Translations under genes and position numbers: made by a program
Origin: Pseudanabaena sp. FACHB-2040
Lineage (GTDB): Bacteria > Cyanobacteriota > Cyanobacteriia > Phormidesmidales > Phormidesmidaceae
Reading direction: 5' to 3'
Assembly (NCBI RefSeq): GCF_014696715.1
Contig: NZ_JACJQO010000022.1
Span: forward strand, 186,001-250,000
Length of the DNA: 64,000 bases
In this document: piece by piece, positions 1-64,000 of the stretch
Layout: every line of letters begins with the position of its first letter
How positions within the stretch are numbered: position 1 is the stretch's first letter
Notes under the pieces: generated by a model
What the model saw: only the letters and a program-made list of their open reading frames with translations
Database searches by the model: none
Told to the model about the DNA's origin: nothing

Positions 1-655
1 CTAGGCCCGACTCGCGCACCCAGTCGGGAGCTAGCTGCAACACCCCAGCATAAATCGGAAAAACACCCCCCAAGCCAATCATCACGGCCTGCACTTTGCC
101 CTTATGCTGGTGCATCCAGGTTTCCTGCTTAGGACACCCCAACGCTAGAAATAAGATGCCTGCCCCACTATCGTTAATCTGCTGGATGATCTCTCTATCT
201 TCCTGCTCAGTGAGCGGGCGAAAGGGCAGTGGCTGCATGTCGGCTATTTCCAGGTTAGGAAACTCCCGCTGCAGCCGCTGCCGCATCAGGTCCAGCGTGG
301 AGGCATCGGTACCTAAAAAGAAGATTGGAACTTTCTCAGCAGAGGCTCGCTGGCACACTGCCAAGAAAATATCCATACCCGCAACCCGGTCATGACAATA
401 GCCCCGAATCAGGTTTAGCATCCAGACCAGGGGCATGCCGTCAGGCGTTATCAAATCAGCGTTGAGCAATACCTTGGAGAACGGCTCGTTCCAGCGGGCC
501 TCCATCAGCATGTGGACGTTTGAGACGCAGACGAATCGACTGGAGTGCTCTCTAGCCCAATCAAAAATCAGGTCAATCTGAGCCTCAAAGGGAAGGGCGG
601 AAACAGGAAACCCAAGAACATTCTCTTGGCAGGGAACTAATTCCAGAGTAGTCAT
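1..655 (-). CDS. WecG/TagA/CpsF family glycosyltransferase, partial (C-terminus beyond window)
   Basis: The 218 visible codons run leftward from ATG at 655-653 and leave the window without a stop. The protein matches the WecG/TagA/CpsF family, which transfers N-acetylmannosamine-type sugars to lipid-linked acceptors for teichoic acid, enterobacterial common antigen or exopolysaccharide. Visible family hallmarks are VSNVHMLMEAR near residues 44-54, the core NADLITPDGMPLVW near 65-78 with its conserved Asp and Asp-Gly, the FFLGT strand near 112, and the LGCPKQE motif near 175. Family members are about 240-260 residues, so only the last 25-40 residues are missing. It is transcribed away from the export genes that start at 2455 and probably adds a sugar to the polysaccharide they handle. 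The acceptor cannot be told from sequence. Confidence 0.9.
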   Translation of the reverse strand, partial: MTTLELVPCQENVLGFPVSALPFEAQIDLIFDWAREHSSRFVCVSNVHMLMEARWNEPFSKVLLNADLITPDGMPLVWMLNLIRGYCHDRVAGMDIFLAVCQRASAEKVPIFFLGTDASTLDLMRQRLQREFPNLEIADMQPLPFRPLTEQEDREIIQQINDSGAGILFLALGCPKQETWMHQHKGKVQAVMIGLGGVFPIYAGVLQLAPDWVRESGL

Positions 656-2454
656 TTCTATGGAACAGGTAAGAGGAACGGGAAAAGACGACTAACAGGC
701 GTCCTAAGAGATCAACCGGGGATCACTTAAATGCAGGATTTACTCAGAGTCAACTCTGCCCGAAGCGCCCTTAACACTCCACACAAAAGCAACCTGTTCT
801 GCACCCACACAGAGTTGCTCCTGTTAGCGGCAGGGCTGAAAATACTAAACACACAATTCCTCGAAAAACACTGGTGGCAAGAGAGTGAAACGTCTCATCA
901 CCACAAAGTAACCCTTCATCAAACAATCTCTAGCTACAAAAGCCCTTTGAGAAACATCAGACAGCTAGTATCTAACGTCCCAAACTGAATATTGTTTGAG
1001 GATAGGTGCCTTACTACCCACAGGTAGGAAGGTTTTCGAGTTTTATGTGATTCAAACAGAGCTAAAGATTAAGACTGAGAAACTTCCTCCAAAACGTTTT
1101 CAGGCGTCAACAAGCCTTTGTATCCCTTATAGATCGTCCCCTACAAAAGGCAGAATATCGCCCGAAAACCGACATAGCCGTAACTTATTGACCTGGCTAT
1201 GCCATCGGTAGAACCCACTTTACCGGCAACCCTGTTTAAGCTGCTTCAGCACACGCAAATGTACTTTTAGCAAACTTTGCAACAAAAGTCCCCTCCATGT
1301 CTACCCAAATTTGCACAAAATCTTGAATCTGGCAAGAAGGGTGTCTCTTCTATCGTTCCGACGTTCCCACTGGGGGAACATCGTTATCAGAGATTTATGC
1401 TTGGGTTAACATCCTCAACAATGCCATAGCAGGCGACAAATACGTAAAAGTACGGATTTGGTTTCAAAGTCTCTTCATTGTTGGCTCTATTTTTACAAGC
1501 TAGTACGTAAACCTCTCACAATTATCCGGATAGGCTGCCTGCACCTCTGAAAGAAAGGAGCAACTTATCAGCTTTAGCCAGATCTCAGGCTCCGCGAACA
1601 TTCTTTCAGCCACAGTCAAAATCTCTACAACCTAGAATAGGCAATGGTTACCTCCCCCTTCAGAGCTAGACAATGCCTGTGTAGGCTGGACCTATCCCTA
1701 TCCCTTCCAGAGCACATTAAAACAACAGGCAAGCCCTTTAAAGAGTCTCTAGCAATACAGTTTCTTCTATTGCCCCCTCTCTATGAAGAAGCCAACGATA
1801 TTCGAGCTAGCGCGGCTCTGTAAAAGAGTATACTGATTCTTCGATAGGAGCACTGTACAGGTATTGGTGTTCACTTCAATGAGCCTGGCCTGTAGCCTAA
1901 GATTCAATTCCTAGGCGCAAGCAACTCCAATTGGCAAAAGATCTACAAGATCTACAGCAAAATCTATATCTATAGGGTTCTGAGTTCTGAACTAGCCTCG
2001 ATAGGAGCGCGCAACTAGGGCACCAAACAGAAAGCAGCATCTTCTTTGGAAGCTAATAAGTTGTTTAAGCAGTACATGGCTTATCGGGATCCGCTTTGAT
2101 CCGCCAAAGCCTTTTTGAACTGCCCTTTTGGTGCAAAAAAAGGAGGGCTCTCTTCTCCCTTTCCAAGGGGAGCAGGGGAGATCTCAACCAACTTAATCCC
2201 AGAGCTAGTAGGTTCTCGCAGGCTGAGTTTCGCAAGCTCGAAACCAGTCTACAAAAGGAACTAGACACTCCACTAGGAAGGAATTGATGCGCAGTTCCTT
2301 CACTCCTGGTAGATAAAGACCCAGTAAAAATGGCGTGAATTAAGGAACCCGTTCGGCTGATCCTTGCGGTTTCTTTTTAGGGTAGCTGAAGGGTGTAGTG
2401 ATGCCCGTCTGTGTGAGTCTGCATTAAAAAATTTCTTCTAAACCTTCTAACGCT
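656..2454. other. 1.8 kb gene-free region between divergent glycosyltransferase and export genes
   Basis: I find no convincing gene. Open frames at 731-988, 996-1211 and 2065-2287 have no recognisable domains, and composition is more AT-rich than the flanking genes. Visible elements are two TACGTAAA motifs about 63 bp apart (near 1440 and 1503), short inverted repeats at 1014-1027 and 1364-1379, a duplicated AGATCTACA near 1940, and a segment at 2150-2180 that looks like a common cyanobacterial intergenic repeat. From 2345 to 2390 a GGAACC...GGTTTC inverted segment followed by a T-run precedes the export gene and could be an attenuator in its leader. The region must hold the promoters of both divergent units. 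Confidence 0.5.
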
Positions 2455-3933
2455 ATGGCTTCTAGGCCCTTTTATTTAAATCAGCTATCTTCACTCAAGG
2501 TCAGCTCAGCTCTAGGGCTGTTGGTGGTAGCCGGGTGGCTACTGGCTCCCCCTGCCGCTGCCCAAACCATGCAAAGCCTGCCCCTAGCTCCCTCGCGAGC
2601 CGTCGCCCCACCCCCCCAGGCAGACAGCTCCTACAGCCTAGGAGCCGGGGATATCGTGAGAGTTGACCTGTTCCGCCTACCCCAATACAGCGGCGAGCAG
2701 CAGGTTCAGGCAGATGGCAGCCTCAACTTGCCCCTAGTGGGGCGGGTATCAGTCTTCAATATGACCCTAGAGCAAGCCTCTAGCACAATTTCAAACGCCT
2801 ACAGCCAGGTTTTGCGGCGGCCCATTGTTGCCCTCACCCTGCTGCAGCGTCGTCCGCTGACAGTTGGCATTGCCGGTGAGGTCAACCGCCCCGGCGCTTA
2901 TACCCTATCCAATGAAACGACCAGTTTCCCCACCCTTGCCCGGCTACTCGAAACAGCAGAAGGCGTGACCCAAAGCGCCGACCTGCAGCAGGTGGAGGTG
3001 CGCCGCCAGACTGCCCAGGGCACTCAGACCATCACAGTCGATCTCTGGCAGCTACTGCGCACTGGCGACTCGCGCTACGACATTGCGCTGCGCGATGGCG
3101 ACAGCGTCTTTATCCCGTCAACCCAGGTTTCTCTAGAAGACGGAATGCTGCTGGCCAACGCCAGCTTTGCCGCCAGCAGCACACAACCGGTTAATATCTC
3201 TGTCGTCGGTGAAGTTTTTCGTCCGGGGCCATACACCCTGCGCGGCGGCCCCACCCGCACAGGTCAAGCCGGAGTCCCTGGCGGGGAAGCCGGCAGCAAC
3301 TCCAGCACCGTTAACCGCCCTGTGACCGTAACCGACGCTATTCAGGTCGCAGGCGGCATCAAGCCAATGGCTAACTTGCGACAGGTACAGGTGCGCCGCT
3401 TTCCCCGCAGCGGTAGTGAGCAGGTCTTTACCGTTGATCTCTGGCAGCTGCTCTCAACAGGTGACCTGCGGCAAAACCCCATTCTGCAGGAGGGAGACAC
3501 CGTCATTATCCCCACAGCGACCAGCACCCCCAGCGCCCTAGAAGCGGCTCAGCTGGCCGAGGCCAGCTTCTCGCCGAATACGATTCGCATCAATGTGGTG
3601 GGTGAGGTCAAGCAAAGCGGTCTTTTAGAGATGCCGCCCAACACGTCGCTCAACCAGGCCCTGCTGGCAGCCGGCGGCTTTAATAATCGAGCCCGACAAG
3701 ACACCGTGCTACTAGTCCGGCTCAACCCAGATGGCACAGTGATTCGTCAGCCTGTGGAGGTTAACTTCGCGGAGGGCATTGATGAAGCTAACAATCCCGC
3801 CCTCCGCAACAACGACGTTGTGATTGTCGAGCGCTCTGGCCTGGCTGGAGTATCCGATACTCTGGGCCTCGTTGCAGATCCGATCTCAAGGTTCTTAAAC
3901 CTGTTCACGCTCCCCTTCCGCATCTTTAACTAA
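2455..3933 (+). CDS. Polysaccharide export protein with SLBB domains (Wza/KpsD-like)
   Basis: This 492-residue protein begins with a clear signal peptide (residues 1-36, cleavage after APPAAA). A polysaccharide export domain follows near 55-130 (YSLGAGDIVRVDLF, then DGSLNLPLVG). Three SLBB units follow near 133-220, 245-345 and 378-465, each containing a GEV..PG..-type turn. In the Wza family such proteins form the outer-membrane or periplasmic channel for capsule and exopolysaccharide. The gene lies 81 bp before a Wzc/GumC-like gene, the usual partner, so the two probably form one operon. A paralogous pair lies at 46641-47939 and 44344-46557. The exported polymer is unknown. Confidence 0.9.
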   Translation: MASRPFYLNQLSSLKVSSALGLLVVAGWLLAPPAAAQTMQSLPLAPSRAVAPPPQADSSYSLGAGDIVRVDLFRLPQYSGEQQVQADGSLNLPLVGRVSVFNMTLEQASSTISNAYSQVLRRPIVALTLLQRRPLTVGIAGEVNRPGAYTLSNETTSFPTLARLLETAEGVTQSADLQQVEVRRQTAQGTQTITVDLWQLLRTGDSRYDIALRDGDSVFIPSTQVSLEDGMLLANASFAASSTQPVNISVVGEVFRPGPYTLRGGPTRTGQAGVPGGEAGSNSSTVNRPVTVTDAIQVAGGIKPMANLRQVQVRRFPRSGSEQVFTVDLWQLLSTGDLRQNPILQEGDTVIIPTATSTPSALEAAQLAEASFSPNTIRINVVGEVKQSGLLEMPPNTSLNQALLAAGGFNNRARQDTVLLVRLNPDGTVIRQPVEVNFAEGIDEANNPALRNNDVVIVERSGLAGVSDTLGLVADPISRFLNLFTLPFRIFN

Positions 3934-4014
3934 TCCGAAAACTGACCCCGATCCTGCAGTCTTACTCTGGCCCCCACTCACCCCTAGCCCGCTGACCTTA
4001 TTTCAGGAACTGCC

Positions 4015-6201
4015 ATGACACCTCAGCCGCTGCAGCAGCTATTTCCCTCTGGCTCAGCCGCCCCTACCAAGCCCGACTCAGATGCCGAGGGCAGCCTTGA
4101 GCTGGGCCGGGTATTTGCCGCTCTCCGGCGCAGAGCCCTGCTTATTCTTGGCGTTACCGTTGCCGTTGCCGCCGCCGCTGGCGTCAGAACTTTCCTCAGC
4201 CCGCCCACCTACGTCGCTCAGTTTGAGATTTTAATTCAACCCTCTAGTGCTGAGCTTGAGGCGATTTCTGCCGTTGCCGGTGTGCCGGTAGCGAGAGACA
4301 ATCGCACTCTTAGCCTGGCTGACCAAACCAAAATTCTGACCAGCCCAGATGTGCTGGCCCCTGTGGTCAAGGCGATTCAGGAAGAGCAGCCTGAAATCTG
4401 TACTTTCATCGGTCTGATGAATCGATCCCAAGATGAGGCCTGCTACGACAAGATTCGAGAAAATTTGAGTATCCAATTGACAGAGCGTAAATCTACCGCT
4501 GAGGATCAGTCCAGAATCTTTAGCGCATATTACGTAGGAGGTACTCAGGAGGAGGCTGAGAAAGTAACAAACCTGGTTGCCCAAACCTTTCTTGACTACG
4601 GATTGGCCTCTCGTCAGCGAGACATTCAGCAGGGCCTAGACTTTTTAGAGACTAAGCTGCCCGATGTTGGGGGACAAGTGAACAAGCTGCAGGGCGAGCT
4701 GCAGACCCTGCGCCAGCAAAACAATCTGATTACTCCAGAGGCTGAAGGCGAACAGCTCAATGCTCAGATCAGGCAGTTTCGAGCCGAGTATCTAGCCATT
4801 CAAATTGAGCTAGATGAAGCGATTGCCCTGTTTAACGATCTACAGCAGCAGCAACAGCAGCAATCTCAGGAGTTTGTCGCCTCGCCGGCCCTCAGCGGTA
4901 GCCAGCGTTATCAGGCTCTGGTGCAGGAGCTGCTAAAGCTAGAGAGCCAGATTGCCGAAGCCTCAACGCTGTTTCTCGAAAACAGCCCAGATATCGAAGC
5001 TCTGCAGGAGCAGCGCCAAAATCTCTTAGACCTGCTGGCCCGAGAAGGTCTGCAGGCCCAGCGAGAATTGGTCAGCCAGATTCGCACTTTGGAGACGCGA
5101 GAGGAAGCTTTAGCTAGCACCCTAGCTGAGCTAAATGTGAATGTCGATCAGTTAGCAGGTGTTTCCCGCGAGTTTACCGATATCGACCTAGAGCTTAAGA
5201 TTGCCACTGAAAACTTAAACCGGCTACTGGAGCGGCGCGAAGCCCTGCAGATTGAAGCGGCCCAGCGAGAGCTTCCCTGGCAGTTGATTACCCCGCCCGT
5301 CATTACTGAAAACACTGCCAGCTTACCTCGCAACGTGGCCTTGGGCCTGGTTCTGGGGCTGCTGCTGGGGGTTGGCTTGGCTCTCACCATCGACACCGCC
5401 AAAGACAGGCTCTACACACCTGCCGACCTCAAGCGCCTAACGCCCCTGCCCATTCTAGGCCTGATTCCTCACTACGCTCTTCCAGATCCAGCAGAGGCCC
5501 GACAGGCAGTACCGGCCCTGGCCGGAGGCGGCCCCCCCGGCAGAGCAGGAGGGTTGAGCAACGGGTCTAAACCTTCAAGGGACTGGCAGGCGTTTCAGGA
5601 GTCTTTTCGATCTCTCATAACCAACATCCGCCAAGTCAGCACCGAAACGCCAATTCGCTCGATGGTCATCAGTTCGGCGGAGCCCCAGGAAGGCAAATCT
5701 ACAGTAGCCGCCTATCTGGCTCAGGCGGCGGCTGCCATGGGTGAACGGGTGCTGCTCATTGATGCAGACCTGCGCTTGCCCTACCTACATGAGTTTTTTG
5801 GGCTTACCAACACCGTTGGCCTGGTCAATCTTTTAACCGAGGAGTTCGATACCAAAAATGTGATTCACCGATCGAAGACCGAGCCTAATCTCTTTGTGCT
5901 AACCACTGGCACCGCCTTGGCCGATCCGGTGCGGCTGCTCTCTGCCAGAGCCATTAACCAGCTCATGAACAAGATCAGAAAAAACTACGACCTGATTATT
6001 TTCGACGCCCCCTCAGTCCATGAATATGCCGATGCTGCCCTCATCGGAGCCGAAACCGACGGCATGGTTCTAGTCTCTAATCTCGGTAAGCTCAAGTCGG
6101 CCCAGCTTGAGCAGGCACTAGAGAAGCTCTGGATTTCTAAAATTTCTGTGCTCGGTATCGTTGCCCGCGAAGCCTCCCCCGAAGCCATTTTCCAGCTATA
6201 G
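4015..6201 (+). CDS. Wzc/GumC-like polysaccharide copolymerase with C-terminal BY-kinase-type ATPase
   Basis: The 728-residue protein has a cytoplasmic N-terminus, TM1 near residues 40-60, a Wzz-type periplasmic domain, a long coiled coil (about 215-420, with a polyglutamine run near 280), TM2 near 440-460, and a ParA/MinD-type ATPase from about 530. The Walker A' motif reads SAEPQEGKST near 554-563, and VLLIDADLR follows. In this family the protein controls chain length and coordinates export through tyrosine autophosphorylation. The C-terminus (last residues SPEAIFQL) has no tyrosine cluster, so autophosphorylation of the usual kind is doubtful. It directly follows the SLBB gene and probably forms an envelope-spanning complex with it. 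Confidence 0.88.
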   Translation: MTPQPLQQLFPSGSAAPTKPDSDAEGSLELGRVFAALRRRALLILGVTVAVAAAAGVRTFLSPPTYVAQFEILIQPSSAELEAISAVAGVPVARDNRTLSLADQTKILTSPDVLAPVVKAIQEEQPEICTFIGLMNRSQDEACYDKIRENLSIQLTERKSTAEDQSRIFSAYYVGGTQEEAEKVTNLVAQTFLDYGLASRQRDIQQGLDFLETKLPDVGGQVNKLQGELQTLRQQNNLITPEAEGEQLNAQIRQFRAEYLAIQIELDEAIALFNDLQQQQQQQSQEFVASPALSGSQRYQALVQELLKLESQIAEASTLFLENSPDIEALQEQRQNLLDLLAREGLQAQRELVSQIRTLETREEALASTLAELNVNVDQLAGVSREFTDIDLELKIATENLNRLLERREALQIEAAQRELPWQLITPPVITENTASLPRNVALGLVLGLLLGVGLALTIDTAKDRLYTPADLKRLTPLPILGLIPHYALPDPAEARQAVPALAGGGPPGRAGGLSNGSKPSRDWQAFQESFRSLITNIRQVSTETPIRSMVISSAEPQEGKSTVAAYLAQAAAAMGERVLLIDADLRLPYLHEFFGLTNTVGLVNLLTEEFDTKNVIHRSKTEPNLFVLTTGTALADPVRLLSARAINQLMNKIRKNYDLIIFDAPSVHEYADAALIGAETDGMVLVSNLGKLKSAQLEQALEKLWISKISVLGIVAREASPEAIFQL

Positions 6202-6206
6202 CCCCC

Positions 6207-6238
6207 GTAGGTTGGCTATAGCGCAGCGAAACCCAACA
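6207..6238. repeat. Dispersed GTAGGTTGG...ACCCAAC inverted repeat, copy 1
   Basis: The segment reads GTAGGTTGG, a short GCGCAGCGAA core, and ACCCAACA, so the ends can pair. It sits just after the Wzc-like gene. Related copies occur at 11082, 13784, 16651, 16735 and 41411, always between genes. It may act as a hairpin at a transcript end. Confidence 0.7.
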
Positions 6239-6352
6239 CCCCAAAAGTCCGTTACGTCTCACAAACTAACCGACAACCCTCACCCAACAACAAAACCGCT
6301 CTCCATCAATTTGCCACCTGTCACTAAATTAAAGCTGTAAGGCGCAAAATCA

Positions 6353-7666
6353 ATGCATCAACCAACGTTGAACACCGCTCAGATCCCGTCTTCCGTCCGG
6401 GTGTATATCAGCCCAGCCTCTAGAGATATCCAGAGAAAAAAGGCTGCCGCTGCAGCAGCACTCCTCCGCAGAGATCAGTCTTCTAGGGAGCAACCCTTCA
6501 GTTCTAGCGAGTTTGCCCCAGTCAATCCTGCTGCAGCCCAACCTCAAGCCCAACCCCATCAGCCTCCCCGCCGCTCCCCCTTACATGAGCCCGGCACCCA
6601 GGCAGCCCTTATGGGAGTCGGCAGCTTAGCCCTGGCCTCTGCTCTAGGCCTGTGGCTCACCACCGAAGCTAACCAACAGCAGGCCACCGCCCCACAACTG
6701 CTGCCCCCGGCCCAGGCCCAGACTGCCGAACAAGGCTCACTACCAGTGCCAGCGCCAGCCCCCCTCGCCTCAGAGCCTGTGCCCACAGCGCCTGCCCCAA
6801 CAGATCTCCCTGCTGCCCAGCAGGCCCCATCTTCGACCCCCCGCTGGACTACCGTTCCTGTCCCTTCAAACGGTGCGCCAGCAGCTTCCTTCAGTCGCTT
6901 TAAAGTTGCCGACACCCTGCAGCAGATGGTCGATCGGCAGGCAGCAGACCTTGCAGCAGCTCAAGCGAACGCAAGATCTGCCTCTAGCAGCGCTGCTTCC
7001 CCGCCCCCAAGTGCCAGCCCAACTGCCCAAGTAAACGGGCAAGCAACCAGCGCCACCAGTCCTCGCAGCATGTCTGCGTTTTCTGCTAGCCATAGCTATA
7101 CTCGCGGTCTGCCCCCAATCCTGCCCACAGCACCAACCGCCGCCACGCTTCAGGTCTCCCCTTCACCCGTAGCAGGGCCAGCCCCAACCGCCAGCATTTC
7201 GCAGCAAAGCCCCACACAGCCCAGTGCCCACGTCAACCCCTCAGTTATCCAGGCTCAGCGCCCCTCCGTTGCGCCTGCCGTAACAGTCGCACCTGCCCTA
7301 CCAGTCATGACCGCTCCGGCTTCCCCAGTTGCTGGCTCTTCCGCCACTGAGCCCCCAATTACAACTCCGCCAATCACGGTCGCCCCTGAAGCAGCCCCTG
7401 ATCCCAAGGCCCCCGCTCAGCCGCAGGAAGCCCTCAAAGCGCCCCAGCAGCCCCTGGCCATAGCCCTTACCCCTGAGCTCAGCCAAGACCTCGCTTCAAT
7501 TAATGAACTCAGCTCTTTTCCCGTTCTTCAGGTTGATTGGGCTACATACCAGCAAGCTTGGGCAGCCTTGCAAGTCAATCCAGAACAGATACCTGCAGCA
7601 CCACTCAGCGGCTACATCGACTATTCAAGAAGTTTGGTTGTTGTTCCTATAGATGTTGGCCAATAG
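6353..7666 (+). CDS. Proline/alanine-rich single-TM protein of unknown function
   Basis: I do not recognise this 437-residue protein. Residues 1-80 are hydrophilic with an alanine/arginine patch. One membrane segment lies near 84-103, and residues 105-370 are a low-complexity stretch rich in Pro, Ala, Ser and Gln. A short folded-looking C-terminal part (about 371-437) begins LTPELSQDLASINELSS. The topology is like TonB- or FtsN-type proteins that span the periplasm, but no specific domain is visible. It lies 151 bp after the Wzc-like gene and its end nearly touches the next membrane protein, so it may be part of the polysaccharide cluster. Its envelope role is inferred only from topology and context. 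Confidence 0.7.
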   Translation: MHQPTLNTAQIPSSVRVYISPASRDIQRKKAAAAAALLRRDQSSREQPFSSSEFAPVNPAAAQPQAQPHQPPRRSPLHEPGTQAALMGVGSLALASALGLWLTTEANQQQATAPQLLPPAQAQTAEQGSLPVPAPAPLASEPVPTAPAPTDLPAAQQAPSSTPRWTTVPVPSNGAPAASFSRFKVADTLQQMVDRQAADLAAAQANARSASSSAASPPPSASPTAQVNGQATSATSPRSMSAFSASHSYTRGLPPILPTAPTAATLQVSPSPVAGPAPTASISQQSPTQPSAHVNPSVIQAQRPSVAPAVTVAPALPVMTAPASPVAGSSATEPPITTPPITVAPEAAPDPKAPAQPQEALKAPQQPLAIALTPELSQDLASINELSSFPVLQVDWATYQQAWAALQVNPEQIPAAPLSGYIDYSRSLVVVPIDVGQ

Positions 7667-7688
7667 GGGAGGAGGCAAGGGTGTTGTC

Positions 7689-8822
7689 ATGAACGCTACT
7701 CTTAAATTCTCAATCAGCTCAGTTACGTTATTCTTTTTTTTAACTGGGCTTACTTATACCATTTTGTTCTTCGCCACGGGTCAGCTTCAGGACCCGTTGT
7801 GGGCTGATGAGCAGACTTTTCTCGCTACTAGCGAGAGCTTTAGCAATCGCTTAATACCAAGCCTAGAGCAGTTAAGAAGCTATCAGGAACTTAATACACC
7901 CCTGCCTTTTATTATTTATGGGCAAGTTATCTATTTCTTTAAAGGGGCTCCTTTTACCGCCAGACTGTTAAACCTTCTACTTTCAATAGTCATTGCTGCC
8001 CTTATTGGCTGGCCTAAGAGCCGGAAGAGATTTGAATCTATCCTATCGTTGATGGGGCTGTTCCTATTTCCTTACTTTTTATGGTTTAGTACTCGTTTCT
8101 ACACTGATATCTTCGCTGTTTTCTTTACATTGCTCGGAGTGTTTTTTTACCGGCAGAAGAATCATGTAGCAAGTGGAGTTATGTTTCTACTTGGAATAGC
8201 TTCTCGCCAGTTCATATTAGCCTTTCCTCTTGCGACCGCAGCCCACGAACTGCTTATTGCTATTCGTGAAAAAAGACGTCCTAGCCTCAGCTTCTTTCTC
8301 CCTTCTATAGCAGCCCTATCGATTGTGGGCTGGGTATTATTCTTTGGTGGTTTAGCACCCCAAACTGCTCTCTCTGTAAGAAATGTACCTGCTGTGCAGC
8401 AGTCCTTATGGGCCCTTACTCCTGAGAGCGGGCTGTATTTTCTGGCAGTAATAGGATTCTTTTATGTCATTCCAGAGTCTCTGCTTTTTCGCCAACATTT
8501 TGCTGAGCAGCCTCTCTGGAGCAAAAAGAATTTGCTGATTGCTGCAGGATTAATGACAGCTTTTATTCTTTCTCCAAACCTTGTGTTTGCTAAGGGCGTC
8601 GTTTGGAAAATCTCCAGTTTTTTGCCAATTGGCTGGCTCAAGTTGGCTTTTTTGTACGTGATGGCTCTTTTACCCTGCTTAAGGTTTTCTCGAATCAGCT
8701 TTCCCTTTTTGATTTTATTTTTTAATTTGCTGATTATGATGAAGGCTTTTCCCTGGGACAAGTATGCGCTACCAATCATAGTCATCTTTTGGTATTTGAA
8801 GTCTAAAGATGAAATGAGCTAG
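7689..8822 (+). CDS. Multi-pass membrane protein, candidate GT-C (ALG10/DIE2-like) glycosyltransferase
   Basis: The 377-residue protein has about nine to ten hydrophobic segments. I prefer ATG 7689 because AGGGGAGGAGGCAAGG lies just upstream; ATG 7653 would overlap the previous gene. After TM1 comes PLWADEQTF, an acidic pair in the first outside loop as in GT-C enzymes that use lipid-phosphate sugars. Also visible are ELNTPLPF, GIASRQFIL in a later TM and FPWDKYALP near the end. These recall the DE..., TTPPGLY and RQTN motifs of ALG10, but that is a weak, by-eye likeness. The gene is clearly more AT-rich than its neighbours, suggesting transfer. It may build or attach a sugar for the adjacent export system. 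Confidence 0.6.
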   Translation: MNATLKFSISSVTLFFFLTGLTYTILFFATGQLQDPLWADEQTFLATSESFSNRLIPSLEQLRSYQELNTPLPFIIYGQVIYFFKGAPFTARLLNLLLSIVIAALIGWPKSRKRFESILSLMGLFLFPYFLWFSTRFYTDIFAVFFTLLGVFFYRQKNHVASGVMFLLGIASRQFILAFPLATAAHELLIAIREKRRPSLSFFLPSIAALSIVGWVLFFGGLAPQTALSVRNVPAVQQSLWALTPESGLYFLAVIGFFYVIPESLLFRQHFAEQPLWSKKNLLIAAGLMTAFILSPNLVFAKGVVWKISSFLPIGWLKLAFLYVMALLPCLRFSRISFPFLILFFNLLIMMKAFPWDKYALPIIVIFWYLKSKDEMS

Positions 8823-9264
8823 GCCCCAGCACATTAGGGTGCGCTGTCGCCTTGATGCAACACATCGATTCGCTAACGAAGCCTGCTTCTCACTAAATCT
8901 GGTGCGTCACGCGCTGCGATGACGCATGCTACTGATGCCACTGGTATAAGCTCAGTCTGTACAACTTAAGCTTACAGCCCAAAGGGGAGCCCAAAGGGCT
9001 CCCTTGAGTAGACTCAGCGGGTTTGTAGGCAATTCCCTAAGCCTGAAGATTCTCTCTCGTGAAATGTCCCTAGAGAGAACCTTTTTGTTACAAACCTACT
9101 CAGACTTTTGCTTTGCGACAGCCTGTGTTGCCTGGTTCAGAAGGCTAGCCAACCTGCTGTAGGGCACTGCCGCTGCTGCAATTCTTTAGGCTGCATTAAA
9201 CAACCCAACTCTCTAACAATCACCCGCCCATGTTCGACTGCAGAGATGGCTGGTAAACGAGAGC
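8823..9264. other. Intergenic region with hairpins and a REP-like element
   Basis: No gene is visible. A REP-like inverted element, GCGTCA...TGACGC, lies near 8908-8930; a relative occurs near 16700. A perfect hairpin, GGGAGCCC-AAA-GGGCTCCC, lies at 8985-9003. A terminator-like hairpin follows at 9050-9087. Confidence 0.6.
9050..9087 (+). terminator. Candidate Rho-independent terminator
   Basis: TTCTCTC (9050-9056) can pair with GAGAGAA (9073-9079), and CC plus a five-T run follow. It would end transcripts coming from the membrane protein gene that stops at 8822, with a long 3' tail. Confidence 0.45.
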
Positions 9265-9885
9265 TTACGCTTCGGCAGACTCCTCAGCAGCGCCGCGCCG
9301 CTTACGCAGAGCTGCAGCTCCCATACCAATTAGACCAGGCAGCAGCGCTGGCGTGGGAACGGGGGTCGGATCAGGCTTAGCCGATGTGAAGATGCTCATG
9401 TGGGAAACATCTCTCACCCGAGCCCTTCCATTATTATTGAAGTCAGTAAATGGGGATGTCCAGCTGCCCGCAGCGGCAGTTGCTAAGTAGCCAACGAAGT
9501 TAAACTCATTAGCAGCTTTGAAAGTAACGAGAACATTTTGCTTTGAGAAATCAATGCCCAAAGCACTGAAATCAAATGTACCTGCTGTTCCATCTTCTGG
9601 AGGAGTGAAGAAATTTTTCCCAGAATTCTCGTCGCTCTTGGCTAAGAGCCCCCAAGTAGAAATGTCAAAAAAAGTATCTGCATTAACGTTGGCTATGGAG
9701 TCTTGGCCTTGGCTTCCGACAGCACACCCTGCATTAGGCACAATACCCCGAGTTGAGGCATCTAATCTAAACCCAGTAAAACTGCTGCAGGCTATGGTCG
9801 CAGCTTGAGCTGAAGGTGCTCCTGCAATTACTCCTACCAATAGAGTGCTAGCCGTGATAGCACCAACCAAAAATTGTTTCTTCAT
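9265..9885 (-). CDS. PTPA-CTERM sorting-signal protein
   Basis: The 206-residue protein starts with a signal peptide (MKKQFLVGAITASTLLVG, cleavage after SAQA near residue 28). Its C-terminus carries a tripartite sorting tag: PVPTPALLPG, a hydrophobic stretch GLIGMGAAAL, and the basic cluster RKRR. This matches the PTPA-CTERM variant of PEP-CTERM signals common in cyanobacteria, which are handled by exosortase-type enzymes. The middle region (about 30-170) has two cysteines and many Asn/Asp/Phe residues but no domain I recognise. It is probably a secreted or surface protein. A candidate exosortase lies at 48928-49827 in the same window, although the PTPA type may need a different processing enzyme. 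Confidence 0.85.
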   Translation of the reverse strand: MKKQFLVGAITASTLLVGVIAGAPSAQAATIACSSFTGFRLDASTRGIVPNAGCAVGSQGQDSIANVNADTFFDISTWGLLAKSDENSGKNFFTPPEDGTAGTFDFSALGIDFSKQNVLVTFKAANEFNFVGYLATAAAGSWTSPFTDFNNNGRARVRDVSHMSIFTSAKPDPTPVPTPALLPGLIGMGAAALRKRRGAAEESAEA

Positions 9886-10261
9886 GTGCTCTGCTCAAAA
9901 AAATTAAGGACATTGATCGAAGTATCTGCATCTCCCCGATTCCTGATCCTATAGATGTCTTATTTACTACATTGAAAAATGCTTGGGATTGCTCCCTACC
10001 TGCTCTAATTCCCCCAAAATTGGCAGCCATTCAGATCAAGCTGAATACTGCAAATGCACTTGCAAAAGGCAGGTATCAGCAACAAATCAAACAGTATCAT
10101 TAGTTTCTGCCGAATCTACGTGAATTTGCTGAGCTTATTCAGTTCTTTAAATGATGTAGCCCTTGTTACAAGAGCGCCGACGCGACTCCAAGCCAGGCTG
10201 GTTTTGGGCGAACGGGCAATGCCAATCTACCCAGAGCTTTTGGGGCTTTGCAGACTCTTTC
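9886..10261. other. Intergenic stretch upstream of the PTPA-CTERM gene
   Basis: No gene is supported. The open frame at 10054-10362 is rejected because its C-terminal part is a translation of the AAACCGGGTTT repeat. The first 100 bases should contain the promoter and ribosome binding site of the PTPA-CTERM gene, but I cannot fix a clear -35/-10 pair. Confidence 0.4.
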
Positions 10262-10508
10262 AGAAACCGGGTTTTTTAAGACTGCTCAGACAACTTGCAT
10301 CGCCAGAGCAGAAACCCGGTTTCTTGACCTCAGGCTTCTCTTTTAGAAACCGGGTTTTTTAGAGCTGCTCAGACGACTTGTACTGGCAGGGTAGAAACCC
10401 GGTTTCTTGGCCTTGGGCTTTTGACAACTTGCATGGCAGGTTAGAAACCCGGTTTCTTGGCTTTGGCCCCAGACGACTTGCAGTGGCAGGGCAGAAACCG
10501 GGTTTCTT
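10262..10508. repeat. Six copies of an AGAAACC(C/G)GGTTTCTT palindrome
   Basis: Copies lie at about 10262, 10310, 10345, 10393, 10443 and 10493, 35-50 bp apart. The palindrome centre appears as ACCCGGT or ACCGGGT. The spacers are also alike, with CAGACGACTTGCA(GT)GGCAGGG recurring, so this is a tandem array of a roughly 50 bp unit and not only isolated palindromes. It begins directly after the stop codon of the small gene at 10513 and could act as a transcript end. A second array is at 56165-56358. Confidence 0.9.
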
Positions 10509-10512
10509 GGCC

Positions 10513-10773
10513 TTAGGCTTCTGCAGGGCGTTCGCCTGAATTGCTCGCTCGCCGCTGGGTGAGGATGGAGACGTACTCGCCGCCTCGCCCGGTCAGCATC
10601 GGCTTAGACCAGTCGCCCGCATCGGCGTAGCCCAAGCGGTGCAGCGTGTGAATCGTGTCTCGCAAGATGGCGTAGTCGCCTAGGAGAATGTGCCGCAGGG
10701 TTTCCTGGTTTGGGGGCGGCAGGGGAATGGAAGCCGCTGGCTGCGGCTGAGGGTCAGTATGTTCTTGACACAT
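10513..10773 (-). CDS. Small cyanobacterial protein, paralogue of the 41855 gene, behind a structured leader
   Basis: The 86-residue product is mostly hydrophilic. Residues 15-70 contain ILRDTIHTLHRLGYADAGDW, then SKPMLTGRGGEYVSILTQ. This aligns with VLDRMTKYLHSLHYADPDDW and the following SDPIPSGKDNQWMMVLIKHLL of the protein at 41855-42100, so the two are paralogues. I do not recognise the family or its function. I chose ATG at 10773-10771 because AAAGGAAC lies just upstream and the paralogue has the same start context; an ATG at 10854 would extend the frame into the structured leader. Position behind the conserved RNA suggests expression controlled at translation. Confidence 0.8.
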   Translation of the reverse strand: MCQEHTDPQPQPAASIPLPPPNQETLRHILLGDYAILRDTIHTLHRLGYADAGDWSKPMLTGRGGEYVSILTQRRASNSGERPAEA

Positions 10774-10982
10774 AGGTTCTAGTTCCTTTTGAGTGAAGAA
10801 ACTAGAACTCAAGACCTGGCTATTCCCAGCAAGGTGCATATGAGGAACAGCCAAGGTCTAAACTGACTTTAGCTGACCGCACTGCTGACACAGTGTGGGA
10901 GGTCAGGGGATTGGAGAGACTGCCATCTTTCCTTTCCCCGCCCAAGTCAAGAGTTCTAGGAAGCGGTCGGGAATCAACCGTA
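10774..10982 (-). promoter_or_regulatory. Structured 5' leader, riboswitch-like, copy B
   Basis: Read on the minus strand, CTAGAACTC (10959-10951) pairs perfectly with GAGTTCTAG (10810-10802) as a closing stem. It is extended by GACTTGG (10948-10942) with CCAGGTC (10819-10813). Inside lie four hairpins, including CTGACC...GGTCAG and CTAAA-GTCAG-TTTAG. A second hairpin, GTTCTAGTTTCTT (10808-10796) with AAGGAACTAGAAC (10788-10776), covers the AAGGA ribosome binding site. Its 5' arm overlaps the closing stem, so the two cannot coexist. The same plan occurs at 41629-41854. Function as a riboswitch is inferred. Confidence 0.72.
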
Positions 10983-10988
10983 CAAGAG

Positions 10989-11017
10989 AGAATAGTGTGG
11001 GCTGAGGCATCAGTCAA
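10989..11017 (-). promoter_or_regulatory. Sigma70-type promoter of leader B
   Basis: On the minus strand TTGACT (11017-11012) is followed after 17 bp by TATTCT (10994-10989), placing the start near 10982. The leader copy at 41.6 kb has the same -10 hexamer. Confidence 0.7.
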
Positions 11018-11081
11018 GCGTTGAGGCGCAAAAGTTGCGATCGCAACCCCAGCGGCAAGTGCGATTGATTCTTCCAACCCC

Positions 11082-11113
11082 GTAGGTTGGCGTCAAGCGC
11101 AGCGCGACCCACC
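11082..11113. repeat. Dispersed GTAGGTTGG...ACCCACC repeat, copy 2
   Basis: GTAGGTTGGCG, a GCGCAGCGCG core and ACCCACC form an imperfect inverted repeat related to the copy at 6207. It lies between the leader B promoter and the PEP-CTERM gene. Confidence 0.6.
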
Positions 11114-11174
11114 AGGCTCCTAAGCAATCCTCGTTTCACTTCACGCTAGGAGGCAGAACCTTCCGCTGCTCATC

Positions 11175-11191
11175 CCCAGACGGAGTCTGGG
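11175..11191. terminator. CCCAGAC/GTCTGGG hairpin downstream of the PEP-CTERM gene
   Basis: CCCAGAC (11175-11181) pairs with GTCTGGG (11185-11191) over a 3-base loop, in a context resembling a common cyanobacterial intergenic repeat (TCTGGGAACGAGG). There is no T-run, so true termination is uncertain. Confidence 0.4.
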
Positions 11192-11214
11192 AACGAGGAG
11201 TCAGCGGAATTTGT

Positions 11215-11946
11215 TTATCTTGCTACTTTACGTCTGCGTAACAGCACTGTCCCCCATCCGACTAGCCCCAGCAAAATCACAGGAGCCCCCCCCGGTTCAG
11301 GCGTTGAAACGGGCGTATAGTCGTAGGTCACCCTCAGCCCAACGTTAGAGACGTTGCCCTGCCAATCCAGCGCGTAGTCTCCCGAGGAAACGCTGCCCTC
11401 GCCCTCAGTAAACGCATAAAGCTGTGCTGCGTAGCTGCCAACGCCCTCAAAAAACTGCATGTCGCTGCCAAAGAACTCTGAGTCAATCACCAGAGCCGCA
11501 TCAAACGTTTTCTTGGTGTAGGCCGTAGCCCCCGACAAGCCGCCGCCATCAAGGGCTCCGTCAAACGGGCCAAGCGGTTGAGCAATCTGAGCCCTGGCTT
11601 CGTCGATCACGGGCCACCACAGCCCCACCCCCTCTCTAACTGTGTAGACCGCTCCCCCAGCAAACGCCACGGCATACCCCTGCCCAAACCCCTTTTGCTG
11701 AGACAGGTTCTCTAGCTGAACTGTGGTTTCAGCCTCGCCTACCAGCTCCAAAATCACTCGATTCAGCTTCCCCAAACCGGCGTCAAAGTAGGGCAGCGAG
11801 GCAAAGGGAAACTCCAAATCATCTGGAGAAAAGCGCGGCGTTGAGTGTGTCAGCATTGCTGCCTCAGCCACCCCCGGCACAGCTAGAGCCGCTATACCGA
11901 CCGAGAGTGCGATCGCACATGAATTGCCCATTTTTTGCATAAGCAT
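11215..11946 (-). CDS. PEP-CTERM sorting-signal protein
   Basis: The 243-residue protein has an N-terminal signal peptide (IALSVGIAALAVPG, cleavage after AEAA near residue 30). It ends in a PEP-CTERM tag: VSTPEPGGAP, a hydrophobic LLGLVGWGTVLL, and basic RRRKVAR. Such tails are cut by exosortases on export in EPS-producing bacteria. The middle contains acidic and aromatic residues with no domain that I recognise. Met1 and Met3 are both possible starts. A shortened duplicate of its 5' and 3' ends lies just upstream at 12071-12168. The exosortase at 48928-49827 is a plausible processing enzyme. Confidence 0.85.
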   Translation of the reverse strand: MLMQKMGNSCAIALSVGIAALAVPGVAEAAMLTHSTPRFSPDDLEFPFASLPYFDAGLGKLNRVILELVGEAETTVQLENLSQQKGFGQGYAVAFAGGAVYTVREGVGLWWPVIDEARAQIAQPLGPFDGALDGGGLSGATAYTKKTFDAALVIDSEFFGSDMQFFEGVGSYAAQLYAFTEGEGSVSSGDYALDWQGNVSNVGLRVTYDYTPVSTPEPGGAPVILLGLVGWGTVLLRRRKVAR

Positions 11947-12465
11947 CGAAAGCCCGCCTGAAAGTTCACTGCAAGACTAGCTTCTATGTCAAGCTATCGA
12001 TACCTACCCAAAGCAATTTAAGACCAGAGTTTACGCACTCCCAACCCGCCTGGTCTCCGAGTGCTTAGGATCAGCTCACCGCTTTGCGCTTCCGCAACAT
12101 CCCTACCTAGCCCCGGCAAGTGCGATCGCAAATGAACCACCCAATTTTTGAGTAGGCGTTGAAAGCATGCGGTGATCTCCATTGGAAGACTAACTTTTAA
12201 TGGAAAAGTTTTAATGGAAAAGACATCGGCACCTAAGTAAGGACGTGCGCGACCAAAAGCTGCACATCCCCCAAATCAAGACCTTGCTCTCTATGAGCCA
12301 TAGTCTCAGGCGGCTGCAAGAAAGTTTCGAAGTTCACATCTTGCAACTTGGCACAAACCACCCCTCAAAATTCCACCCGGTCAACCTTGCCGCCTAAGTC
12401 AGAGCATCCCCACCATTGCACCTTTAAGCCGTTGCTTTTCCAAAGGATTCCGCTATGCTCGATAA
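11947..12465. other. Region upstream of the PEP-CTERM gene and argD, with a duplicated segment
   Basis: About 90 bp around 11905-12000 (start of the PEP-CTERM gene and its upstream sequence) recur imperfectly at 12117-12205. Shared blocks are GTGCGATCGCA, CCCA(A/T)TTTTTG, GAAAGC and AAGACTA. The second copy forms the start of a relic gene (12071-12168). The rest, 12205-12465, holds the argD promoter; I see no further gene. Confidence 0.6.
12071..12168 (-). pseudogene. Collapsed PEP-CTERM gene: signal-peptide start joined to CTERM tail
   Basis: On the minus strand ATG at 12168-12166 opens MLSTPTQKLGGSFAIALAG, similar to the first residues of the intact PEP-CTERM protein next door, then reaches a stop at 12105-12103. 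In another frame GMLRKRKAVS ends at a stop at 12073-12071, and this is a typical basic PEP-CTERM tail. The start and tail are nearly adjacent, so the body of the gene has been deleted, leaving a frameshifted relic. It lies directly upstream of, and is partly duplicated from or ancestral to, the gene at 11215-11946. It is unlikely to make a functional product. Confidence 0.65.
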
Positions 12466-13770
12466 ATGTCGGTTGAGGCAAGTCTCGTGAGTCTGATGAC
12501 CCTGGTTCAAAATTCCCTAAAGGCGCTAACGTCTCCTGCTACAGGCACAACCCCCTTCAGCCCTCAGCAGTTCGATGCCCACGTAATGACCACCTATGGG
12601 CGCTTTCCCATTGCCCTAGAGCGGGGCCGAGGCTGCCGAGTTTGGGACACTGAGGGTCGAGAATACCTCGATTTTGTCGCCGGGATTGCCACCTGCACCC
12701 TAGGCCATGCTCACCCGGCCATGGTGGAGGCCGTGACCCAGCAGATGCAGACTCTGCACCACGTCTCTAACCTCTATTACGTGCCCGAGCAGGGCGAACT
12801 AGCCCGCTGGCTCGTTCAACACTCCTGCGCCGATCGGGCCTTTTTCTGCAACTCTGGAGCCGAGGCCAACGAGGGAGCCATCAAGCTGGCCCGCAAATAC
12901 GCCCACACCCAGCGCGGCATCCAAACCCCCGTCATCATTACCGCCCAAGCCAGCTTCCACGGCCGCACCCTAGCCACCATTACCGCCACCGGCCAGCCCA
13001 AATACCAAAAGAACTTTGACCCGCTGATGCCGGGCTTTTTCTATGTGCCCTACAACGATATTGCGGCGCTGAGAGATGCGATCGCAACCCTTGATGCCGA
13101 CCAGCCCCAGGTCGCTGCCATCATGATGGAAGCCCTACAGGGCGAAGGCGGCGTGCGCCCCGGCGACGTAGACTATTTCAAGCAAGTCCGCCAGATCTGC
13201 GATGAAAAAGGCATTCTGCTGATCCTCGACGAGGTGCAGGTGGGCATGGGCCGCAGCGGCCAGATCTGGGGCTACGAAAATCTCGGCATTGAGCCCGACA
13301 TCTTCACCTCAGCCAAGGGCTTGGGCGGCGGCATTCCCATTGGGGCCATGCTGTGCAAATCCCACTGCGACGTATTTCAGCCCGGCGACCACGCCAGCAC
13401 CTTTGGCGGCAACCCCTTTGCCTGTAAAGTCGCCCTCACCGTCTGCCAAACGCTAGAAAAAGACGACCTGCTGAAAAACGTTCGGCTGCGTGGTGAGCAG
13501 CTCCGTTTGGGTCTGCAGGAAATAGCTAAGTGCTACCCCACCGCAATCGAGCAGGTGCGCGGCTGGGGCCTAATCAATGGCCTAGTGCTTTCTGAAACGG
13601 CCCCCATGACCTCAGTAGACGTGGTCAAAGCAGCCATGCAAGAAGGGCTGCTGCTGGTGCCCGCCGGACCTCAAGTAGTGCGCTTTGTGCCGCCGTTGAT
13701 TGTCTCTGCCGACGAGGTGCAGATCGCCCTAGCCAAGTTCGAGAAAGCACTCGCTAGCGTCGCCGCTTAA
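12466..13770 (+). CDS. argD: Acetylornithine aminotransferase
   Basis: The 434-residue protein is a class III PLP aminotransferase that converts N-acetylglutamate semialdehyde to N-acetylornithine in arginine synthesis, in the cytosol. Visible family features are the early FVAGIATCTLGHAHP, FCNSGAEANEGAIKLARKY near residue 125, SFHGRTLATI near 165, LILDEVQVGMGRSG near 250 and the PLP lysine in TSAKGLGGGIP near 284. Its length is slightly above the usual 400-420 because of a 30-residue N-terminal leader; Met11 is an alternative start. It stands alone, without other arg genes nearby, as is common in cyanobacteria. Related ornithine or GABA aminotransferases are possible, but the cyanobacterial pattern favours ArgD. 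Confidence 0.9.
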   Translation: MSVEASLVSLMTLVQNSLKALTSPATGTTPFSPQQFDAHVMTTYGRFPIALERGRGCRVWDTEGREYLDFVAGIATCTLGHAHPAMVEAVTQQMQTLHHVSNLYYVPEQGELARWLVQHSCADRAFFCNSGAEANEGAIKLARKYAHTQRGIQTPVIITAQASFHGRTLATITATGQPKYQKNFDPLMPGFFYVPYNDIAALRDAIATLDADQPQVAAIMMEALQGEGGVRPGDVDYFKQVRQICDEKGILLILDEVQVGMGRSGQIWGYENLGIEPDIFTSAKGLGGGIPIGAMLCKSHCDVFQPGDHASTFGGNPFACKVALTVCQTLEKDDLLKNVRLRGEQLRLGLQEIAKCYPTAIEQVRGWGLINGLVLSETAPMTSVDVVKAAMQEGLLLVPAGPQVVRFVPPLIVSADEVQIALAKFEKALASVAA

Positions 13771-13783
13771 GCCTCAAGAATTT

Positions 13784-13856
13784 GGAGGTTGGGTTGAGCA
13801 AAGTACACCCCCAGCACTAGATAGAGTTGTTGGGTTTCTCAAAGCCTCAACCTACG
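13784..13856. repeat. Dispersed GGTTGGGTT-type repeat, copy 3
   Basis: GGAGGTTGGGTT at the left and GTTGTTGGGTTTC...CAACCTACG at the right surround a spacer. The outer ends are inverted. It lies between the convergent argD and RidA-family genes and may serve as their shared transcript end. Confidence 0.65.
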
Positions 13857-13877
13857 AATTGCCCTAGCTGCCGATTC

Positions 13878-14408
13878 TTAATCCAGATAGCCAACATCCA
13901 TGTCAGCGGGGGAACGGTTCGATGCAATGGGCCGCCTCGGCATGCCGCCAGGCGAGGGACTAATCCCCTGCTGCATTGGAGCCTCATCTCTGCGGGCCAG
14001 GTTGAGCATGGGCTGAGGCTCGTCATCGTCCAGTAGCGCTTCGACTTCAACCTCGACCAGCATATCGGGGTTGACCAGGCCTGGAATTTCAACCATCGTA
14101 TTGACCGGCGGATAGTCGGCAAATAGTTCCTGGTGCGCCTGAGCAAACTCTTCCCAGCGGCTCATGTCTGTGACAAAGAGGCGCGTGCGAACAATATCGG
14201 GCAAATCGCCACCCAAGTCTTGCAACGCCTTTTGGATAATCTCAAAGCAGCGCTTGGTCTGGGCATAGGCATCGCCTGGGGCAAAGGTGCCGCCCTCACC
14301 ATCTGAGGGGGCTGTGCCTGCGACAAAGATCTGATTGCCAATCCGCATGGCCCGACAGTAGCCTGCTTTTTCCTCCCAGGGTGAGCCTGTAAATACCCGT
14401 TGGCGCAT
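13878..14408 (-). CDS. RidA (YjgF/YER057c/UK114) family protein
   Basis: Residues 1-130 match the RidA fold: FVAGTAPSD near 28, DAYAQTKRCFEIIQKAL near 46-62, VRTRLFVTDMS near 74-84 and PPVNTMVEIPGL near 99. Proteins of this family deaminate reactive enamine/imine intermediates released by PLP enzymes and so protect metabolism. RidA proper has an arginine near the end of the fold that binds the substrate carboxylate. Here the equivalent stretch reads VEVEVEALL, so this may be a subgroup with other activity. A roughly 45-residue acidic and proline-containing tail follows the domain. Its neighbour argD is a PLP enzyme, but they are convergent. Confidence 0.85.
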   Translation of the reverse strand: MRQRVFTGSPWEEKAGYCRAMRIGNQIFVAGTAPSDGEGGTFAPGDAYAQTKRCFEIIQKALQDLGGDLPDIVRTRLFVTDMSRWEEFAQAHQELFADYPPVNTMVEIPGLVNPDMLVEVEVEALLDDDEPQPMLNLARRDEAPMQQGISPSPGGMPRRPIASNRSPADMDVGYLD

Positions 14409-14578
14409 CGCTACTGATCTCCCTAGCCTTTCTTCGATACCCTACCATCCGGTCGTCAGAGTTGGTCATTATTCTCTATGACCACAGGCTCTACAATCAC
14501 AGGCCCTATGATCAAAGGGCCTATGATCATAAAAGCACTGACCCTCTTAAAAACCCTTGTACGGACAGGTAGCGCGCC

Positions 14579-15478
14579 ATGTTGAAGTTTCAGCCTGTGG
14601 GCTTTGGTCAGCGGGTGATTGATACGCCCCTAGGCGTGATGGCCTATTACACGCCCACTAGCCCCCCCTGGCGATCCGAGGCCGACTCCGGCACCGACCG
14701 ACCGCCACTCGTATTTCTGCACAGTCTGGGGGGTGGCTCTTCTGCCTTTGAGTGGTCAAAGGTGTATCCGGCGCTGGCCCCCAGTCACCGAGTTATTGCC
14801 CCCGATTTGATTGGCTGGGGCCAGTCTGCCCACCCAGTTCGCGACTACCGGGTAGAAGACTACCTAGAGGTGATTACCATGCTGCTGGAGCAAGTGGCGC
14901 AGCAGCCGGCGATCGTGGTGGCTTCTTCGATAACAGCGGGGGTAACGGTGCGACTTGCGATCGCACGTCCCGATCTCTTCCAGGGGCTGTTTCTCGTCTC
15001 GCCCTCTGGCAACAGCGACTTTGGCCGCAACTACCGCTTTAGCCTACCTGCTGCTCTAGCGGGCACCCCTGGCCTAGACCGATTGGTTTACAGCCTGGGA
15101 GCCGCCAACGAAACTGCCGTAACCACCTTCCTTTCAACTTTTCTATTTGCCGATGCCGACCGAATTACGCCCGATATCGTGCAGGCGTACTTGGCGGGCA
15201 CCCAGCAGCCCAACGCAGAATACTCAGCCTTATCTACTCTCAAAGGAGATATTGCCTTTGATCTGTCGCTGTACATGAGCCAGCTGAGCCTTCCCACCGT
15301 TTTTGTCTGGGGTCAAGACTCCCGCTTTAGCCCACCCGAGTTTGGCAAACGGTTAGCCAGTTTGAATCCTCAGGCTGTGCGCCAGGTGTATGAGATTCCC
15401 CAGGCAGGCGTCTTGCCACATCTAGAGCATCCCAGTGTCATAGCGGGGCTGATTGAAGCCTTTTGCGCTTCTCTCTAG
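14579..15478 (+). CDS. Alpha/beta hydrolase with unusual nucleophile elbow
   Basis: The 299-residue protein is an alpha/beta hydrolase: oxyanion region LVFLHSLGGGSS near 43-54, IAPDLIGWGQS near 72-82, a cap after PSGNSDFG, the acid candidate in VWGQDSRFSP near 243-252, and the catalytic His candidate in LPHLEHP near 280. The nucleophile elbow reads VVASSITAGVTV in place of the usual G-x-S-x-G. The second Ser is the probable nucleophile, but the flanking small residues differ from the norm. Substrate is unknown. Similar cyanobacterial proteins are annotated only as alpha/beta fold hydrolases. It is transcribed alone from a region with a repeated CCTATGATCA motif at 14503-14532. Confidence 0.85.
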   Translation: MLKFQPVGFGQRVIDTPLGVMAYYTPTSPPWRSEADSGTDRPPLVFLHSLGGGSSAFEWSKVYPALAPSHRVIAPDLIGWGQSAHPVRDYRVEDYLEVITMLLEQVAQQPAIVVASSITAGVTVRLAIARPDLFQGLFLVSPSGNSDFGRNYRFSLPAALAGTPGLDRLVYSLGAANETAVTTFLSTFLFADADRITPDIVQAYLAGTQQPNAEYSALSTLKGDIAFDLSLYMSQLSLPTVFVWGQDSRFSPPEFGKRLASLNPQAVRQVYEIPQAGVLPHLEHPSVIAGLIEAFCASL

Positions 15479-15567
15479 AGATTAAGCCTTTCTTTTGCCC
15501 GATTCTCAGTGCTTTTTCAGGCCATTAAGATCTAATAGAATAAACTCTCCTAGAAACTAAAACCGTA

Positions 15568-16581
15568 ATGGTTCAATCTGCTCCGCCCATAACCGCCCAG
15601 CGCAATGGGGTCACGCCCTTCAGCAATAAGCTCCAGGCTCCTCTAACCAAGCAGCCCATCACAACTCTACAGATCAATTTAGGGCGGCGGTGTAACTTGG
15701 CCTGCACCCATTGCCATGTTGAAGCAGGGCCTAAGCGCACTGAAGAACTGTCGCCTGAGGTCTGCGATCAGCTGATTGAGATCATCCGCTGCTTCCCGCA
15801 AATCAAAACCGTAGATTTAACGGGCGGAGCCCCAGAGATGAACTACGGCTTTCGGCCCCTGGTAGAGGCAGCTAGGCAGGCCGGAAAAACAGTGATTGTG
15901 CGCTCTAACCTGACCATTTTCTTTGAACCCGGCTTTGAGGATCTGCCCGAGTATTTTGCCCAGCACCAGCTGCGGGTCGTCGCCTCCATGCCCTGCTACC
16001 TAGAAGACAATGTAGACAAGCAGCGCGGTGCAGGGGTTTACAGCAGCTCTATTCGCGCCCTGCAGAAGCTCAATGAGTTGGGCTACAGCACAGACCCAGC
16101 CCTGCAGCTAGATCTGGTCTTCAACCCACAAGTGCCCCGCACCGAAAAGTTTTCCCTAACGCCCGATCAGCAACAGCTCCAGCAAGACTACAAAGCCTAT
16201 CTTGAAGACCACTTTGGTATTGTCTTCAACCACCTGTTCACCATCACGAACCTGCCCATTGGTCGGGTCAAGCAGTATCTGGCCGCTAAGTCGCTGTACT
16301 GGCCCTATGTTCAGTTTCTAGAGGCCAACCACAACGGCAGTACCATCGGTAACCTGATGTGCCGCGACCAGCTCTCCATAGATTATTTAGGCAACATTTA
16401 CGACTGTGACTTCAATCAGATGGAGCACGTCCCCTCTAAGCTGCCCAACGGCACAGCGCTGACGGTAGCCCACCTGTTAGAGGCAGGCTCTCTCGATGTT
16501 TTGGAGGAAATTCAGACTCGTCCCTACTGCTACGGCTGCACCGCTGGCAGCGGCTCTAGCTGCGGCGGTGCCCTGGTCTAA
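15568..16581 (+). CDS. arsS: Arsenosugar-type radical SAM protein (ArsS-like, DUF3641 C-terminus)
   Basis: The 337-residue enzyme has the radical SAM cluster motif CNLACTHC near residues 43-50, followed by DLTGGAPEM near 90. The C-terminal DUF3641-type domain contains MCRDQLSIDYLGNIYDCDFNQ and ends with a cysteine-rich CYGCTAGSGSSCGGALV, probably binding a further iron-sulfur cluster. ArsS catalyses formation of the adenosyl-dimethylarsine precursor of arsenosugars after ArsM methylation. No arsM or arsenate gene lies beside it here. The assignment rests on the paired N- and C-terminal motifs. A broader, undefined radical SAM function is possible. Confidence 0.85.
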   Translation: MVQSAPPITAQRNGVTPFSNKLQAPLTKQPITTLQINLGRRCNLACTHCHVEAGPKRTEELSPEVCDQLIEIIRCFPQIKTVDLTGGAPEMNYGFRPLVEAARQAGKTVIVRSNLTIFFEPGFEDLPEYFAQHQLRVVASMPCYLEDNVDKQRGAGVYSSSIRALQKLNELGYSTDPALQLDLVFNPQVPRTEKFSLTPDQQQLQQDYKAYLEDHFGIVFNHLFTITNLPIGRVKQYLAAKSLYWPYVQFLEANHNGSTIGNLMCRDQLSIDYLGNIYDCDFNQMEHVPSKLPNGTALTVAHLLEAGSLDVLEEIQTRPYCYGCTAGSGSSCGGALV

Positions 16582-16650
16582 CGCTAGTAGTGATTAGAGC
16601 CTTGGAGCCTTTAGTAGGTTATTTTGAGCGACACAAAACCCGCATAGGAG

Positions 16651-16687
16651 TTTGTTGGGTGGCGCTGCGCTTGACACCAACCTACAA
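16651..16687. repeat. Dispersed repeat, copy 4
   Basis: TTTGTTGGGTGGCGC followed by GCGCTTGACACCAACCTACAAA: the two halves are an imperfect inverted repeat of the family seen at 6207. A related REP-like segment, TGTCATCGCAGCGCGTCAGGCAC, follows at about 16705. Confidence 0.65.
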
Positions 16688-16734
16688 ATTTAGGCCAGTA
16701 AGATGTGTCATCGCAGCGCGTCAGGCACTAGCTT

Positions 16735-16838
16735 TGTGGGTCGGGTTAAACGAAGTGCAAACCCAACATTCCAACATTAGAAGAACCCAACATTAAAGGG
16801 AGTTGTTGGGTTTTGCAGGGCCTCACCCAACCCACCGG
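16735..16838. repeat. Dispersed repeat, copy 5 (double)
   Basis: GTGGGTCGGGTTAAACGAAGTG...ACCCAACATT is followed by AACCCAACATT, then GTTGTTGGGTTTT...CACCCAACCCACC. The outermost GTGGGT and ACCCAC can pair. It fills the space between the convergent radical SAM and ferredoxin-like genes. Confidence 0.65.
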
Positions 16839-16841
16839 ATG

Positions 16842-17300
16842 CTACGCAAGCGCCTCTGCCGCAGCGGGAGGACTGGCCCACAGCAGATAGTCCTGCACAA
16901 TCTGGCCGCCAATCAAGTGTTCTTGAATAATGCGCTCAATGACCTCTGGAGTTGTGTTGTAGTACCAGATGCCTTCTGGGTAAACCACCATGATTGGCCC
17001 CTGCTGGCAGACCCTCAAGCAGTTGGCCTTAGTGCGGAAGACAATCGCGGCGCGATCTGCTTTAGGTGCGTCTAGCTTCAGCTCTTTGAGGCGCTTTTTC
17101 AGGTAATTCCAGGCTTCTAGGCTAGCTTCCTTGTCGCAGCACTTGGGCAGCGTTTGATCGGCACAAATAAATACATGGCGCTGAATTTTGTCGATCCCCA
17201 AGACAGCGACAGCCTGGGTCAGCGTGCCCAAGGCAGGGTCTGAACTCTTTTCTGGAGTAGGCTCTGGGGCTGAGGGAGTGCTGGTCATCGCGCTAGTCAT
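16842..17300 (-). CDS. Thioredoxin-like [2Fe-2S] ferredoxin-domain protein, overlapping minE
   Basis: I place the start at ATG 17300-17298, giving 152 residues. Upstream codons in the same frame only mirror the minE repeat. The domain begins [19 protein letters not shown], then has [22 protein letters not shown]. This arrangement of two Cys near the start and two later fits the thioredoxin-fold [2Fe-2S] ferredoxins of cyanobacteria. The first 30 residues are Ser/Pro/Thr-rich. The start ATG and the minE stop share ATGACTAG, so the genes overlap by 8 bases and are probably translationally coupled. A link between this redox protein and cell division is suggested only by that arrangement. Confidence 0.82.
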
Positions 17301-17766
17301 TGTTAGAGACAGCACTTTCAACTTGAGTGTCAGAGATATCCCCTTCCAATTGGGCGTCAGAGACATCCCCTTCCAATTGGGCATCAGGGATGTCACTCTC
17401 CACCTGGGTGTCAGAGATGTCACCTTCAACTTGGACGTCGGAGATGTCACCTTCAACTTGGACGTCAGAGACAGCACTCTCAACTTCGGCAGTGGGTTCA
17501 GTGCGAACGCGGCGAATGGGCAAATTGGCAATCAGAGCCGTCACTCGCTGGTCGCTCTCCAGGGTAAACTCCAGGCCATCTTGGTCAAGTTCTACGTAGC
17601 GCGACACTACCGCCAAGATCTCCCGGCGCATTTTTTCGACCGTTTCAGGCGTCAGGTCAGCTCGGTCGTGGGCCAAGACAAACTGAAGCCGCTGCTTCAC
17701 TTCCTCCCGGCTGGTCAGCGGGCGGGACGTGCGATTAAAGAGTCGATCGAGAAGTTCACTGAGCAT
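17293..17766 (-). CDS. minE: Cell division topological specificity factor MinE with seven 9-residue repeats
   Basis: Residues 1-90 are Min[13 protein letters not shown] membrane/MinD-binding start, [16 protein letters not shown], and IANLPIRR. MinE stimulates MinD ATPase at the membrane and drives the oscillation that places the division septum. I use ATG 17766, which gives the family N-terminus; a GTG at 17778 is possible. The tail (17296-17484) is exactly seven copies of a 9-residue unit of type VEGDISDVQ, each coded by 27 bp, ending at the stop. The tail is strongly acidic. Ordinary MinE lacks it. minC, minD and minE are in one minus-strand run. Confidence 0.93.
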
Positions 17767-17824
17767 GGAGGGTGTCACAGGAGATGAGGTACACCAAGGC
17801 GACTAAAAGGCTACAGGTAGGCCG

Positions 17825-18622
17825 CTAGCCTCTTAACAGACGCCGCAAACGGGAGAATATATCGTCGTGGGGAGCCGACAGGTCCATGAAGGGAACGGCT
17901 TCTCCCTGCAGCCGCCGCGCTACGTTGGAGAACGCAATTCCCGCTAGGGAAAGCTTTTGGTCTAGCACCAGCGGCTCGCCCCGGTTGGATGAGACAATGA
18001 CGCGTTCATCGTCGGGGATAACGCCCAGCAGAGGAATTGCCAGAATATCCAGCACGTCCTGAACGGACATCATCTGCTCTTCCTGCACCATTGCTGCCTT
18101 TAGTCGGTTGACCAAAAGCTTGACGCTCTTAATATCGTTGGCTTCGAGCAGGCCGACGACCCGATCCGCATCACGCACAGCAGAGATCTCGGGTGTGGTG
18201 ACAACGATTGCTTCGTTGGCTGGCGCGATCGCATTTTGAAATCCGTTTTCAATCCCGGCCGGGCAGTCGATCAGCACAAAGTGAAACAGTCCTTTGAGCC
18301 CCTTTACCAGCGTTTTCATCTGATCGGGCGTGATCGATTCTTTGGAGCGGTTTTGAGCTGCTGCCAGCAGCGATAGATTGGGCTGGCGCTTGTCTTTGAC
18401 CAGGGCCTTTTCGATGCGGCACTCTCCGGCCAGCACGTCTAGGGCCGTAAAGACGATGCGGTTTTCCAGGCCCAGCAAAAGGTCTAGGTTACGCAGGCCA
18501 AAGTCAGCATCAATGACAGCTACTTTAAGCCCCCGCTGAGCCAGAGCCATGCCCAGGTTAGATGTGCAGGTGGTCTTGCCAACGCCGCCCTTACCAGAGG
18601 TCACTACGATGATGCGAGTCAT
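17825..18622 (-). CDS. minD: Septum site-determining protein MinD
   Basis: The 265-residue ATPase opens with the deviant Walker A GKGGVGKTT (residues 10-18), followed by VAVIDADFGLRNLD near 34-47 and LLIDCPAG-type Walker B near 116 (here FVLIDCPAGIENG). MinD dimerises with ATP, binds the membrane by a C-terminal amphipathic helix and recruits MinC and MinE. The last residues FSRLRRLLRG are the expected basic amphipathic helix. It lies 58 bp before minE and 110 bp after minC, as in other cyanobacteria. Length is normal for the family. Confidence 0.97.
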   Translation of the reverse strand: MTRIIVVTSGKGGVGKTTCTSNLGMALAQRGLKVAVIDADFGLRNLDLLLGLENRIVFTALDVLAGECRIEKALVKDKRQPNLSLLAAAQNRSKESITPDQMKTLVKGLKGLFHFVLIDCPAGIENGFQNAIAPANEAIVVTTPEISAVRDADRVVGLLEANDIKSVKLLVNRLKAAMVQEEQMMSVQDVLDILAIPLLGVIPDDERVIVSSNRGEPLVLDQKLSLAGIAFSNVARRLQGEAVPFMDLSAPHDDIFSRLRRLLRG

Positions 18623-18732
18623 GGTAAACCCAGTCGTCTAAATCAAGAATGAATAAAAAGATCTTAGAAAGGAAGCTGAAAAAGAAACCTGAGAACGGCA
18701 GTAATAGAAACAGCAGTTTGACCAGTCGGGGA

Positions 18733-19554
18733 TCAGGAAGATTCCCGGCGATCGCTCAGGTCTACAGCCCGGTTCAATGCACTCCTGGCAAAATCGGTTG
18801 CGATCGCAATCCGCATGCCGTCTTCTCCAATGTAGGCCACCTCGGGCAGATATTCAGCCGGAGGTTTTTCCGGTGGGCGGGCTACCACATCGGCGATTCG
18901 CAGCTGGGTAGGCTGCATCTGGAGAGCCATGATGCGGCAGGTGCGGTTGCCTGCGACCCCAGCGTGAGCCAGTCCTCGCAGACGTCCCCAAACCAGAATA
19001 TCGCCTTCTGCCACCAGTGAACTGCCTGGGTTAGCATCTCCCAGCAGCACAATCGTGCCCGGATGACGAATCTCCACTCCAGAGCGCACAGTCGTTTGTA
19101 GGTACAGCGGCTCGTCTAGCGCCTTACCGGCCTCCGTTGGCGACTGCGCCAGATGAGCCAAATTAGCCTGCTGCTCCACCGAATAGCCTGCTGTAGCGGC
19201 AGCCACAGCCGTCTGACGACGGCTAGTAAACACTCGCTTCAGCACCAGCTGCGCTTCTTCTAAAGTTTCCGCGATCGACTGCAGCTGCCGCATGTCCAGC
19301 AGCCGGTCGCGAGCCACCAGATACACCACCGTATTAGGCTGCCAAAACCGCTCTGCCGCGTCTAGGCGATGCTTGAGCTGCTGACAAAGCTCAGTCCAGC
19401 TAACCGGAGCGGGGCTCGTCTCTGGCTCTGGCGGCAGCTGCAGCAGCAACCGTCCCCCTTCGCTCTTAAAGCGAACCTGAAGGTTTGGGTCGACCTCTGG
19501 AGCCGTTTGAGGCAGCTCAGTCACAGGCGTTGGTGGAGGCGATTCAGAATTCAT
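18733..19554 (-). CDS. minC: Septum site-determining protein MinC
   Basis: Starting from ATG 19554, the protein has 273 residues. The N-terminal domain (about 20-130) is divergent. The C-terminal beta-helix domain (about 150-255) carries the typical QTTVRSGVEIRHPGTIVLLGDANPGS, GDILVWGRLRGLAHAG and ALQMQPTQLRIA (these motifs follow one another). MinC inhibits FtsZ assembly when carried to the membrane by MinD. It is first in the minus-strand minCDE unit. A promoter should lie between 19555 and the 6S RNA candidate, which is transcribed the other way. Confidence 0.93.
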   Translation of the reverse strand: MNSESPPPTPVTELPQTAPEVDPNLQVRFKSEGGRLLLQLPPEPETSPAPVSWTELCQQLKHRLDAAERFWQPNTVVYLVARDRLLDMRQLQSIAETLEEAQLVLKRVFTSRRQTAVAAATAGYSVEQQANLAHLAQSPTEAGKALDEPLYLQTTVRSGVEIRHPGTIVLLGDANPGSSLVAEGDILVWGRLRGLAHAGVAGNRTCRIMALQMQPTQLRIADVVARPPEKPPAEYLPEVAYIGEDGMRIAIATDFARSALNRAVDLSDRRESS

Positions 19555-19750
19555 AACGCGTAGCCGCAACACCAGGGCAGGATTTGGGAGCAGGTCATGA
19601 CATATTAGAGCACATCACTTCGCCTCTGGAGCGGAATCCTGAGAATCGCCGGTACGGATATACTCCCTATCGAGGGTTAGATCCCGTAACTCGCCTCTTG
19701 CCTTTTCCCCCTCATTGTTGGCTATGATGATCACTAGTTTCACTGCGGCG

Positions 19751-19778
19751 TTGGTGACTGCCAACAATGTTTTACGAT
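19751..19778 (+). promoter_or_regulatory. Sigma70-type promoter of the 6S RNA candidate
   Basis: TTGGTG (19751-19756), 16 bp spacer, TACGAT (19773-19778). The expected start near 19784 coincides with the 5' arm of the RNA closing stem. Confidence 0.55.
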
Positions 19779-19781
19779 CTA

Positions 19782-19965
19782 TGTTTGTTTCAAACGGGAA
19801 CCAAGCTGTGTCGGTGGCGGTATACCGGGCCTAGTACCCGGAAACCTTAAGCCTGATGCCACGGTACCCACCTGGTGTATACCAGGTCGGAAGCTGAGGT
19901 AAGACGGCGTTGCGGTGAACATTTCAAGATTTTCCTCTGTCCTTATGGTCAGAGGAATTTTTGTA
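19782..19965 (+). ncRNA. ssrS: 6S RNA candidate
   Basis: About 184 nt from the predicted start to the end of the terminator, the usual 6S length. Near the ends, ATGTT..CAAACG can pair with CGTTG..AACAT around an internal loop. Then an open central region is followed by a stem GTGGC/GCCAC capped by CCGGG-loop-CCCGG. On the 3' side lies AAACCTTAAGCCTGATG, which resembles the AAGCCTTAAAACTG of Escherichia coli 6S RNA, and then the hairpin ACCTGGT-GTAT-ACCAGGT at the place of the E. coli CACCTTG...CAAGG hairpin. 6S RNA binds sigma70 RNA polymerase by mimicking an open promoter. The call is by eye. Confidence 0.72.
19930..19962 (+). terminator. Rho-independent terminator of the 6S RNA candidate
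   Basis: TTCCTCTG (19932-19939) pairs with CAGAGGAA (19950-19957) and is followed by a T-run to 19961. Confidence 0.85.
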
Positions 19966-20369
19966 GGTGGGAAAAGTCTTTTAAGGAAATTCCGCAAAAG
20001 CAGCAATGTAGCCTAAACAACAAAGGGGGCAACGCGTTAATATTGACCCTGAAGAAGCAATGCACTTCAAGGATTTTCACTCAGCTCAGCCTATTGGCAA
20101 TCCCAATTCCCCGTCCTATGGAGCAGGCAACGCTCACCAAGCCCAGCCCGCTGCGCTGCGGTTCTCAATCAAGGGATTCAAGTCGTAGGGATTTAACCAG
20201 AGCCGTTAGTCGCCAAAGCAAACAGTTTGCGACGGCTAAAGACCGACCGGGACCATCGCATTGAAGTTTCAGCTATTGCCAACTTCGCTCCATTTTTACT
20301 TGCTTACACAGCCCTATTTGCAGCAGCTCTATTCGCAACAGCCCTATTCGCTACAGGTAGTTAAGACGG

Positions 20370-21623
20370 TTGAACTCGGTCAATTTCCCAGCCAACGTTG
20401 TGCGTTTGGATAACGGGCTTACCGTTATTCATCAAGAGATTACGGCCACCCCTGTGGTCGTTGCAGATGTGTGGGTAAAGGCTGGGGCCAGCGCCGAACC
20501 GGCAGAGTGGGCAGGGATGGCCCATTTTCTAGAGCACATGATCTTTAAGGGCACTGAGCGGCTGGCCCCCGGCCTGTTTGACTATGCCATCGAAACCCGA
20601 GGCGGCATGACCAACGCTGCCACTAGCCACGACTATGCCCACTTCTTTATGACCCTGGCCGCCGAGGCCCTGCCCGAGGCCCTACCCTACCTGGCCGAGT
20701 TGCTGCTGCAGGCCGCGATCCCCGCCGATGAGTTTGTGCGAGAACGGTGTGTGGTGCTAGAAGAAATTCGGCAGGCCCAGGATGATCCAGACTGGCTAGG
20801 GTTTCAGGCGATGTCGGAGCTGGTTTACCAGGGCCACTGCTATGGTCGCCCTGTGCTGGGCACAGAGACCATTCTCAACCAGCGCTCCCCAGAGGAAATG
20901 CGCCACTTCCACCAGTCGCTCTACCAGCCTCAGAACATGACGGTGGTGATCGCAGGCGGTCTACCCCTCGAACCCACAATAGAGATGGTTAAGCATGGCT
21001 TTCGCGCCTTTGCCCAGCCTAGCCCCTGTCCCCCAGCAAGCACCGGCTCGCTGCCCGATGCCTGGGGCGTCCGCCGAGAAACCCTGATGCTGCCTCGTCT
21101 GGAGCAGGCCCGTCTGATGCTGGCCTGGCTAGGGCCAGGCATTGAAGACGTGCAGGCCGCTTATGGTCTAGATTTGCTAGCGGTGATCTTGGCAGAGGGG
21201 CGTACCTCTCGCCTGGTGCGGGAGCTGCGGGAGGAAAAGCAGCTGGTGCAAGACATTAGCGCTAGCTTTTCGCTGCAGCGTGACTGCAGCCTATTTACGA
21301 TCCACGCTTGGCTAGAGCCAGAGGCCATTGACCGGGTGGAGGCAATTGTGTGCGATCGCATCGCCGCCTTAGCCGAGAGCCCCATTGGAGACGCCGAGCT
21401 AAATCGGGCCAAGCGACTGCTCTGCAACGACTACGCCTTTTCTACCGAAACCCCTGGCCAGATTGCGGGCCTCTACGGCTACTACAGCACCCTGGCCCAG
21501 CCACAGATGTGCACCACATATACCCCGACTATTCAAGCCTATGGAGAAGCCGATCTGCAGCGGCTGGCCCGCCAGTACCTAAAGCCCGATCGCTACGCTG
21601 CAACCGTCTTGCAGCCTGCCTGA
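20370..21623 (+). CDS. M16 family zinc metallopeptidase (active subunit)
   Basis: The 417-residue protein has the inverted zinc motif HFLEH near residues 52-56, followed by the family glutamate further on (ERCVVLEEIRQAQDD near 127-140). M16 enzymes (insulinase, mitochondrial processing peptidase, PqqF type) degrade or process short peptides in a clamshell chamber. The start appears to be TTG at 20370, since the homologous N-terminus VRLDNGLTVIHQE begins only 10 codons later and no ATG is suitably placed. The following gene is a second M16 protein without the zinc motif. Such pairs are thought to form a heterodimer. Cellular location is uncertain; no signal peptide is seen. Confidence 0.9.
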   Translation: MNSVNFPANVVRLDNGLTVIHQEITATPVVVADVWVKAGASAEPAEWAGMAHFLEHMIFKGTERLAPGLFDYAIETRGGMTNAATSHDYAHFFMTLAAEALPEALPYLAELLLQAAIPADEFVRERCVVLEEIRQAQDDPDWLGFQAMSELVYQGHCYGRPVLGTETILNQRSPEEMRHFHQSLYQPQNMTVVIAGGLPLEPTIEMVKHGFRAFAQPSPCPPASTGSLPDAWGVRRETLMLPRLEQARLMLAWLGPGIEDVQAAYGLDLLAVILAEGRTSRLVRELREEKQLVQDISASFSLQRDCSLFTIHAWLEPEAIDRVEAIVCDRIAALAESPIGDAELNRAKRLLCNDYAFSTETPGQIAGLYGYYSTLAQPQMCTTYTPTIQAYGEADLQRLARQYLKPDRYAATVLQPA

Positions 21624-21704
21624 GCTGGGCTAAGCCAGCTCGATCCTTTCGTTCGCTACACTATTGCTGACTCGACCGCTTTAACCCTGATACCCGCTTG
21701 AGCT

Positions 21705-22970
21705 GTGACTAAATCTTCCACCCTAACCGGACCCACCCTACACCGCACGGTTCTCAAAAACGGACTGGTGGTTCTGGTAACCGAAAACCCTGTTGCTGAC
21801 ATCGTCTCTGCCCGCATTTTTCTTCGGGCTGGTAGCAGCTACGAAAGCCCTGAGCAGGCCGGCCTCTTCAGCCTGCTAATGGCCCTGCTGACCAAGGGCA
21901 CCACGCGCCTGTCGTCGCTAGAAATTGCAGAAGCTGTCGAGTCTATTGGGGCCAGTCTCGGTAGCGATGCCTCATCTGACTACAGCCTGATCAGCGTAAA
22001 AACAGTTTCGGCCGACTTTCCGATCATGCTGAAGCTGGCCGGGGAAGTCTTGCGGTCTCCTAGCTTTCCCGAAGCCGAGGTCAACCTAGAGCGCCGCCTC
22101 ACCCTGCAGCAGATTCGATCCATGCAGGAGCAGCCCTTTACCGTTGCCTACAACCATCTGCGCCAAGGCATGTACCAAAGCCATCCCTACGGCCTGCCCG
22201 GCATTGGCACTGAAACCAGCGTTGCGGCCCTGACCAGTGAACATCTGGCCCAGGCACACAAGCAGTATTTCCGGCCCGACAACACCGTCATCTCTATTGT
22301 GGGCCGCATTGACCCAGCACAGGCTATTAGCCTGGTAGAAGAGGTCTTTGGCGACTGGCCCGCCCCCCAAGAGCCCCTGCTCGAACCCGAGTTTCCCTCG
22401 GTTCCCGTTCAAGGCACACGGCAGGCCATTCCCCAAGACACCAACCAGTCCATTGTCATGGTGGGCTACCTAGCTGCCCCAGTCAAACACCCGGCTTACC
22501 CGGTTCTGAAGCTGATCAATACCTATCTAGGCAACGGGCTCTCTAGCCGCCTGTTTGTCGAGATGCGGGAAAAGCGGGGCCTAGCCTACGATGTCTCAGC
22601 CATTTACCCCACCCGCCTGGGTCTTTCTCAGTTTGTGGTCTATATGGGCACAGCCCCCGAAAACACCCCCGTCGCGCTGGAGGGTCTGCGCCACGAAGTC
22701 GAGCGGCTCTGCGAAACGCCTCTCACTGACGAAGAGCTACAGGCCACCAAGAACAAGCTGCTAGGCCAATACGCCTTGGGCAAGCAAACCAACGCCCAAA
22801 TCGCCCAGCTTAACGGCTGGTACGAAGTCTTGGGCTTAGGAACCGATTTTGACCAGAACTTCCAGACTGCGATCGCAGCCATAACCGCCGCCGATGCCCA
22901 AGCCGTCGCTCAGGAATTCTTCAACCAGCCCTACATCGCCCTCCTAGGCCCAGCCTCAGCTATTGGTTAA
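21705..22970 (+). CDS. M16 family peptidase-like protein lacking the zinc motif
   Basis: This 421-residue M16 homologue starts at GTG 21705 (TLHRTVLKNGLVVLVTENP). Where the active partner has HFLEH, it has LFSLLMALLTKGT, so it cannot bind zinc in the usual way. The C-terminal R/Y region MREKRGLAYDVSAIYP near 285-300, which binds substrate in processing peptidases, is intact. With the active copy 81 bp upstream it probably forms a two-subunit peptidase like bacterial and mitochondrial M16B pairs. The split of catalytic and substrate-binding roles is inferred from that family knowledge. Confidence 0.9.
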   Translation: MTKSSTLTGPTLHRTVLKNGLVVLVTENPVADIVSARIFLRAGSSYESPEQAGLFSLLMALLTKGTTRLSSLEIAEAVESIGASLGSDASSDYSLISVKTVSADFPIMLKLAGEVLRSPSFPEAEVNLERRLTLQQIRSMQEQPFTVAYNHLRQGMYQSHPYGLPGIGTETSVAALTSEHLAQAHKQYFRPDNTVISIVGRIDPAQAISLVEEVFGDWPAPQEPLLEPEFPSVPVQGTRQAIPQDTNQSIVMVGYLAAPVKHPAYPVLKLINTYLGNGLSSRLFVEMREKRGLAYDVSAIYPTRLGLSQFVVYMGTAPENTPVALEGLRHEVERLCETPLTDEELQATKNKLLGQYALGKQTNAQIAQLNGWYEVLGLGTDFDQNFQTAIAAITAADAQAVAQEFFNQPYIALLGPASAIG

Positions 22971-22989
22971 GCGTAAAAGAATTTCCTGG

Positions 22990-23130
22990 CAAGGCTAATT
23001 CCGTCCAGACCCTGCCCCCACCGTTGTGCTTCCAGCACAGCTGCCCCTTTCGGGGGGGTTTGGGGGGAGCCTGGGCCCCCCAAATAGCGGGGTCCGGGGG
23101 AAGGCCCCGGGCCAAATCTCCAAACGCAGC
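22990..23130. repeat. GC-rich inverted element between convergent genes
   Basis: CCCCTTTCGGGGG, then GGGTTTGGGGGG...GGGCCCCCCAAA and GGGGGAAGGCCCCGGGCC can form strong nested hairpins. Short open frames across it are by-products of its composition. It lies between the M16 gene end (22970) and the DUF255 gene end (23209), and may end both transcripts. Confidence 0.5.
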
Positions 23131-23208
23131 CAAAAACCCCCGCCTTACTCCTCTCAGCCAGCAGCAAAGTTCCATAGCTAGCTCAGTGCATTGCGCCAAA
23201 GCAACAAC

Positions 23209-25290
23209 CTACTGACGAACTAGGCTGTCACCAATCTGCAGCAGCAGCTGCTCCTGCGACAGCGCCGGTTCTAAACACGACAGCCCCTGACACACCAGCG
23301 CAATAGCAGACTCCGGCAGATCATCCGGCTTAGCCGCAAAAACCGCCGTGGGCAGATAAGTCTGCGCTAGATCAGGAATGCGTTCCGGCGTCGTGCGGAT
23401 CAAGGTGCTGTGACGAAACCAGTCGAGCGCTACAAATAGACTGGGGCAAGCCCGAGGAAACTTCTCCATGACCGTGCCAAAAGCCTTTAGTGCCTGCTCT
23501 GCTCGATCTAAATAAGTCAGATCCTCCGTCAGCAGAGACAGACGAACGAGCGATGCGATCGCAATTCCATTGGCCGAGGGCGTAGCGCTGTCTTGAAACG
23601 ACCGCTCTCGCACCAGTAGTCGCTCGCGAGTATCGCTAGGCGCATTATAGTAACCCCCTTCGGGACTCCACAGCCACTCGTCAAACTCCGCCTGCACATC
23701 TCTGGCCGCCTGTAGCCAATCAATCGCATCCGGCAGATCAGGAAACGCCAGCTTAGCCTGCTGTAGATCTAGCAGCGCCTTGATCAAAAAGGCATAGTCT
23801 TCCGACTGGGCCAGCACCGCTGGAGTGCCTTCGTAGTTCAGTCGCTGCAGCCGATTATCGCTCCACTGATGCTCCAAGATAAACCGAGCCGCGCGCAGGC
23901 CAATGTGCAAAAAGTCAGGCTGGCGAAATGCGATCGCAGCTTTAGCCAAGCCCGAAATCATCAGAGCATTCCAGGCCACAATCATCTTGGTATCCGTCAC
24001 CGGGGGAATGCGTCCGGGCCAGGTCTGGGTCTTAGCCTCCTGATTATTGCGAGCTGGAGGAAAGGTCGACAGCTCATGGGCCGCCGTGCCATAGCGCTCT
24101 TTAAACAGCTGGGCCAGAGCAGCAATCACCGTTTCATCGAGCTCCTCCGACTGCTGTTGCAGCACGGTTTGGCCCTCAAAATTGCCCGCTTCAGTCACTG
24201 TAAATTGAGCCTGTAGCGCCAGCAGCTGCGGTTGGCTCAGCAGATTCTGCATCTCGTTGTAGCGCCACACATAAAAAGCGCCCTCCTCCGGCTCCAGGTC
24301 CGTAGGCTGAATGAAGCTATCGGCATCCTGAGCCGCATAAAAATAACCCTGGGGAGCCGTCATCTCCCGCAACAGCCAGCACACGGTGCCCTCAACGGCC
24401 CGCCTCAGGGCAGCTGCCTTCACTCCACTGGTCCACAGCCCAGCCAGATATTCCACAATCTGACCGTTGTCATAGAGCATCTTCTCAAAGTGGGGCACCG
24501 TCCAGGTAGGGTCTACCGTGTAGCGATGAAATCCGCCTCCCACATGATCATAGATGCCGCCCAGAGCCAAGTCCAGGCCGCGCCGCGTGCACACCTGCTG
24601 GCTGTCGAGCTGTGGGCTGGCAGGGGCCTTTTCATCTGCCTCAAACCGCACCCCTCGCAGCGCCGCTTCAGCATAGGGCATCATAGGAAAACTCGTGCCC
24701 GTACCCACCGGCACCAAAATGCGGGCGCTGGTGGTCAACCCCTGCAGCAGCAGATCCTGACCTAAGCGATCTGTTGTAGGCAGCAATGCTGCCTGCTGCA
24801 AATTCTCCAAAATTTCCGACTTCACCGAGTCAAGCTTGGTCTTGTCAGCGTCATAAAACCCTCGCAGCGCCTGCAGCACCTGTAAAAAGCTTGGGCGACC
24901 ATACTTCGGCTCCAGCGGGAAATAGGTGCCACCGTAAAAAGGCACCAGGTCATCGGGGGCCAGAAATACGTTTAGCGGCCAGCCGCCCTGCCCAGCGATC
25001 ATCTGCAGGGTTTGCATGTAGATGCTGTCTAAGTCAGGCCGCTCCTCTCGATCAACCTTGATCGGCAGGAAATAGGTGTTCATATAGTCAGCAATGGTGG
25101 TGTCGGAAAAAGCCTCACCTTCCATCACCGTGCACCAGTGGCAGCTAGAGTAGCCAATGGACAGAAAGATTGGCTTATCTTCCTGCTTTGCCTTGGCCAG
25201 CGCCTCATCACACCAAGGCCACCAGTCGATCGGGTTATCTGCGTGCTTCCGTAAATACAGGCTTTGAGACTCGGCTAGACGATTCACCAT
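23209..25290 (-). CDS. DUF255/YyaL family protein (thioredoxin-like domain plus glycosidase-like barrel)
   Basis: The 693-residue protein begins with a thioredoxin-like domain (residues 1-170): [21 protein letters not shown] at the start, and [16 protein letters not shown] with Cys50 and Cys53. An alpha/alpha barrel-like region follows, with [17 protein letters not shown] and [10 protein letters not shown] near 255-275 and [17 protein letters not shown] near 430. The human relative is SPATA20. Biochemical function is not established for the family. Most members have CHWCHVM; here the second His is Thr, which would change the redox or metal properties of the site. It is a lone minus-strand gene, convergent with the M16 pair. 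Confidence 0.9.
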
Positions 25291-25350
25291 TCAGGGGCCA
25301 CAGAATTCGGCAGACAGCAGGCGCTATCTTCCCCGAGTCTAACGCAGTCA

Positions 25351-26091
25351 CTACAAACAGCCCTCAGGCCAAATCACCGCTGGAAATTGACCCGAGCGAA
25401 AGGCCACTACCCGCTCCTCAGGGTCAGTTTCAAAGACTAGGCGATACAGGTCTTCACCCTCTCCCGAAGGCGTAAAGACGAGATACTTTCCCCCAGTTTC
25501 AGGGTTCGGAGCCATCTCGATGCGGCCCTCGTAGTATTCGAGAATATCGGCCTCAGTCGCCCCAATTTTAATGCCGCTCTTGGTTTCAATCGAGCTGCCG
25601 GGCCAGACGTCTACGCGAATAATCTGGTCATCCACGACCATAAAACCAACTGATTCTAGGCTTTTGGGCACTCTCAGGTACTGGCACTCGCCGCGCGCAT
25701 TGCCGTCTAGGGGAACCAGTTGGATGCCAGCCTGAGCCACCTCCTCTACCGTCATGCCAATTCTGATCTGTCCTAGGCCAACTGTTGTAAGCTGTGAGGT
25801 CAGCAGCTTTGACAGCGGTGTTTCTGAAGTGCTAGAGGCTGTGACAGCAACTGCCCGCTTCATGATGGGGAAGGAGAGCAACGGCTGGGCCACTGCGCTC
25901 ATCAAATCGTAAGCCTGAAATGGCAGCAGCTTAGCACCGGGAGACTGTAAATCAGCGGGGGTCGCCACAGCTTGAACTGCCGGAAAATCGAGATCTTTAT
26001 CGCTTCGGGAACGGCGCTCATGAGCCAACACTCCAATCGCCAACAGCAGGCTGATAGAAACTGCTGATACGATTCCAATGGTTCGTTTCAT
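25351..26091 (-). CDS. Conserved cyanobacterial exported/membrane-anchored protein, unknown function
   Basis: Started at ATG 26091, the protein has 246 residues with an N-terminal signal or anchor (RTIGIVSAVSISLLLAIGVLA). Its C-terminal half (about 110-246) is the conserved part: GLGQIRIGMTVEEVAQAG, then CQYLRVP, VGFMVVDDQIIRVDV, IKIGATEADILEYY and GGKYLVFTP. This beta-rich repeat of RIGMT and KIGATEADI is seen in many cyanobacterial proteins of unknown role. A single cysteine pair (one at ECQY, one near the end in PEGCL) could form a disulfide outside the cytoplasm. It lies 61 bp upstream-end to end with the DUF255 gene and may be co-transcribed with it. Confidence 0.8.
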   Translation of the reverse strand: MKRTIGIVSAVSISLLLAIGVLAHERRSRSDKDLDFPAVQAVATPADLQSPGAKLLPFQAYDLMSAVAQPLLSFPIMKRAVAVTASSTSETPLSKLLTSQLTTVGLGQIRIGMTVEEVAQAGIQLVPLDGNARGECQYLRVPKSLESVGFMVVDDQIIRVDVWPGSSIETKSGIKIGATEADILEYYEGRIEMAPNPETGGKYLVFTPSGEGEDLYRLVFETDPEERVVAFRSGQFPAVIWPEGCL

Positions 26092-26210
26092 GGACAAATT
26101 GCTCAACTCCAAAGAATGCTGCTTGAACTAAACGGCCTACGTCATAACAGGGTGTGATGTAATGTACACAAGTCTTGTTCTATTGTTCAGTCTGCCGCGC
26201 TACAGCATTT

Positions 26211-27077
26211 ATGGTGTCTTTTCAGCCACCACCGCCCTCTCCTCAAAAAAACCCTCGCCGCTTTAAAAAGCGACTAGCGATCCTGTTGTCGCTGCTGGGA
26301 GTTGGAGCGGCTCTAGCCTGGGAACTAATCTCGCAATCGTCCGTGTCCCGGCTGGACAGATCCATTGTGCCGGAGGGCGGTCGCTTCGGCAATCAGCCGG
26401 GGTCGGCGGCTCCCATTGCCGTGCCGCCACCTCGCATTCCGGTAACCGACTGGGCTGCCGCTAGAGAGCCCCTGCCAAGCCAGCCGCCCATTGTCTTTTC
26501 AGACGTGCCTCCAGATCATTGGGCCAGGGCTGTACTGGATGATCTCTCAAAGCGGGGCCTGCTGACGGGCTTTCCAGAGGGCACCTTCCAACCCGAGCGA
26601 CCGATGATTCGAGCGGAGCTATCGGCGCAGATCGCCCAACTATTTGCTCTGCCTGCCCAGCCCACAACCGTTCAGTTTGCCGATATCGAGCCTGGCTACT
26701 GGGCTGCAGCCAGCATTCGTCAGTCAGTGCAGATGGGGTTTTTCAAAGGGCTGCCCGAGGACAGGTTTGGGCCGGAGCAAAGCGTCTCTAAGGCAGAGGT
26801 GCTAGTTGCGATCGCAAATGGCCTCAGCCTCACCTCCACGGCCCACCCCGGCACCGTGCTGCAGCGCTACAGCGACCGCGACGATATCCCAGAGTGGGCC
26901 ATTCCTGGCCTAGTCGCTGCCACCCAAGCAGGTCTGGTGATCAACTATCCCAACGTTGCGCGATTAGAGCCCAACCGCGCCATTACCCGAGCCGAAGCCG
27001 CCGCTATTCTGCATCAGGCTCTAGTGTATTTAGGACAGATCAATGAGATACCTTCTCCGTACCGGGTAGTTCCTTAA
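26211..27077 (+). CDS. S-layer homology (SLH) domain protein with N-terminal anchor
   Basis: From ATG 26211 the protein has 288 residues: a basic start, one TM near 20-38 (LAILLSLLGVGAALAWELI), a linker, and three SLH-type units. These are visible as FSDVPPDHWARAVLDDLSKRG near 95, FADIEPGYWAAASIRQSVQMG near 160, and YSDRDDIPEWAIPGLVAATQAG near 220, each followed by an ARAE-like helix. SLH domains bind cell-wall polymers in the peptidoglycan layer. A TTG 36 bp upstream would add a less likely leader. The last 38 bp overlap the end of the convergent DedA gene. Confidence 0.88.
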   Translation: MVSFQPPPPSPQKNPRRFKKRLAILLSLLGVGAALAWELISQSSVSRLDRSIVPEGGRFGNQPGSAAPIAVPPPRIPVTDWAAAREPLPSQPPIVFSDVPPDHWARAVLDDLSKRGLLTGFPEGTFQPERPMIRAELSAQIAQLFALPAQPTTVQFADIEPGYWAAASIRQSVQMGFFKGLPEDRFGPEQSVSKAEVLVAIANGLSLTSTAHPGTVLQRYSDRDDIPEWAIPGLVAATQAGLVINYPNVARLEPNRAITRAEAAAILHQALVYLGQINEIPSPYRVVP

Positions 27078-27693
27078 CCAGAAGCTTTTGCTGGCGCTGC
27101 TCCCACCAATACGTCCCAACAAACCAGCCCACGAGCAAAACCAGGGCCAATACTGTAAATTGGGCCACCCAGCCCACCATTGTCGGCAGCGGAATCACCT
27201 GCCCCACAAAATAGGCCAGACTCACCATGACCGATGCCCACATCGTCGCGCCCAAAAGGTTACAGAGCAGAAACTTGGGATATGGCATTTGGGCGATGCC
27301 TGCCAGTGGCCCCGCAAAAATTCTCAGTAGCGCCACAAAGCGGCCCAAAACCACTGCCCGGGCTGCATTCTGGCTAAACTGATCCTTAACCGCCAGCAGC
27401 TGAGTTTCCTGAATCCGAAAAAACTTGCCCAGCCGTTGCAGCAGCGGCCAGCCGCCGTAAGCACCGATCCAGTAGCCTAAGTTATCGCCGACAACCGCAC
27501 CTGAAATCGCCGTGGCCCAAACCGGCCAAAACTTCAGCTCTCCGCTGCCCGCCAAGAAACCGCCTATCAACGTAATCGTTTCTCCCGGAATAGGAATTCC
27601 AGCGTTTTCTAACAAAATGCCAAAGAAGACAGCCCAGTAGCCGTACTCATGGGCCAAATCCTGGAGAACCTCCAGGGAGACAAAATCCAGCAT
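27040..27693 (-). CDS. DedA family membrane protein
   Basis: From ATG 27693 the protein has 217 residues with about five hydrophobic segments. Family motifs are ENAGIPIPGETITLIGGFLAG near 29-49, GAVVGDNLGYWIGAYGG near 64-80, the F.GRF..L.R arginines in VLGRFVALLRIFAGPLAGIAQMP near 115-137, and GATMWASVMVSLAYFVG near 147-163. DedA proteins act in membrane lipid homeostasis; some flip polyprenyl-phosphate or phosphatidylethanolamine, and they need the conserved acidic and Arg residues. It overlaps the 3' end of the SLH gene in convergent orientation. Confidence 0.92.
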   Translation of the reverse strand: MLDFVSLEVLQDLAHEYGYWAVFFGILLENAGIPIPGETITLIGGFLAGSGELKFWPVWATAISGAVVGDNLGYWIGAYGGWPLLQRLGKFFRIQETQLLAVKDQFSQNAARAVVLGRFVALLRIFAGPLAGIAQMPYPKFLLCNLLGATMWASVMVSLAYFVGQVIPLPTMVGWVAQFTVLALVLLVGWFVGTYWWEQRQQKLLVKELPGTEKVSH

Positions 27694-27830
27694 GCAGAAA
27701 TTCTGACCAGCAGCTAAAGTTCCTTTAACAATTATCTCAAATCCTAACAAGCTCTGCCCACTAGACAGAGCTTTCTAAATGGAATTCTGCAGCTAGTTCG
27801 CCCAACAGCCCCAAAAAGTCTTCACCACAA

Positions 27831-27863
27831 AAGAGGGCTTACCCCATCAGGATAAGCCCTCTT
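27831..27863 (-). terminator. Strong hairpin terminator downstream of the coiled-coil gene
   Basis: AAGAGGGCTTA (27831-27841) pairs fully with TAAGCCCTCTT (27853-27863). On the minus strand TTTTGTGG follows the stem. It sits just after the stop of the gene ending at 27885. Confidence 0.75.
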
Positions 27864-27884
27864 ACTCACTCAAAAATGCTGTCT

Positions 27885-28439
27885 TCAGCCGTTGCCAAAA
27901 GAGGGCAGAGAAATTCCGCCGAGTGATCCTTGGGCAAAGCTGGGCAAATCTAGATGCTGGCTGCGGCGAGTCCGAACCGCTAAGCGATAGCTGACGCTCT
28001 GCAGTTCAGCCTGCAGCTGACGGTTTTCCTGCTGGATCTGCGCTACCTTTTCTCGCACAGCCGTCATTCGCTCAGCAAACTTTTGCCGGTAAACATTAGG
28101 CAGTTCCTGCACCACCTGCTCCAGCATCCGGGAACGATCGGTCAATTCCTGCACCGTCTGCCGCAGCTGCACAACCTCTGTATCTCGGTCTTCTAACTGG
28201 GCCTGATAAAAGTCAACTTGCTTTTCAACACCCCGCAGCTGCTCCCGCAATGCCCGAACTTCTGCCTGATGGCGCTCGGAGACTTCCGGGCTGGGCATAA
28301 ATCCAGCATTGCCCTTCACCAGGCGAAACAGTTCCTGGGAAAGTTGCTGCACGAGCTGATCGCGCATTTCAAGTTCTGACTGCAACCGAGCAATCTCCAC
28401 CTGACTGTCGGAAACGGGCTGATAGGCAGATTGAGCCAC
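27885..28439 (-). CDS. Coiled-coil protein of unknown function
   Basis: The 184-residue protein begins at GTG 28439, with GGGAG 8 bases upstream. Residues 12-155 are an almost unbroken coiled coil rich in Glu, Gln, Arg and Leu, with a short break around GNAGFMPSPE (residues 43-52). The C-terminal 30 residues are glycine- and serine-rich (LPSFAQGSLGGISLPSF). No enzyme motif or membrane segment is present. Similar proteins are widespread in cyanobacteria without a known role. It lies 175 bp downstream of rpsF, but the rpsF terminator separates them, so it has its own promoter. Confidence 0.75.
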   Translation of the reverse strand: MAQSAYQPVSDSQVEIARLQSELEMRDQLVQQLSQELFRLVKGNAGFMPSPEVSERHQAEVRALREQLRGVEKQVDFYQAQLEDRDTEVVQLRQTVQELTDRSRMLEQVVQELPNVYRQKFAERMTAVREKVAQIQQENRQLQAELQSVSYRLAVRTRRSQHLDLPSFAQGSLGGISLPSFGNG

Positions 28440-28571
28440 AAGGCTACTCCCAAACTTTAATCACAACGACAACTACAAAACCGGTAGAAGCACCTTAAAT
28501 CCAAGGATTGCTGCTAATTTAGCACCTGATAGCAAAATTGGCACAAGATTTAGAGAACTTCTCAAAAAAAA

Positions 28572-28593
28572 GGAGGCAAATTCCTCTGCCTCC
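28572..28593 (-). terminator. Rho-independent terminator of rpsF
   Basis: On the minus strand GGAGGCA pairs with TGCCTCC (28587-28593 with 28572-28578), followed by eight T (28571-28564). Confidence 0.9.
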
Positions 28594-28613
28594 CTCCTAA
28601 TTGACTTTCAGCC

Positions 28614-28949
28614 CTAGTCTTCAGCGCCAACGCCAACTGCGACAGGCGCTTCTTCAACCGGCTCTTGCTTGACCGTCAGATAGCGCACAACTTCTTCACT
28701 CAACCGCATCGCCCGCTCCATTGGAGCTACCGCAGATCCTGGCCCCGTGTAGTTCATCTGAATATAGATCCCTTCCCGGTGCCGATCGATCTCGTAAGCC
28801 AAACGGCGTTTGCCCCGGTGCTGGGTTTCTAGAATGTCAGCCCCCTGTTCCCGCAAGATGGACTGATACTTGCCAATAGCCGCATCAACAGCCTCTTCGC
28901 CTAAATCAGGCCGAAGAATGTACATTGTTTCGTACACGTAATCTTTCAT
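28614..28949 (-). CDS. rpsF: 30S ribosomal protein S6
   Basis: The 111-residue protein carries the S6 pattern: [22 protein letters not shown] at the start, [24 protein letters not shown] near 44-67, and [14 protein letters not shown] near 84-97. S6 binds 16S rRNA with S18 on the 30S platform. GGAG lies 6 bases before ATG 28949. The C-terminal tail ([13 protein letters not shown]) is acidic, as in other cyanobacteria. It is monocistronic here: a strong terminator follows directly, and rpsR and ssb, its partners in many bacteria, are absent, which is common in cyanobacteria. Confidence 0.97.
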
Positions 28950-29080
28950 GAAATCTCCTTGTGGACAAATGGCCTTTGCTGCTTTGCTTCCAGGGAGCCG
29001 GTTTCTAGCGAAACGATCTCCTTAAAAAGCGTTAGCGCAAAGACAAGGATCTACAATCATACCAAGATTTTGCAGGTATT

Positions 29081-29884
29081 ATGGCGCAACGGTACGTACG
29101 GGTACAGTCTCAGGCAGGGCAGCTTCACTACGGTCTTTTGCAGCCAGATCGCAGTGTGTTTATTCTAGATGCCCCTCCTTGGCTCCAGGGACAGGTTACC
29201 GAGGCCGTTTTGCCACCCGACGGCTACACACTGTTAGCCCCCTGTGCGCCTTCTAAAATAGTGGCAGTCGGTAAAAACTACGCCAAACACGCTGCCGAAA
29301 TGGGAACACCCCTGCCCCTTACCCCCCTGCTTTTTCTCAAACCCTCCACAACAGTGACTTCAGTAGGGGCTCCCATCTACTACCCATCTCAATCCCAGGA
29401 GATAGACTACGAAGGCGAGTTGGCCATCATTATTGGAGAACGCTGTGTTGACTGCACACCAGAGCAGGTACAGTCAAAAATCTGGGGATACACCATTGCT
29501 AACGACGTTACCGCCCGCGATTTGCAGCGCCAAGATGGTCAGTGGACTCGAGCTAAAAGCTTTGATTCTTTCTGTCCTCTAGGCCCTTGGATTGTGCGAG
29601 AACTCAGTCCTGGTGCCCGCATCCAAACCTTCCTCAACAACAGAACCGAGCCGGTTCAATCGGCCTCTCTAGACGAAATGGTGTTCAAGCCAGAGTTTTT
29701 GGTAGCCTACATCAGCCAGATTATGACCCTCTTACCGGGAGATGTAGTACTTACAGGCACGCCAGAGGGCGTTGGCCCTCTGGCGATTGGAGATCGAGTG
29801 CGGGTAGAGATTGAAGGCATTGGCACTCTGGAAAACGTTATTGCAACCCGTCATCCAGCAGTAGCCCCGATCGAAAAGAGTTAG
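29081..29884 (+). CDS. Fumarylacetoacetate hydrolase family protein
   Basis: The 267-residue protein has the FAH fold: IVAVGKNYAKHAAEMG near 60-75, LFLKPSTTVTSVGAPI near 83-98, the metal-binding IDYEGELAIIIGERC near 107-121 (the two Glu and the later Asp bind Mg), WGYTIANDVTARDLQ near 134-148, and LTGTPEGVGPLAIGD near 224-238. Members hydrolyse C-C bonds of acylpyruvates or decarboxylate oxaloacetate. The exact substrate is not fixed by sequence. It starts divergently from rpsF, and the roughly 130 bp between them must hold both promoters. Confidence 0.92.
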   Translation: MAQRYVRVQSQAGQLHYGLLQPDRSVFILDAPPWLQGQVTEAVLPPDGYTLLAPCAPSKIVAVGKNYAKHAAEMGTPLPLTPLLFLKPSTTVTSVGAPIYYPSQSQEIDYEGELAIIIGERCVDCTPEQVQSKIWGYTIANDVTARDLQRQDGQWTRAKSFDSFCPLGPWIVRELSPGARIQTFLNNRTEPVQSASLDEMVFKPEFLVAYISQIMTLLPGDVVLTGTPEGVGPLAIGDRVRVEIEGIGTLENVIATRHPAVAPIEKS

Positions 29885-29900
29885 CCTTGGCTGGCAAAAC

Positions 29901-30371
29901 CTAACGCACCTGCATATGGACCGCTTCTGAAATCGTGGGAATTTCAGCGTACTGCCCCCGTAGCGTTTGCACTACAGAGTAAAACACAGCTGCTAGCGTA
30001 CCCAGAAAAATCACATTCATCAGGGTCTCTAACAGCAGCCCCCCTTGCAGCGCCGGGCCGAGGATCTGAAGGATGACTCGACAAATGATTAGAACAATGT
30101 CAATCAGAATAGCCTGCATCGCATTGAAGCGAATGAAGTGATTGATATTGGAGTTGCGAACTACCAAAAGGAAAATCAGAAAGAAAATAATCAGTCCTAG
30201 AAAGCCATTGCTCAACGCTAGCAGCGGCAGCAGCGGGCTAAAGACGACTGCCAGCGGAGGAAACTGTCTGAACAGGTAGACCCCAAACAACAAGCTATCA
30301 ACGAGGGGCAGGAGATAGGGTAAAGACGCCCAAATCCGATCGGTGACCGCTGTTTCTCCACGCCAATTCAT
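29901..30371 (-). CDS. Tic20 family protein
   Basis: From ATG 30371 the protein has 156 residues with four hydrophobic segments: LPYLLPLVDSLLFGVYL, FLGLIIFFLIFLLVV, AILIDIVLIICRVILQIL and LLETLMNVIFLGTLAAVFY. Between them are RNSNINHFIRFNAMQA, with the conserved HF.RFN motif of the family. Tic20 forms part of the protein import channel in chloroplasts. Cyanobacterial homologues occur in the membrane, with unclear transport function. The start at ATG is preferred over an upstream TTG at 30392. It is convergent with the FAH gene. Confidence 0.88.
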   Translation of the reverse strand: MNWRGETAVTDRIWASLPYLLPLVDSLLFGVYLFRQFPPLAVVFSPLLPLLALSNGFLGLIIFFLIFLLVVRNSNINHFIRFNAMQAILIDIVLIICRVILQILGPALQGGLLLETLMNVIFLGTLAAVFYSVVQTLRGQYAEIPTISEAVHMQVR

Positions 30372-30638
30372 AGGGGTTCGCTCCACTGTCAATTAGGGAC
30401 ATCCTTCTCTACGGTATAGCAGGTCTTATAGACTTGTGCACCCACTCCCATAGGGGAATGACGGAAGATTACCGCTCTAGAAATTCTTAGCAAAGCCTGC
30501 TAGCAGAGTCTGCTGGTATAAACAGCAAAGCCTTTAGCATCTACTGCGTATACCTTCTAAGCACGTTACTCTGCCGGCTTAGCAACACCTGCTCAACCAG
30601 TAAAGTGGCTTCGAGGGACAAGCTTTGCCCCTCAGACC

Positions 30639-30836
30639 CTAGCTAATATTGGCCACCCGAAAGCCCATCTGACACTCGTACTGGGCAGGCTGCTCATCGC
30701 TCAAACGGTGCAGTAGACGACCACACCGCAACTCCCCATGATGCCATCGGGGCTGACCCTGCTGATTAGCCATTAGGCAGCCCTGGCAAACTGTCTGGGG
30801 AGCAACAAGCTGGTTATCCATCATTATCACCAACAT
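30639..30836 (-). CDS. Small cysteine-containing cyanobacterial protein
   Basis: The 65-residue protein has four cysteines: CQGC near residues 18-21, one in LRCG near 38, and one in YECQMG near 55. The CxxC plus two later Cys suggests a small zinc or iron-sulfur knuckle. I remember similar short cyanobacterial proteins with a YECQMGFR-like end, but no function. ATG 30836 is supported by GGAGG nine bases upstream; ATG at 30824 and 30821 are alternatives. It stands alone, with no gene in the 250 bp upstream. Confidence 0.7.
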   Translation of the reverse strand: MLVIMMDNQLVAPQTVCQGCLMANQQGQPRWHHGELRCGRLLHRLSDEQPAQYECQMGFRVANIS

Positions 30837-31017
30837 GAGGCAACACCTCCGTATCCCTGCATTTGTTTACAAATGCTGATGACCCTATTGTATTTCAAGC
30901 CCCTCTGTGAACTGTGCTTTTTCATACACAGCTTAACGAGGGGTTAAATACTGGGGATCGCAGAGAAGCTGCCTGCTTTTAGTGTCTAGACTTAGCTTTC
31001 CAAAAGGTCTTGGAAAA

Positions 31018-32448
31018 CTAGTCTTGAGCGGGAGAGGAATGCGGCCGACTAGATTTGCGCCGAGAAGGAGACGAAGGAGACGCCTTGCGAGGTTTGGGAG
31101 AACCGTGCCGAGGAGCAGGCCCCTCTTCGTAAGGGTCGCTCTCAGGCCGCTGCCAAACTGGAACAGTTTGGTCATAAGCCATCTGCAGCGCCGCCGCCGC
31201 AATGGTGTGCAGGTCGTACTCTTCACTGAGCTGCGACACAATCGGCAGGAAGGAAGCCAGCCGCTCGCTGGTAATAGCCTCCCGCACCTGGGTCTGCAGC
31301 TTTTCTAGATGGCGGGCAGCAATTTCAGCCCGAGTCGGAATCTGGACAAACACCAGTTCTTGACGCACGTGGCGCTCAATTTGGCGCAGCTTGACCTTTT
31401 CCAGTGGGTGAACGATGGAGATAGCAACCCCCTCTTTACCCGCCCGGCCCGTGCGACCAATGCGGTGGACATAGTTTTCCACCGAGTCGGGCAGTTCAAA
31501 GTTGATCACGTGGGTCAGATCGTCTACATGGAGGCCGCGAGCCGCAATGTCGGTTGCCACAACCCAACGTACCTGACGCTGGCGGAAGCGCATCAGCAGG
31601 CGCTCGCGCTGAGACTGGGTGAGGTCACCGTGGTACTCATCGACACTGTGGCCAGCCGCCTGCAGTTGGCGAGTGAGGTCGGCAGCCGTGCGACGGGTGC
31701 GAACAAAGATCAGGGCTGCTTCTGGATCTTCCATTTCTAGAATCGGCTGCAGCGCCCGTACTTTGCTCCAGCCGCGAGGCACGATGTAGGCGACCTGCTG
31801 GATCTGTTTGGGAGAGGACTTGGGTGATTTGATAGTAACGGTGACGGGCGATCGCAAAAACTTGGTCGCCAGTTCCCGAATTTCGGGGGCCATTGTGGCG
31901 GAGAAGAAGGCGGTTTGGCGCTCTGATGGAACCTTACTCAAGATTTTTTCAACATCTTGAATAAAGCCCATGTTGAGCATCTCGTCGGCTTCATCTAAGA
32001 CCAGCCAACCCAAGCTTTCTAGGGAGAGTGCTCCCCGGTTGAGGAGGTCTAAGATCCGCCCAGGGGTGCCCACTACAATTTGGGTGCCCTTGTGCAAGCG
32101 CTGGCACTGCCGCTCAATTGACTGCCCCCCGTAGACAGGCAGAACCTGCAGCCGCCGGTCTAGCCGGAACGAGCGAAACGCTTGAGCCACCTGCACGGCC
32201 AATTCCCGGGTTGGGGTCAAAATTAAGGCCTGCACCGCGCCCAGGTTGGGATCGACCTGCTCGATCAGAGGCAGGGAAAATGCGGCGGTTTTGCCGGTAC
32301 CAGTTTGAGCCTGGCCAATCACGTCACGGCCCGAAAGCAGGTGAGGAATTGCCTCTGCCTGAATCGGAGTGGGGGCATCAAACCCCAAGGCATTGAGATG
32401 GCTCACGCGTGCTTCGGATAGGCCCAAACTAGAAAAAGATAAGGTCAT
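31018..32448 (-). CDS. crhR: DEAD-box RNA helicase (CrhR-like)
   Basis: The 476-residue helicase has all DEAD-box motifs: FDAPTPIQ (Q motif), AQTGTGKTA (I) near 46-54, PTRELAVQ (Ia), VGTPGRILDL (Ib), VLDEADEML (II), FFSATM (III), IFVRTRR (IV), STDIAARGL-like ATDIAARGLHVDD (V) and HRIGRTGRAG (VI). A basic Ser/Arg-rich tail of about 60 residues follows. CrhR of Synechocystis rearranges RNA and is induced by cold and by a reduced electron transport chain. It lies 32 bp after rimO, the same rimO-crhR order known in Synechocystis, so the two are probably co-transcribed. Confidence 0.93.
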   Translation of the reverse strand: MTLSFSSLGLSEARVSHLNALGFDAPTPIQAEAIPHLLSGRDVIGQAQTGTGKTAAFSLPLIEQVDPNLGAVQALILTPTRELAVQVAQAFRSFRLDRRLQVLPVYGGQSIERQCQRLHKGTQIVVGTPGRILDLLNRGALSLESLGWLVLDEADEMLNMGFIQDVEKILSKVPSERQTAFFSATMAPEIRELATKFLRSPVTVTIKSPKSSPKQIQQVAYIVPRGWSKVRALQPILEMEDPEAALIFVRTRRTAADLTRQLQAAGHSVDEYHGDLTQSQRERLLMRFRQRQVRWVVATDIAARGLHVDDLTHVINFELPDSVENYVHRIGRTGRAGKEGVAISIVHPLEKVKLRQIERHVRQELVFVQIPTRAEIAARHLEKLQTQVREAITSERLASFLPIVSQLSEEYDLHTIAAAALQMAYDQTVPVWQRPESDPYEEGPAPRHGSPKPRKASPSSPSRRKSSRPHSSPAQD

Positions 32449-32480
32449 GAATGCTCCTCGGAACGATAGAAAATTCTGGA

Positions 32481-33806
32481 TTAAACTGCTGGGGTAGCGA
32501 TGCGGCCAAACAAATCGTAGGTATCTGCCGCTTCAACTTGAACCGGTACAAGCTGGCCCAAGGGGGCCTGTCCGGTGACGTAAACCAGCCCATCAACGTC
32601 GGGTGCAAAACGAGGTGAGCGCCCAATACACTCACCCGTCGCTGGGTTTTCCTGCTCAATTAACACTTTTACTACCTGGCCAATTTCAGCCTGGTTGCGC
32701 CGCAGCGAGATTGGCTGCTGGGTCAACATCAGGGTTTCTCGGCGTTCGTCCTTCACTGATTGGGGCAGCTGATCGGGCAAATCGTGAGCAGGGGTGCCTT
32801 CTTCAGAGGAAAAGGTAAACACGCCAACGTGGTCAAACTCGTGGCGCTGCACAAAGTCCACCAAATGCTCGAAATGGGCTTCGGTTTCACCCGGAAAGCC
32901 GACAATGAAGGTTGTTCTCAGCACTGCATCGGGCAGCGCTTCTTTGATGCGGCAGATAATGTCATCGTTGACTCTGCCCTGCCAGGGACGGTTCATCGCC
33001 CGCAGCATTTCTGGATGGGAGTGCTGCAGCGGCAAATCTAAATAGGGCAGCACATTAGGCGTTTCTTGAATGGCGCGAATGACCTCTGGCGTCAGCCCGG
33101 TTGGGTAGGCGTAGTGCATCCGGATCCAAGGGACGTTCACTTCACCCAGGGCGCGCAGCAACTCCGCTAACTGAGGCCGACCGTAGATATCAGCCCCATA
33201 GTTGGTAGTGATCTGGGAAATCAGGACGATTTCTTTAACTCCTTCTGCCGCCAGCTGATGGGCCTCGGCCACAATTGACTCAATCGGCCTAGAGCGCTGA
33301 TCCCCCCTGAGGTGAGGGATGATGCAGAAGGCACAGCGGTAGTTACAGCCTTCGGCAACTCGCACATAGGCAACGCCTTCGGTGGTTGTGCGGTAGCGGG
33401 GCACCGTTTCGTCAGCAATGTAGGTCGGCTGGGCTGAGATGGCTTTGACGCGCTCTCCGGCTTCAGCCCGTTCAATGACTTCCACAATCCGGTGATAGTC
33501 ACCTGTGCCCACTAGCGCCACTGCCTCGGGCAGCTCTGCTAGCAGCTCTCCTTGAAAATGCTGGGCTAAACAGCCAGTGATGACGATTTTTTTATCGGCT
33601 TCCGCCAGTTCTACCAGTGTGCGGACAGACTCTTCTCGGGCTGCTTCAATGAAGCTGCAAGTATTTACAACAACGTAATCTGCGACCTCTTCGTTACTAT
33701 CTACCTGATACCCGGCCTTTACCAAAAGGCCCAACATATGCTCAGTATCAACCCGGTTCTTCTCACAACCCAAGTGAGTGAACGCAACCGTTGGCTTCAG
33801 ACCCAT
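32481..33806 (-). CDS. rimO: Ribosomal protein S12 methylthiotransferase RimO
   Basis: The 441-residue enzyme has the MTTase N-terminal domain ([12 protein letters not shown] near 12-23, [13 protein letters not shown] near 49-61, ITGCLAQ near 76-82), the radical SAM motif [11 protein letters not shown] near 154-164, and a C-terminal TRAM domain. RimO adds a methylthio group to Asp89 of S12 and needs two [4Fe-4S] clusters. The first three Cys (in GCEK, NTCS and TGCL) bind the auxiliary cluster. The gene heads the rimO-crhR unit. Upstream, 33807-34213 would provide a leader of nearly 200 nt. Confidence 0.96.
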
Positions 33807-34213
33807 AGCGATGACTAACGACTTTATAACTTACTGTTAGTAGTCTGATTCGCCAGTGCCGGGGAAAGGGAAGGAGAGAACGCAGCGAACGTGAGGGGTC
33901 TCAGCAGACGATACGGCTTCGGGAGATGACGCGCTCAGTTGGAATTTGCAGAGGCGTCAGTCGCAAAAAAATCCCGGTCTTTGACGAGAACAATGACACA
34001 GAATAAAAATATAACATATCTATACAACATTGCTGAATGTTAACCCTAGTTCCTGGAGCCCGAATTGGGTTTTACAGGCCCTAGCCCCCCTAAGCTCTAG
34101 CAGCCAGGTGACTTAAAGGGTGGGATTGATTGCTGGTAAGCTAGATTGGGATCGATGGATGAACATCCGCAGTCCTGCTTGAAGCAGTTTAGAGGGTCCG
34201 AGACGAGTCACCC
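33807..34213. other. Divergent promoter region of rimO-crhR and btpA
   Basis: No gene is visible. An AT-rich block at 34003-34040 (ATAAAAATATAACATATCTATACAACATT) contains two similar ATAACAT/ACAACAT units about 11 bp apart and is the best site for the rimO promoter. That would give a leader of about 190 nt. The two units are loosely like the HLR1 site of the response regulator RpaB, which I cannot confirm. Confidence 0.4.
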
Positions 34214-35080
34214 GTGGACTTAGTAGAGATTTTTCACACGCCCAATCCGGTGATCGGGGTTGTGCACTTGTTACCCCTGCCGACGTCTCCTCGCTGGCAA
34301 GGCAGCCTGCAGGCGGTCATTGACCGGGCTGAGCAGGAGGCGACCGCGCTGGCCTCAGGGGGCGTGCACGGCCTTATGGTCGAGAACTTTTTTGATGCTC
34401 CTTTTACTAAAGGGCAGGTTGATCCGGCGGTGGTCAGCGCTATGAGTCTGATTGTGCATCGCTTAAAACATTTGGTAACGCTACCGATTGGGGTGAACGT
34501 GCTGCGCAACGATGGGCGCAGTGCGATCGCAATTGCCACCAATGTTGGGGCCAGCTTTATTCGGGTCAATGTGCTGACTGGAGTCATGGCCACCGATCAG
34601 GGGCTGATCGAAGGCTGTGCCCACGAGCTACTGCGCTATCGGCGAGAGTTGGGCAGCACCGTCAAGATTTTGGCGGATGTGCTGGTGAAGCACGCCCGTC
34701 CCTTGGGATCACCCAACCTAACCACTGCTGTTCAGGAAACGCTGGAGCGGGGTCTGGCCGATGGCGTGATTCTGTCGGGTTGGGCTACGGGCAGCCCGCC
34801 TAGCCTAGAGGATCTGGAGCTAGCCCGGGCAGCAGCCAAGGATCGGCCTGTGTTTATTGGCAGCGGAGCCACCATAGACAATGTCGGGCAGCTGATGCGG
34901 GCAGCAGACGGGGTGATTGTGGCCAGTTCCTTAAAACGTCGTGGCCAGATCGAACAGCCGATTGACCCTAATCGGGTTAGCCAATTTGTCGAAGCCATGC
35001 AGGAAAGCCTAGCTCAGCCTGAGGAAATGCCCTCCATGCCCTCTATGATGATCTCCAAATCCCCCCGCCAGTTTCCTTAA
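34214..35080 (+). CDS. btpA: Photosystem I biogenesis protein BtpA
   Basis: The 288-residue protein belongs to the BtpA/SgcQ family: VIGVVHLLPLPTSPRW near 14-29, GGVHGLMVENFFDAPF near 49-64, PIGVNVLRNDGRSAIAIA near 93-110, and IGSGATIDNV near 215. The fold is a TIM barrel. In Synechocystis, BtpA is a thylakoid-associated protein that stabilises photosystem I reaction-centre proteins, especially in the cold. It starts at GTG 34214; no better ATG exists because homology begins within a few residues. It is divergent from rimO-crhR, another cold-linked unit. The C-terminal tail (about 270-288) is Met/Pro/Ser-rich and variable. Confidence 0.93.
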   Translation: MDLVEIFHTPNPVIGVVHLLPLPTSPRWQGSLQAVIDRAEQEATALASGGVHGLMVENFFDAPFTKGQVDPAVVSAMSLIVHRLKHLVTLPIGVNVLRNDGRSAIAIATNVGASFIRVNVLTGVMATDQGLIEGCAHELLRYRRELGSTVKILADVLVKHARPLGSPNLTTAVQETLERGLADGVILSGWATGSPPSLEDLELARAAAKDRPVFIGSGATIDNVGQLMRAADGVIVASSLKRRGQIEQPIDPNRVSQFVEAMQESLAQPEEMPSMPSMMISKSPRQFP

Positions 35081-35165
35081 AAGCCCAATCTAGAGCGTTT
35101 AAGATAGAACAGGATAGGCATCACTGTCCTGCTTGCTGTGGATTTAAGGGGTATTACGGGGCTCT

Positions 35166-36086
35166 ATGGCACGTCGCCGTCAGGAAACACTCTGGATTCA
35201 TCGCTGGTCTCGTCCGCTGATCGCTGGGATTGCGGGACTCGGCATTTTAGAGACAGGCTATCTTACCTGGTCTAAGCTCACAGGCAATGTCGTAGCCTGT
35301 CCGGTAGAGGGGTGCGATCGCGTTCTCAATAGCCCTTACGCCACCGTCTTTGGGCTGCCCCTACCCCTATTTGGGCTGTTGGCCTACGGGTTGGTGTTTG
35401 CCCTGGCAGTGCTGCCCCTGCCGGTACCCGCCACCCAGTCTGACCTAAGACAAACACTAGAATCTCGCACTTGGCCGCTGCTATTTATCCTGACCCTGGC
35501 GATGGTAATAGGCAGCGGCTACCTGATGTATCTGATGGCCTTTGAGCTGAAGGCGATTTGCCCCTACTGCATTACCTCAGCCCTCTTTTCCCTTACCCTG
35601 CTGATTCTGACGCTGCTAGGTCGCCATTGGGAGGACAGCGGGCAGCTCATCTTTAACGGCATCATCGTCGGCATGGTGACTTTAACCGCTGTGCTGGCGC
35701 TCTACGCCCCGATTAACGGCAGCTCCCGCGCCGTTGCTGCCGGCGCAGGAGAATCAGGCCCGCCAGTAACCAATCCCTCTGGCGTAGCCGAAATCGAGCT
35801 GGCCCGCCATCTTAAAGCGGTGGATGCCAAAATGTATGGGGCCTGGTGGTGCCCCCACTGCTACGACCAGAAAGCCCTGTTTGGAGCCGAAGCCGCCGCC
35901 CAAATTCCCTACATTGAGTGCGCCTCAGACGGCAAGAACGCCCAGCCTCAGCAGTGCCGCTCCCACAGCGAAATTACTGGCTTCCCTACTTGGGAGATCA
36001 ATGGGGAATTTTATGCCGGAACTCAGACGTTGGAAAAGTTGGCTGAACTGTCTGGATATACAGGGTCGAAAAGCTTCAGATCATAG
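35166..36086 (+). CDS. VKOR-thioredoxin fusion (disulfide bond formation)
   Basis: The 306-residue membrane protein has a VKOR domain (about 15-190, five TM segments) with the loop pair CPVEGC near 45-50 and the active CPYC near 132-135. A thioredoxin-like domain follows, with WWCPHC near 227-232 and further cysteines ECAS and QCRS. Such fusions oxidise the thioredoxin domain through the quinone pool and so make disulfides in lumen or periplasm; mutants of the Synechocystis and plant versions affect photosystem II. It lies 85 bp after btpA in the same direction and may share its transcript. Confidence 0.95.
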   Translation: MARRRQETLWIHRWSRPLIAGIAGLGILETGYLTWSKLTGNVVACPVEGCDRVLNSPYATVFGLPLPLFGLLAYGLVFALAVLPLPVPATQSDLRQTLESRTWPLLFILTLAMVIGSGYLMYLMAFELKAICPYCITSALFSLTLLILTLLGRHWEDSGQLIFNGIIVGMVTLTAVLALYAPINGSSRAVAAGAGESGPPVTNPSGVAEIELARHLKAVDAKMYGAWWCPHCYDQKALFGAEAAAQIPYIECASDGKNAQPQQCRSHSEITGFPTWEINGEFYAGTQTLEKLAELSGYTGSKSFRS

Positions 36087-36109
36087 GCCAGAGTGCGAAG
36101 AGCAGATGC

Positions 36110-37768
36110 CTACGCAACCGGCTCGGATAGAGACCACTGATCGCCCTGTACCAGAGTATGAGCTTGCCAGTCTGGGCTAGTTTGGGGATAGTCATTTCGG
36201 AAGTGGCCGCCCCGGCTTTCTGTGCGGAAGGCGGCGCTCTGGAGAATTAGCCAGGCGATATCAAAGAGATTTGTCAGTTCTCCCCAAATTCGCAGCAGGG
36301 AGGCCGTTTCTGGATCTGCTAGCAGCAGAGGCTGGCCGGGAGGCAGGTTTTGTAGCGCCTGGGCTAGTGGGCTCTGGTGCCATGCTTCTCGCCAGGTTTG
36401 GACTTGTGCGATCGCAGCCATCAACCGGTTTTGCTCTCGGCAAATACCGGCGCTTTGCCAGATCAGCTCGACTAGGGCTTGCCGCTGCTGCTGCCAAGAA
36501 TCGACTTGCGATCGCATCTGGGTCAAAACAGCATCCAATTTGGGCAGGCAAATTGCTGCTGGAGCTGCCGTCAGAACTCTGGGTTGAATGGGCAAATGCC
36601 GCAGCTGCGCCCCGTAAACTAGGCATTCCAACAGGGAATTGCTGGCCAGTCGATTGGCCCCATGTACCCCCGTGCTGGCATTTTCTCCCACTGCATAGAG
36701 ATTGGGCAGCGACGTGCGACTGTCAACATCAGTGACAATGCCGCCCATCCAGTAGTGCGCTGCCGGAGACACGGGCACAGGCTGCTGTAGCGGATCGATC
36801 CCCCAGATCTGACAGACCTTGAGGATGTTGGGAAAGCGGTATTTCAGCCGATTCACCTCAATCGGTCGCATGTCTAACCAGACCACGGGCTTGCCAGTTT
36901 TCTGCAGGTGCTGAAAAATAGCCCGACTCACCACATCCCGAGGAGCCAGTTCACCATCGGGGTGATACGCTCCGGCAAAGCGGTAACCGCTGTGGTCAAT
37001 CAGGTGCGCTCCCTCGCCGCGCACCGCTTCACTAATAAGAAAGGGCGGTGCGCCAGAGACTGCCAACGCCGTAGGGTGAAACTGGACAAACTCTAAATCG
37101 CGCACTAGCGCACCCGCCCGCCAGGCCATAGCAGTGCCGTCGCCGGTGCTGGCCGGTGGATTGGTTGTCTGGGCATAGACCTGGCCGCCCCCGCCTGTCG
37201 CCAGCACCGTTGCCTGCGCCGAAATCCAGAGAATGTGTTCGTTGTGAGCCAGCACTACCCCCTGACATCTCTGGTCTGTTTGCCAGAGATCCAGCACAAA
37301 CCCCTGCTCAAAGACTGCAATATTGGAGCGCTCTAGCACCCGCTCAGCCAGAATAGACACAATGGCGCGTCCGGTAGTGTCTGCCGCGTGGAGCACTCGG
37401 TGGCGGGAGTGGGCTGCTTCCAGGGTCATCGCCAGATCAGTCCCCTGTCGATCAAAGGCCACCCCCAGCTTCACCAAATGCTGAATACACTCTGCTGCCT
37501 GCTCTGCTAAGTAGGTCACGGCTGCCGGTTCACATAGGCCCGCGCCCGCCCGCAGGGTATCTGCCACGTGGAGTTGAGCAGAGTCGTTGGGGGCCATCGC
37601 CGCCGCAATACCGCCCTGAGCCCAGTCGCTAGCAGACACAGAGAGGGTGTCTTTAGTAATCAGAGCGACCCGAAGCTGTTGGGAAATGCAGAGCGCTGTA
37701 TAGAGGCCAGCGGCACCGCCCCCCACGACCAAAACATCAAACTGGGTTGTGGCAGTCCCTACGTCCAA
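36110..37768 (-). CDS. nadB: L-aspartate oxidase
   Basis: The 552-residue flavoprotein starts at TTG 37768, supported by TTAGGAG six bases upstream. It shows the FAD dinucleotide motif VVGGGAAGLYTAL near 14-26, DWAQGGIAAA near 48-57, the active-site arginine/histidine region EFVQFHPTAL near 228-237, SEAVRGEGAHLID near 249-261, and YAVGENASTGVHGANRLASNS near 360-380. The enzyme oxidises aspartate to iminoaspartate, the first step of NAD synthesis with NadA. The protein lacks nothing essential. It follows psbU on the minus strand, but a terminator between them separates the units. Confidence 0.96.
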   Translation of the reverse strand: MDVGTATTQFDVLVVGGGAAGLYTALCISQQLRVALITKDTLSVSASDWAQGGIAAAMAPNDSAQLHVADTLRAGAGLCEPAAVTYLAEQAAECIQHLVKLGVAFDRQGTDLAMTLEAAHSRHRVLHAADTTGRAIVSILAERVLERSNIAVFEQGFVLDLWQTDQRCQGVVLAHNEHILWISAQATVLATGGGGQVYAQTTNPPASTGDGTAMAWRAGALVRDLEFVQFHPTALAVSGAPPFLISEAVRGEGAHLIDHSGYRFAGAYHPDGELAPRDVVSRAIFQHLQKTGKPVVWLDMRPIEVNRLKYRFPNILKVCQIWGIDPLQQPVPVSPAAHYWMGGIVTDVDSRTSLPNLYAVGENASTGVHGANRLASNSLLECLVYGAQLRHLPIQPRVLTAAPAAICLPKLDAVLTQMRSQVDSWQQQRQALVELIWQSAGICREQNRLMAAIAQVQTWREAWHQSPLAQALQNLPPGQPLLLADPETASLLRIWGELTNLFDIAWLILQSAAFRTESRGGHFRNDYPQTSPDWQAHTLVQGDQWSLSEPVA

Positions 37769-37805
37769 AGAAGTCTCCTAATTAAAAATGCTCCTGAGAG
37801 CTAGA

Positions 37806-37829
37806 AAACCTCAAATGGGTTTGAGGTTT
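37806..37829 (-). terminator. Terminator of psbU
   Basis: AAACCTCAAA (37806-37815) pairs with TTTGAGGTTT (37820-37829). On the minus strand the stem ends in TTTTC. It lies between psbU and nadB. Confidence 0.8.
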
Positions 37830-37887
37830 CCCTAAGCTAACAGGAGCCAGGAAAGAAATGGTTACAGTTTAAGCTAGCCGCAGCGAG

Positions 37888-38319
37888 TTACTTGTAAACA
37901 CCATTGTTGAATCGGTCAGCCCCTTCGACTAGCGCCGGATCGGTTGCTGTCACAGTGAAGTTCTTCAGGTTGTCGCGCAGCACGTCAATCTGCTTCTCCG
38001 TTAGGCCGGGCAACTCCAGCACATCTTCTACTGACTCAAAGGGAGCACCCAACAGAATTTTCCGGGCCAGGGTGGGGTAGAGGCCGGGATACTTTCTAAA
38101 GGCCTGGACATTAGTATTGTTGAGATCCAGCTTGGAGCCGTAATCGGTGCTGAGCTTGTCATCCACCGCGTTGCGAAGGCTTTCTGCCAGTAGCGGTAGG
38201 GTGCTTACTGAAGTGCCCTCCAGGACTGATGCAGAAGCCGGTTGAGACAGCCACAGCGACCCGATAGAGCCGACCAGTAGAGTGGTGAGCACCAGCAACA
38301 GGCTAAACAGTCGTTTCAT
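37888..38319 (-). CDS. psbU: Photosystem II 12 kDa extrinsic protein PsbU
   Basis: The 143-residue precursor has a lumenal signal peptide ([20 protein letters not shown], cleavage after ASA near residue 31). The mature part has the PsbU pattern [24 protein letters not shown] near 65-88 and a helix-hairpin-helix ending [17 protein letters not shown] near 103-119, then the tail [13 protein letters not shown]. PsbU stabilises the oxygen-evolving manganese cluster at the lumen face of photosystem II with PsbO and PsbV. It is monocistronic, ended by a hairpin. Confidence 0.97.
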
Positions 38320-38427
38320 CTACCCTTCCCTCTCAGTTAAATCGAAATTTATACACAGCATCTAAATATAGAGACTACCATTTTCCATACCCTTGTAGAG
38401 AGGCCCTGACACTAGGATTCTTGGGCA

Positions 38428-38874
38428 CTAGGATTCTTGGGCTGGGGTGTCGGGCGCTCCCAGCCGTTCTAGTTCCTCAGCATAGTGTTCGCCGATGTCG
38501 TTGCCCTGCACCAAGATTGGCTCATAGTGGATGCGGGCGCGAATCACCACCGTTTCGCCGGTAGCGGGCGGCGACGTGGGGGTCAGTACCCAAATGCTGC
38601 CGGAATCATCTTTGAGTTCGTATAGCCACTGGTTAAACAAGGGCACCTGCTGCTGTACCTGCCCCTCTAGATGGGTTTCGGCGTCAGTGGCATTGGCTGT
38701 GAGGGCAGGGATATCGCTGACAGGCGTTGCGCTGCGCAGCCAGCCCAACCCCGGCACAGCACCGAGCGAGGGGGTTGAAGAGGCGGGTTCGTTGATTACT
38801 TCGGGCGCACTGGTGCAGCCCAGGATGCCGACCAGCAGGAAACTGGCTACCCCGGTAAGGCGGATGATCTTCAT
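38428..38874 (-). CDS. Conserved lipoprotein of unknown function
   Basis: From ATG 38874 the product has 148 residues with a lipoprotein signal (FLLVGILGC, Cys near 20). The mature part contains HLEGQVQQQVPLFNQWLYELKDDSGSIWVLT (in this order around residues 67-98) and GETVVIRARIHYEPILVQGNDIGEHYAEE. The pattern of a beta-strand followed by a DDSGSIWV turn resembles small OB-fold lipoproteins, but this is only a fold impression. It is probably anchored in the plasma or outer membrane. It lies between psbU and the divergent folD gene. Confidence 0.78.
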   Translation of the reverse strand: MKIIRLTGVASFLLVGILGCTSAPEVINEPASSTPSLGAVPGLGWLRSATPVSDIPALTANATDAETHLEGQVQQQVPLFNQWLYELKDDSGSIWVLTPTSPPATGETVVIRARIHYEPILVQGNDIGEHYAEELERLGAPDTPAQES

Positions 38875-38992
38875 AGTTGGTAGCACGGAAATCCAAGATG
38901 GATCAGGAACAAAATCTGAGAGACTGAGTAAGGCATATGTCAGCTCTTAACATGCTAGCTCTGGCTCCAGGTCAGGGCCACTTATCGCAATC

Positions 38993-39865
38993 ATGACGCA
39001 GATTCTTGACGGCAAAGCCCTGGCTCAAAAGATCCAGGCGGATCTGACCCAACAGATTCAGTCCCTAGCTCCTGCCGTAGGTCGTCCTCCAGGCCTGGCC
39101 GTCATTATGGTAGGCAATAATCCGGCCAGTGCAGCCTATGTTCGGGGAAAAGAGCGGGCGTGCGATCGCATTGGCATGGCCTCCTTTGGCCAACACCTGC
39201 CCGAAGACGTCCCCTACTTTAGGATCAGCGGACTGATTCAAGAACTCAATCGAGACGAGCGTGTAGACGGCATTTTGGTGCAGCTGCCGCTGCCCGACCC
39301 CCTTGATGCAGTGGCCCTGCTCAACGAAATCGACCCCGACAAGGATGCAGATGGCCTGCATCCGGTCAACATGGGGCGGCTGATGCGGGGAGAAGCCGGA
39401 CTCCGTAGCTGTACCCCAGCCGGAGTGATGCAGATGTTGAGCGCCTACGGTCTTGATCCCGCTGGAAAGCGGGCAGTCATTTTGGGCCGCAGCATTCTGG
39501 TGGGTAAACCGATGGCTCTGATGCTGCTTGAGGCCGATGCCACGGTGACTATTGCCCATTCGCGCACCCCCGATCTGGCTGCCCTCACCCGAGAGGCCGA
39601 CATTCTAGTGGCTGCTGTGGGGCGTCCGGCGATGGTAACGGCTGAAATGGTTAAGCCTGGCAGTATTGTTATTGATGTTGGCATCAACCGCGTTGATTTG
39701 CCCGAGGGTAAAACTCAGCTAGTGGGAGATGTCGATTTTGCTGCGGTAGCTCCAGTGGCAGGCGCAATTACTCCCGTACCCGGAGGTGTCGGGGCTATGA
39801 CCGTGGCCATGCTATTGCACAATACAGTATTGAGCTATTGTAGACGCGTCCAAGACAATCGCTGA
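38993..39865 (+). CDS. folD: Bifunctional methylenetetrahydrofolate dehydrogenase/cyclohydrolase
   Basis: The 290-residue protein has the FolD signatures [21 protein letters not shown] near 43-63 (with the catalytic YVxxK lysine), [11 protein letters not shown] near 94-104, [13 protein letters not shown] near 118-130, [15 protein letters not shown] near 163-177 and [13 protein letters not shown] near 266-278. It interconverts 5,10-methylene-, methenyl- and 10-formyl-THF in the cytosol. It is followed by crtE (47 bp) and a PAP2-like gene (15 bp), an arrangement common in cyanobacteria that suggests one transcript. Confidence 0.97.
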
Positions 39866-39912
39866 TCCCCGCTTGAACCGCTCTTTTTCCTGAAGTAACG
39901 ACGATCCTCTCT

Positions 39913-40833
39913 ATGGTGCAGACCAACTCGGTTAACTCCCAGGCATCCGTCTTTGATCTCTCTAGCTATTTGGCAGAGCGACAGCCTTTGGTCGAAGCAG
40001 CTCTCGACCAGGCTGTGCCCCTAACCTATCCAGAGACCCTTTACGAAGCGATGCGCTACTCGCTGCTAGCAGGCGGCAAGCGGCTGCGCCCGATCCTGTG
40101 TCTGGCCGCCTGCGAACTGGCTGGGGGCAGCGTAGAGATGGCCCTACCGACCGCCTGCGCCCTAGAGATGATCCACACCATGTCGCTGATCCACGATGAT
40201 CTGCCCGCCATGGATAATGATGACTATCGTCGGGGTCGCTTGACTAACCACAAAGTTTATGGAGAAGACGTGGCGATTTTGGCGGGAGATGCCCTGCTGA
40301 CCTACGCTTTTGAATACGTCGCAACGGCGACTCAAGGGGTGCCCGCCGAGCAAGTGCTGCGGGTGATTGCCGCCCTGGGCAAAGCCGTCGGAGCAGCAGG
40401 ACTGGTGGGGGGGCAAGTCGTAGATTTGGCCAGCGAGGGTAATCCCGACGTCACAATCGAGACCTTGACTTTTATTCACACCCACAAGACGGGAGCGCTG
40501 CTGGAGGTTTCGGTAACCTCAGGAGCTGTGCTAGCCGGGGCCTCTGAGCCGGATATCGAGAGGCTGGCTCGCTACGCTCAAGGCATTGGTTTGGCCTTTC
40601 AAATTGTGGACGATGTACTCGATATCACCTCGACGCCTGAGCAGCTGGGCAAGTCTGTTGGCAAAGATCTGCAGGCCCAAAAAGCGACTTACCCTAGTCT
40701 GTGGGGCATTGAAGAGTCGAAGCGGCAGGCCCAACAGCTAGTAGACGAGGCCAAAGCAGAACTGCAGGGATTTGGGGAGTTGCGTCAACCCCTGATTGCC
40801 CTAGCTGATTACATCACTGCCCGCACCCACTGA
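39913..40833 (+). CDS. crtE: Geranylgeranyl/farnesyl diphosphate synthase
   Basis: The 306-residue prenyl transferase has [16 protein letters not shown] near 55-70, the first Asp-rich motif [10 protein letters not shown] near 95-104, and the second, DDVLDITS, near 233-240. It condenses isopentenyl diphosphate with allylic diphosphates. The cyanobacterial CrtE makes GGPP for carotenoids, phytol of chlorophyll and quinones. The spacing of the first motif (DDxxxxD type) fits the bacterial FPP/GGPP class. It is located between folD and a PAP2-like gene. Product chain length cannot be settled from sequence alone. Confidence 0.93.
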
Positions 40834-40848
40834 TTAATTTTCGGAATC

Positions 40849-41304
40849 ATGCATAGCATCAGTGAGATTGTCGATAATCATGTCCTGTTGGTGGCGTTAA
40901 TTGCCTGCCTCACCGCCCAGGCCCTCAAGGCTGTTATTGAGTTTGCCCGGTTTGGCAAGATCAACCTGCGAGTGATGGTCGAAACCGGCGGCATGCCCAG
41001 CGCCCACTCAGCCCTGGTCACCGCTCTGGCGGGCGGCATGGGTCAGACTTTGGGATGGGCCAGTCCGGCGTTTGCGGCCACCTCTGTCTTTGCCATTATC
41101 GTTATGTACGATGCTACAGGTGTCCGGCAGGCAGCGGGCAAACAGGCGAAGATCTTGAATCAAATTATCGACGAACTGTTTCAGGAGAAGCCTGAATTTA
41201 ACGAAGATCGGCTCAAGGAACTGCTGGGCCACACTCCGTTTCAGGTGATTGTGGGATCGATCTTGGGAGCCTTTATTTCTTGTCTGGCGGCTCCGGCCTA
41301 CTGA
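40849..41304 (+). CDS. Divergent PAP2 family membrane protein
   Basis: The 151-residue protein has four hydrophobic segments and the family motifs ALKAVIEFARFGKINLRVMVETGGMPSAHS (residues 21-50, in that order) and VMYDATGVRQAAGKQA near 84-99. The GGMPSAHSA and YDATGVRR motifs define divergent acid phosphatase/vanadium haloperoxidase-related proteins (DUF212). Because it follows crtE by 15 bp and resembles phosphatases, dephosphorylation of a prenyl or lipid phosphate has been proposed for such genes. No activity is proven that I know of. Confidence 0.92.
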   Translation: MHSISEIVDNHVLLVALIACLTAQALKAVIEFARFGKINLRVMVETGGMPSAHSALVTALAGGMGQTLGWASPAFAATSVFAIIVMYDATGVRQAAGKQAKILNQIIDELFQEKPEFNEDRLKELLGHTPFQVIVGSILGAFISCLAAPAY

Positions 41305-41410
41305 ACCTATTTAGGAGGAAGAATTGATTGGAACAGGTGGGCAGAGCCCTAACCAGTTCTACTCTTCTCGCCACGTTTCACTATTTCGACGGGTTACTTT
41401 GCTTAGCCTT

Positions 41411-41445
41411 GTGCAGGTTGGGTTAAACGAAGTGAAAACCCAACC
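41411..41445. repeat. Dispersed GGTTGGGTTAAACG repeat, copy 6
   Basis: GTGCAGGTTGGGTTAAACG, AAGTGAAAACCCAACC. The core GGTTGGGTTAAACGAAGTG is nearly identical to the copy at 16735 and its ends are inverted. Confidence 0.7.
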
Positions 41446-41530
41446 GTTTAACGGATCTAATCCGGCTCACACTGCTAAAGGCTGATCTGGGTCAATTAGA
41501 ATAGCGCTGAATTAGGTTTAGCCCTTAAAA

Positions 41531-41565
41531 GATGGGCATAGGCTGCTGCCTTTTCCCATCCTACG
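41531..41565. repeat. Dispersed GATGGGCA...CCCATCCTAC repeat
   Basis: GATGGGCATAGG pairs in part with TTTTCCCATCCTAC. A double copy of the same kind occurs at 42105-42183, so the element brackets leader A and its gene. Confidence 0.65.
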
Positions 41566-41592
41566 AGCGCTAAAAAAATTCCCACAATATGG

Positions 41593-41622
41593 TTGACGCC
41601 CACGCAGCACACACCGTATTCT
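41593..41622 (+). promoter_or_regulatory. Sigma70-type promoter of leader A
   Basis: TTGACG (41593-41598), 18 bp spacer, TATTCT (41617-41622); predicted start near 41629. The leader B promoter has the same -10 and nearly the same -35. Confidence 0.68.
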
Positions 41623-41628
41623 CAGTCA

Positions 41629-41854
41629 TTAAGCTGTCGTGCGCGGCAGCCTAGACCCGGAACTCATTGACTTAGCGCCGCCTGCAAGTGTTCGCAGCAC
41701 AAACAGGCGACTAGTCCCCCGAAGCTGATGCGAGCAGTTCGGAGGCTTGGAGGTCAGTTTACCTCCCCTGCCGCCCCGATTGCACACAACCACGGGGCTG
41801 CTAGGAAAGTGAGTTCTGGTTTCCTAAACCACATCACATAGGAACCAGAACCTC
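41629..41854 (+). promoter_or_regulatory. Structured 5' leader, riboswitch-like, copy A
   Basis: The closing stem is CCGGAACTCA (41657-41666) with TGAGTTCTGG (41810-41819), ten pairs including one G-T, extended by TAGC (41673-41676) with GCTA (41800-41803). Inside are four hairpins: GCCTG/CAGGC (41680/41704), CCGAA/TTCGG (41719/41738), GGAGGT/ACCTCC (41749/41761) and CCCCG/CGGGG (41774/41793). A competing hairpin, GTTCTGGTTTCCTA (41813-41826) with TAGGAACCAGAAC (41839-41851), covers the AGGA site of the next gene. Both stems need 41813-41819. I considered 6S RNA because GTGTTCGCA and AGTCCCC occur, but the four-hairpin plan, the paralogous copy and the separate candidate at 19782 argue against it. 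Confidence 0.75.
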
Positions 41855-42100
41855 ATGTTTCAATCAACCGAAATGGGCGCTCAGCCGCCCACAGTTCCAC
41901 CTGCTCAATCGACCAGGCCCAAACCAAAACGCGAGAAGATTACCAACGTGCTCTACGGCAGCTTGGAAGTGCTCGATCGCATGACCAAGTACCTGCACAG
42001 CCTCCACTACGCAGACCCCGACGACTGGAGCGACCCTATCCCCAGCGGCAAAGACAACCAGTGGATGATGGTTCTCATCAAGCACCTGCTGATTGAGTAG
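41855..42100 (+). CDS. Small cyanobacterial protein, paralogue of the 10513 gene, behind a structured leader
   Basis: The 81-residue protein has a Pro/Thr-rich first quarter, then a basic KPKREKITN, then the conserved part VLDRMTKYLHSLHYADPDDW with SDPIPSGKDNQWMMVLIKHLL. The core L(H/Y)(S/R)L.YAD..DWS.P(M/I).(T/S)G is shared with the protein at 10513-10773. No signal peptide, membrane segment or catalytic motif is visible. ATG 41855 follows AGGA by 11 bases; this is a little long, and the ribosome binding site lies in the 3' arm of a hairpin. The function is unknown. Shared leader and start context say the two genes answer to the same signal. Confidence 0.82.
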   Translation: MFQSTEMGAQPPTVPPAQSTRPKPKREKITNVLYGSLEVLDRMTKYLHSLHYADPDDWSDPIPSGKDNQWMMVLIKHLLIE

Positions 42101-42104
42101 TTTT

Positions 42105-42183
42105 GTAGGATGGGCAAAGCAAAGCGTGCCCATCAAATAAGCCTTGAGAGATGGGCACGGGGATACCCTTTACCCATCCTACC
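42105..42183. repeat. Dispersed GTAGGATGGGCA...TGCCCATC repeat, double copy
   Basis: GTAGGATGGGCAAAGC and GCGTGCCCATCA are inverted, then GAGATGGGCACGGG and CCCTTTACCCATCCTACC follow. The outer ends GTAGGATGGG and CCCATCCTAC pair fully. It directly follows the small protein gene and may end its transcript. Confidence 0.7.
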
Positions 42184-42208
42184 GAGGGTGAGTATGGCTG
42201 AGGCTGGC

Positions 42209-43003
42209 TTATTGGGCTTGGAGTGCGATCGCATTCGTCAGCATCACCACCCCTTGGCTGTCTACAACAAAGCCTGGAATGGACTTGCTGGTCAGGACGG
42301 CTAGGGTAGAGGCCGCCCCTTGCACATCGGGGCTGTGGGCAATTAGCAGGTAGGGGCGCTGGCGATGGACAGCCAATCCTATAGCCTGACCGACACTGCG
42401 CTGAATCTCGACCGCCGTTTCAGGCCGATTTTGGTAGTCCACCAACACCGCAAAGCCCGATCCTAAAGCCCTAGGGCTAAAGGGCCTAGAAGCCGCTGCC
42501 GCTACTGTCTGAGTCCCATCTTCGCCAGTGCGGTTGCTGCCGACGGCAACGCTGCCGCTACCGTTGCTAGGCGCTGCCGGAGCAGCGTTGGTGGGGGTAT
42601 TGGCCGTTGCCGTCGCAATTGGGGAGACTGAAACAGCCCCTGCCTGTTCTGCTGGGGTAGCCGGGCGGGCGACAAATGCCTGCAGCCCTTCTACCTCGGT
42701 CATGTATTGAGCCCAAGCATTGGCACTCTCTAGATTGGAGAAGCCCCCGGCCCGCACTACCGTATCTTCTAGATAATTGCAGACTAGCACTGTGCTGTTG
42801 GAGGGCAGCAGCTCTTGGACGCGGGTACGTTGGGCCTCCGTTTCTCCCCGCACCAGCAGCAAATATTCACTGGCAGCAGGTGGCGGACAGGGCGGAAACA
42901 TGGAAGCTGAGCTGATATCGCCCGCTACCAGGTTCAGCAAAGCTGCCAACCCCAAACCACCTAACGAGAGCCGCCATCCCTGACGGGTATAAATCCTGTA
43001 CAC
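42209..43003 (-). CDS. Exported protein with SPOR-like repeats, unknown function
   Basis: With GTG 43003 as start (VYRIYTRQGWRL) the product has 264 residues; a TTG at 43042 is the alternative. A signal or anchor segment (LSLGGLGLAALLNLVAG) is followed by two similar domains (about 45-110 and 180-262). Each looks like YLLLVRGETEAQRTRVQELLP...VVRAGGFSNLESANAWAQYM or FAVLVDYQNRPETAVEIQRSVG...PYLLIAHSPDVQGAASTLAVL, a pattern like SPOR peptidoglycan-binding repeats. They are joined by a low-complexity Ala/Thr/Asn/Ser linker. A periplasmic role is likely; binding of denuded glycan is only a suggestion. Confidence 0.7.
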   Translation of the reverse strand: MYRIYTRQGWRLSLGGLGLAALLNLVAGDISSASMFPPCPPPAASEYLLLVRGETEAQRTRVQELLPSNSTVLVCNYLEDTVVRAGGFSNLESANAWAQYMTEVEGLQAFVARPATPAEQAGAVSVSPIATATANTPTNAAPAAPSNGSGSVAVGSNRTGEDGTQTVAAAASRPFSPRALGSGFAVLVDYQNRPETAVEIQRSVGQAIGLAVHRQRPYLLIAHSPDVQGAASTLAVLTSKSIPGFVVDSQGVVMLTNAIALQAQ

Positions 43004-43157
43004 GTGTGTCTTCCAACCCCTTAGAACAACGCAGCTACCCAAACCGGCCAGAAAACGATCCAGATCAGAAGGGATCTAATACCAGAGGGCTATTGTTCTG
43101 GACTTGTTTGGACGAACCAATTATGCACCAACTCTTAGGTTTCTCAACCTCTCCTGC

Positions 43158-43487
43158 TCAGGCTACCGAATTGAGAGACGCCAGGGGATCCGGAATGGTT
43201 TCAGAAGGAGCCTCAAATTGTCCGGTGGCAATATACTCCAGGCGCAACTTGAGCCAGGTAACAAAGGTTGAATTGCTCGAAACAATAGCAACTGCTGGCT
43301 GGGGGCACTTGGCCTTAACCTCAGCTAACTCCGGTGCATCTAAAAAGGCGGGATCTTTAACTAGCCAGAAGTCGATCTCCTTCTCCTGTTCCTGATAGTG
43401 GCGGGTGCGCTCTCTCAGAACTTCTTCGAAGGGCTCTTGCTCTAACAAAAACTTTTGGCTGGCAACCGCGTAGTAATAAGTCTGCAT
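43158..43487 (-). CDS. ycf54: Ycf54 family protein (Mg-protoporphyrin ester cyclase subunit)
   Basis: From ATG 43487 (MQTYYYAVASQKFLLEQEP) the protein has 109 residues, the usual length. Conserved features are the aromatic start, FWLVKDPAFLDAPELAEVK near 46-64 and PAVAIVSSNSTFVTWLKLRLEY near 69-90. Ycf54 (Slr1780 in Synechocystis) is needed for full activity and assembly of the oxidative cyclase that forms ring E of chlorophyll, together with AcsF/CycI. AGAGG lies upstream of the chosen ATG. It follows pdxJ by about 56 bp on the same strand. Confidence 0.95.
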   Translation of the reverse strand: MQTYYYAVASQKFLLEQEPFEEVLRERTRHYQEQEKEIDFWLVKDPAFLDAPELAEVKAKCPQPAVAIVSSNSTFVTWLKLRLEYIATGQFEAPSETIPDPLASLNSVA

Positions 43488-43543
43488 AAAATCCTCTCTC
43501 AACTCTCAACCACTAAAGGCTTTTTTAAAGGTTCAACCAGGGT

Positions 43544-44266
43544 CTACAGCTCGCCCCTAATCGCCTGCTTCATTTCCCGGACAGCCCGCTCTAGACCTAC
43601 TAGCGCCGCCCGACTGATAATCGTATGGCCAATGTTTAGTTCTTCCATGCCCTCGATGCAGGCGACTGGATAGGTATTCCAGTAGGTCAGGCCGTGGCCC
43701 GCATTGACCCGCAGCCCTTGCGCTCGGGCCTGCTCACAGCCCTGCCGCAGGATGCTCAGTTCGTGAGCCTGTTCGGCTTCACTGTGGGCCTCGGCATAGC
43801 GCCCGGTGTGCAGCTCAATAAATTTGGCCGTGGTTTGGACAGCGGCCTTGATCTGCTCGGCCTCGGCATCGATGAACAGGCTGACGGGGATTCCTGCTGA
43901 CTGCAGGGCGGTGACAACCTGGGTCATGCGATCGCACTGCCCCACCACGTTAAGACCGCCTTCGGTGGTTACTTCTTCGCGCCGCTCGGGCACCAGCGTG
44001 ACATAGTTGGGCTGGATGTCGAGTGCGATCGCAACCATTTCATCGGTAGCTGCCATCTCCAGATTGAGGTGAGTTCGCACGGTCTGCCGCAGCAGCTGCA
44101 CGTCTCGATCCTGAATATGGCGACGGTCTTCCCGTAGGTGCACGGTAATGCCGTCTGCTCCAGCCAGTTCAGCCAGTACTGCTGCCGCCACCGGATCAGG
44201 CTCAACCGTGCGGCGGGCCTGACGTAGCGTAGCAATGTGGTCAATATTGACACCCAAAGTCGGCAT
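43544..44266 (-). CDS. pdxJ: Pyridoxine 5'-phosphate synthase
   Basis: The 240-residue TIM-barrel enzyme has [17 protein letters not shown] near 3-19, the [11 protein letters not shown] motif near 43-53, [17 protein letters not shown] near 90-106, FIDAE near 131, [10 protein letters not shown] near 151-160 and [12 protein letters not shown] near 187-198. It condenses 1-deoxyxylulose 5-phosphate with 3-amino-2-oxopropyl phosphate to make vitamin B6 phosphate. Length and all active-site residues look normal. It lies upstream of ycf54 in the same direction, possibly one transcript. Confidence 0.97.
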
Positions 44267-44343
44267 CTTTAGCGCTTAGCCCTTCAAATCTGCCGTCTAC
44301 GATTGTATCTCAAGCCTGCGGCAGTTCTGGGCAGCGGCAACGG

Positions 44344-46557
44344 TTAGAAATCAACCCGACTGCCCACAGGCGGCTGAGTCGGCGGCAGGGAGCTAGGGGG
44401 TAAGAGATCGTCCTCATCGGTTGCTCTCGACTCACTGTGGGGCATTGCTGCCACCGGCATGTAAGCTCCGTTAATCACGGCTCCCAGTAACCGCAGATCT
44501 TCAGTGTCTAGCAACTGCTCTAGGGCCGCTTCTAGCACCGCCTTTTCAGTCAGGCCGGGGCGGGTGACCAACACCAGCCCATCGGTCAACCCCTCCAGCA
44601 AAATCGCGTCATTACTCCGTACCAGCGGCGGCGCATCGATAATCACCATGTCAAATCGACCCCGCGCATCCTCCAAAAACCGCTTCATCTCACTCGACTC
44701 CAGAATGGCCACCGCGTTTTGCTGAGGGCCTGGACTGGGAGCTATGTACAGATTTTCCACCCGAGGCACCATTTGAATCGGGTCGCCCACCTTACCCCCG
44801 TAGTAGCGCAGGGGTTCGGCCTGGGCCTGGGCTGATAGGTTCACGCCCAACCGCCGGGCCTGGGAGGGCAGCCGTAGATCCCCCTCTATTACCAGCGTCC
44901 GGCGTCCAGCGTGGGCAGAAGCAATGGCCAGGTTAAAGGCCGTTGTGGTCTTGCCCTCCTGATCGCGGGTGCTAGTCACCAGAATCATTCTGGGCACCGT
45001 GCCATCCGCCGTTTGACTGCCCATCAGCCGCAGGTTGCTCCGCAGCCGCTCATAGGCATCGCCGTAGGGAGAATCAGGCTGCAGCAGCAGCGGCAGAATG
45101 CGCGGAGAGCGGGTCCGCATCGCCGGAATTAGGCCCAGCAGCGGTACCTCCTGATCTCGCAGCAGCGCCTGCAGGTCGTCGTAGGTTCGCAGGGTGCCGT
45201 CTAGCATGTCTAGCAAGAAGACGACGCCCCCTGCGGCCACCAGGCCCAACAGCCCGCCCGCCAGCCAAATCATCAGCGGATTCTGGGGGTCCTCAGCCAG
45301 AACTGAGGTGGTCGGCGCAATAGCCACTCGCAGGCTGCTGACCGTCTCTGCTTCCGCCGCCTGAGCATCAATGCGCTTGGCCTGGATCTGGTCATAGAGC
45401 GCCCGCTGCAGAGCCACCTGCTGGGCCAGCCGGTCTCGCTCTAGCTGTTTGTTGGGCAGGCCGGCGTACTGCTGCCGCATCTGCACCTCTGAAGAGGCCA
45501 GCACCTCGGTTTGCTGAATTAGAGCATCGCGCTGGGTTTGGAAGTTGACCAGCTGATTGGCCAGAGCCGCACGAGCTGGGTCGAGGGCACTGTTCTGACG
45601 CACCTGGTCGCTGCTGGGCAGCGGATTGAGGCCGTTGCCGCCGATGACTTCTTGGGCTCGCTGCTGCAGCAGCTGATTGTAAGCCTGTAGGTTATTGCGC
45701 AAGTCCTGCAGCGTGGGGTGGGCCGGTCGCAGCTGGGGAGAGAGCAGTTCAATCTGAGTCTCGGTCTCTAAAATTTGGGCTCGCAGCTGGGCGATGATGG
45801 GGTCGGCGCTGAGCGCTGAGGAGGTAAACGCCTGTTCTGGCGTCAGGCCAAGCTGAGCCTGCAGACTTTGCATTTGGGCTTCGATACCGGCCAGCGTAAT
45901 CTGGTTTTGGCGACGCTGCTGTTCGCTGCCAGAGATGGCTCCCAACAGGCTGCCGTCGAGGGCGGCCTGAATTGCTGGGCCTTCAAGGCGGTCGTACTGT
46001 TCTAGGGCTTGTTCCGCTGTCCGCAGATCTTGCTCGATCTCAGGCAACCGCCCATCGAGAGCTTCTAGAATGGCCTGCAGGCGGGAGCGGTTGGTAACTC
46101 GGCTGAGCTCGACCATGCCATCAAAGAGCAGACTGAGAGTAGCTTGGGCTTCTTCATCGTTAGGCCAGGTAAAGGCTACAGCAACCTGCTGAATCTGTTC
46201 CTGGTCGCGCTCTTGCCCCTCCAGCCGCACCTGCGTATTGCTGCGTATTGCTGAGGGCCGAATGTTAATCCCTTGTCGCTCCAACTCTTGAGACACCTGC
46301 TGCAGCAAAACATCCGACAGCAGGGCTTCTTCAGAAATGATGCCTTGACCCCGCGCCTGCACCTCAGTTCCCGTCGTCGAAAACGCCACCAGCGGGAAAT
46401 TTTGCACCAGTACCCCCTCGGTTCGATACTGAACCGGCGGCGGTGGCTGCAGGGCGATAATGCCAGATACGCCAACAACGCCAAGGAAGCTGGCCAGGGC
46501 AGGCCACTTGTAGCGGTTGAGGGCAAGCAGGTAGCGTTTGAGAAAGGGAGATGCCAT
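44344..46557 (-). CDS. Wzc/GumC-like polysaccharide copolymerase with C-terminal BY-kinase-type ATPase
   Basis: The 737-residue protein has TM1 near 17-37, a Wzz-type periplasmic domain with a long coiled coil (about 155-400), TM2 near 430-450, and an ATPase from about 500. The Walker A' reads STRDQEGKTTTAFN near 530-543, followed by RTLVIEGDLRLPSQ and VIIDAPPLV. The Asp of the second Walker motif is replaced by Gly-Asp (EGDLR), close to the norm. The C-terminal tail is Ser/Pro/acidic (SRATDEDDLLPPSSLPP) with no tyrosine cluster. It is the last gene of the minus-strand exosortase/export run and is paralogous to the protein at 4015-6201. Confidence 0.88.
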   Translation of the reverse strand: MASPFLKRYLLALNRYKWPALASFLGVVGVSGIIALQPPPPVQYRTEGVLVQNFPLVAFSTTGTEVQARGQGIISEEALLSDVLLQQVSQELERQGINIRPSAIRSNTQVRLEGQERDQEQIQQVAVAFTWPNDEEAQATLSLLFDGMVELSRVTNRSRLQAILEALDGRLPEIEQDLRTAEQALEQYDRLEGPAIQAALDGSLLGAISGSEQQRRQNQITLAGIEAQMQSLQAQLGLTPEQAFTSSALSADPIIAQLRAQILETETQIELLSPQLRPAHPTLQDLRNNLQAYNQLLQQRAQEVIGGNGLNPLPSSDQVRQNSALDPARAALANQLVNFQTQRDALIQQTEVLASSEVQMRQQYAGLPNKQLERDRLAQQVALQRALYDQIQAKRIDAQAAEAETVSSLRVAIAPTTSVLAEDPQNPLMIWLAGGLLGLVAAGGVVFLLDMLDGTLRTYDDLQALLRDQEVPLLGLIPAMRTRSPRILPLLLQPDSPYGDAYERLRSNLRLMGSQTADGTVPRMILVTSTRDQEGKTTTAFNLAIASAHAGRRTLVIEGDLRLPSQARRLGVNLSAQAQAEPLRYYGGKVGDPIQMVPRVENLYIAPSPGPQQNAVAILESSEMKRFLEDARGRFDMVIIDAPPLVRSNDAILLEGLTDGLVLVTRPGLTEKAVLEAALEQLLDTEDLRLLGAVINGAYMPVAAMPHSESRATDEDDLLPPSSLPPTQPPVGSRVDF

Positions 46558-46640
46558 AACCTCACGGCCTCGGGTGACTAAATTATCAGGAAGGGGTAAT
46601 CAGCCAGGGACAATGCCCCCGTTCAGGTTGGCAGCGGCTG

Positions 46641-47939
46641 CTAGGGGCCAAACAGGTTGCGGGACGAGTCTGTAATTTGATCAAAAAACAGCAAAAAGCC
46701 CAGGACATCTCGGAAGGGCTGGGTAAAGGTGCCGAGGGTATAGGTAATGCGGGCTAGCAGGTTGCGGTCCACCACGATCACGTCGTTGTCCTGAAGCGCG
46801 ATGTTTTGAGCCTGGTCGCCGTTGACGGCTGCAAGTGCATCCACCAAAATAGTATCCGCTGAGCCCTTTTCGGGATTAAACCGCAGCACCGCTATGCGGT
46901 TGTAGGCGGCCAGGTCAGGGTTCACGCCAGCCTGGGCTAGGGCATCGAGAAAGCGGCTGCCGTTGCGCACCACCACGTTGTTAAATCGGGCCTCAATGCC
47001 GCGCCCCCCGCCCGCATAGTTCAAGACCCGAATCGTGATTTCGGGCCTAGCCAGTGTAGAAGTTGCCACCAGGTTGCGATCGTACTCGTCTAGTCGGTTG
47101 GGATCTAGCCGAGGAATGATCAGCACATCGCCATTTTGCAGTCGAACATTAGGCAGCGCCTCGCCCGCCTTGAGCGGCGTAAAGAGGTCAATGGTGCGCT
47201 CCAGCAGCTGACCGTCGGCCAGGTACCGCTGCACTCGAATCTCGCGCAGATCGGCATTCACTGTCGAGCCGCCTGCCGTCAGCAGGGCAGCAGCCACCTG
47301 AGGAGCCGCCAGAGGGTAAAAGCCGGGCCGGGTCACTTCACCTAAAACGGTCACCTCGACCGGACGCTGGGTCGTCAGTGTGACACTAACCTGGGGATTG
47401 ACCACGTACTGATCATAGGCCGTGAAAATCGTCTGACGGGCCTCTTCCAGAGTCAGATCGGCCAGGTTGATGGCTCCGGCCAGCGGGACGATGACGTTGC
47501 CCTGAATGTCTAGAGTGGCCTGAAAGCTGAGGTCAGGGAACCGCTGTACGGTAATGAAGATGCCGTCTCCTGGCCCTAGGCGGTAGTCATCGAAGACCCG
47601 CGGCTGAGGCTGACCAGGCTGACCCAAAATGCGGTTGAGCCAGTCGGGCGGCAGCGGAGGCCGAGTATCTGGGGTGGGGCTGCCAGGAGCAGGCAGTTCA
47701 ATCTGTCCGGGAGCAGTGGGCTCTAGAGGCTCGGTTAGTGGCGACGAGGGCGGGGAGCTTTCGACCGGAGGCAACGTCACGGGTGGCGGGGTGGTTTGGC
47801 CCAAGGCGGCTCCCTGCTCTAGCAACGCCAGCCCACAGACCAGCAGCAGCAGGGGAGCCTGCCGCCAGCGCATCTGGGCCAGCAGCGGCCAACGCCAGGA
47901 TAGAAATCGAGCCGGGGGTGTGAATAGGTTTGAGGTCAT
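46641..47939 (-). CDS. Polysaccharide export protein with SLBB domains
   Basis: The 432-residue protein has a signal peptide (LLLLVCGLALLEQGAALG, cleavage near residue 48), a proline-rich segment, a polysaccharide export domain near 115-195 (YRLGPGDGIFITVQRFPD, GNVIVPLAGAINLADLTLEEA), and two SLBB-like units near 200-290 and 310-400. It is the likely outer channel partner of the Wzc-like protein, whose gene follows by 83 bp. Compared with the copy at 2455-3933 it has one SLBB unit fewer. Association with an exosortase cluster suggests that the polymer and the CTERM proteins share an export route. Confidence 0.9.
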   Translation of the reverse strand: MTSNLFTPPARFLSWRWPLLAQMRWRQAPLLLLVCGLALLEQGAALGQTTPPPVTLPPVESSPPSSPLTEPLEPTAPGQIELPAPGSPTPDTRPPLPPDWLNRILGQPGQPQPRVFDDYRLGPGDGIFITVQRFPDLSFQATLDIQGNVIVPLAGAINLADLTLEEARQTIFTAYDQYVVNPQVSVTLTTQRPVEVTVLGEVTRPGFYPLAAPQVAAALLTAGGSTVNADLREIRVQRYLADGQLLERTIDLFTPLKAGEALPNVRLQNGDVLIIPRLDPNRLDEYDRNLVATSTLARPEITIRVLNYAGGGRGIEARFNNVVVRNGSRFLDALAQAGVNPDLAAYNRIAVLRFNPEKGSADTILVDALAAVNGDQAQNIALQDNDVIVVDRNLLARITYTLGTFTQPFRDVLGFLLFFDQITDSSRNLFGP

Positions 47940-48049
47940 CGCGTACAGCCGTAACTACCCAGGCTAAAGAATAATGATCGCATCTGACGCGCTGCCAAAG
48001 GCCATTCTAGCGAAGTTCAAAGCATCCCCAGCACTCTGAAAAATGTCCT

Positions 48050-48769
48050 TTAGGGAGCAGCCGCCAGAGGCCCCTGCAGCAGCACCGTCTGAATTTGCTG
48101 ACCAACCGCCTGGGCAAAAGGTTCATAGGGCCCAATGTCACCCAAGGGATCAATCGGCACCAGCAGACTAACGGCCACCCAAGGCATGCGGCTACCGCTG
48201 CGCCACTGCGCCCCCTGGTCAGCCCAGAACCAGCTGTTGGGCGAAAAGTTCCCGCCTGTGGGCCAGGCATACCACTGCAGCACGGCAAAGGTCTGTTGCT
48301 GGTTCCAGCCGCGCGAAAAGCGAGCCTTGACAGAGACTGGCTGACCCTCGGGAGAATCCACAGTAAAACGAACAGTGCGGCGAGAATCGTTGGTCCACTC
48401 CTGCGCCCCAGCCAGATCGACCCACTCTAGAGCAGGCTGATTGCTGTGATCGGGCTGAGTGCGCAGCAGCACAGCAATCTGCTGCGCCGCAGGAGCCTGA
48501 GCCGGAGTTGACTGAGCAGTGTACTCACTTAGCAGCCAGTCATGCCGATTGATAGGCACTGCATGATGCCCTTTAGCCGTCCATCCGGGCAGATTCAGGC
48601 CCTCCTGCCGCAGCTCTCGCAGCGCCTGAATCTGCGCCACCTGAGGTGACTGCAGCCAAGCCCCTTGGCCGCTGAGCAGGTTGGGGAGGGTGAGGGTTGC
48701 GATCGCAGCTAGGCTTACGACTAGCAGGATTTTAAGCCAGTGGTGGAGGGTTTTGTCTGGGAGGGGCAT
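48050..48769 (-). CDS. Exosortase-associated (EpsI-like) protein, cyanoexosortase B system
   Basis: From ATG 48769 the protein has 239 residues with one N-terminal membrane segment (ILLVVSLAAIATLTLPNLL). The body contains NLPGWTAKGHHAVPINRHDW, EWVDLAGAQEW, RFSRGWNQQQTFAVLQWYAW and FWADQGAQWRSGSRMPWVAVSL. This is the plan of the EpsI-like protein that accompanies exosortases: a W-containing processed segment and an exposed periplasmic domain. In cyanobacteria such genes are paired with exosortase B, which lies 158 bp upstream here. The exact role of these partners is not known. Confidence 0.78.
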   Translation of the reverse strand: MPLPDKTLHHWLKILLVVSLAAIATLTLPNLLSGQGAWLQSPQVAQIQALRELRQEGLNLPGWTAKGHHAVPINRHDWLLSEYTAQSTPAQAPAAQQIAVLLRTQPDHSNQPALEWVDLAGAQEWTNDSRRTVRFTVDSPEGQPVSVKARFSRGWNQQQTFAVLQWYAWPTGGNFSPNSWFWADQGAQWRSGSRMPWVAVSLLVPIDPLGDIGPYEPFAQAVGQQIQTVLLQGPLAAAP

Positions 48770-48784
48770 GGGAGAGGGGGATGC

Positions 48785-48902
48785 GGGGACGGGGAGACGG
48801 GATGGAAAAGGAAGATGGGGAAGGTAGGAAGGGTGGGGGAGATAGAGCAATTTAAGAATGCAGAGAACTCGAAGCTAGATATTTCTGCGTCTCCCCGTCC
48901 CT
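48785..48902. repeat. Purine/pyrimidine inverted repeat between exosortase and EpsI-like genes
   Basis: GGGGACGGGGAGACG (48785-48799) matches the complement of CGTCTCCCCGTCCCT (48888-48902) at 14 of 15 positions. Similar purine-rich/pyrimidine-rich elements occur at 51675-51864 and 52410-52520. Confidence 0.8.
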
Positions 48903-48927
48903 GCGCCTCTTCCTGCTACCTTCTCCC

Positions 48928-49827
48928 CTAAAAATTCGAAGGCGGAGGAGCCTCAAGCTCCAAACTAGAGGGAACGTATTGCTGAATCAGATTAACTAGA
49001 CCTACCAAAGAGAGCAGCATCAGAGCAGAGTAGAGGTCGCCGCCCCAGCTTTCATGGAGCCAGTCGAAGGCAGCGGTGTTGCTGGTGCCGTGGAAGTAGC
49101 TGAGGAGAGTATTTCGCAGGATGTTGCCGACGATGCTGATAGTAATGGTGCCTACTAAAAAAAGGCTGCTCCTGAGGCGGGAGGTCCAGAGGCCGGTCCA
49201 GTGAAGCAGCATCAGGGCGACATAGAGGCTGGTGAAGAGCATTTTTAGACCGGCGCAGTGGGGAGCGACTTCGACGGTCTGGCCGTTGACAAATAGATAG
49301 ATACTCTGGACGGTCACATCTACTCCGACCTGTACCAGCAAAAACCCGGCGACGGAGGCGATGAAGTGCTGGAGCGGCAGCACGTAGGGCTCGATCAGGT
49401 AGGGCAACTGGGTGGGAGTGGCTAGGGCAATCAGGGCTAGGGGAAATGCCTGGAGCTGAAACCCGGCGGTGCCTTTAAGGCAGAGGCATAGGCCTGCTAG
49501 CAGCAAAGGGAAGGAGAGATTTGCCCAGTCGGACAGGCCGCTAGTGTAGAAGACGGCTGCGATCGCAACCAAACCCAAGCCCAAGGGATGCCAACGCTCA
49601 GGCAGTTCGGCCCAGGTTTGGCGTTGACCCCAGGCCAGATACAGCGCAAAGGGAATGCCGATCAGGCCGTGGCTGAAATACTCGTGCTGGATGCTAATGG
49701 ACTTGTTGAGCCAGCCGTCTACCCAGTGCCACAGCAGGGGGCCATAGAGCAAGAGCAGCAGGGCTGCGATCGCGCTCTCTAGGGGCGCTTGTTTTAAAGT
49801 TCTTAGGAAACCCGATGAGATAGCCAT
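48928..49827 (-). CDS. Exosortase (cyanoexosortase B type)
   Basis: The 299-residue protein has about eight TM segments and the exosortase active-site set: Cys in VAPHCAGLKML near 189, Arg in GNILRNTLLSYFHG near 235, and His in WLHESWGG near 258. Early in the protein, EYFSHGLIGIPFALYLAWGQR near 49-69 is also a family feature. Exosortases cut PEP-CTERM type tags and probably pass the protein to the cell surface. It starts 10 bp after the aminotransferase gene and is followed by its EpsI-like partner and the SLBB/Wzc pair. Substrate candidates are at 11215-11946 and perhaps 9265-9885. Confidence 0.9.
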   Translation of the reverse strand: MAISSGFLRTLKQAPLESAIAALLLLLYGPLLWHWVDGWLNKSISIQHEYFSHGLIGIPFALYLAWGQRQTWAELPERWHPLGLGLVAIAAVFYTSGLSDWANLSFPLLLAGLCLCLKGTAGFQLQAFPLALIALATPTQLPYLIEPYVLPLQHFIASVAGFLLVQVGVDVTVQSIYLFVNGQTVEVAPHCAGLKMLFTSLYVALMLLHWTGLWTSRLRSSLFLVGTITISIVGNILRNTLLSYFHGTSNTAAFDWLHESWGGDLYSALMLLSLVGLVNLIQQYVPSSLELEAPPPSNF

Positions 49828-49837
49828 AGCAGATGTA

Positions 49838-51010
49838 TTAGACCGCCTTGGGGGACAGAGAGGCTTGCATAACCTGGTCGCGGAGGACGCTGACGACCCG
49901 ATCTATCTGAGCTAGAGTCAGGCCGGGGTACATGGGCAGAGACAAAATTTCTTGGCTGAGCGCCTCTGCCTGGGAAAAGTCGCCCGGCCCATAGCCCAAA
50001 TTCTCAAACGCGGGCTGCAGATGGCAGGGCACCGGATAGTGAATGCCGGTTTGAATGCCTGCCGCCTCGACCGCCATCTGCAGAGTAGTGCGATCAATCG
50101 GGCAGTTTGGCATCACGCGAATTACATATAGGTGGTAAACATGGCCCGCTCCACTGTCATTGCAAAGCGGCAAAATGCCGTACTCAGCTAGTGGTTTTAG
50201 GGAGTTGTCGTAGTGCTGAGCCAGGTGGTTGCGAGCCTGATTCCACCCACCTAGGTGGGGCAGTTTCAGGTGCAGCACTGCTGCCTGAAGCGTATCGAGG
50301 CGGCTATTGGTACCGGTTGGATCGGTGTGGTAGTACTTGCGGGTGGCTCCATAGTTTCGCAGAGACTTAACCGTTTGGGCCACACTGGCCCGTTGCGTTA
50401 CCAGCATACCGCCATCACCCAAAGCCCCTAAATTTTTGCTGGGGTAAAAGCTAAAGGCAGCAGCCTGGCCCACCGACCCAGCCCAGTAGCCCTCTCGCTG
50501 GGCCAAATGTGCCTGAGCCGCATCTTCAAAGATCAGCAGATCGTGACGTTGAGCCAAAGACAGCAGCCCCCTGGGCGATACCATCTGACCATAGAGGTGC
50601 ACCGGCAAAATGGCGCGAGTACGAGGCGTAATGGCCGACTCAGCCGCCGTCAGATCAATTAGGGCTGTGTCGCCATGACAGTCCACCAGCACTGGAGTAG
50701 CGCCCGCCCGCAAAATGCCAATCAGCGTAGCGACAAACGTATTGGCCGGCAGTAAAACCTCATCTCCTGGGCCAATGCCACAGGCCGTCAGGCCAAGTGC
50801 GATCGCATCCGTGCCGCAGCCCACTCCCACCGCCTGCTCTACCTCACAGGCCGCTGCAAACGCCGCCTCGAACGCCGCCACAGCTTCTCCCAAAATGAAA
50901 TCGCCCCGCTGCAAAACTGCCTCTACAGCTTGGGCAATGTCAGCTTTGAGCGGCTCATGCTGCCACGAGAGATCAACGAACGGAACTTTTTCTAGAAACG
51001 GACTCGTCAT
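49838..51010 (-). CDS. DegT/DnrJ/EryC1/StrS family sugar aminotransferase
   Basis: The 390-residue PLP enzyme has FVDLSWQHEPLKADI near 11-25, FILGEAVAAFEAAFA near 37-51, VGVGCGTDAIALGLTACGI near 60-78, FEDAAQAHLA near 158-167 and the PLP lysine in SFYPSKNLGALGDGGM near 183-198. RLDTLQAAVLHLKLPHL is also seen. Family members aminate keto-sugars on nucleotide carriers. Here it is the first gene of the exosortase/export run, so it probably makes an amino sugar for the exported polysaccharide. The nucleotide sugar cannot be told. Confidence 0.93.
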   Translation of the reverse strand: MTSPFLEKVPFVDLSWQHEPLKADIAQAVEAVLQRGDFILGEAVAAFEAAFAAACEVEQAVGVGCGTDAIALGLTACGIGPGDEVLLPANTFVATLIGILRAGATPVLVDCHGDTALIDLTAAESAITPRTRAILPVHLYGQMVSPRGLLSLAQRHDLLIFEDAAQAHLAQREGYWAGSVGQAAAFSFYPSKNLGALGDGGMLVTQRASVAQTVKSLRNYGATRKYYHTDPTGTNSRLDTLQAAVLHLKLPHLGGWNQARNHLAQHYDNSLKPLAEYGILPLCNDSGAGHVYHLYVIRVMPNCPIDRTTLQMAVEAAGIQTGIHYPVPCHLQPAFENLGYGPGDFSQAEALSQEILSLPMYPGLTLAQIDRVVSVLRDQVMQASLSPKAV

Positions 51011-51340
51011 TGCACTTCCAGAGAAACAATTGAGCGAACCAAACTAGCCTCAGGCCCATACCGGCCATTCATCCGCGTAACGTTGCCCTGCCGTTCTAGA
51101 CAGAAACTGCCCTTCATTGAACACGGAAACTCATGAAATCTCTGTAAAACTTGGATGAGGGATTTCAGTCATACCCAGTCCACTTTAGGATCCGGAGCTT
51201 TTCTTGAGGCAAAACTCCACTGATAGATCCAGTGCTGGACTTGGACAAGGAACATTCTCACAAACCCAGCTACAGAATGCCCCCCAAACCCTTTTCCCTT
51301 ATCAAGCAGTCCTGTTCACCCCCTGTAAAGATCTAAACCT
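51011..51340. other. Divergent intergenic region
   Basis: No gene is visible. It holds the promoter of the minus-strand aminotransferase-exosortase run and of the small gene at 51341. ATGAAATC (about 51133) and GATTTCA (about 51160) form an inverted pair. Confidence 0.5.
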
Positions 51341-51682
51341 ATGGACTTCCAGACGGCCCGCCAGTTCCTGTTTCACCAGACTATCCAGCCTCAGGAAGGC
51401 CAAGAAGAAAGCTTCTACAGCCGCTTACGCCAGGGGCAGCCCCCCATCCCCGGCCAAGTCACCTCGCTACTGCTAGCGCTCAAAGTCGTCTACGAAGGTC
51501 TGCAAAACGTACCCGCCCTAGACAAAGACCTGGTGCAAGCCCTCTTCATCCTCTCCTACGAAAGCCGCCAGCTCTTTGAAGCAGGGCAAAAGGCAGGCGT
51601 GATCTGGCCACCCCTGCTAGACGATGACCTGAAGCGTATTGCAGCGGCAGCTAGGTCAATTATTAAGGGAAGTTGGGGGTAG
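51341..51682 (+). CDS. Conserved cyanobacterial small protein, unknown function
   Basis: The 113-residue protein is mostly helical: FQTARQFLFHQTIQ near 3-16, a conserved RLRQGQPPIPGQVTSLLLALKVV near 28-50, ALDKDLVQALFILSYESRQLF near 58-78 and IWPPLLDDDLKRIAAA near 87-102. It has no signal peptide or membrane segment. Related proteins of about the same length occur widely in cyanobacteria; a label as dethiobiotin synthetase sometimes seen for them has no motif support here, because there is no P-loop. It is a single gene upstream of groESL. Confidence 0.78.
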   Translation: MDFQTARQFLFHQTIQPQEGQEESFYSRLRQGQPPIPGQVTSLLLALKVVYEGLQNVPALDKDLVQALFILSYESRQLFEAGQKAGVIWPPLLDDDLKRIAAAARSIIKGSWG

Positions 51683-51864
51683 ATGGGTGGGAGGGTGAAT
51701 GAGTAGGAGGGTGGATGAGTGGGAGGGTGGATGGGAGAGATACACAGTTTGAGCAAGGCATAGGGCTAAGAGCCGGATCGCTTCCGAAATATTCCCGGCT
51801 CACAAAACAACAGAAAACCTCTGCTCCCTCTCCACACTCCCTACTCATCCACCCATCTACCCCC
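51675..51864. repeat. Perfect 16-bp inverted repeat with purine-rich tandem units
   Basis: GGGGGTAGATGGGTGG (51675-51690) is the exact complement of CCACCCATCTACCCCC (51849-51864). Between them GGGAGGGTG(A/G)ATGAGT units recur three to four times and a pyrimidine block mirrors them. It begins at the stop codon of the gene ending at 51682 and reaches to within 65 bp of the CIRCE element. Confidence 0.85.
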
Positions 51865-51926
51865 TGAGCTGGTTCGGTAAACCATACCTGCTCAGGAGTT
51901 GCGATCGCATTTTTCTCCCGGCTAAA

Positions 51927-51953
51927 TTAGCACTCAGGAGGCAAGAGTGCTAG
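51927..51953. promoter_or_regulatory. CIRCE operator of groESL
   Basis: TTAGCACTC-N9-GAGTGCTAG matches the CIRCE consensus TTAGCACTC-N9-GAGTGCTAA in 17 of 18 positions. HrcA binds it and represses groESL until heat shock. It lies 143 bp upstream of groES. Confidence 0.93.
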
Positions 51954-52095
51954 CTCGGCTGGTAAGGCTTCACGACACAAGAGGTCTTTATCGGCGCTCC
52001 TAGCCCGAGTTGGGCGGCACCTGCAGTTGCAGGAGGCTGGCTCAATCGAGGTAACTTTTTCAGTCACTCAGCGAATTTGCATTGGGAGGATAGTT

Positions 52096-52407
52096 ATGGC
52101 AGCTGTCACCTTGAGTGTGTCAACTGTAAAACCTTTGAGCGATCGCATTCTGGTCAAAGTCAGCGAAGCCGAAGAAAAAACCGCTGGCGGCATTTTGCTG
52201 CCCGACACGGCTAAAGAAAAACCCCAGGTGGGTGAAGTCGTGCAGGTCGGCCCCGGCAAGCGCAGCGACGACGGCTCCTATCAGACCATGGAAGTCAAAG
52301 TCGGCGACAAAGTGCTCTACTCCAAGTACGCTGGCACCGACATCAAGCTCGGCACCGAAGACTACGTTCTGCTGCGCGAGCAGGATATTTTGGCAGCGTT
52401 GGGATAG
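52096..52407 (+). CDS. groES: Co-chaperonin GroES
   Basis: The 103-residue protein starts at ATG 52096, with GGAGGA six bases upstream; a longer reading from 52027 is not needed. It has [23 protein letters not shown] near 11-33, the mobile loop segment, [20 protein letters not shown] and [15 protein letters not shown] near 72-86. GroES forms the lid of the GroEL folding chamber. It is followed by groEL after 165 bp and preceded by a CIRCE element, so HrcA control is expected. Confidence 0.98.
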
Positions 52408-52409
52408 AG

Positions 52410-54207
<1,798 letters not shown>

Positions 54208-54215
54208 GGGAGACC

Positions 54216-54248
54216 AGAAACCGGGATTCTTGAAGAATCCCGGTTTCT
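54216..54248. repeat. Perfect 16-bp palindrome stem after groEL, AAACCGGG family
   Basis: AGAAACCGGGATTCTT (54216-54231) and AAGAATCCCGGTTTCT (54233-54248) are exact complements around a single G. The ends match the AGAAACCGGGTTTCT repeats of 10262 and 56165, with GATTC added in the centre. Confidence 0.9.
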
Positions 54249-54273
54249 AGAACGGTTGCTAAGCGACGCGACG

Positions 54274-54304
54274 AAGCGGTTGTCCCCAAGACAGCCGCTT
54301 TTTG
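54274..54304 (+). terminator. Rho-independent terminator of groESL
   Basis: AAGCGGTTGTC pairs with GACAGCCGCTT over a 5-base loop (one G-T pair), followed by TTTTTG. Confidence 0.9.
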
Positions 54305-54399
54305 TGGGCAAGTGATGTTTGAGGGGGTGCGATCGCACTACACTAAACCCAACGACTCCCTCAGGAGCCGTCCAAAGATGTGCGTTTGCGGCAATCGTC

Positions 54400-55446
54400 A
54401 TGGCTAAATCTGCAAAGTCTGAAAACGTCCCCAAAGCGATGCAGGAAAAGTTTGACCGCATCACCGCGATTACCGATGAATTTGCCCAGCAACACCTTAA
54501 TGACGAATACGCAGTGCTCATTCGTCAGGCAACCGCTGCCCTGTGTCGCAAACGACCTTCTCCCCTAGCCAGCGGTAAAGAAAAGACCTGGGCCTGTGGC
54601 ATTACCCACGCGATCGGCATGGTCAATTTTCTGTACGACCCCGCTCAAACCCCTCATATCAAGGCAAAGGATCTATGCGAATGGTTTGGTGTGGGCGTGA
54701 GTACGGGGCAAAGCAAGTCTAAACAGGTGCGCGACAGCCTAGACATGCACAAACTGCATCCAGACTGGTGTGTGTCCAGCCTTGTCGAGCAAAATCCCCT
54801 AGCCTGGATAATTTCTGTCGATGAAATGGCCGTAGACGCCAGAACGGCTCCCCGTGAGGTGCAAGTGGCCCTAGCAGCAGCAGGGCTGATTCCCTACGTT
54901 CCGGGTGAAGCGGCAGACTCTGAGGCCTCTGAGGCAGAAGCCTCTGCACCCCCTACAGAGACCACTTCCCGCTCTGCCGACACGCTATATGTCTTGCAGG
55001 TCAACTTGATCGACGGCCCCATGACAGACGATTTTATCGACGACAATCCCCAGGTATCTCGCACGATTGAAATCAGGGGCGGCCAAACTCTAAAAGACTT
55101 GCATCACGCTATCTTCAAGGCATTTGACCGCGAAGAAGAGCACATGTATGAGTTTCAGGTCGGCGGACAGTTTGCCAACGATCCCGATGCTCGACGGTAT
55201 GGGTTAAAACAGGCATTTTCGAATGCGCTGTCGGGCGACACGCCTGATGGCGAGGTGAGCAAGACCTCAATCAACGATCTGAGGCTGGCAGTGGATGAGA
55301 TGTTTGCCTACTGGTTTGACTTTGGCGATGAGTGGTGGCATGCGATCGCAGTCATAGAGATCAAGGATAAGGCAGGCAAGGGCAAGTACCCCAGAATGAC
55401 CGATCGCATCGGCGCTAGCCCACCTCAGTATGCAGATTTTGAGTAG
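54400..55446 (+). CDS. Plasmid pRiA4b ORF-3-like protein with N-terminal DUF6398-type domain
   Basis: From ATG 54400 the product has 348 residues. The N-terminal part (about 10-150) contains FDRITAITDEFAQQHLNDEYAVLIR, KEKTWACGITHAIGMVNFLYD and LCEWFGVGVSTGQSKSKQVRDSL, matching a domain (DUF6398) often found on such proteins. After an acidic Ser/Glu linker the C-terminal half is the pRiA4b ORF-3 fold: YVLQVNLIDG, RTIEIRGGQTLKDLHHAIFKAFD, HMYEFQVG, and FDFGDEWWHAIAVIEI. The function of the family is unknown. It is found on plasmids and chromosomes and in some insertion elements, so it may be an accessory gene. Neighbour Uma2 is also accessory in type. Confidence 0.82.
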   Translation: MAKSAKSENVPKAMQEKFDRITAITDEFAQQHLNDEYAVLIRQATAALCRKRPSPLASGKEKTWACGITHAIGMVNFLYDPAQTPHIKAKDLCEWFGVGVSTGQSKSKQVRDSLDMHKLHPDWCVSSLVEQNPLAWIISVDEMAVDARTAPREVQVALAAAGLIPYVPGEAADSEASEAEASAPPTETTSRSADTLYVLQVNLIDGPMTDDFIDDNPQVSRTIEIRGGQTLKDLHHAIFKAFDREEEHMYEFQVGGQFANDPDARRYGLKQAFSNALSGDTPDGEVSKTSINDLRLAVDEMFAYWFDFGDEWWHAIAVIEIKDKAGKGKYPRMTDRIGASPPQYADFE

Positions 55447-55511
55447 GGGCAGAGAGCAGCAGGTGGCTAGCGAGAAGGTGCTAAGGTTGGTACAAATGTC
55501 GTGGTGCTGAG

Positions 55512-56132
55512 GTGAGCCACATGATCCAACCTCAAACTCAGCCAGTAACCTTTGATGAGTTCATTGACTGGTATCCCGAAGGTGCGGAATACCGCTACGA
55601 GCTGCACGACGGGGCTATCGTTGAAGTGCCTAAACCCACCGGAAAGCATTCAGAAATTGCAGGGTTTATTGCCGCAGAGCTGAACTTTGAGATTCGACGG
55701 TCACAGCTACCTTACTTCGTTCCCAAAGAGTGCGTACTGAAGCAGGCCGATGGCTTGTCAGGCTATGAGCCTGACGTGATTGTTCTAGATCGGCAGGCTA
55801 TTGCGGAGGAGCCGAGATGGGCTAAGGAATCAATCATTACGCAGGGAAAGTCTGTGCGCTTGGTGGTTGAGGTGGTCAGTACCAACTGGCGCGACGACTA
55901 CGGGCGCAAGGTCACCGACTACGAAGCAATGGGCATTGCTGAATACTGGATTGTTGACTATCTGGCGCTGGGCGCAGTTCGCTACATTGGTAGCCCGAAG
56001 GAGCCGACTTTCAGCATTTATCGGCTGGTGGACGGGGAGTATCAGGTGAACCAGCTTAGAGGAGAGGGAACTATCACCTCACGTACCTTTCTAGAGCTTG
56101 CCCTAACTGCCGCCCAGGTCTTTGCGGCCTAA
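55512..56132 (+). CDS. Uma2 family putative endonuclease (DUF820)
   Basis: The 206-residue protein (GTG 55512; ATG 55521 also possible) has the PD-(D/E)XK-like pattern of Uma2: YELHDGAIVEVPKPTGKHSEIAGFIAAELN near 30-60, GYEPDVIVLDRQ near 89-100, RLVVEVVSTNWRDDYGRKVTDYEAMGIAEYWIVD near 117-150. The Asp in PDV, the Glu in VEVVS and the later Lys fit the nuclease core. Members are abundant in cyanobacterial genomes, often many per genome. Biological function is not established. It lies 65 bp after the pRiA4b-like gene and is followed by an AAACCGGGTTT array. Confidence 0.88.
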   Translation: MSHMIQPQTQPVTFDEFIDWYPEGAEYRYELHDGAIVEVPKPTGKHSEIAGFIAAELNFEIRRSQLPYFVPKECVLKQADGLSGYEPDVIVLDRQAIAEEPRWAKESIITQGKSVRLVVEVVSTNWRDDYGRKVTDYEAMGIAEYWIVDYLALGAVRYIGSPKEPTFSIYRLVDGEYQVNQLRGEGTITSRTFLELALTAAQVFAA

Positions 56133-56164
56133 GGCTTACAAGTGAAGTACTAGCAGAGCAAACT

Positions 56165-56358
56165 AGAAACCGGGTTTCTCCGCTCATGGTAAAGGATTCA
56201 ACGGAGCAAAGAGAAACCCGGTTTCTGAGGCTCGTAGGTAAAGAATCCAACGTAGCAAGCTAGAAACCGGGTTTCTGAGACTCGGGCTGAAGCAAACTAG
56301 AAACCGGGTTTCTCAACTCGCATGAAGTACAGCAGAGCAGACTAGAAACCCGGTTTCT
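56165..56358. repeat. Five copies of the AGAAACC(C/G)GGTTTCT palindrome
   Basis: Copies lie at 56165, 56212, 56262, 56299 and 56344, 37-50 bp apart. Spacers share AGCAAACTAG, ACAGCAGAGCA and AAGGATTCAACG-like words. The array lies between the convergent Uma2 gene and the gene ending at 56383. Confidence 0.92.
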
Positions 56359-56382
56359 GGGGCTAAACAAAGTAGGACTTTG

Positions 56383-57267
56383 CTAGATCTCAGCCACAGC
56401 CCGCTCGATCAATCGACGGGCCAGCGTCTGCACTCCCGTATGCTCGTAGTACTTAACAGACATATCGAGAAACGCGCCCAGGTAGTCGAGCTTGCCCTGT
56501 GAACCTTCGACAAAGCCGCTTACGTTGTCTAGCAGCTTGCTCTGAGTGATGCCCTTGCTAGAGACCAGCTTGTCCATCCAGCCCTGAGTAGACTCAAAGC
56601 TCTCGGTGATAAAGGCCAGCTTGCCCTTGGCATCTTTGCCCGGAATTTCCTTCTCAACGCCTTTGAAGGTGCGGTTGCTCTCTAGCTCCGACGGCCCCAT
56701 GCCCTTGATCATCCTCAGCGCCTTACTGGAAAAATCCGCGCCTAGGGGAATGATGCCGTCAAATGAGACTAGCGCCGTCATCCGCACCAGCGATTCGCCG
56801 CTGTAGTCGCCCAGCGCCCGCAGAAAGTCGCCCAGGCTGTCGCCAGGAATGCCGTTGATCTGGCAGAACGCCACCACTTCGGTTACCAGCTTGACACTGA
56901 GGTCGATGGTCTGGGCCTTTTCAGGCTTGGGCGTGACGTTTTTCAGGAAGCCCAGAAAGGTATCTTGGCCGATACGGTTGGCCAGAGCAGCGGTGCCCAG
57001 CAGCCCTGAGGCAGAATCTACCGACTCGTATAGCCAGAGCGCCCGCTGGTAGCCCTGAGACTTGTCGTTAAATAGTGCGATCGCACGCTCAGCAATCGCC
57101 TTCACCATCGCCGGGTCGGTTTCGCCGGTCACCTTCTCAATGGTGTGGTCAAAGCCCACCAGATTGTCCCACTGCCCTGGCAGAAAGGTATCTAGAGACT
57201 TCAGGGCCATGACGGTAATGCCGCCCTTAGGCAGCTTGTCTACCCGCTCGTAAATCTTTGTGCTCAC
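56383..57267 (-). CDS. Conserved protein of unknown function, helical
   Basis: I do not recognise this 294-residue protein. It starts at GTG 57267 with a strong AAGGAG nine bases before it. It is predicted mostly helical, with no signal peptide, TM segment or catalytic motif. Distinct stretches are TDPAMVKAIAERAIALFNDKS near 51-71, QGYQRALWLYESVDSASGLLGTAALANRIGQ near 72-102, GDYSGESLVRMTALVSFDGIIPLGADF near 153-180 and the C-terminal LDMSVKYYEHTGVQTLARRLI. It lies about 100 bp upstream-end to start of nothing else on its strand and downstream of a lipoprotein gene (57370-57990); the two may be an operon. Cyanobacterial restriction is my impression only. Confidence 0.7.
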   Translation of the reverse strand: MSTKIYERVDKLPKGGITVMALKSLDTFLPGQWDNLVGFDHTIEKVTGETDPAMVKAIAERAIALFNDKSQGYQRALWLYESVDSASGLLGTAALANRIGQDTFLGFLKNVTPKPEKAQTIDLSVKLVTEVVAFCQINGIPGDSLGDFLRALGDYSGESLVRMTALVSFDGIIPLGADFSSKALRMIKGMGPSELESNRTFKGVEKEIPGKDAKGKLAFITESFESTQGWMDKLVSSKGITQSKLLDNVSGFVEGSQGKLDYLGAFLDMSVKYYEHTGVQTLARRLIERAVAEI

Positions 57268-57369
57268 GGTAAATCTCCTTAATTTGCCATCTCCTGACAG
57301 CCTTGGCGGCCTGTCGTTTGCTTAAATTTCGGCTCCTGAGGAGCGTTAAGGTGTATTTGGGGCAGAGGC

Positions 57370-57990
57370 TCAAGATGCGGGCTGAGGCACGAGAACTGGA
57401 GCCATCTTGGGAGTCTTAGAGGGCGTATTGGAGGGAAGCAGTCCCTTTGCTGACGGCTTCTGGAGCATGGGTACACTTGCGCCCTGCAGCTGAGCAATGC
57501 CAACCAGGTCAAACTTTTGCAGCCACTCCACCCGGTCTTCCTGGGTAAAGCTGGGAGCACGAGAGAGCACCTTGACCTGATAGCGGTCGTTAATCAAAAG
57601 GCCGGTAGCCATCGTTCCTTGGTTCACCAGCGGGTATCCGTTAATTGCCTCGGTAGCATTGGCATACTTAGCGGCTGCTTCCGGCAGGCTAATCGTGTCG
57701 TTGATCGACAGCATGGCAACTGTCTGCCCACCCTGGTTTAGCTTGTACTCAGCAAATCCTTTCTTTTCCTGGGCCGGAACCACCTCATACTCCCCCTGAG
57801 AGTCGGGGAAAAACTGATTGAACGTGCTGCCTTGCTCAGCCCCTTTTTCAACGGCAGCAGGCGCGTTGCGGCCGGTCGTTTCTGTCTGCACCTGATCGTA
57901 CTTGTTGGGGGCTGCCGTACAGGCAGAGACTAGCAGCACCAGCCCTAGCAAGATGGGGGCCAGTTTTTTCAGCCAGCGATCGAACGCCAT
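57370..57990 (-). CDS. Conserved lipoprotein of unknown function
   Basis: The 206-residue protein has a lipoprotein signal, LLGLVLLVSAC with Cys24. The mature part contains FNQFFPDSQGEYEVVPAQEKKGFAEYKLNQGG near 58-90, then MLSINDTISLPEAAAKYANATEAINGYPL near 94-122 and DRYQVKVLSRAPSFTQEDRVEWLQKFDLVGIAQL near 136-169. The tail is Pro/Ser/Lys-rich. Similar lipoproteins are conserved across cyanobacteria and no role is known. AGGAGG precedes ATG 57990. It is the first gene of a possible two-gene unit with 56383-57267. Confidence 0.82.
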   Translation of the reverse strand: MAFDRWLKKLAPILLGLVLLVSACTAAPNKYDQVQTETTGRNAPAAVEKGAEQGSTFNQFFPDSQGEYEVVPAQEKKGFAEYKLNQGGQTVAMLSINDTISLPEAAAKYANATEAINGYPLVNQGTMATGLLINDRYQVKVLSRAPSFTQEDRVEWLQKFDLVGIAQLQGASVPMLQKPSAKGLLPSNTPSKTPKMAPVLVPQPAS

Positions 57991-58354
57991 CGGGTTCCTC
58001 CTAAATTAAGCAGACAAACTAAACAAACGAACTAGTCAGTCATAGCGCATTAAATCACTACCAGGTTAAGCCAAGAAGATAAGGGAGCAGTAAGGGCGGG
58101 AATGAAGGCAAGAAAATTCGCAAGATGCTGAAGTTTGCCCCAGGAAGCGGCCTCCTCTGGAACGCAGGGTTTGGCTGCATCGCTTGCCCAGTTAGCGCCA
58201 AGCAAAAGGCTTAAATTATGGCGTCGGTATTTATCCATGCCCAGCAAAGGGGCTAGGATGTAAAGTGCAAATTCTTGGGGCGTCACGGTCCGGGGTGGGT
58301 ATGGGATCTGCTAGATCAGCACAGGGGTATTCCTCGCAGGGAAGGAGCGTCACT

Positions 58355-58930
58355 GTGCATCGGAGACGAGACCGTTGCCGGAGTGGGTGGCGGTTGGGGA
58401 TCATTGCAGGGCTGGTTCCCCTTGTGTGGGTAGGGCAACAGCAGATCAGAGCTTTCTTTCAAGAACCCCAGGCCATTTTGGTGCTGGGAGGATCAACCGA
58501 CCGGGAGCAGTATGCTGCCACTATGGCTCAGCAGCACCCTGACTTGCCCGTTTGGGTTTCCTCCGGCAGCAACCCAGAATATGCTGAGTGGGTGTTTCAG
58601 GAGGCCCAGATCGACCCCGACCGGGTAACGCTAGACTATCGGGCTGTCGATACGGTCACCAACTTCACGACTGTCGTCGATGATCTGAAAGAAGAGGGCG
58701 TTAGCTGCGTTTATCTGGTCACGTCCGACTATCACATGCGGCGGGCCAGCATCATTGGCCAGATTGTGCTGGGCAGCCGGGGAATTAGCTTTAGACCTCT
58801 CTCTGTGCCCTCCAGCGATGCTGAGTCGGAAGATCTGCTGCGCAGTATGCGGGATGGGGCCAGAGCTGTCCTGTGGGTGATAACTGGGCACACCGGATCC
58901 TCTCTAGCGGAGTCGTTGGGAAAATCTTGA
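58355..58930 (+). CDS. YdcF/ElyC (DUF218) family membrane protein
   Basis: I set the start at GTG 58355 because AAGGAG lies six bases before it; GTG 58265 and ATG 58301 give longer frames. The 191-residue product has a TM near 13-30, then the DUF218 core: AILVLGGSTDREQYAA near 40-55, LPVWVSSGSNPEY near 62-74, RAVDTVTNFTTVVDDLK near 94-110 and VYLVTSDYHMRRAS near 118-131. In Escherichia coli, ElyC and SanA affect envelope stability and polyprenyl-phosphate use; YdcF binds SAM. A relative lies at 59975-60802. Confidence 0.85.
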   Translation: MHRRRDRCRSGWRLGIIAGLVPLVWVGQQQIRAFFQEPQAILVLGGSTDREQYAATMAQQHPDLPVWVSSGSNPEYAEWVFQEAQIDPDRVTLDYRAVDTVTNFTTVVDDLKEEGVSCVYLVTSDYHMRRASIIGQIVLGSRGISFRPLSVPSSDAESEDLLRSMRDGARAVLWVITGHTGSSLAESLGKS

Positions 58931-59027
58931 AGTCTCGGCAGTTTTAAATAGACGGGTTACAATTGAGGCGCTTTTGTAAGTAGAGCTCGGCCAGAGCTTA
59001 TTTTAAGACGTGCGTTGAGGTCACACC

Positions 59028-59720
59028 ATGCCTGCAACTGCGGAGTCTCCCTACACCCAAGAACAAATTAAAGTTTGGCTTCGGGGCCTGCTCACCATTG
59101 CCTGGGCCGATGGTCACTTTGATGAAGATGAAAAAGGTTTAATTACCTCCATCACTCAGAAGGAATTGGCACCGAGTCTAAATTTTGACCACTTTAAGCC
59201 GGTGTCTGCTGAGGAGTTAAAGGCAGTCATGGGGTGCGATCGCACCATGTCTGAAAATTTCCTGCGGATGGCAGTCATGGTTGCTTTAGCGGATGGGGTC
59301 TATTCCACCGAAGAAGATGTCAAGCTTCAGAGCTTCTGCATCGCTTTAGAGCTAGAGCAAACTGTTCTCGACTCACTGCGCCTCACCCTTTACAACCTCC
59401 AGGAGCCCCCGGCTACTAGCGGCCCTGCTAGCCCCCTACATCCGCCCCAGGCCGACGGCAAGCTCGACCCGCTCAAACCTGCCCGCGTATGGCTCGACCA
59501 GCTAGAAGTCCACGACCCCCGCTTGGCCCGCTTTGTCTGCAAGCTGATTCCGCCTCAGTGCCCGTTTGAGCGAGATGTCGTGATGTTTGGCCACAAGCTG
59601 ATTCACATTCCGCCCATGTGCAAACTCAACCCGCTGTACGACCAGCTGGTGGGGTTGCGCTTTCGGGCGCTGTCATACTTAGCCGACGATTGCGGCGAGG
59701 ATGTGACGCCGTACATCTAG
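59028..59720 (+). CDS. TerB-like domain fused to a Mo-dependent nitrogenase C-terminal domain
   Basis: Residues 8-125 are TerB-like: KVWLRGLLTIAWADGHFDEDEKGLI near 15-39 and RMAVMVALADGVYSTEEDVKL near 80-100, the two acidic ADG.....E helices of tellurite-resistance TerB. Residues 150-230 match the domain named Mo-dependent nitrogenase C-terminal: ARVWLDQLEVHDPRLARFVCKLIPPQCPFERD and HIPPMCKLNPLYDQLVGLRFRALSYL. The domain name comes from a fusion in some nitrogenase proteins and does not imply nitrogen fixation. Cys174, Cys179 and Cys201 could bind metal. No nif gene is in the window. Confidence 0.88.
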   Translation: MPATAESPYTQEQIKVWLRGLLTIAWADGHFDEDEKGLITSITQKELAPSLNFDHFKPVSAEELKAVMGCDRTMSENFLRMAVMVALADGVYSTEEDVKLQSFCIALELEQTVLDSLRLTLYNLQEPPATSGPASPLHPPQADGKLDPLKPARVWLDQLEVHDPRLARFVCKLIPPQCPFERDVVMFGHKLIHIPPMCKLNPLYDQLVGLRFRALSYLADDCGEDVTPYI

Positions 59721-59974
59721 TGAGATAAATCTGGTGAATTGAGAAGAGTTGGCACGGGTCTATCAGCAGAGGTTGCTTATACAGACCACGGGCTAGCTGT
59801 AAAGTGCCCAGCCTCTGCAGCTTCAACAGGTTCACACACGCTGCAATATTTCTCAGAGATTGTGTGGAGTTTGCTATAGACAGTGATTCTGGTTGCTGGC
59901 TTAAAAATTCTAAAAGTAAGTTGAATATGAGCGGCTTTAATTCTCTTTAGAAACCCTCCAGCAATTCGTCTCAT

Positions 59975-60802
59975 ATGTTAGAAACCTTGCGTTCCTTTTT
60001 TGGACTGTTTTGGATTCGGTTCTCCTGGAAGATGTACGGCTGGCTGACGAGTCCTTACAAGGTAACCCTGGGGCTGCTCATTCTGATGGGATTCTTGCTG
60101 TTATTTAGCTCTGCCCGGCTAAGGCGGCAGATCATAAAAGCAGCCGTAGTTGTGCTGGCCGCCTACTGGTTTCTTATCTCGCCTGTGTTTTCAAGCCTGG
60201 CAGTTCAGGTCCTGGTTAACTTCGTACCTCAAGATACGGGGCAGCCGGCAGACGCAGTCGTGGTGCTGGCCCGCAAAAAAGAGATTGAGGGCGAGCGCTA
60301 CAATAGCGCCATCTCCCTGTTAGAGAGTGGTCGAGTCCCCCAAATCCTGACCCTCGGCCGAAGCCAGAGCGTTCGCACTTTTCAGCTACTGCAGCAGCGA
60401 AATCTGCCAGCAGAGGGTAAGCTTTCTGGCGTTGCCTGCGCCTGGACGACGAAACAAGAGGCGCAATCAGTCGCTTCTATCCTTGGGCCTCAAGGCATCA
60501 AAAACATTATTCTGATTACGGACTCGCCTCACATGCTGCGCTCCTGGCTGACCTTTAAGAGCGTTGGCTTTGCGGTGACACCTTACATCGAGCCTCTGCC
60601 CGCAACCGTCAGATCTAGCGATCGCACTTTCCTTGCCATGCGCGAGTATCTAGGGCTCCTGAGCTACGCAGTATTGGGGCGGTTCAAGCCTTCAACCACA
60701 CCTCTCCCACAGTTGGCTCAGGAAGCTGCTGAAGAGTTTCCGCCTGAGCGCTGTGCCATTACCCTAGAGGCCATTCGCGATCTGGTTTCCCAGCGCTCAT
60801 AG
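59975..60802 (+). CDS. YdcF/ElyC (DUF218) family membrane protein, second copy
   Basis: The 275-residue protein has two or three N-terminal TM segments (about 28-48, 55-72, 70-87) followed by the DUF218 domain: DAVVVLARKKEIEGERY near 92-108, QILTLGRSQS near 121-130, TTKQEAQSVASILGPQG near 158-174 and IILITDSPHMLRS near 178-190. The family Asp-Ser-x-H/Y-H turn is here DSPHML. It is separated from the copy at 58355 by the TerB/Mo-nitrogenase-domain gene. The C-terminal 50 residues are variable. An envelope role is inferred from family knowledge. Confidence 0.85.
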   Translation: MLETLRSFFGLFWIRFSWKMYGWLTSPYKVTLGLLILMGFLLLFSSARLRRQIIKAAVVVLAAYWFLISPVFSSLAVQVLVNFVPQDTGQPADAVVVLARKKEIEGERYNSAISLLESGRVPQILTLGRSQSVRTFQLLQQRNLPAEGKLSGVACAWTTKQEAQSVASILGPQGIKNIILITDSPHMLRSWLTFKSVGFAVTPYIEPLPATVRSSDRTFLAMREYLGLLSYAVLGRFKPSTTPLPQLAQEAAEEFPPERCAITLEAIRDLVSQRS

Positions 60803-60843
60803 CGGTTCTCTGCAAAACCAGCAAGTCTCTACAGCAGGCGCAG

Positions 60844-61425
60844 CTACCAAAAGTCAGTGATCCGGTAGCCAGCCTCTGCCAGCATCTCTCGCAGCAGCGG
60901 CAGACTGAGACCAATGACGTTGGTATGGCAGCCCTCTAGCTTTTCGATAAATAGGCCGCCCTTGCCGTCGATGGCAAAGGCCCCAGCACACTGCAGCGGC
61001 TCGCCCGAGTCAACATAGGCTTCGATAGTGGGGGTATCGATAGGGGCGAAGTAAACGCGGGTAACGGCACAGCGCACTAAGGGCAACCCTTCAGGGGGAA
61101 TCAGAGCATGGCCGGTGTAGAGGTCGCCCACCTGTCCACGCATTTGATGCCAACGTGCGATCGCATCTTCCCTATCCCTAGGCTTGCCAAAAATCTGCCC
61201 ATCAAATGCCAGCACCGAGTCGCACCCCAGCACCAGCCCGTTCGGAAACTGTTTCACCACAGTCTCGGCCTTACAGCGAGCCAGTTCCTGCACATAGGCA
61301 GGCGGGTCCGTCAGCGGCACCTGAGATTCATCAAACTCACTGGGACAGACAAAAGGATGCAGCCCAGCAGACACAAGCAACAGCCGCCGCGCCTTAGAGG
61401 CTGAAGCCAGGATGAACTGGGGCAT
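60844..61425 (-). CDS. maf: Maf-like nucleoside triphosphate pyrophosphatase
   Basis: From ATG 61425 the protein has 193 residues with the Maf motifs: [14 protein letters not shown] near 4-17 (S-x-S-x-R-R), the [24 protein letters not shown] stretch near 29-52, the Asp of [19 protein letters not shown] near 65-83, and [27 protein letters not shown] near 148-174. Maf proteins hydrolyse dTTP/UTP or modified nucleotides to monophosphates and prevent their incorporation. It lies 25 bp after the psbP gene on the same strand. The GTG at 61437 is a less likely start. Confidence 0.95.
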
Positions 61426-61450
61426 ATCAGGCTTCACTGAAGCTCCCCCT

Positions 61451-61987
61451 TCAAGCCACTTTAAAGGAAGCTACCGACTGCTTCATCAGATCCTTGACCC
61501 GCTCCCAGCGGTTCTCCTGAGTTGAAGCATTAAAAGTAAACAGGCGACCCCGGCGCACAATCACGCTGGCCAAGTTGTGGCGCACCCCAGAGGGCAGATC
61601 AGCAACATACTCCAGAATGTAGTAAGTCTTGTCACCGGCGCTGATTTCCTGAGCGCTCACCAGCTCCACATCTTGATCCCCAGCTATGGCAGTGATGCTC
61701 TTAGAAAGCTTGTAGCCCATCTCAGTTGGCGTACCCAAATCTTGCAGGGTCTTCCCTTCAGGAACGTTGCTGATCACAACGCTGACATTTTCCGTCTCAT
61801 GCACAATGTCATGAAAAACAACATCGGCAGCACCAGGCACCTTCACCTCTGTCCAGCCGTTGGGGTACATAAACTCGTAGCCTTCATACTGGTTTGAAAA
61901 GCTTCGCAAGCCGGTGCCAGCCGAGGCACAGCTCTGAGAACCGATCGCCAGCACAAGGGTTAGGAGCAGAGCTAGCCACTTTTTCAT
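61451..61987 (-). CDS. psbP: CyanoP (PsbP family) photosystem II assembly protein
   Basis: The 178-residue protein has a lipoprotein-type signal ([14 protein letters not shown], Cys20) followed by a PsbP fold: [20 protein letters not shown] near 34-53, [19 protein letters not shown] near 56-74, [15 protein letters not shown] near 83-97, and [13 protein letters not shown] near 149-161. CyanoP is a low-abundance lumenal lipoprotein that helps early photosystem II assembly with D2. It is cotranscribed with maf by arrangement. The lipobox is SQSC, close to but not the strict consensus. Confidence 0.93.
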
Positions 61988-62094
61988 ACAGATGTTGTTT
62001 ACTTACCTTTAAAACCAGCATACCGAAGAAGGGAACGCAGTGGAGTGGAGTCGATCCCCTCATTCACCCCTCCCCTCATTTACCCCTCCACCCC

Positions 62095-62835
62095 TCACCC
62101 CTCACCCGGTTTTTCAAAAAACAGTAAATGCTGCTGAGGCAACCTTTCGTCAGTTTTAATCCAGCGCAGGCCTACGGCGGCCATCTCCTTTTGCGCCTGG
62201 CGCTGGCTCATCTTGTGCAGGCGCTTGATTAGAATCAGCGGGTTTTCGGCCCGGTATTCGGCTAAGACAACTCGCCCACCAGGTTTAAGAGCGGCAACAA
62301 TACCCTGCATCATTTCTCGGGGGTAAGCAAACTCGTGGTAAGCATCGACCATCAGGGCCAAATCTACACTGTTGAGCGGCAGGTTCGGCTGATCGAGGCT
62401 GCCCTGGATAGGGTCTATGTTGGTTAGGCCTGTTTCTTCTTTTTTCTGATCAATCAGAGCCAGCATCTCCGGCTGCAGATCAACCGCCAGTACTTTGCCA
62501 TCAGGCACTTTAGCTGCCAGACGAAAGCTGAAGTAGCCGGTGCCCGCCCCAATATCGGCTACCACATCGTCTCGGCGCAGTTCTAGAGCTTCTAGCGCAG
62601 TTTGAGGCCGTTCCTCTAGCTCCCGGCTGGGGCGCTCTAGCCAGTAGGCTCCCTCATGGCCCATAACCTGAGCAATTTCGCGGCCCAGGTAGATTTTGCC
62701 GATGCCGTCACTGCTAGGTGAGCTATAGGTGTAGTCGGTCCCCGCCTCTAGCTGCTGGGTAGCACAGCCGCTCAGGCCAAACAGGGATGCTGTCGCCAGC
62801 AGGCAGACAAGGAAAAGGGATAGAAAGCGGGCCAT
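62095..62835 (-). CDS. Class I SAM-dependent methyltransferase with lipoprotein signal
   Basis: The 246-residue protein has an N-terminal signal LFLVCLLATASLFGLSGC with lipobox Cys24. A complete class I methyltransferase fold follows: motif I VVADIGAGTGYFS near 91-103, VLAVDLQPEM near 115-124, LNSVDLALMVDAYHEFAYP near 153-171 and LKPGGRVVLAEYR near 183-195. A SAM enzyme carrying an export signal is odd because SAM is cytosolic. Related proteins in cyanobacteria and other bacteria do carry such signals. It may be membrane-tethered on the inner face if the signal is uncleaved. The substrate is unknown. Confidence 0.85.
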   Translation of the reverse strand: MARFLSLFLVCLLATASLFGLSGCATQQLEAGTDYTYSSPSSDGIGKIYLGREIAQVMGHEGAYWLERPSRELEERPQTALEALELRRDDVVADIGAGTGYFSFRLAAKVPDGKVLAVDLQPEMLALIDQKKEETGLTNIDPIQGSLDQPNLPLNSVDLALMVDAYHEFAYPREMMQGIVAALKPGGRVVLAEYRAENPLILIKRLHKMSQRQAQKEMAAVGLRWIKTDERLPQQHLLFFEKPGEG

Positions 62836-62927
62836 AGATTCAATCGGTTGCGAGGTTAGCTTTATTAAAACACTGACGTCTGGGGCTTAACCTTGCGCTA
62901 AGGACTTTTGGGCTAGCAGCTTCAGAC

Positions 62928-63803
62928 TCAAACCTGAGCCGGGCTGGGTAGCTGGCTGACGTAGGTAGCGGCAAGGATTAGCGCGGCCCCAATCAGCTGT
63001 AGGCTGGTCAGCGATTCCCCCAGCAGAAAAAATGCCAGAATCACGGCGACCACGGGTTCTAGGGTAAATAAAATCACGGCTTCTGGCGGACTGACTCGCA
63101 TCTGACCAAAAGTCTGTAGGCAGGTTGGCAGCGCCGTTGTAAACAGCCCCAGATAGACCAGCCAACCCCAGGGAACAGCGGCAGGATCGACCACAGTAGG
63201 TTGCCCCATCACCCGATCAAAAGCCACCCAGCTAAGAGACAAAGCAGTCATGCTCCAGACTTGAATGGCGGTGAGAGGCAGAGTGGGGTAGCGCTTGGCA
63301 AAGCGTTCCAGGCGAATGATGTGGCCAGCCCAGCAAAAGGCGGTGCCCAGGCTCCACAGGTCGCCAATGTTGAGACGACCGCCCTGGTAAGACAGCAGAG
63401 CAATCCCCAGCAGCGCCAGCGCTGCCGCAACCCAGGTTGCCGGGACGATACGTCGGCCAGCCAACCCCAGCAGCAGCGGCACCAAAATAACGCAGAGCGA
63501 GGCGATGAAGGCGCTGCGGCCAGCGGTGGTGTATTGGAGTCCCAGGGTTTGGGTGCCGTAGCCACCTATTAGCCAGCAGCCCAACTCTGCCCCAGCCCGC
63601 AGTAGGCCCGGTTTGGGCCTAAGCCAAGGCAAAAAACAGAGCGCTGCGATCGCAAAGCGACCCAGCACCACAAAGCTAGGCTGCAGGGTGCCAACAATAT
63701 CTTTGACAACAATATAGGCAGTTCCCCAGAGCAGCGTGCCCAGGAGCAAAGCGCTTACCCCGCCCGCATGAGACTCTAGCCTGAACTGCGTTTGACGGGG
63801 CAT
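62928..63803 (-). CDS. DMT superfamily (EamA) transporter
   Basis: The 291-residue protein has ten predicted TM segments in two EamA repeats (about 10-140 and 150-285). Typical features are LLGTLLWGTAYIVVKD near 19-34, FAIAALCFLPWL near 51-62, TTAGRSAFIASLCVILVPLLL near 91-111 and ILFTLEPVVAVILAFFLLGE near 245-264, with the P-V-A hallmark of the second repeat. EamA proteins export small metabolites such as amino acids. The substrate is not predictable. It lies between a partial aminotransferase and a methyltransferase on the same strand. Confidence 0.93.
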   Translation of the reverse strand: MPRQTQFRLESHAGGVSALLLGTLLWGTAYIVVKDIVGTLQPSFVVLGRFAIAALCFLPWLRPKPGLLRAGAELGCWLIGGYGTQTLGLQYTTAGRSAFIASLCVILVPLLLGLAGRRIVPATWVAAALALLGIALLSYQGGRLNIGDLWSLGTAFCWAGHIIRLERFAKRYPTLPLTAIQVWSMTALSLSWVAFDRVMGQPTVVDPAAVPWGWLVYLGLFTTALPTCLQTFGQMRVSPPEAVILFTLEPVVAVILAFFLLGESLTSLQLIGAALILAATYVSQLPSPAQV

Positions 63804-63868
63804 AGTGGGGGTATCAGTCGGGGCTAGGCAGGGTTAAGCGAAGTTAAACAGAAGGAAGCTGCGGCACC

Positions 63869-64000
63869 TCAGCTGTAAGCCTTAACAAAAGCCTCTAGCC
63901 GATCCATTCCCTTAAGAATAGTCTCCATGCCAGTAGCGTAGGAGATCCGCGCGGTGCCCTCGGTGCCAAAGGAAATACCGGGGACAGTGGCGACGTATTT
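63869..64000 (-). CDS. Class I aminotransferase (AspC-like), C-terminal 43 residues only
   Basis: The frame enters from the right edge and ends at TGA 63871-63869. It encodes KYVATVPGISFGTEGTARIS then YATGMETILKGMDRLEAFVKAYS. This is the C-terminus of class I PLP aminotransferases, in which VPGISFG....RIS(Y/F)A contains the Arg that binds the substrate carboxylate. Aspartate aminotransferase is the best guess. The rest lies outside the window. Confidence 0.85.
   Translation of the reverse strand, partial: KYVATVPGISFGTEGTARISYATGMETILKGMDRLEAFVKAYS

What the first reader, a model, noticed from the sequence alone, without database searches (positions are those of the whole stretch)
10774..10982. 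Second, homologous leader (copy B) before the paralogous small gene
Thirty kilobases away on the other strand, a leader of the same length, same promoter -10, same stem order and shared words (GAACTC-TTGACTT, GTCAGTTTA, GAGTTCT-GTTTC, AGGAAC-AGAACCT) precedes a paralogue. Closing-stem and hairpin positions differ by paired changes (CCGG/CTGG-type in A, CTAG/CTAG in B), which argues that the RNA fold is what selection keeps.
Basis: seen in the sequence. Interest (0 to 1): 0.9.

Follow-up and report, generated by a model that had tools for sequence, protein, structure and literature searches.

The report
Antisense-locked gene family with variable loops
The leader in front of this small cyanobacterial gene is one of dozens of dispersed copies of an RNA switch whose scaffold is conserved but whose two contact loops change very fast, as expected if each gene copy is kept shut by its own private antisense RNA.

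Summary
Leader B (10774-10982, minus) and leader A (about 41640-41854, plus) are homologous: a covariance model built without B finds B at 63.6 bits, E=2.4e-16 in the window. The ORF belongs to a multi-copy cyanobacterial family with no Pfam, NCBIfam or PADLOC match. The window's genome holds 47 protein matches at E<=0.01 and 43 leader matches. The leader is a conserved two-state RNA: closing helix P1 and a Shine-Dalgarno-sequestering hairpin P6 compete for one strand, and both covary. Two hairpin loops inside it are hypervariable between copies with nearly identical stems. Loop2 changes faster than four-fold synonymous sites, loop1 only marginally so; both change far faster than another loop of the same RNA. 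The opposite strand scores high for a promoter -10 element just before these loops. Best reading: a cis antisense RNA kisses both loops, breaks P1, lets P6 form and shuts translation; the loops are copy-specific addresses, as in plasmid antisense control. Neither the antisense transcript nor the protein's function is shown, and loops do not avoid each other within genomes.

The parts
10513..10773 (-). small ORF of copy B (86 aa, ATG at 10773)
   Evidence: translation and paralogy to copy A ORF; first row of family alignment A3
11012..11017 (-). copy B promoter -35 TTGACT
10989..10994 (-). copy B promoter -10 TATTCT
10774..10982 (-). leader RNA of copy B
   Evidence: R1 match 10771-10962, 63.6 bits, E 2.4e-16; fold z -5.67
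10940..10958 (-). P1 5' strand (outer TAGAACTC 10951-10958, inner GACTTGGGC 10940-10948)
   Evidence: covariation of P1 in the family; coordinates
10906..10939 (-). P2 hairpin
   Evidence: P2 covariation in the family
10920..10925 (-). hypervariable loop1 (TGGCAG)
   Evidence: hypervariability in the family
10880..10895 (-). P3 hairpin with hypervariable loop2 (TGTCAG, 10885-10890)
   Evidence: hypervariability in the family
10859..10864 (+). candidate antisense promoter -10 (TAAACT) in P4, reading towards P3 and P2
   Evidence: antisense -10 score above shuffles in 32 representative leaders, B among them; TANNNT by eye in 8 of 8 leaders from other genera, 7 of them from other families
10813..10858 (-). 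P5 long hairpin; its 3' strand GCCAGGTC (10813-10820) could pair with the P1 inner strand instead
   Evidence: fold; coordinates; the alternative pairing was read from the sequence
10803..10810 (-). switch strand GAGTTCTA shared by P1 and P6
10776..10808 (-). P6 hairpin sequestering the Shine-Dalgarno-like AGGAA (10783-10787)
   Evidence: P6 covariation; conformer energies; coordinates and the sequence
41855..42100 (+). small ORF of copy A (81 aa)
41593..41622 (+). copy A promoter TTGACG-18-TATTCT
41654..41854 (+). leader RNA of copy A
   Evidence: R1 match 41654-41857, 131.1 bits (A is in the model)
41691..41697 (+). copy A hypervariable loop1 TTCGCAG in P2 (41677-41711)
41728..41734 (+). copy A hypervariable loop2 ATGCGAG in P3 (41716-41745)
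41756..41761 (-). copy A candidate antisense -10 (TAAACT)
41811..41851 (+). copy A switch strand GAGTTCTGG (41811-41819) and P6 hairpin (41813-41851) with Shine-Dalgarno-like AGGAA 41840-41844

Best explanation
Each unit is a sigma-70-like promoter, a roughly 200-nt leader and a roughly 80-aa ORF, and copies are dispersed through the genome. Supported by comparison: the leader has two competing states. In one, helix P1 encloses P2, P3, P4 and P5 and leaves the Shine-Dalgarno sequence free. In the other, the 3' strand of P1 pairs downstream as P6 and sequesters it. Supported by comparison: P2 and P3 carry two hypervariable loops, and the opposite strand has a conserved -10-like element at P4 just before them. 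Inferred: an antisense RNA starts there and carries hairpins complementary to P3 and P2. It kisses loop2 and loop1 of the mRNA, pairs on into the 5' strand of P1, frees the switch strand, and P6 then shuts translation. The loops work as a copy-specific address, so paralogues drift apart there as compatible plasmid groups do. What the small protein does when released is unknown.
For: P1+P2 covary: 94.3% of cells paired, 57 double changes against 13.3 shuffled, 0 of 500. P6 covaries: 93.8%, 18 against 5.9, 0 of 500. The shared strand keeps both partners: at columns 4/177/212 the set T/C-G-C (6 rows) replaces G/A-T-A (25 rows), so 31 of 36 rows fit both helices there. Forced P1 and P6 conformers of the window copies lie within 3 kcal/mol: A -80.3 against -78.5, B -76.4 against -79.2. 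In 42 non-overlapping close pairs, differences per site are 0.034 in stems, 0.293 at four-fold sites, 0.386 in loop1, 0.547 in loop2 and 0.177 in the P5 loop; loop2 exceeds four-fold sites (p 4.4e-5) and both loops exceed the P5 loop (p 4.1e-5, 4e-7). At one syntenic locus in six genomes (L171-L174, L179, L180) loop1 has 4 and loop2 6 different sequences. Seven-base loop1 is mostly Y-U-NNN-A-N; 32 of 38 distinct ones have exactly two G/C in the triplet; 7 exact reverse-complement pairs occur among 52 distinct loops against 1.2 expected, 0 of 2000 column shuffles. That is what one expects if the partner is the loop's own complement, although loop inversion as a mere mutation bias would give it too. 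Best antisense -10 score in the P4 region: mean 5.75 against 3.76 (sd 0.31, highest of 200 shuffles 4.71) over 32 representatives; sense-strand control 4.16 against 3.90. In 8 of 8 leaders from other genera (7 from other families) TANNNT is there (by eye).
Against: No transcript of either strand has been seen. No intrinsic terminator was found on either strand of A or B; those scans also list no antisense promoter, and the antisense -35 (GTGCAA/TTGCAA-like) is weak. Mere presence of TANNNT is no evidence: antisense 0.78 against 0.54 (equal to the highest of 200 shuffles), and the sense control is above its shuffles as well, 0.875 against 0.70, highest 0.844. The address idea predicts that loops avoid each other within a genome; loop1 identity within genomes is merely as expected (10 pairs against 11.3, P 0.42) and loop2 identity is in excess (29 against 13.6). 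Complementary loop pairs are neither enriched nor depleted within genomes. Loop1 as a whole exceeds four-fold sites with p 0.31, 0.039 and 0.052 at the three cut-offs tried (22, 31 and 42 pairs). In L293, L294 and L295 the outer P1 pairs of the model are not kept in the model's alignment. The close pairs include paralogues that gene conversion may have touched. Confidence lowered from 0.60 to 0.57 on recheck because of the sense TANNNT control.
Confidence: 0.57

Rival explanations
1. Full type I toxin-antitoxin reading: the antisense RNA is an antitoxin and the small protein is a toxin, so the family is a set of addiction modules that spread through the genome.
For: Architecture of promoter, sequestered Shine-Dalgarno, candidate antisense promoter and dispersed copies, some broken. 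Of seven own-genome members without an R1 match, six have a small HTH-like ORF encoded divergently upstream (the four scanned match Pfam HTH models), as if each member carried its own repressor.
Against: The protein is predicted as a beta-alpha-beta domain with a low-confidence N-terminus, unlike the small membrane peptides usual for type I toxins (recalled; Fst passages) and unlike MsoT1 of Microcystis (63 aa, two predicted membrane helices; PMC12390103, section 2.5). No Pfam, NCBIfam or PADLOC match, PHROG hits only at E 0.3 and 0.55.
Confidence: 0.25
2. The loops pair with a trans-encoded RNA, or leaders of different paralogues kiss each other, and no cis antisense RNA exists.
For: Loop1 strings and their exact reverse complements both occur in the pool, and some genomes hold complementary pairs (by eye in the listing).
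Against: Complementary pairs are not enriched within genomes (18 against 22.6 at 5 nt). The antisense -10 score is unexplained by this model.
Confidence: 0.15
3. A guide RNA of a mobile element (bridge-RNA-like): the loops recognise insertion targets.
For: Dispersed copies alike from about 20-25 bases upstream of the -35 to the stop codon, two variable loops, and a gap of about 75 bp in genome G001 where the window has about 925 bp with the unit in it.
Against: At one syntenic locus the loops differ among six genomes while the downstream flank stays the same. The unit encodes no recombinase that Pfam or NCBIfam knows.
Confidence: 0.06
4. A metabolite riboswitch or protein-binding leader with no antisense partner; loops vary because they are unconstrained.
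For: A two-state P1/P6 leader looks like a translational riboswitch.
Against: No plausible Rfam match. The most variable sites are two loops of which loop2 changes faster than synonymous sites and both faster than the P5 loop, an unpaired control in the same RNA; loop1 yet keeps its U and A flanks and a nearly fixed G/C content.
Confidence: 0.08

Closest known systems
Plasmid antisense RNA control with kissing loops: ColE1 RNAI/RNAII and I-complex (IncB/O, IncK) RNAI
   Same: Conserved stems with loops that set specificity. For I-complex plasmids a few top-loop nucleotides decide the kissing, and a single RNAI change makes IncK1 and IncK2 compatible while stem changes had no significant effect (PMC10724649, abstract and passages). 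Diversifying ColE1 loops yields compatible origins (PMC9458437, abstract and passages).
   Different: Here the controlled gene is a chromosomal small ORF in tens of copies per genome, not a replication function. The switch is P1 against P6, and the antisense RNA is only predicted.
Type I toxin-antitoxin loci (par/Fst; hok/sok recalled; MsoT1/MsoA1)
   Same: Small ORF, Shine-Dalgarno sequestered in the mRNA, antisense RNA, U-turn motif in the kissing loop (par, PMC7472228 passages); many chromosomal homologues.
   Different: Protein of about 80 aa with a predicted beta-alpha-beta fold and no toxin match. Interaction loops lie in the 5' leader. Toxicity untested. MsoT1 (63 aa, two predicted membrane helices) is unlike it by description; the sequences were not compared.
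Translational riboswitches (general knowledge)
   Same: Alternative pairing of one strand decides whether the Shine-Dalgarno sequence is exposed.
   Different: No Rfam match, and hypervariable loops at the centre.
IS110 bridge RNAs (recalled, not looked up)
   Same: Structured RNA with two variable loops in a dispersed unit.
   Different: No recognisable recombinase ORF; loops change without the unit moving.

Membership tests
cis-antisense-RNA-controlled leader (kissing-loop type) | promoter on the opposite strand producing an RNA complementary to the leader | tested here: inconclusive
   antisense -10 score above shuffles, sense score not; TANNNT presence alone above shuffles on the sense strand too; 8 of 8 leaders by eye; no transcript data; no antisense promoter in the consensus scan and no terminator
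cis-antisense-RNA-controlled leader (kissing-loop type) | conserved stems with hypervariable recognition loops | tested here: met
cis-antisense-RNA-controlled leader (kissing-loop type) | loops of co-resident copies avoid each other | tested here: not met
   loop1 identity within genomes as expected, loop2 identity in excess (incomplete copy lists, genus g7 only)
cis-antisense-RNA-controlled leader (kissing-loop type) | binding switches expression through leader structure | tested here: inconclusive
   two competing helices conserved and nearly isoenergetic; effect of antisense not testable here
type I toxin-antitoxin | protein is toxic when expressed alone | not testable with these tools
   no toxin family match
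type I toxin-antitoxin | small hydrophobic membrane peptide (usual, not universal; recalled) | tested here: not met
   beta-alpha-beta model, pLDDT 76; sequences read by eye without a hydrophobic helix; no membrane predictor was run
known Rfam family | match at gathering threshold or E<=1 to a family of plausible kind | tested here: not met
   only chance-level microRNA hits; gathering search of the window found 6S RNA only
IS110-type bridge RNA element | encodes a DEDD recombinase next to the RNA (recalled) | tested here: not met
   the unit holds one 81-86 aa ORF without a Pfam or NCBIfam match

The most novel reading that the evidence does not exclude
A chromosomal, self-spreading gene family in which every copy carries its own antisense-RNA lock with a private two-loop key. 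Genomes hold tens of such locks, and the keys are rewritten faster than neutral sites, partly by inversion of the loop between its two stem arms (for example TTAACGG to CCGTTAA between L194 and L130, whose stems are identical in the parsing). It would be a natural, large library of RNA-RNA address codes and a chromosomal counterpart of plasmid incompatibility.
Probability: 0.38. Interest if true: 0.87.

Novelty: new variant of a known kind. Interest (0 to 1): 0.73.

Why it matters
If right, it gives hundreds of natural kissing loops in one scaffold, enough to read off which loop changes keep function and which give orthogonality, a question now studied with engineered ColE1 loops (PMC9458437, passages). 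[quoted passage not shown]

Tried and rejected
Rfam at gathering and at E<=1: nothing plausible. Pfam, NCBIfam, PADLOC and PHROGs for the protein: nothing convincing (PHROG hits at E 0.55 and 0.3). Structure of B (pLDDT 76.2, pTM 0.51): best Foldseek E 0.28; best VIA-align Z 4.7 (KCTD5, MinE, a DNA-ligase entry; E2 DNA-binding domains just below), no more than a common arrangement. phages: no match with A's protein. IMG/VR: none with B's protein, a search that reaches close relatives only. plasmids: 8 distant hits, all in Nostocales.

Ideas dropped: loop1-loop2 pairing inside one RNA (seen by eye in L001 and L008 only; no test run); T-box-like codon reading (the same loop1 occurs with many different loop2 by eye; no test run); insertion-guide loops; paralogue-paralogue kissing (not enriched within genomes). 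A first version of the independent-pair rate test parsed only 10 leaders because of a faulty pattern and showed no significant excess; it was replaced, where 94 of 114 distinct leaders were parsed and 20 dropped as unparsed. One search used 109 of 153 leader-ORF items. One search used all 134 matches, all from genus g7; that pattern finds only part of the copies of a genome. From the 41 diverse leaders, L009 (chimeric 5' end), L070, L144, L145, L154 and L207 were left out of alignment A4, the last five by eye without a recorded reason, and L001 was added: 36 rows. L175 and L176 share the unit but not the flank of the syntenic locus and were not counted there. Print: the listings showed no title or abstract start describing this family or leader (one open library; top 8-20 rows each).

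Full report
Observation. Leader B precedes an 86-aa ORF on the minus strand and leader A an 81-aa ORF on the plus strand, about 31 kb away. The words, the -10 and the paired changes reported are present. Each leader folds far below its shuffles. A covariance model built from 36 leaders without B finds B at 63.6 bits, E=2.4e-16 in the window.

It is a family. A search of the window's genome with A's protein gave 66 places at E<=10 and 47 at E<=0.01; 56 of 63 genomes of the family have a match at that level, one of them 66. In a phylum sample 23 of 292 genomes, 16 of 116 genera, have the protein at E<=1e-4. Of those 23 genomes, 11 have the leader at E<=0.01: 43 copies in the window's genome, 26 in G061, 14 in G080 of another family, and between 1 and 4 in the other eight. 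Named carriers among the best 80 of 259 relatives, found with a profile whose first row comes from genus g7, are mostly Nodosilinea and neighbouring Leptolyngbya-like genera. The alike unit runs from about 20-25 bases upstream of the promoter -35 to the stop codon (own-genome matches); flanks differ, though a few copies (L003, L006) also share some bases after the stop. Some copies look broken (L038, L039, L040, L050, L063). Genome G001 has about 75 bp where the window has about 925 bp with copy A in it (flanks only 68-81% identical). How the unit spreads is unknown.

The scaffold. On 36 leaders helices P1 and P2 (27 pairs) are 94.3% paired; 15 pairs have double changes, 57 double-changed cells against 13.3 in shuffles, 0 of 500, and slid controls pair at 32-45% (the helices were first predicted on this alignment). 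P6 next to the start codon (11 pairs, written by hand) is 93.8% paired, 18 double-changed cells against 5.9 (0 of 500), 5 pairs with double changes against 2.7 (11 of 500). P1 and P6 use the same strand (columns 171-176, and 177 in part), so they exclude each other; at the variable column the three strands change together. P6 contains the GGA Shine-Dalgarno core. Forced P1 and P6 conformers of A and of B differ by under 3 kcal/mol. These are comparative and computed results; which state is on and which is off is inferred from Shine-Dalgarno access. In leaders of family f18 and f22 (L293-L295) the outer P1 pairs of the model are not kept in its alignment.

The two loops. Among twelve near-identical own-genome leaders there are 10 different loop1 and 10 different loop2 sequences, while neighbouring stems hardly differ. 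The same is seen in a second subfamily: L067 and L074 have nearly identical leaders apart from loop1. Across 134 leaders of genus g7 there are 51 loop1 and 54 loop2 sequences. In 42 non-overlapping close pairs, stems differ at 0.034 per site, four-fold sites 0.293, loop1 0.386, loop2 0.547 and the P5 loop 0.177. Loop2 exceeds four-fold sites (p 4.4e-5; 0.0026 and 1.3e-4 at the stricter cut-offs); loop1 does so only marginally (p 0.052; 0.31 and 0.039); both exceed the P5 loop. So being unpaired does not explain it. At one locus with the same downstream flank in six genomes (83-89% identity over 2.3-2.7 kb), loop1 has four and loop2 six different sequences. Loop1 keeps a U-turn-like form, U at position 2 in 68 of 79 and A at position 6 in 65 of 79 seven-base loops, and 32 of 38 distinct ones have exactly two G/C in the variable triplet. 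Seven exact reverse-complement pairs occur among 52 distinct loops against 1.2 expected. One such pair, L194 and L130, has stems with no difference in the parsing (0.6%). This fits a base-pairing contact of set strength whose two partners can trade places; inversion as a mutation bias is not excluded.

The opposite strand. In the P4 region of 32 representative leaders (under 80% identity) the best -10 score on the antisense strand averages 5.75 against 3.76 (sd 0.31; highest of 200 shuffles 4.71); the sense strand gives 4.16 against 3.90. Simple presence of TANNNT does not discriminate: antisense 0.78 against 0.54 (equal to the highest shuffle), sense 0.875 against 0.70 (above the highest shuffle, 0.844). 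In eight leaders from other genera, seven of them of other families, the antisense TANNNT lies at P4 in 8 of 8 while the letters between vary, and loop1 keeps the form YUNNNAA in 6 of 8 (both by eye). RNA started there would run through P3 and P2, that is through both variable loops. The antisense -35 is poor, the consensus scan lists no antisense promoter in A or B, and no terminator was found.

Mechanism. The simplest account is a cis antisense RNA that kisses loop2 and loop1 and, by pairing on into the 5' strand of P1, hands the switch strand to P6, closing the ribosome site. Plasmid systems show that loop letters set specificity more than stems do (PMC10724649 abstract and passages; PMC9458437 passages), and that a U-turn loop can start such kissing in a type I locus (PMC7472228 passages). 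Against it: within genomes, loop1 identity is not lower than with permuted labels, loop2 identity is higher, and complementary loops are not enriched. So the address reading rests on rate, form and strand signal, not on within-genome avoidance.

The protein. Seven own-genome copies without an R1 match were examined (L053, L055, L057, L058, L069, L076, L077); six have a small HTH-like ORF encoded divergently upstream, and the four of these that were scanned match Pfam HTH models. Nostocales plasmids carry relatives; in Trichormus variabilis plasmid D one lies between a ParG gene and a replication-related gene, behind a very strongly folded leader (z -10) that R1 does not match. The fold is a small beta-alpha-beta domain without a trusted match. 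Function unknown; toxin is one option.

Noticed in passing
window 19737-19922 (+): 6S RNA (RF00013, 90.6 bits).
   Followed up: no
L055, L057, L058, L069, L076, L077: Family members without an R1 leader match have a small HTH-like ORF divergently upstream (the four scanned match Pfam HTH models), as if an HTH repressor replaces the RNA leader.
   Followed up: partly
L168:768-1140: In Trichormus variabilis plasmid D a relative near the replication gene has a different, extremely stable leader (-143.1 kcal/mol, z -9.98) whose two long complementary arms close just before the start codon.
   Followed up: partly
L194/L130; L234/L158; L003/L006: Loop1 appears inverted as a block between close relatives (TTAACGG/CCGTTAA; GTGAGA/TCTCAC; core TACCA/TGGTA), suggesting loop flipping between the stem arms.
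   Followed up: partly
window 10260-10520: Cluster of GAAACCCGGTTTCTT-like palindromes directly downstream of ORF B; a different GATGGGCA...TGCCCATC repeat follows ORF A, and that stretch recurs many times in genome G008.
   Followed up: no
several leaders, e.g. L031, L205, L218, L230: Distance from leader end to ATG of 58-204 instead of 25-31 nt, in some because the P6 apical loop holds extra sequence, in others perhaps only through the choice of start codon.
   Followed up: no
window 56260-56363 (-): Third weak R1 hit, 9.3 bits, E 0.12, probably chance.
   Followed up: no
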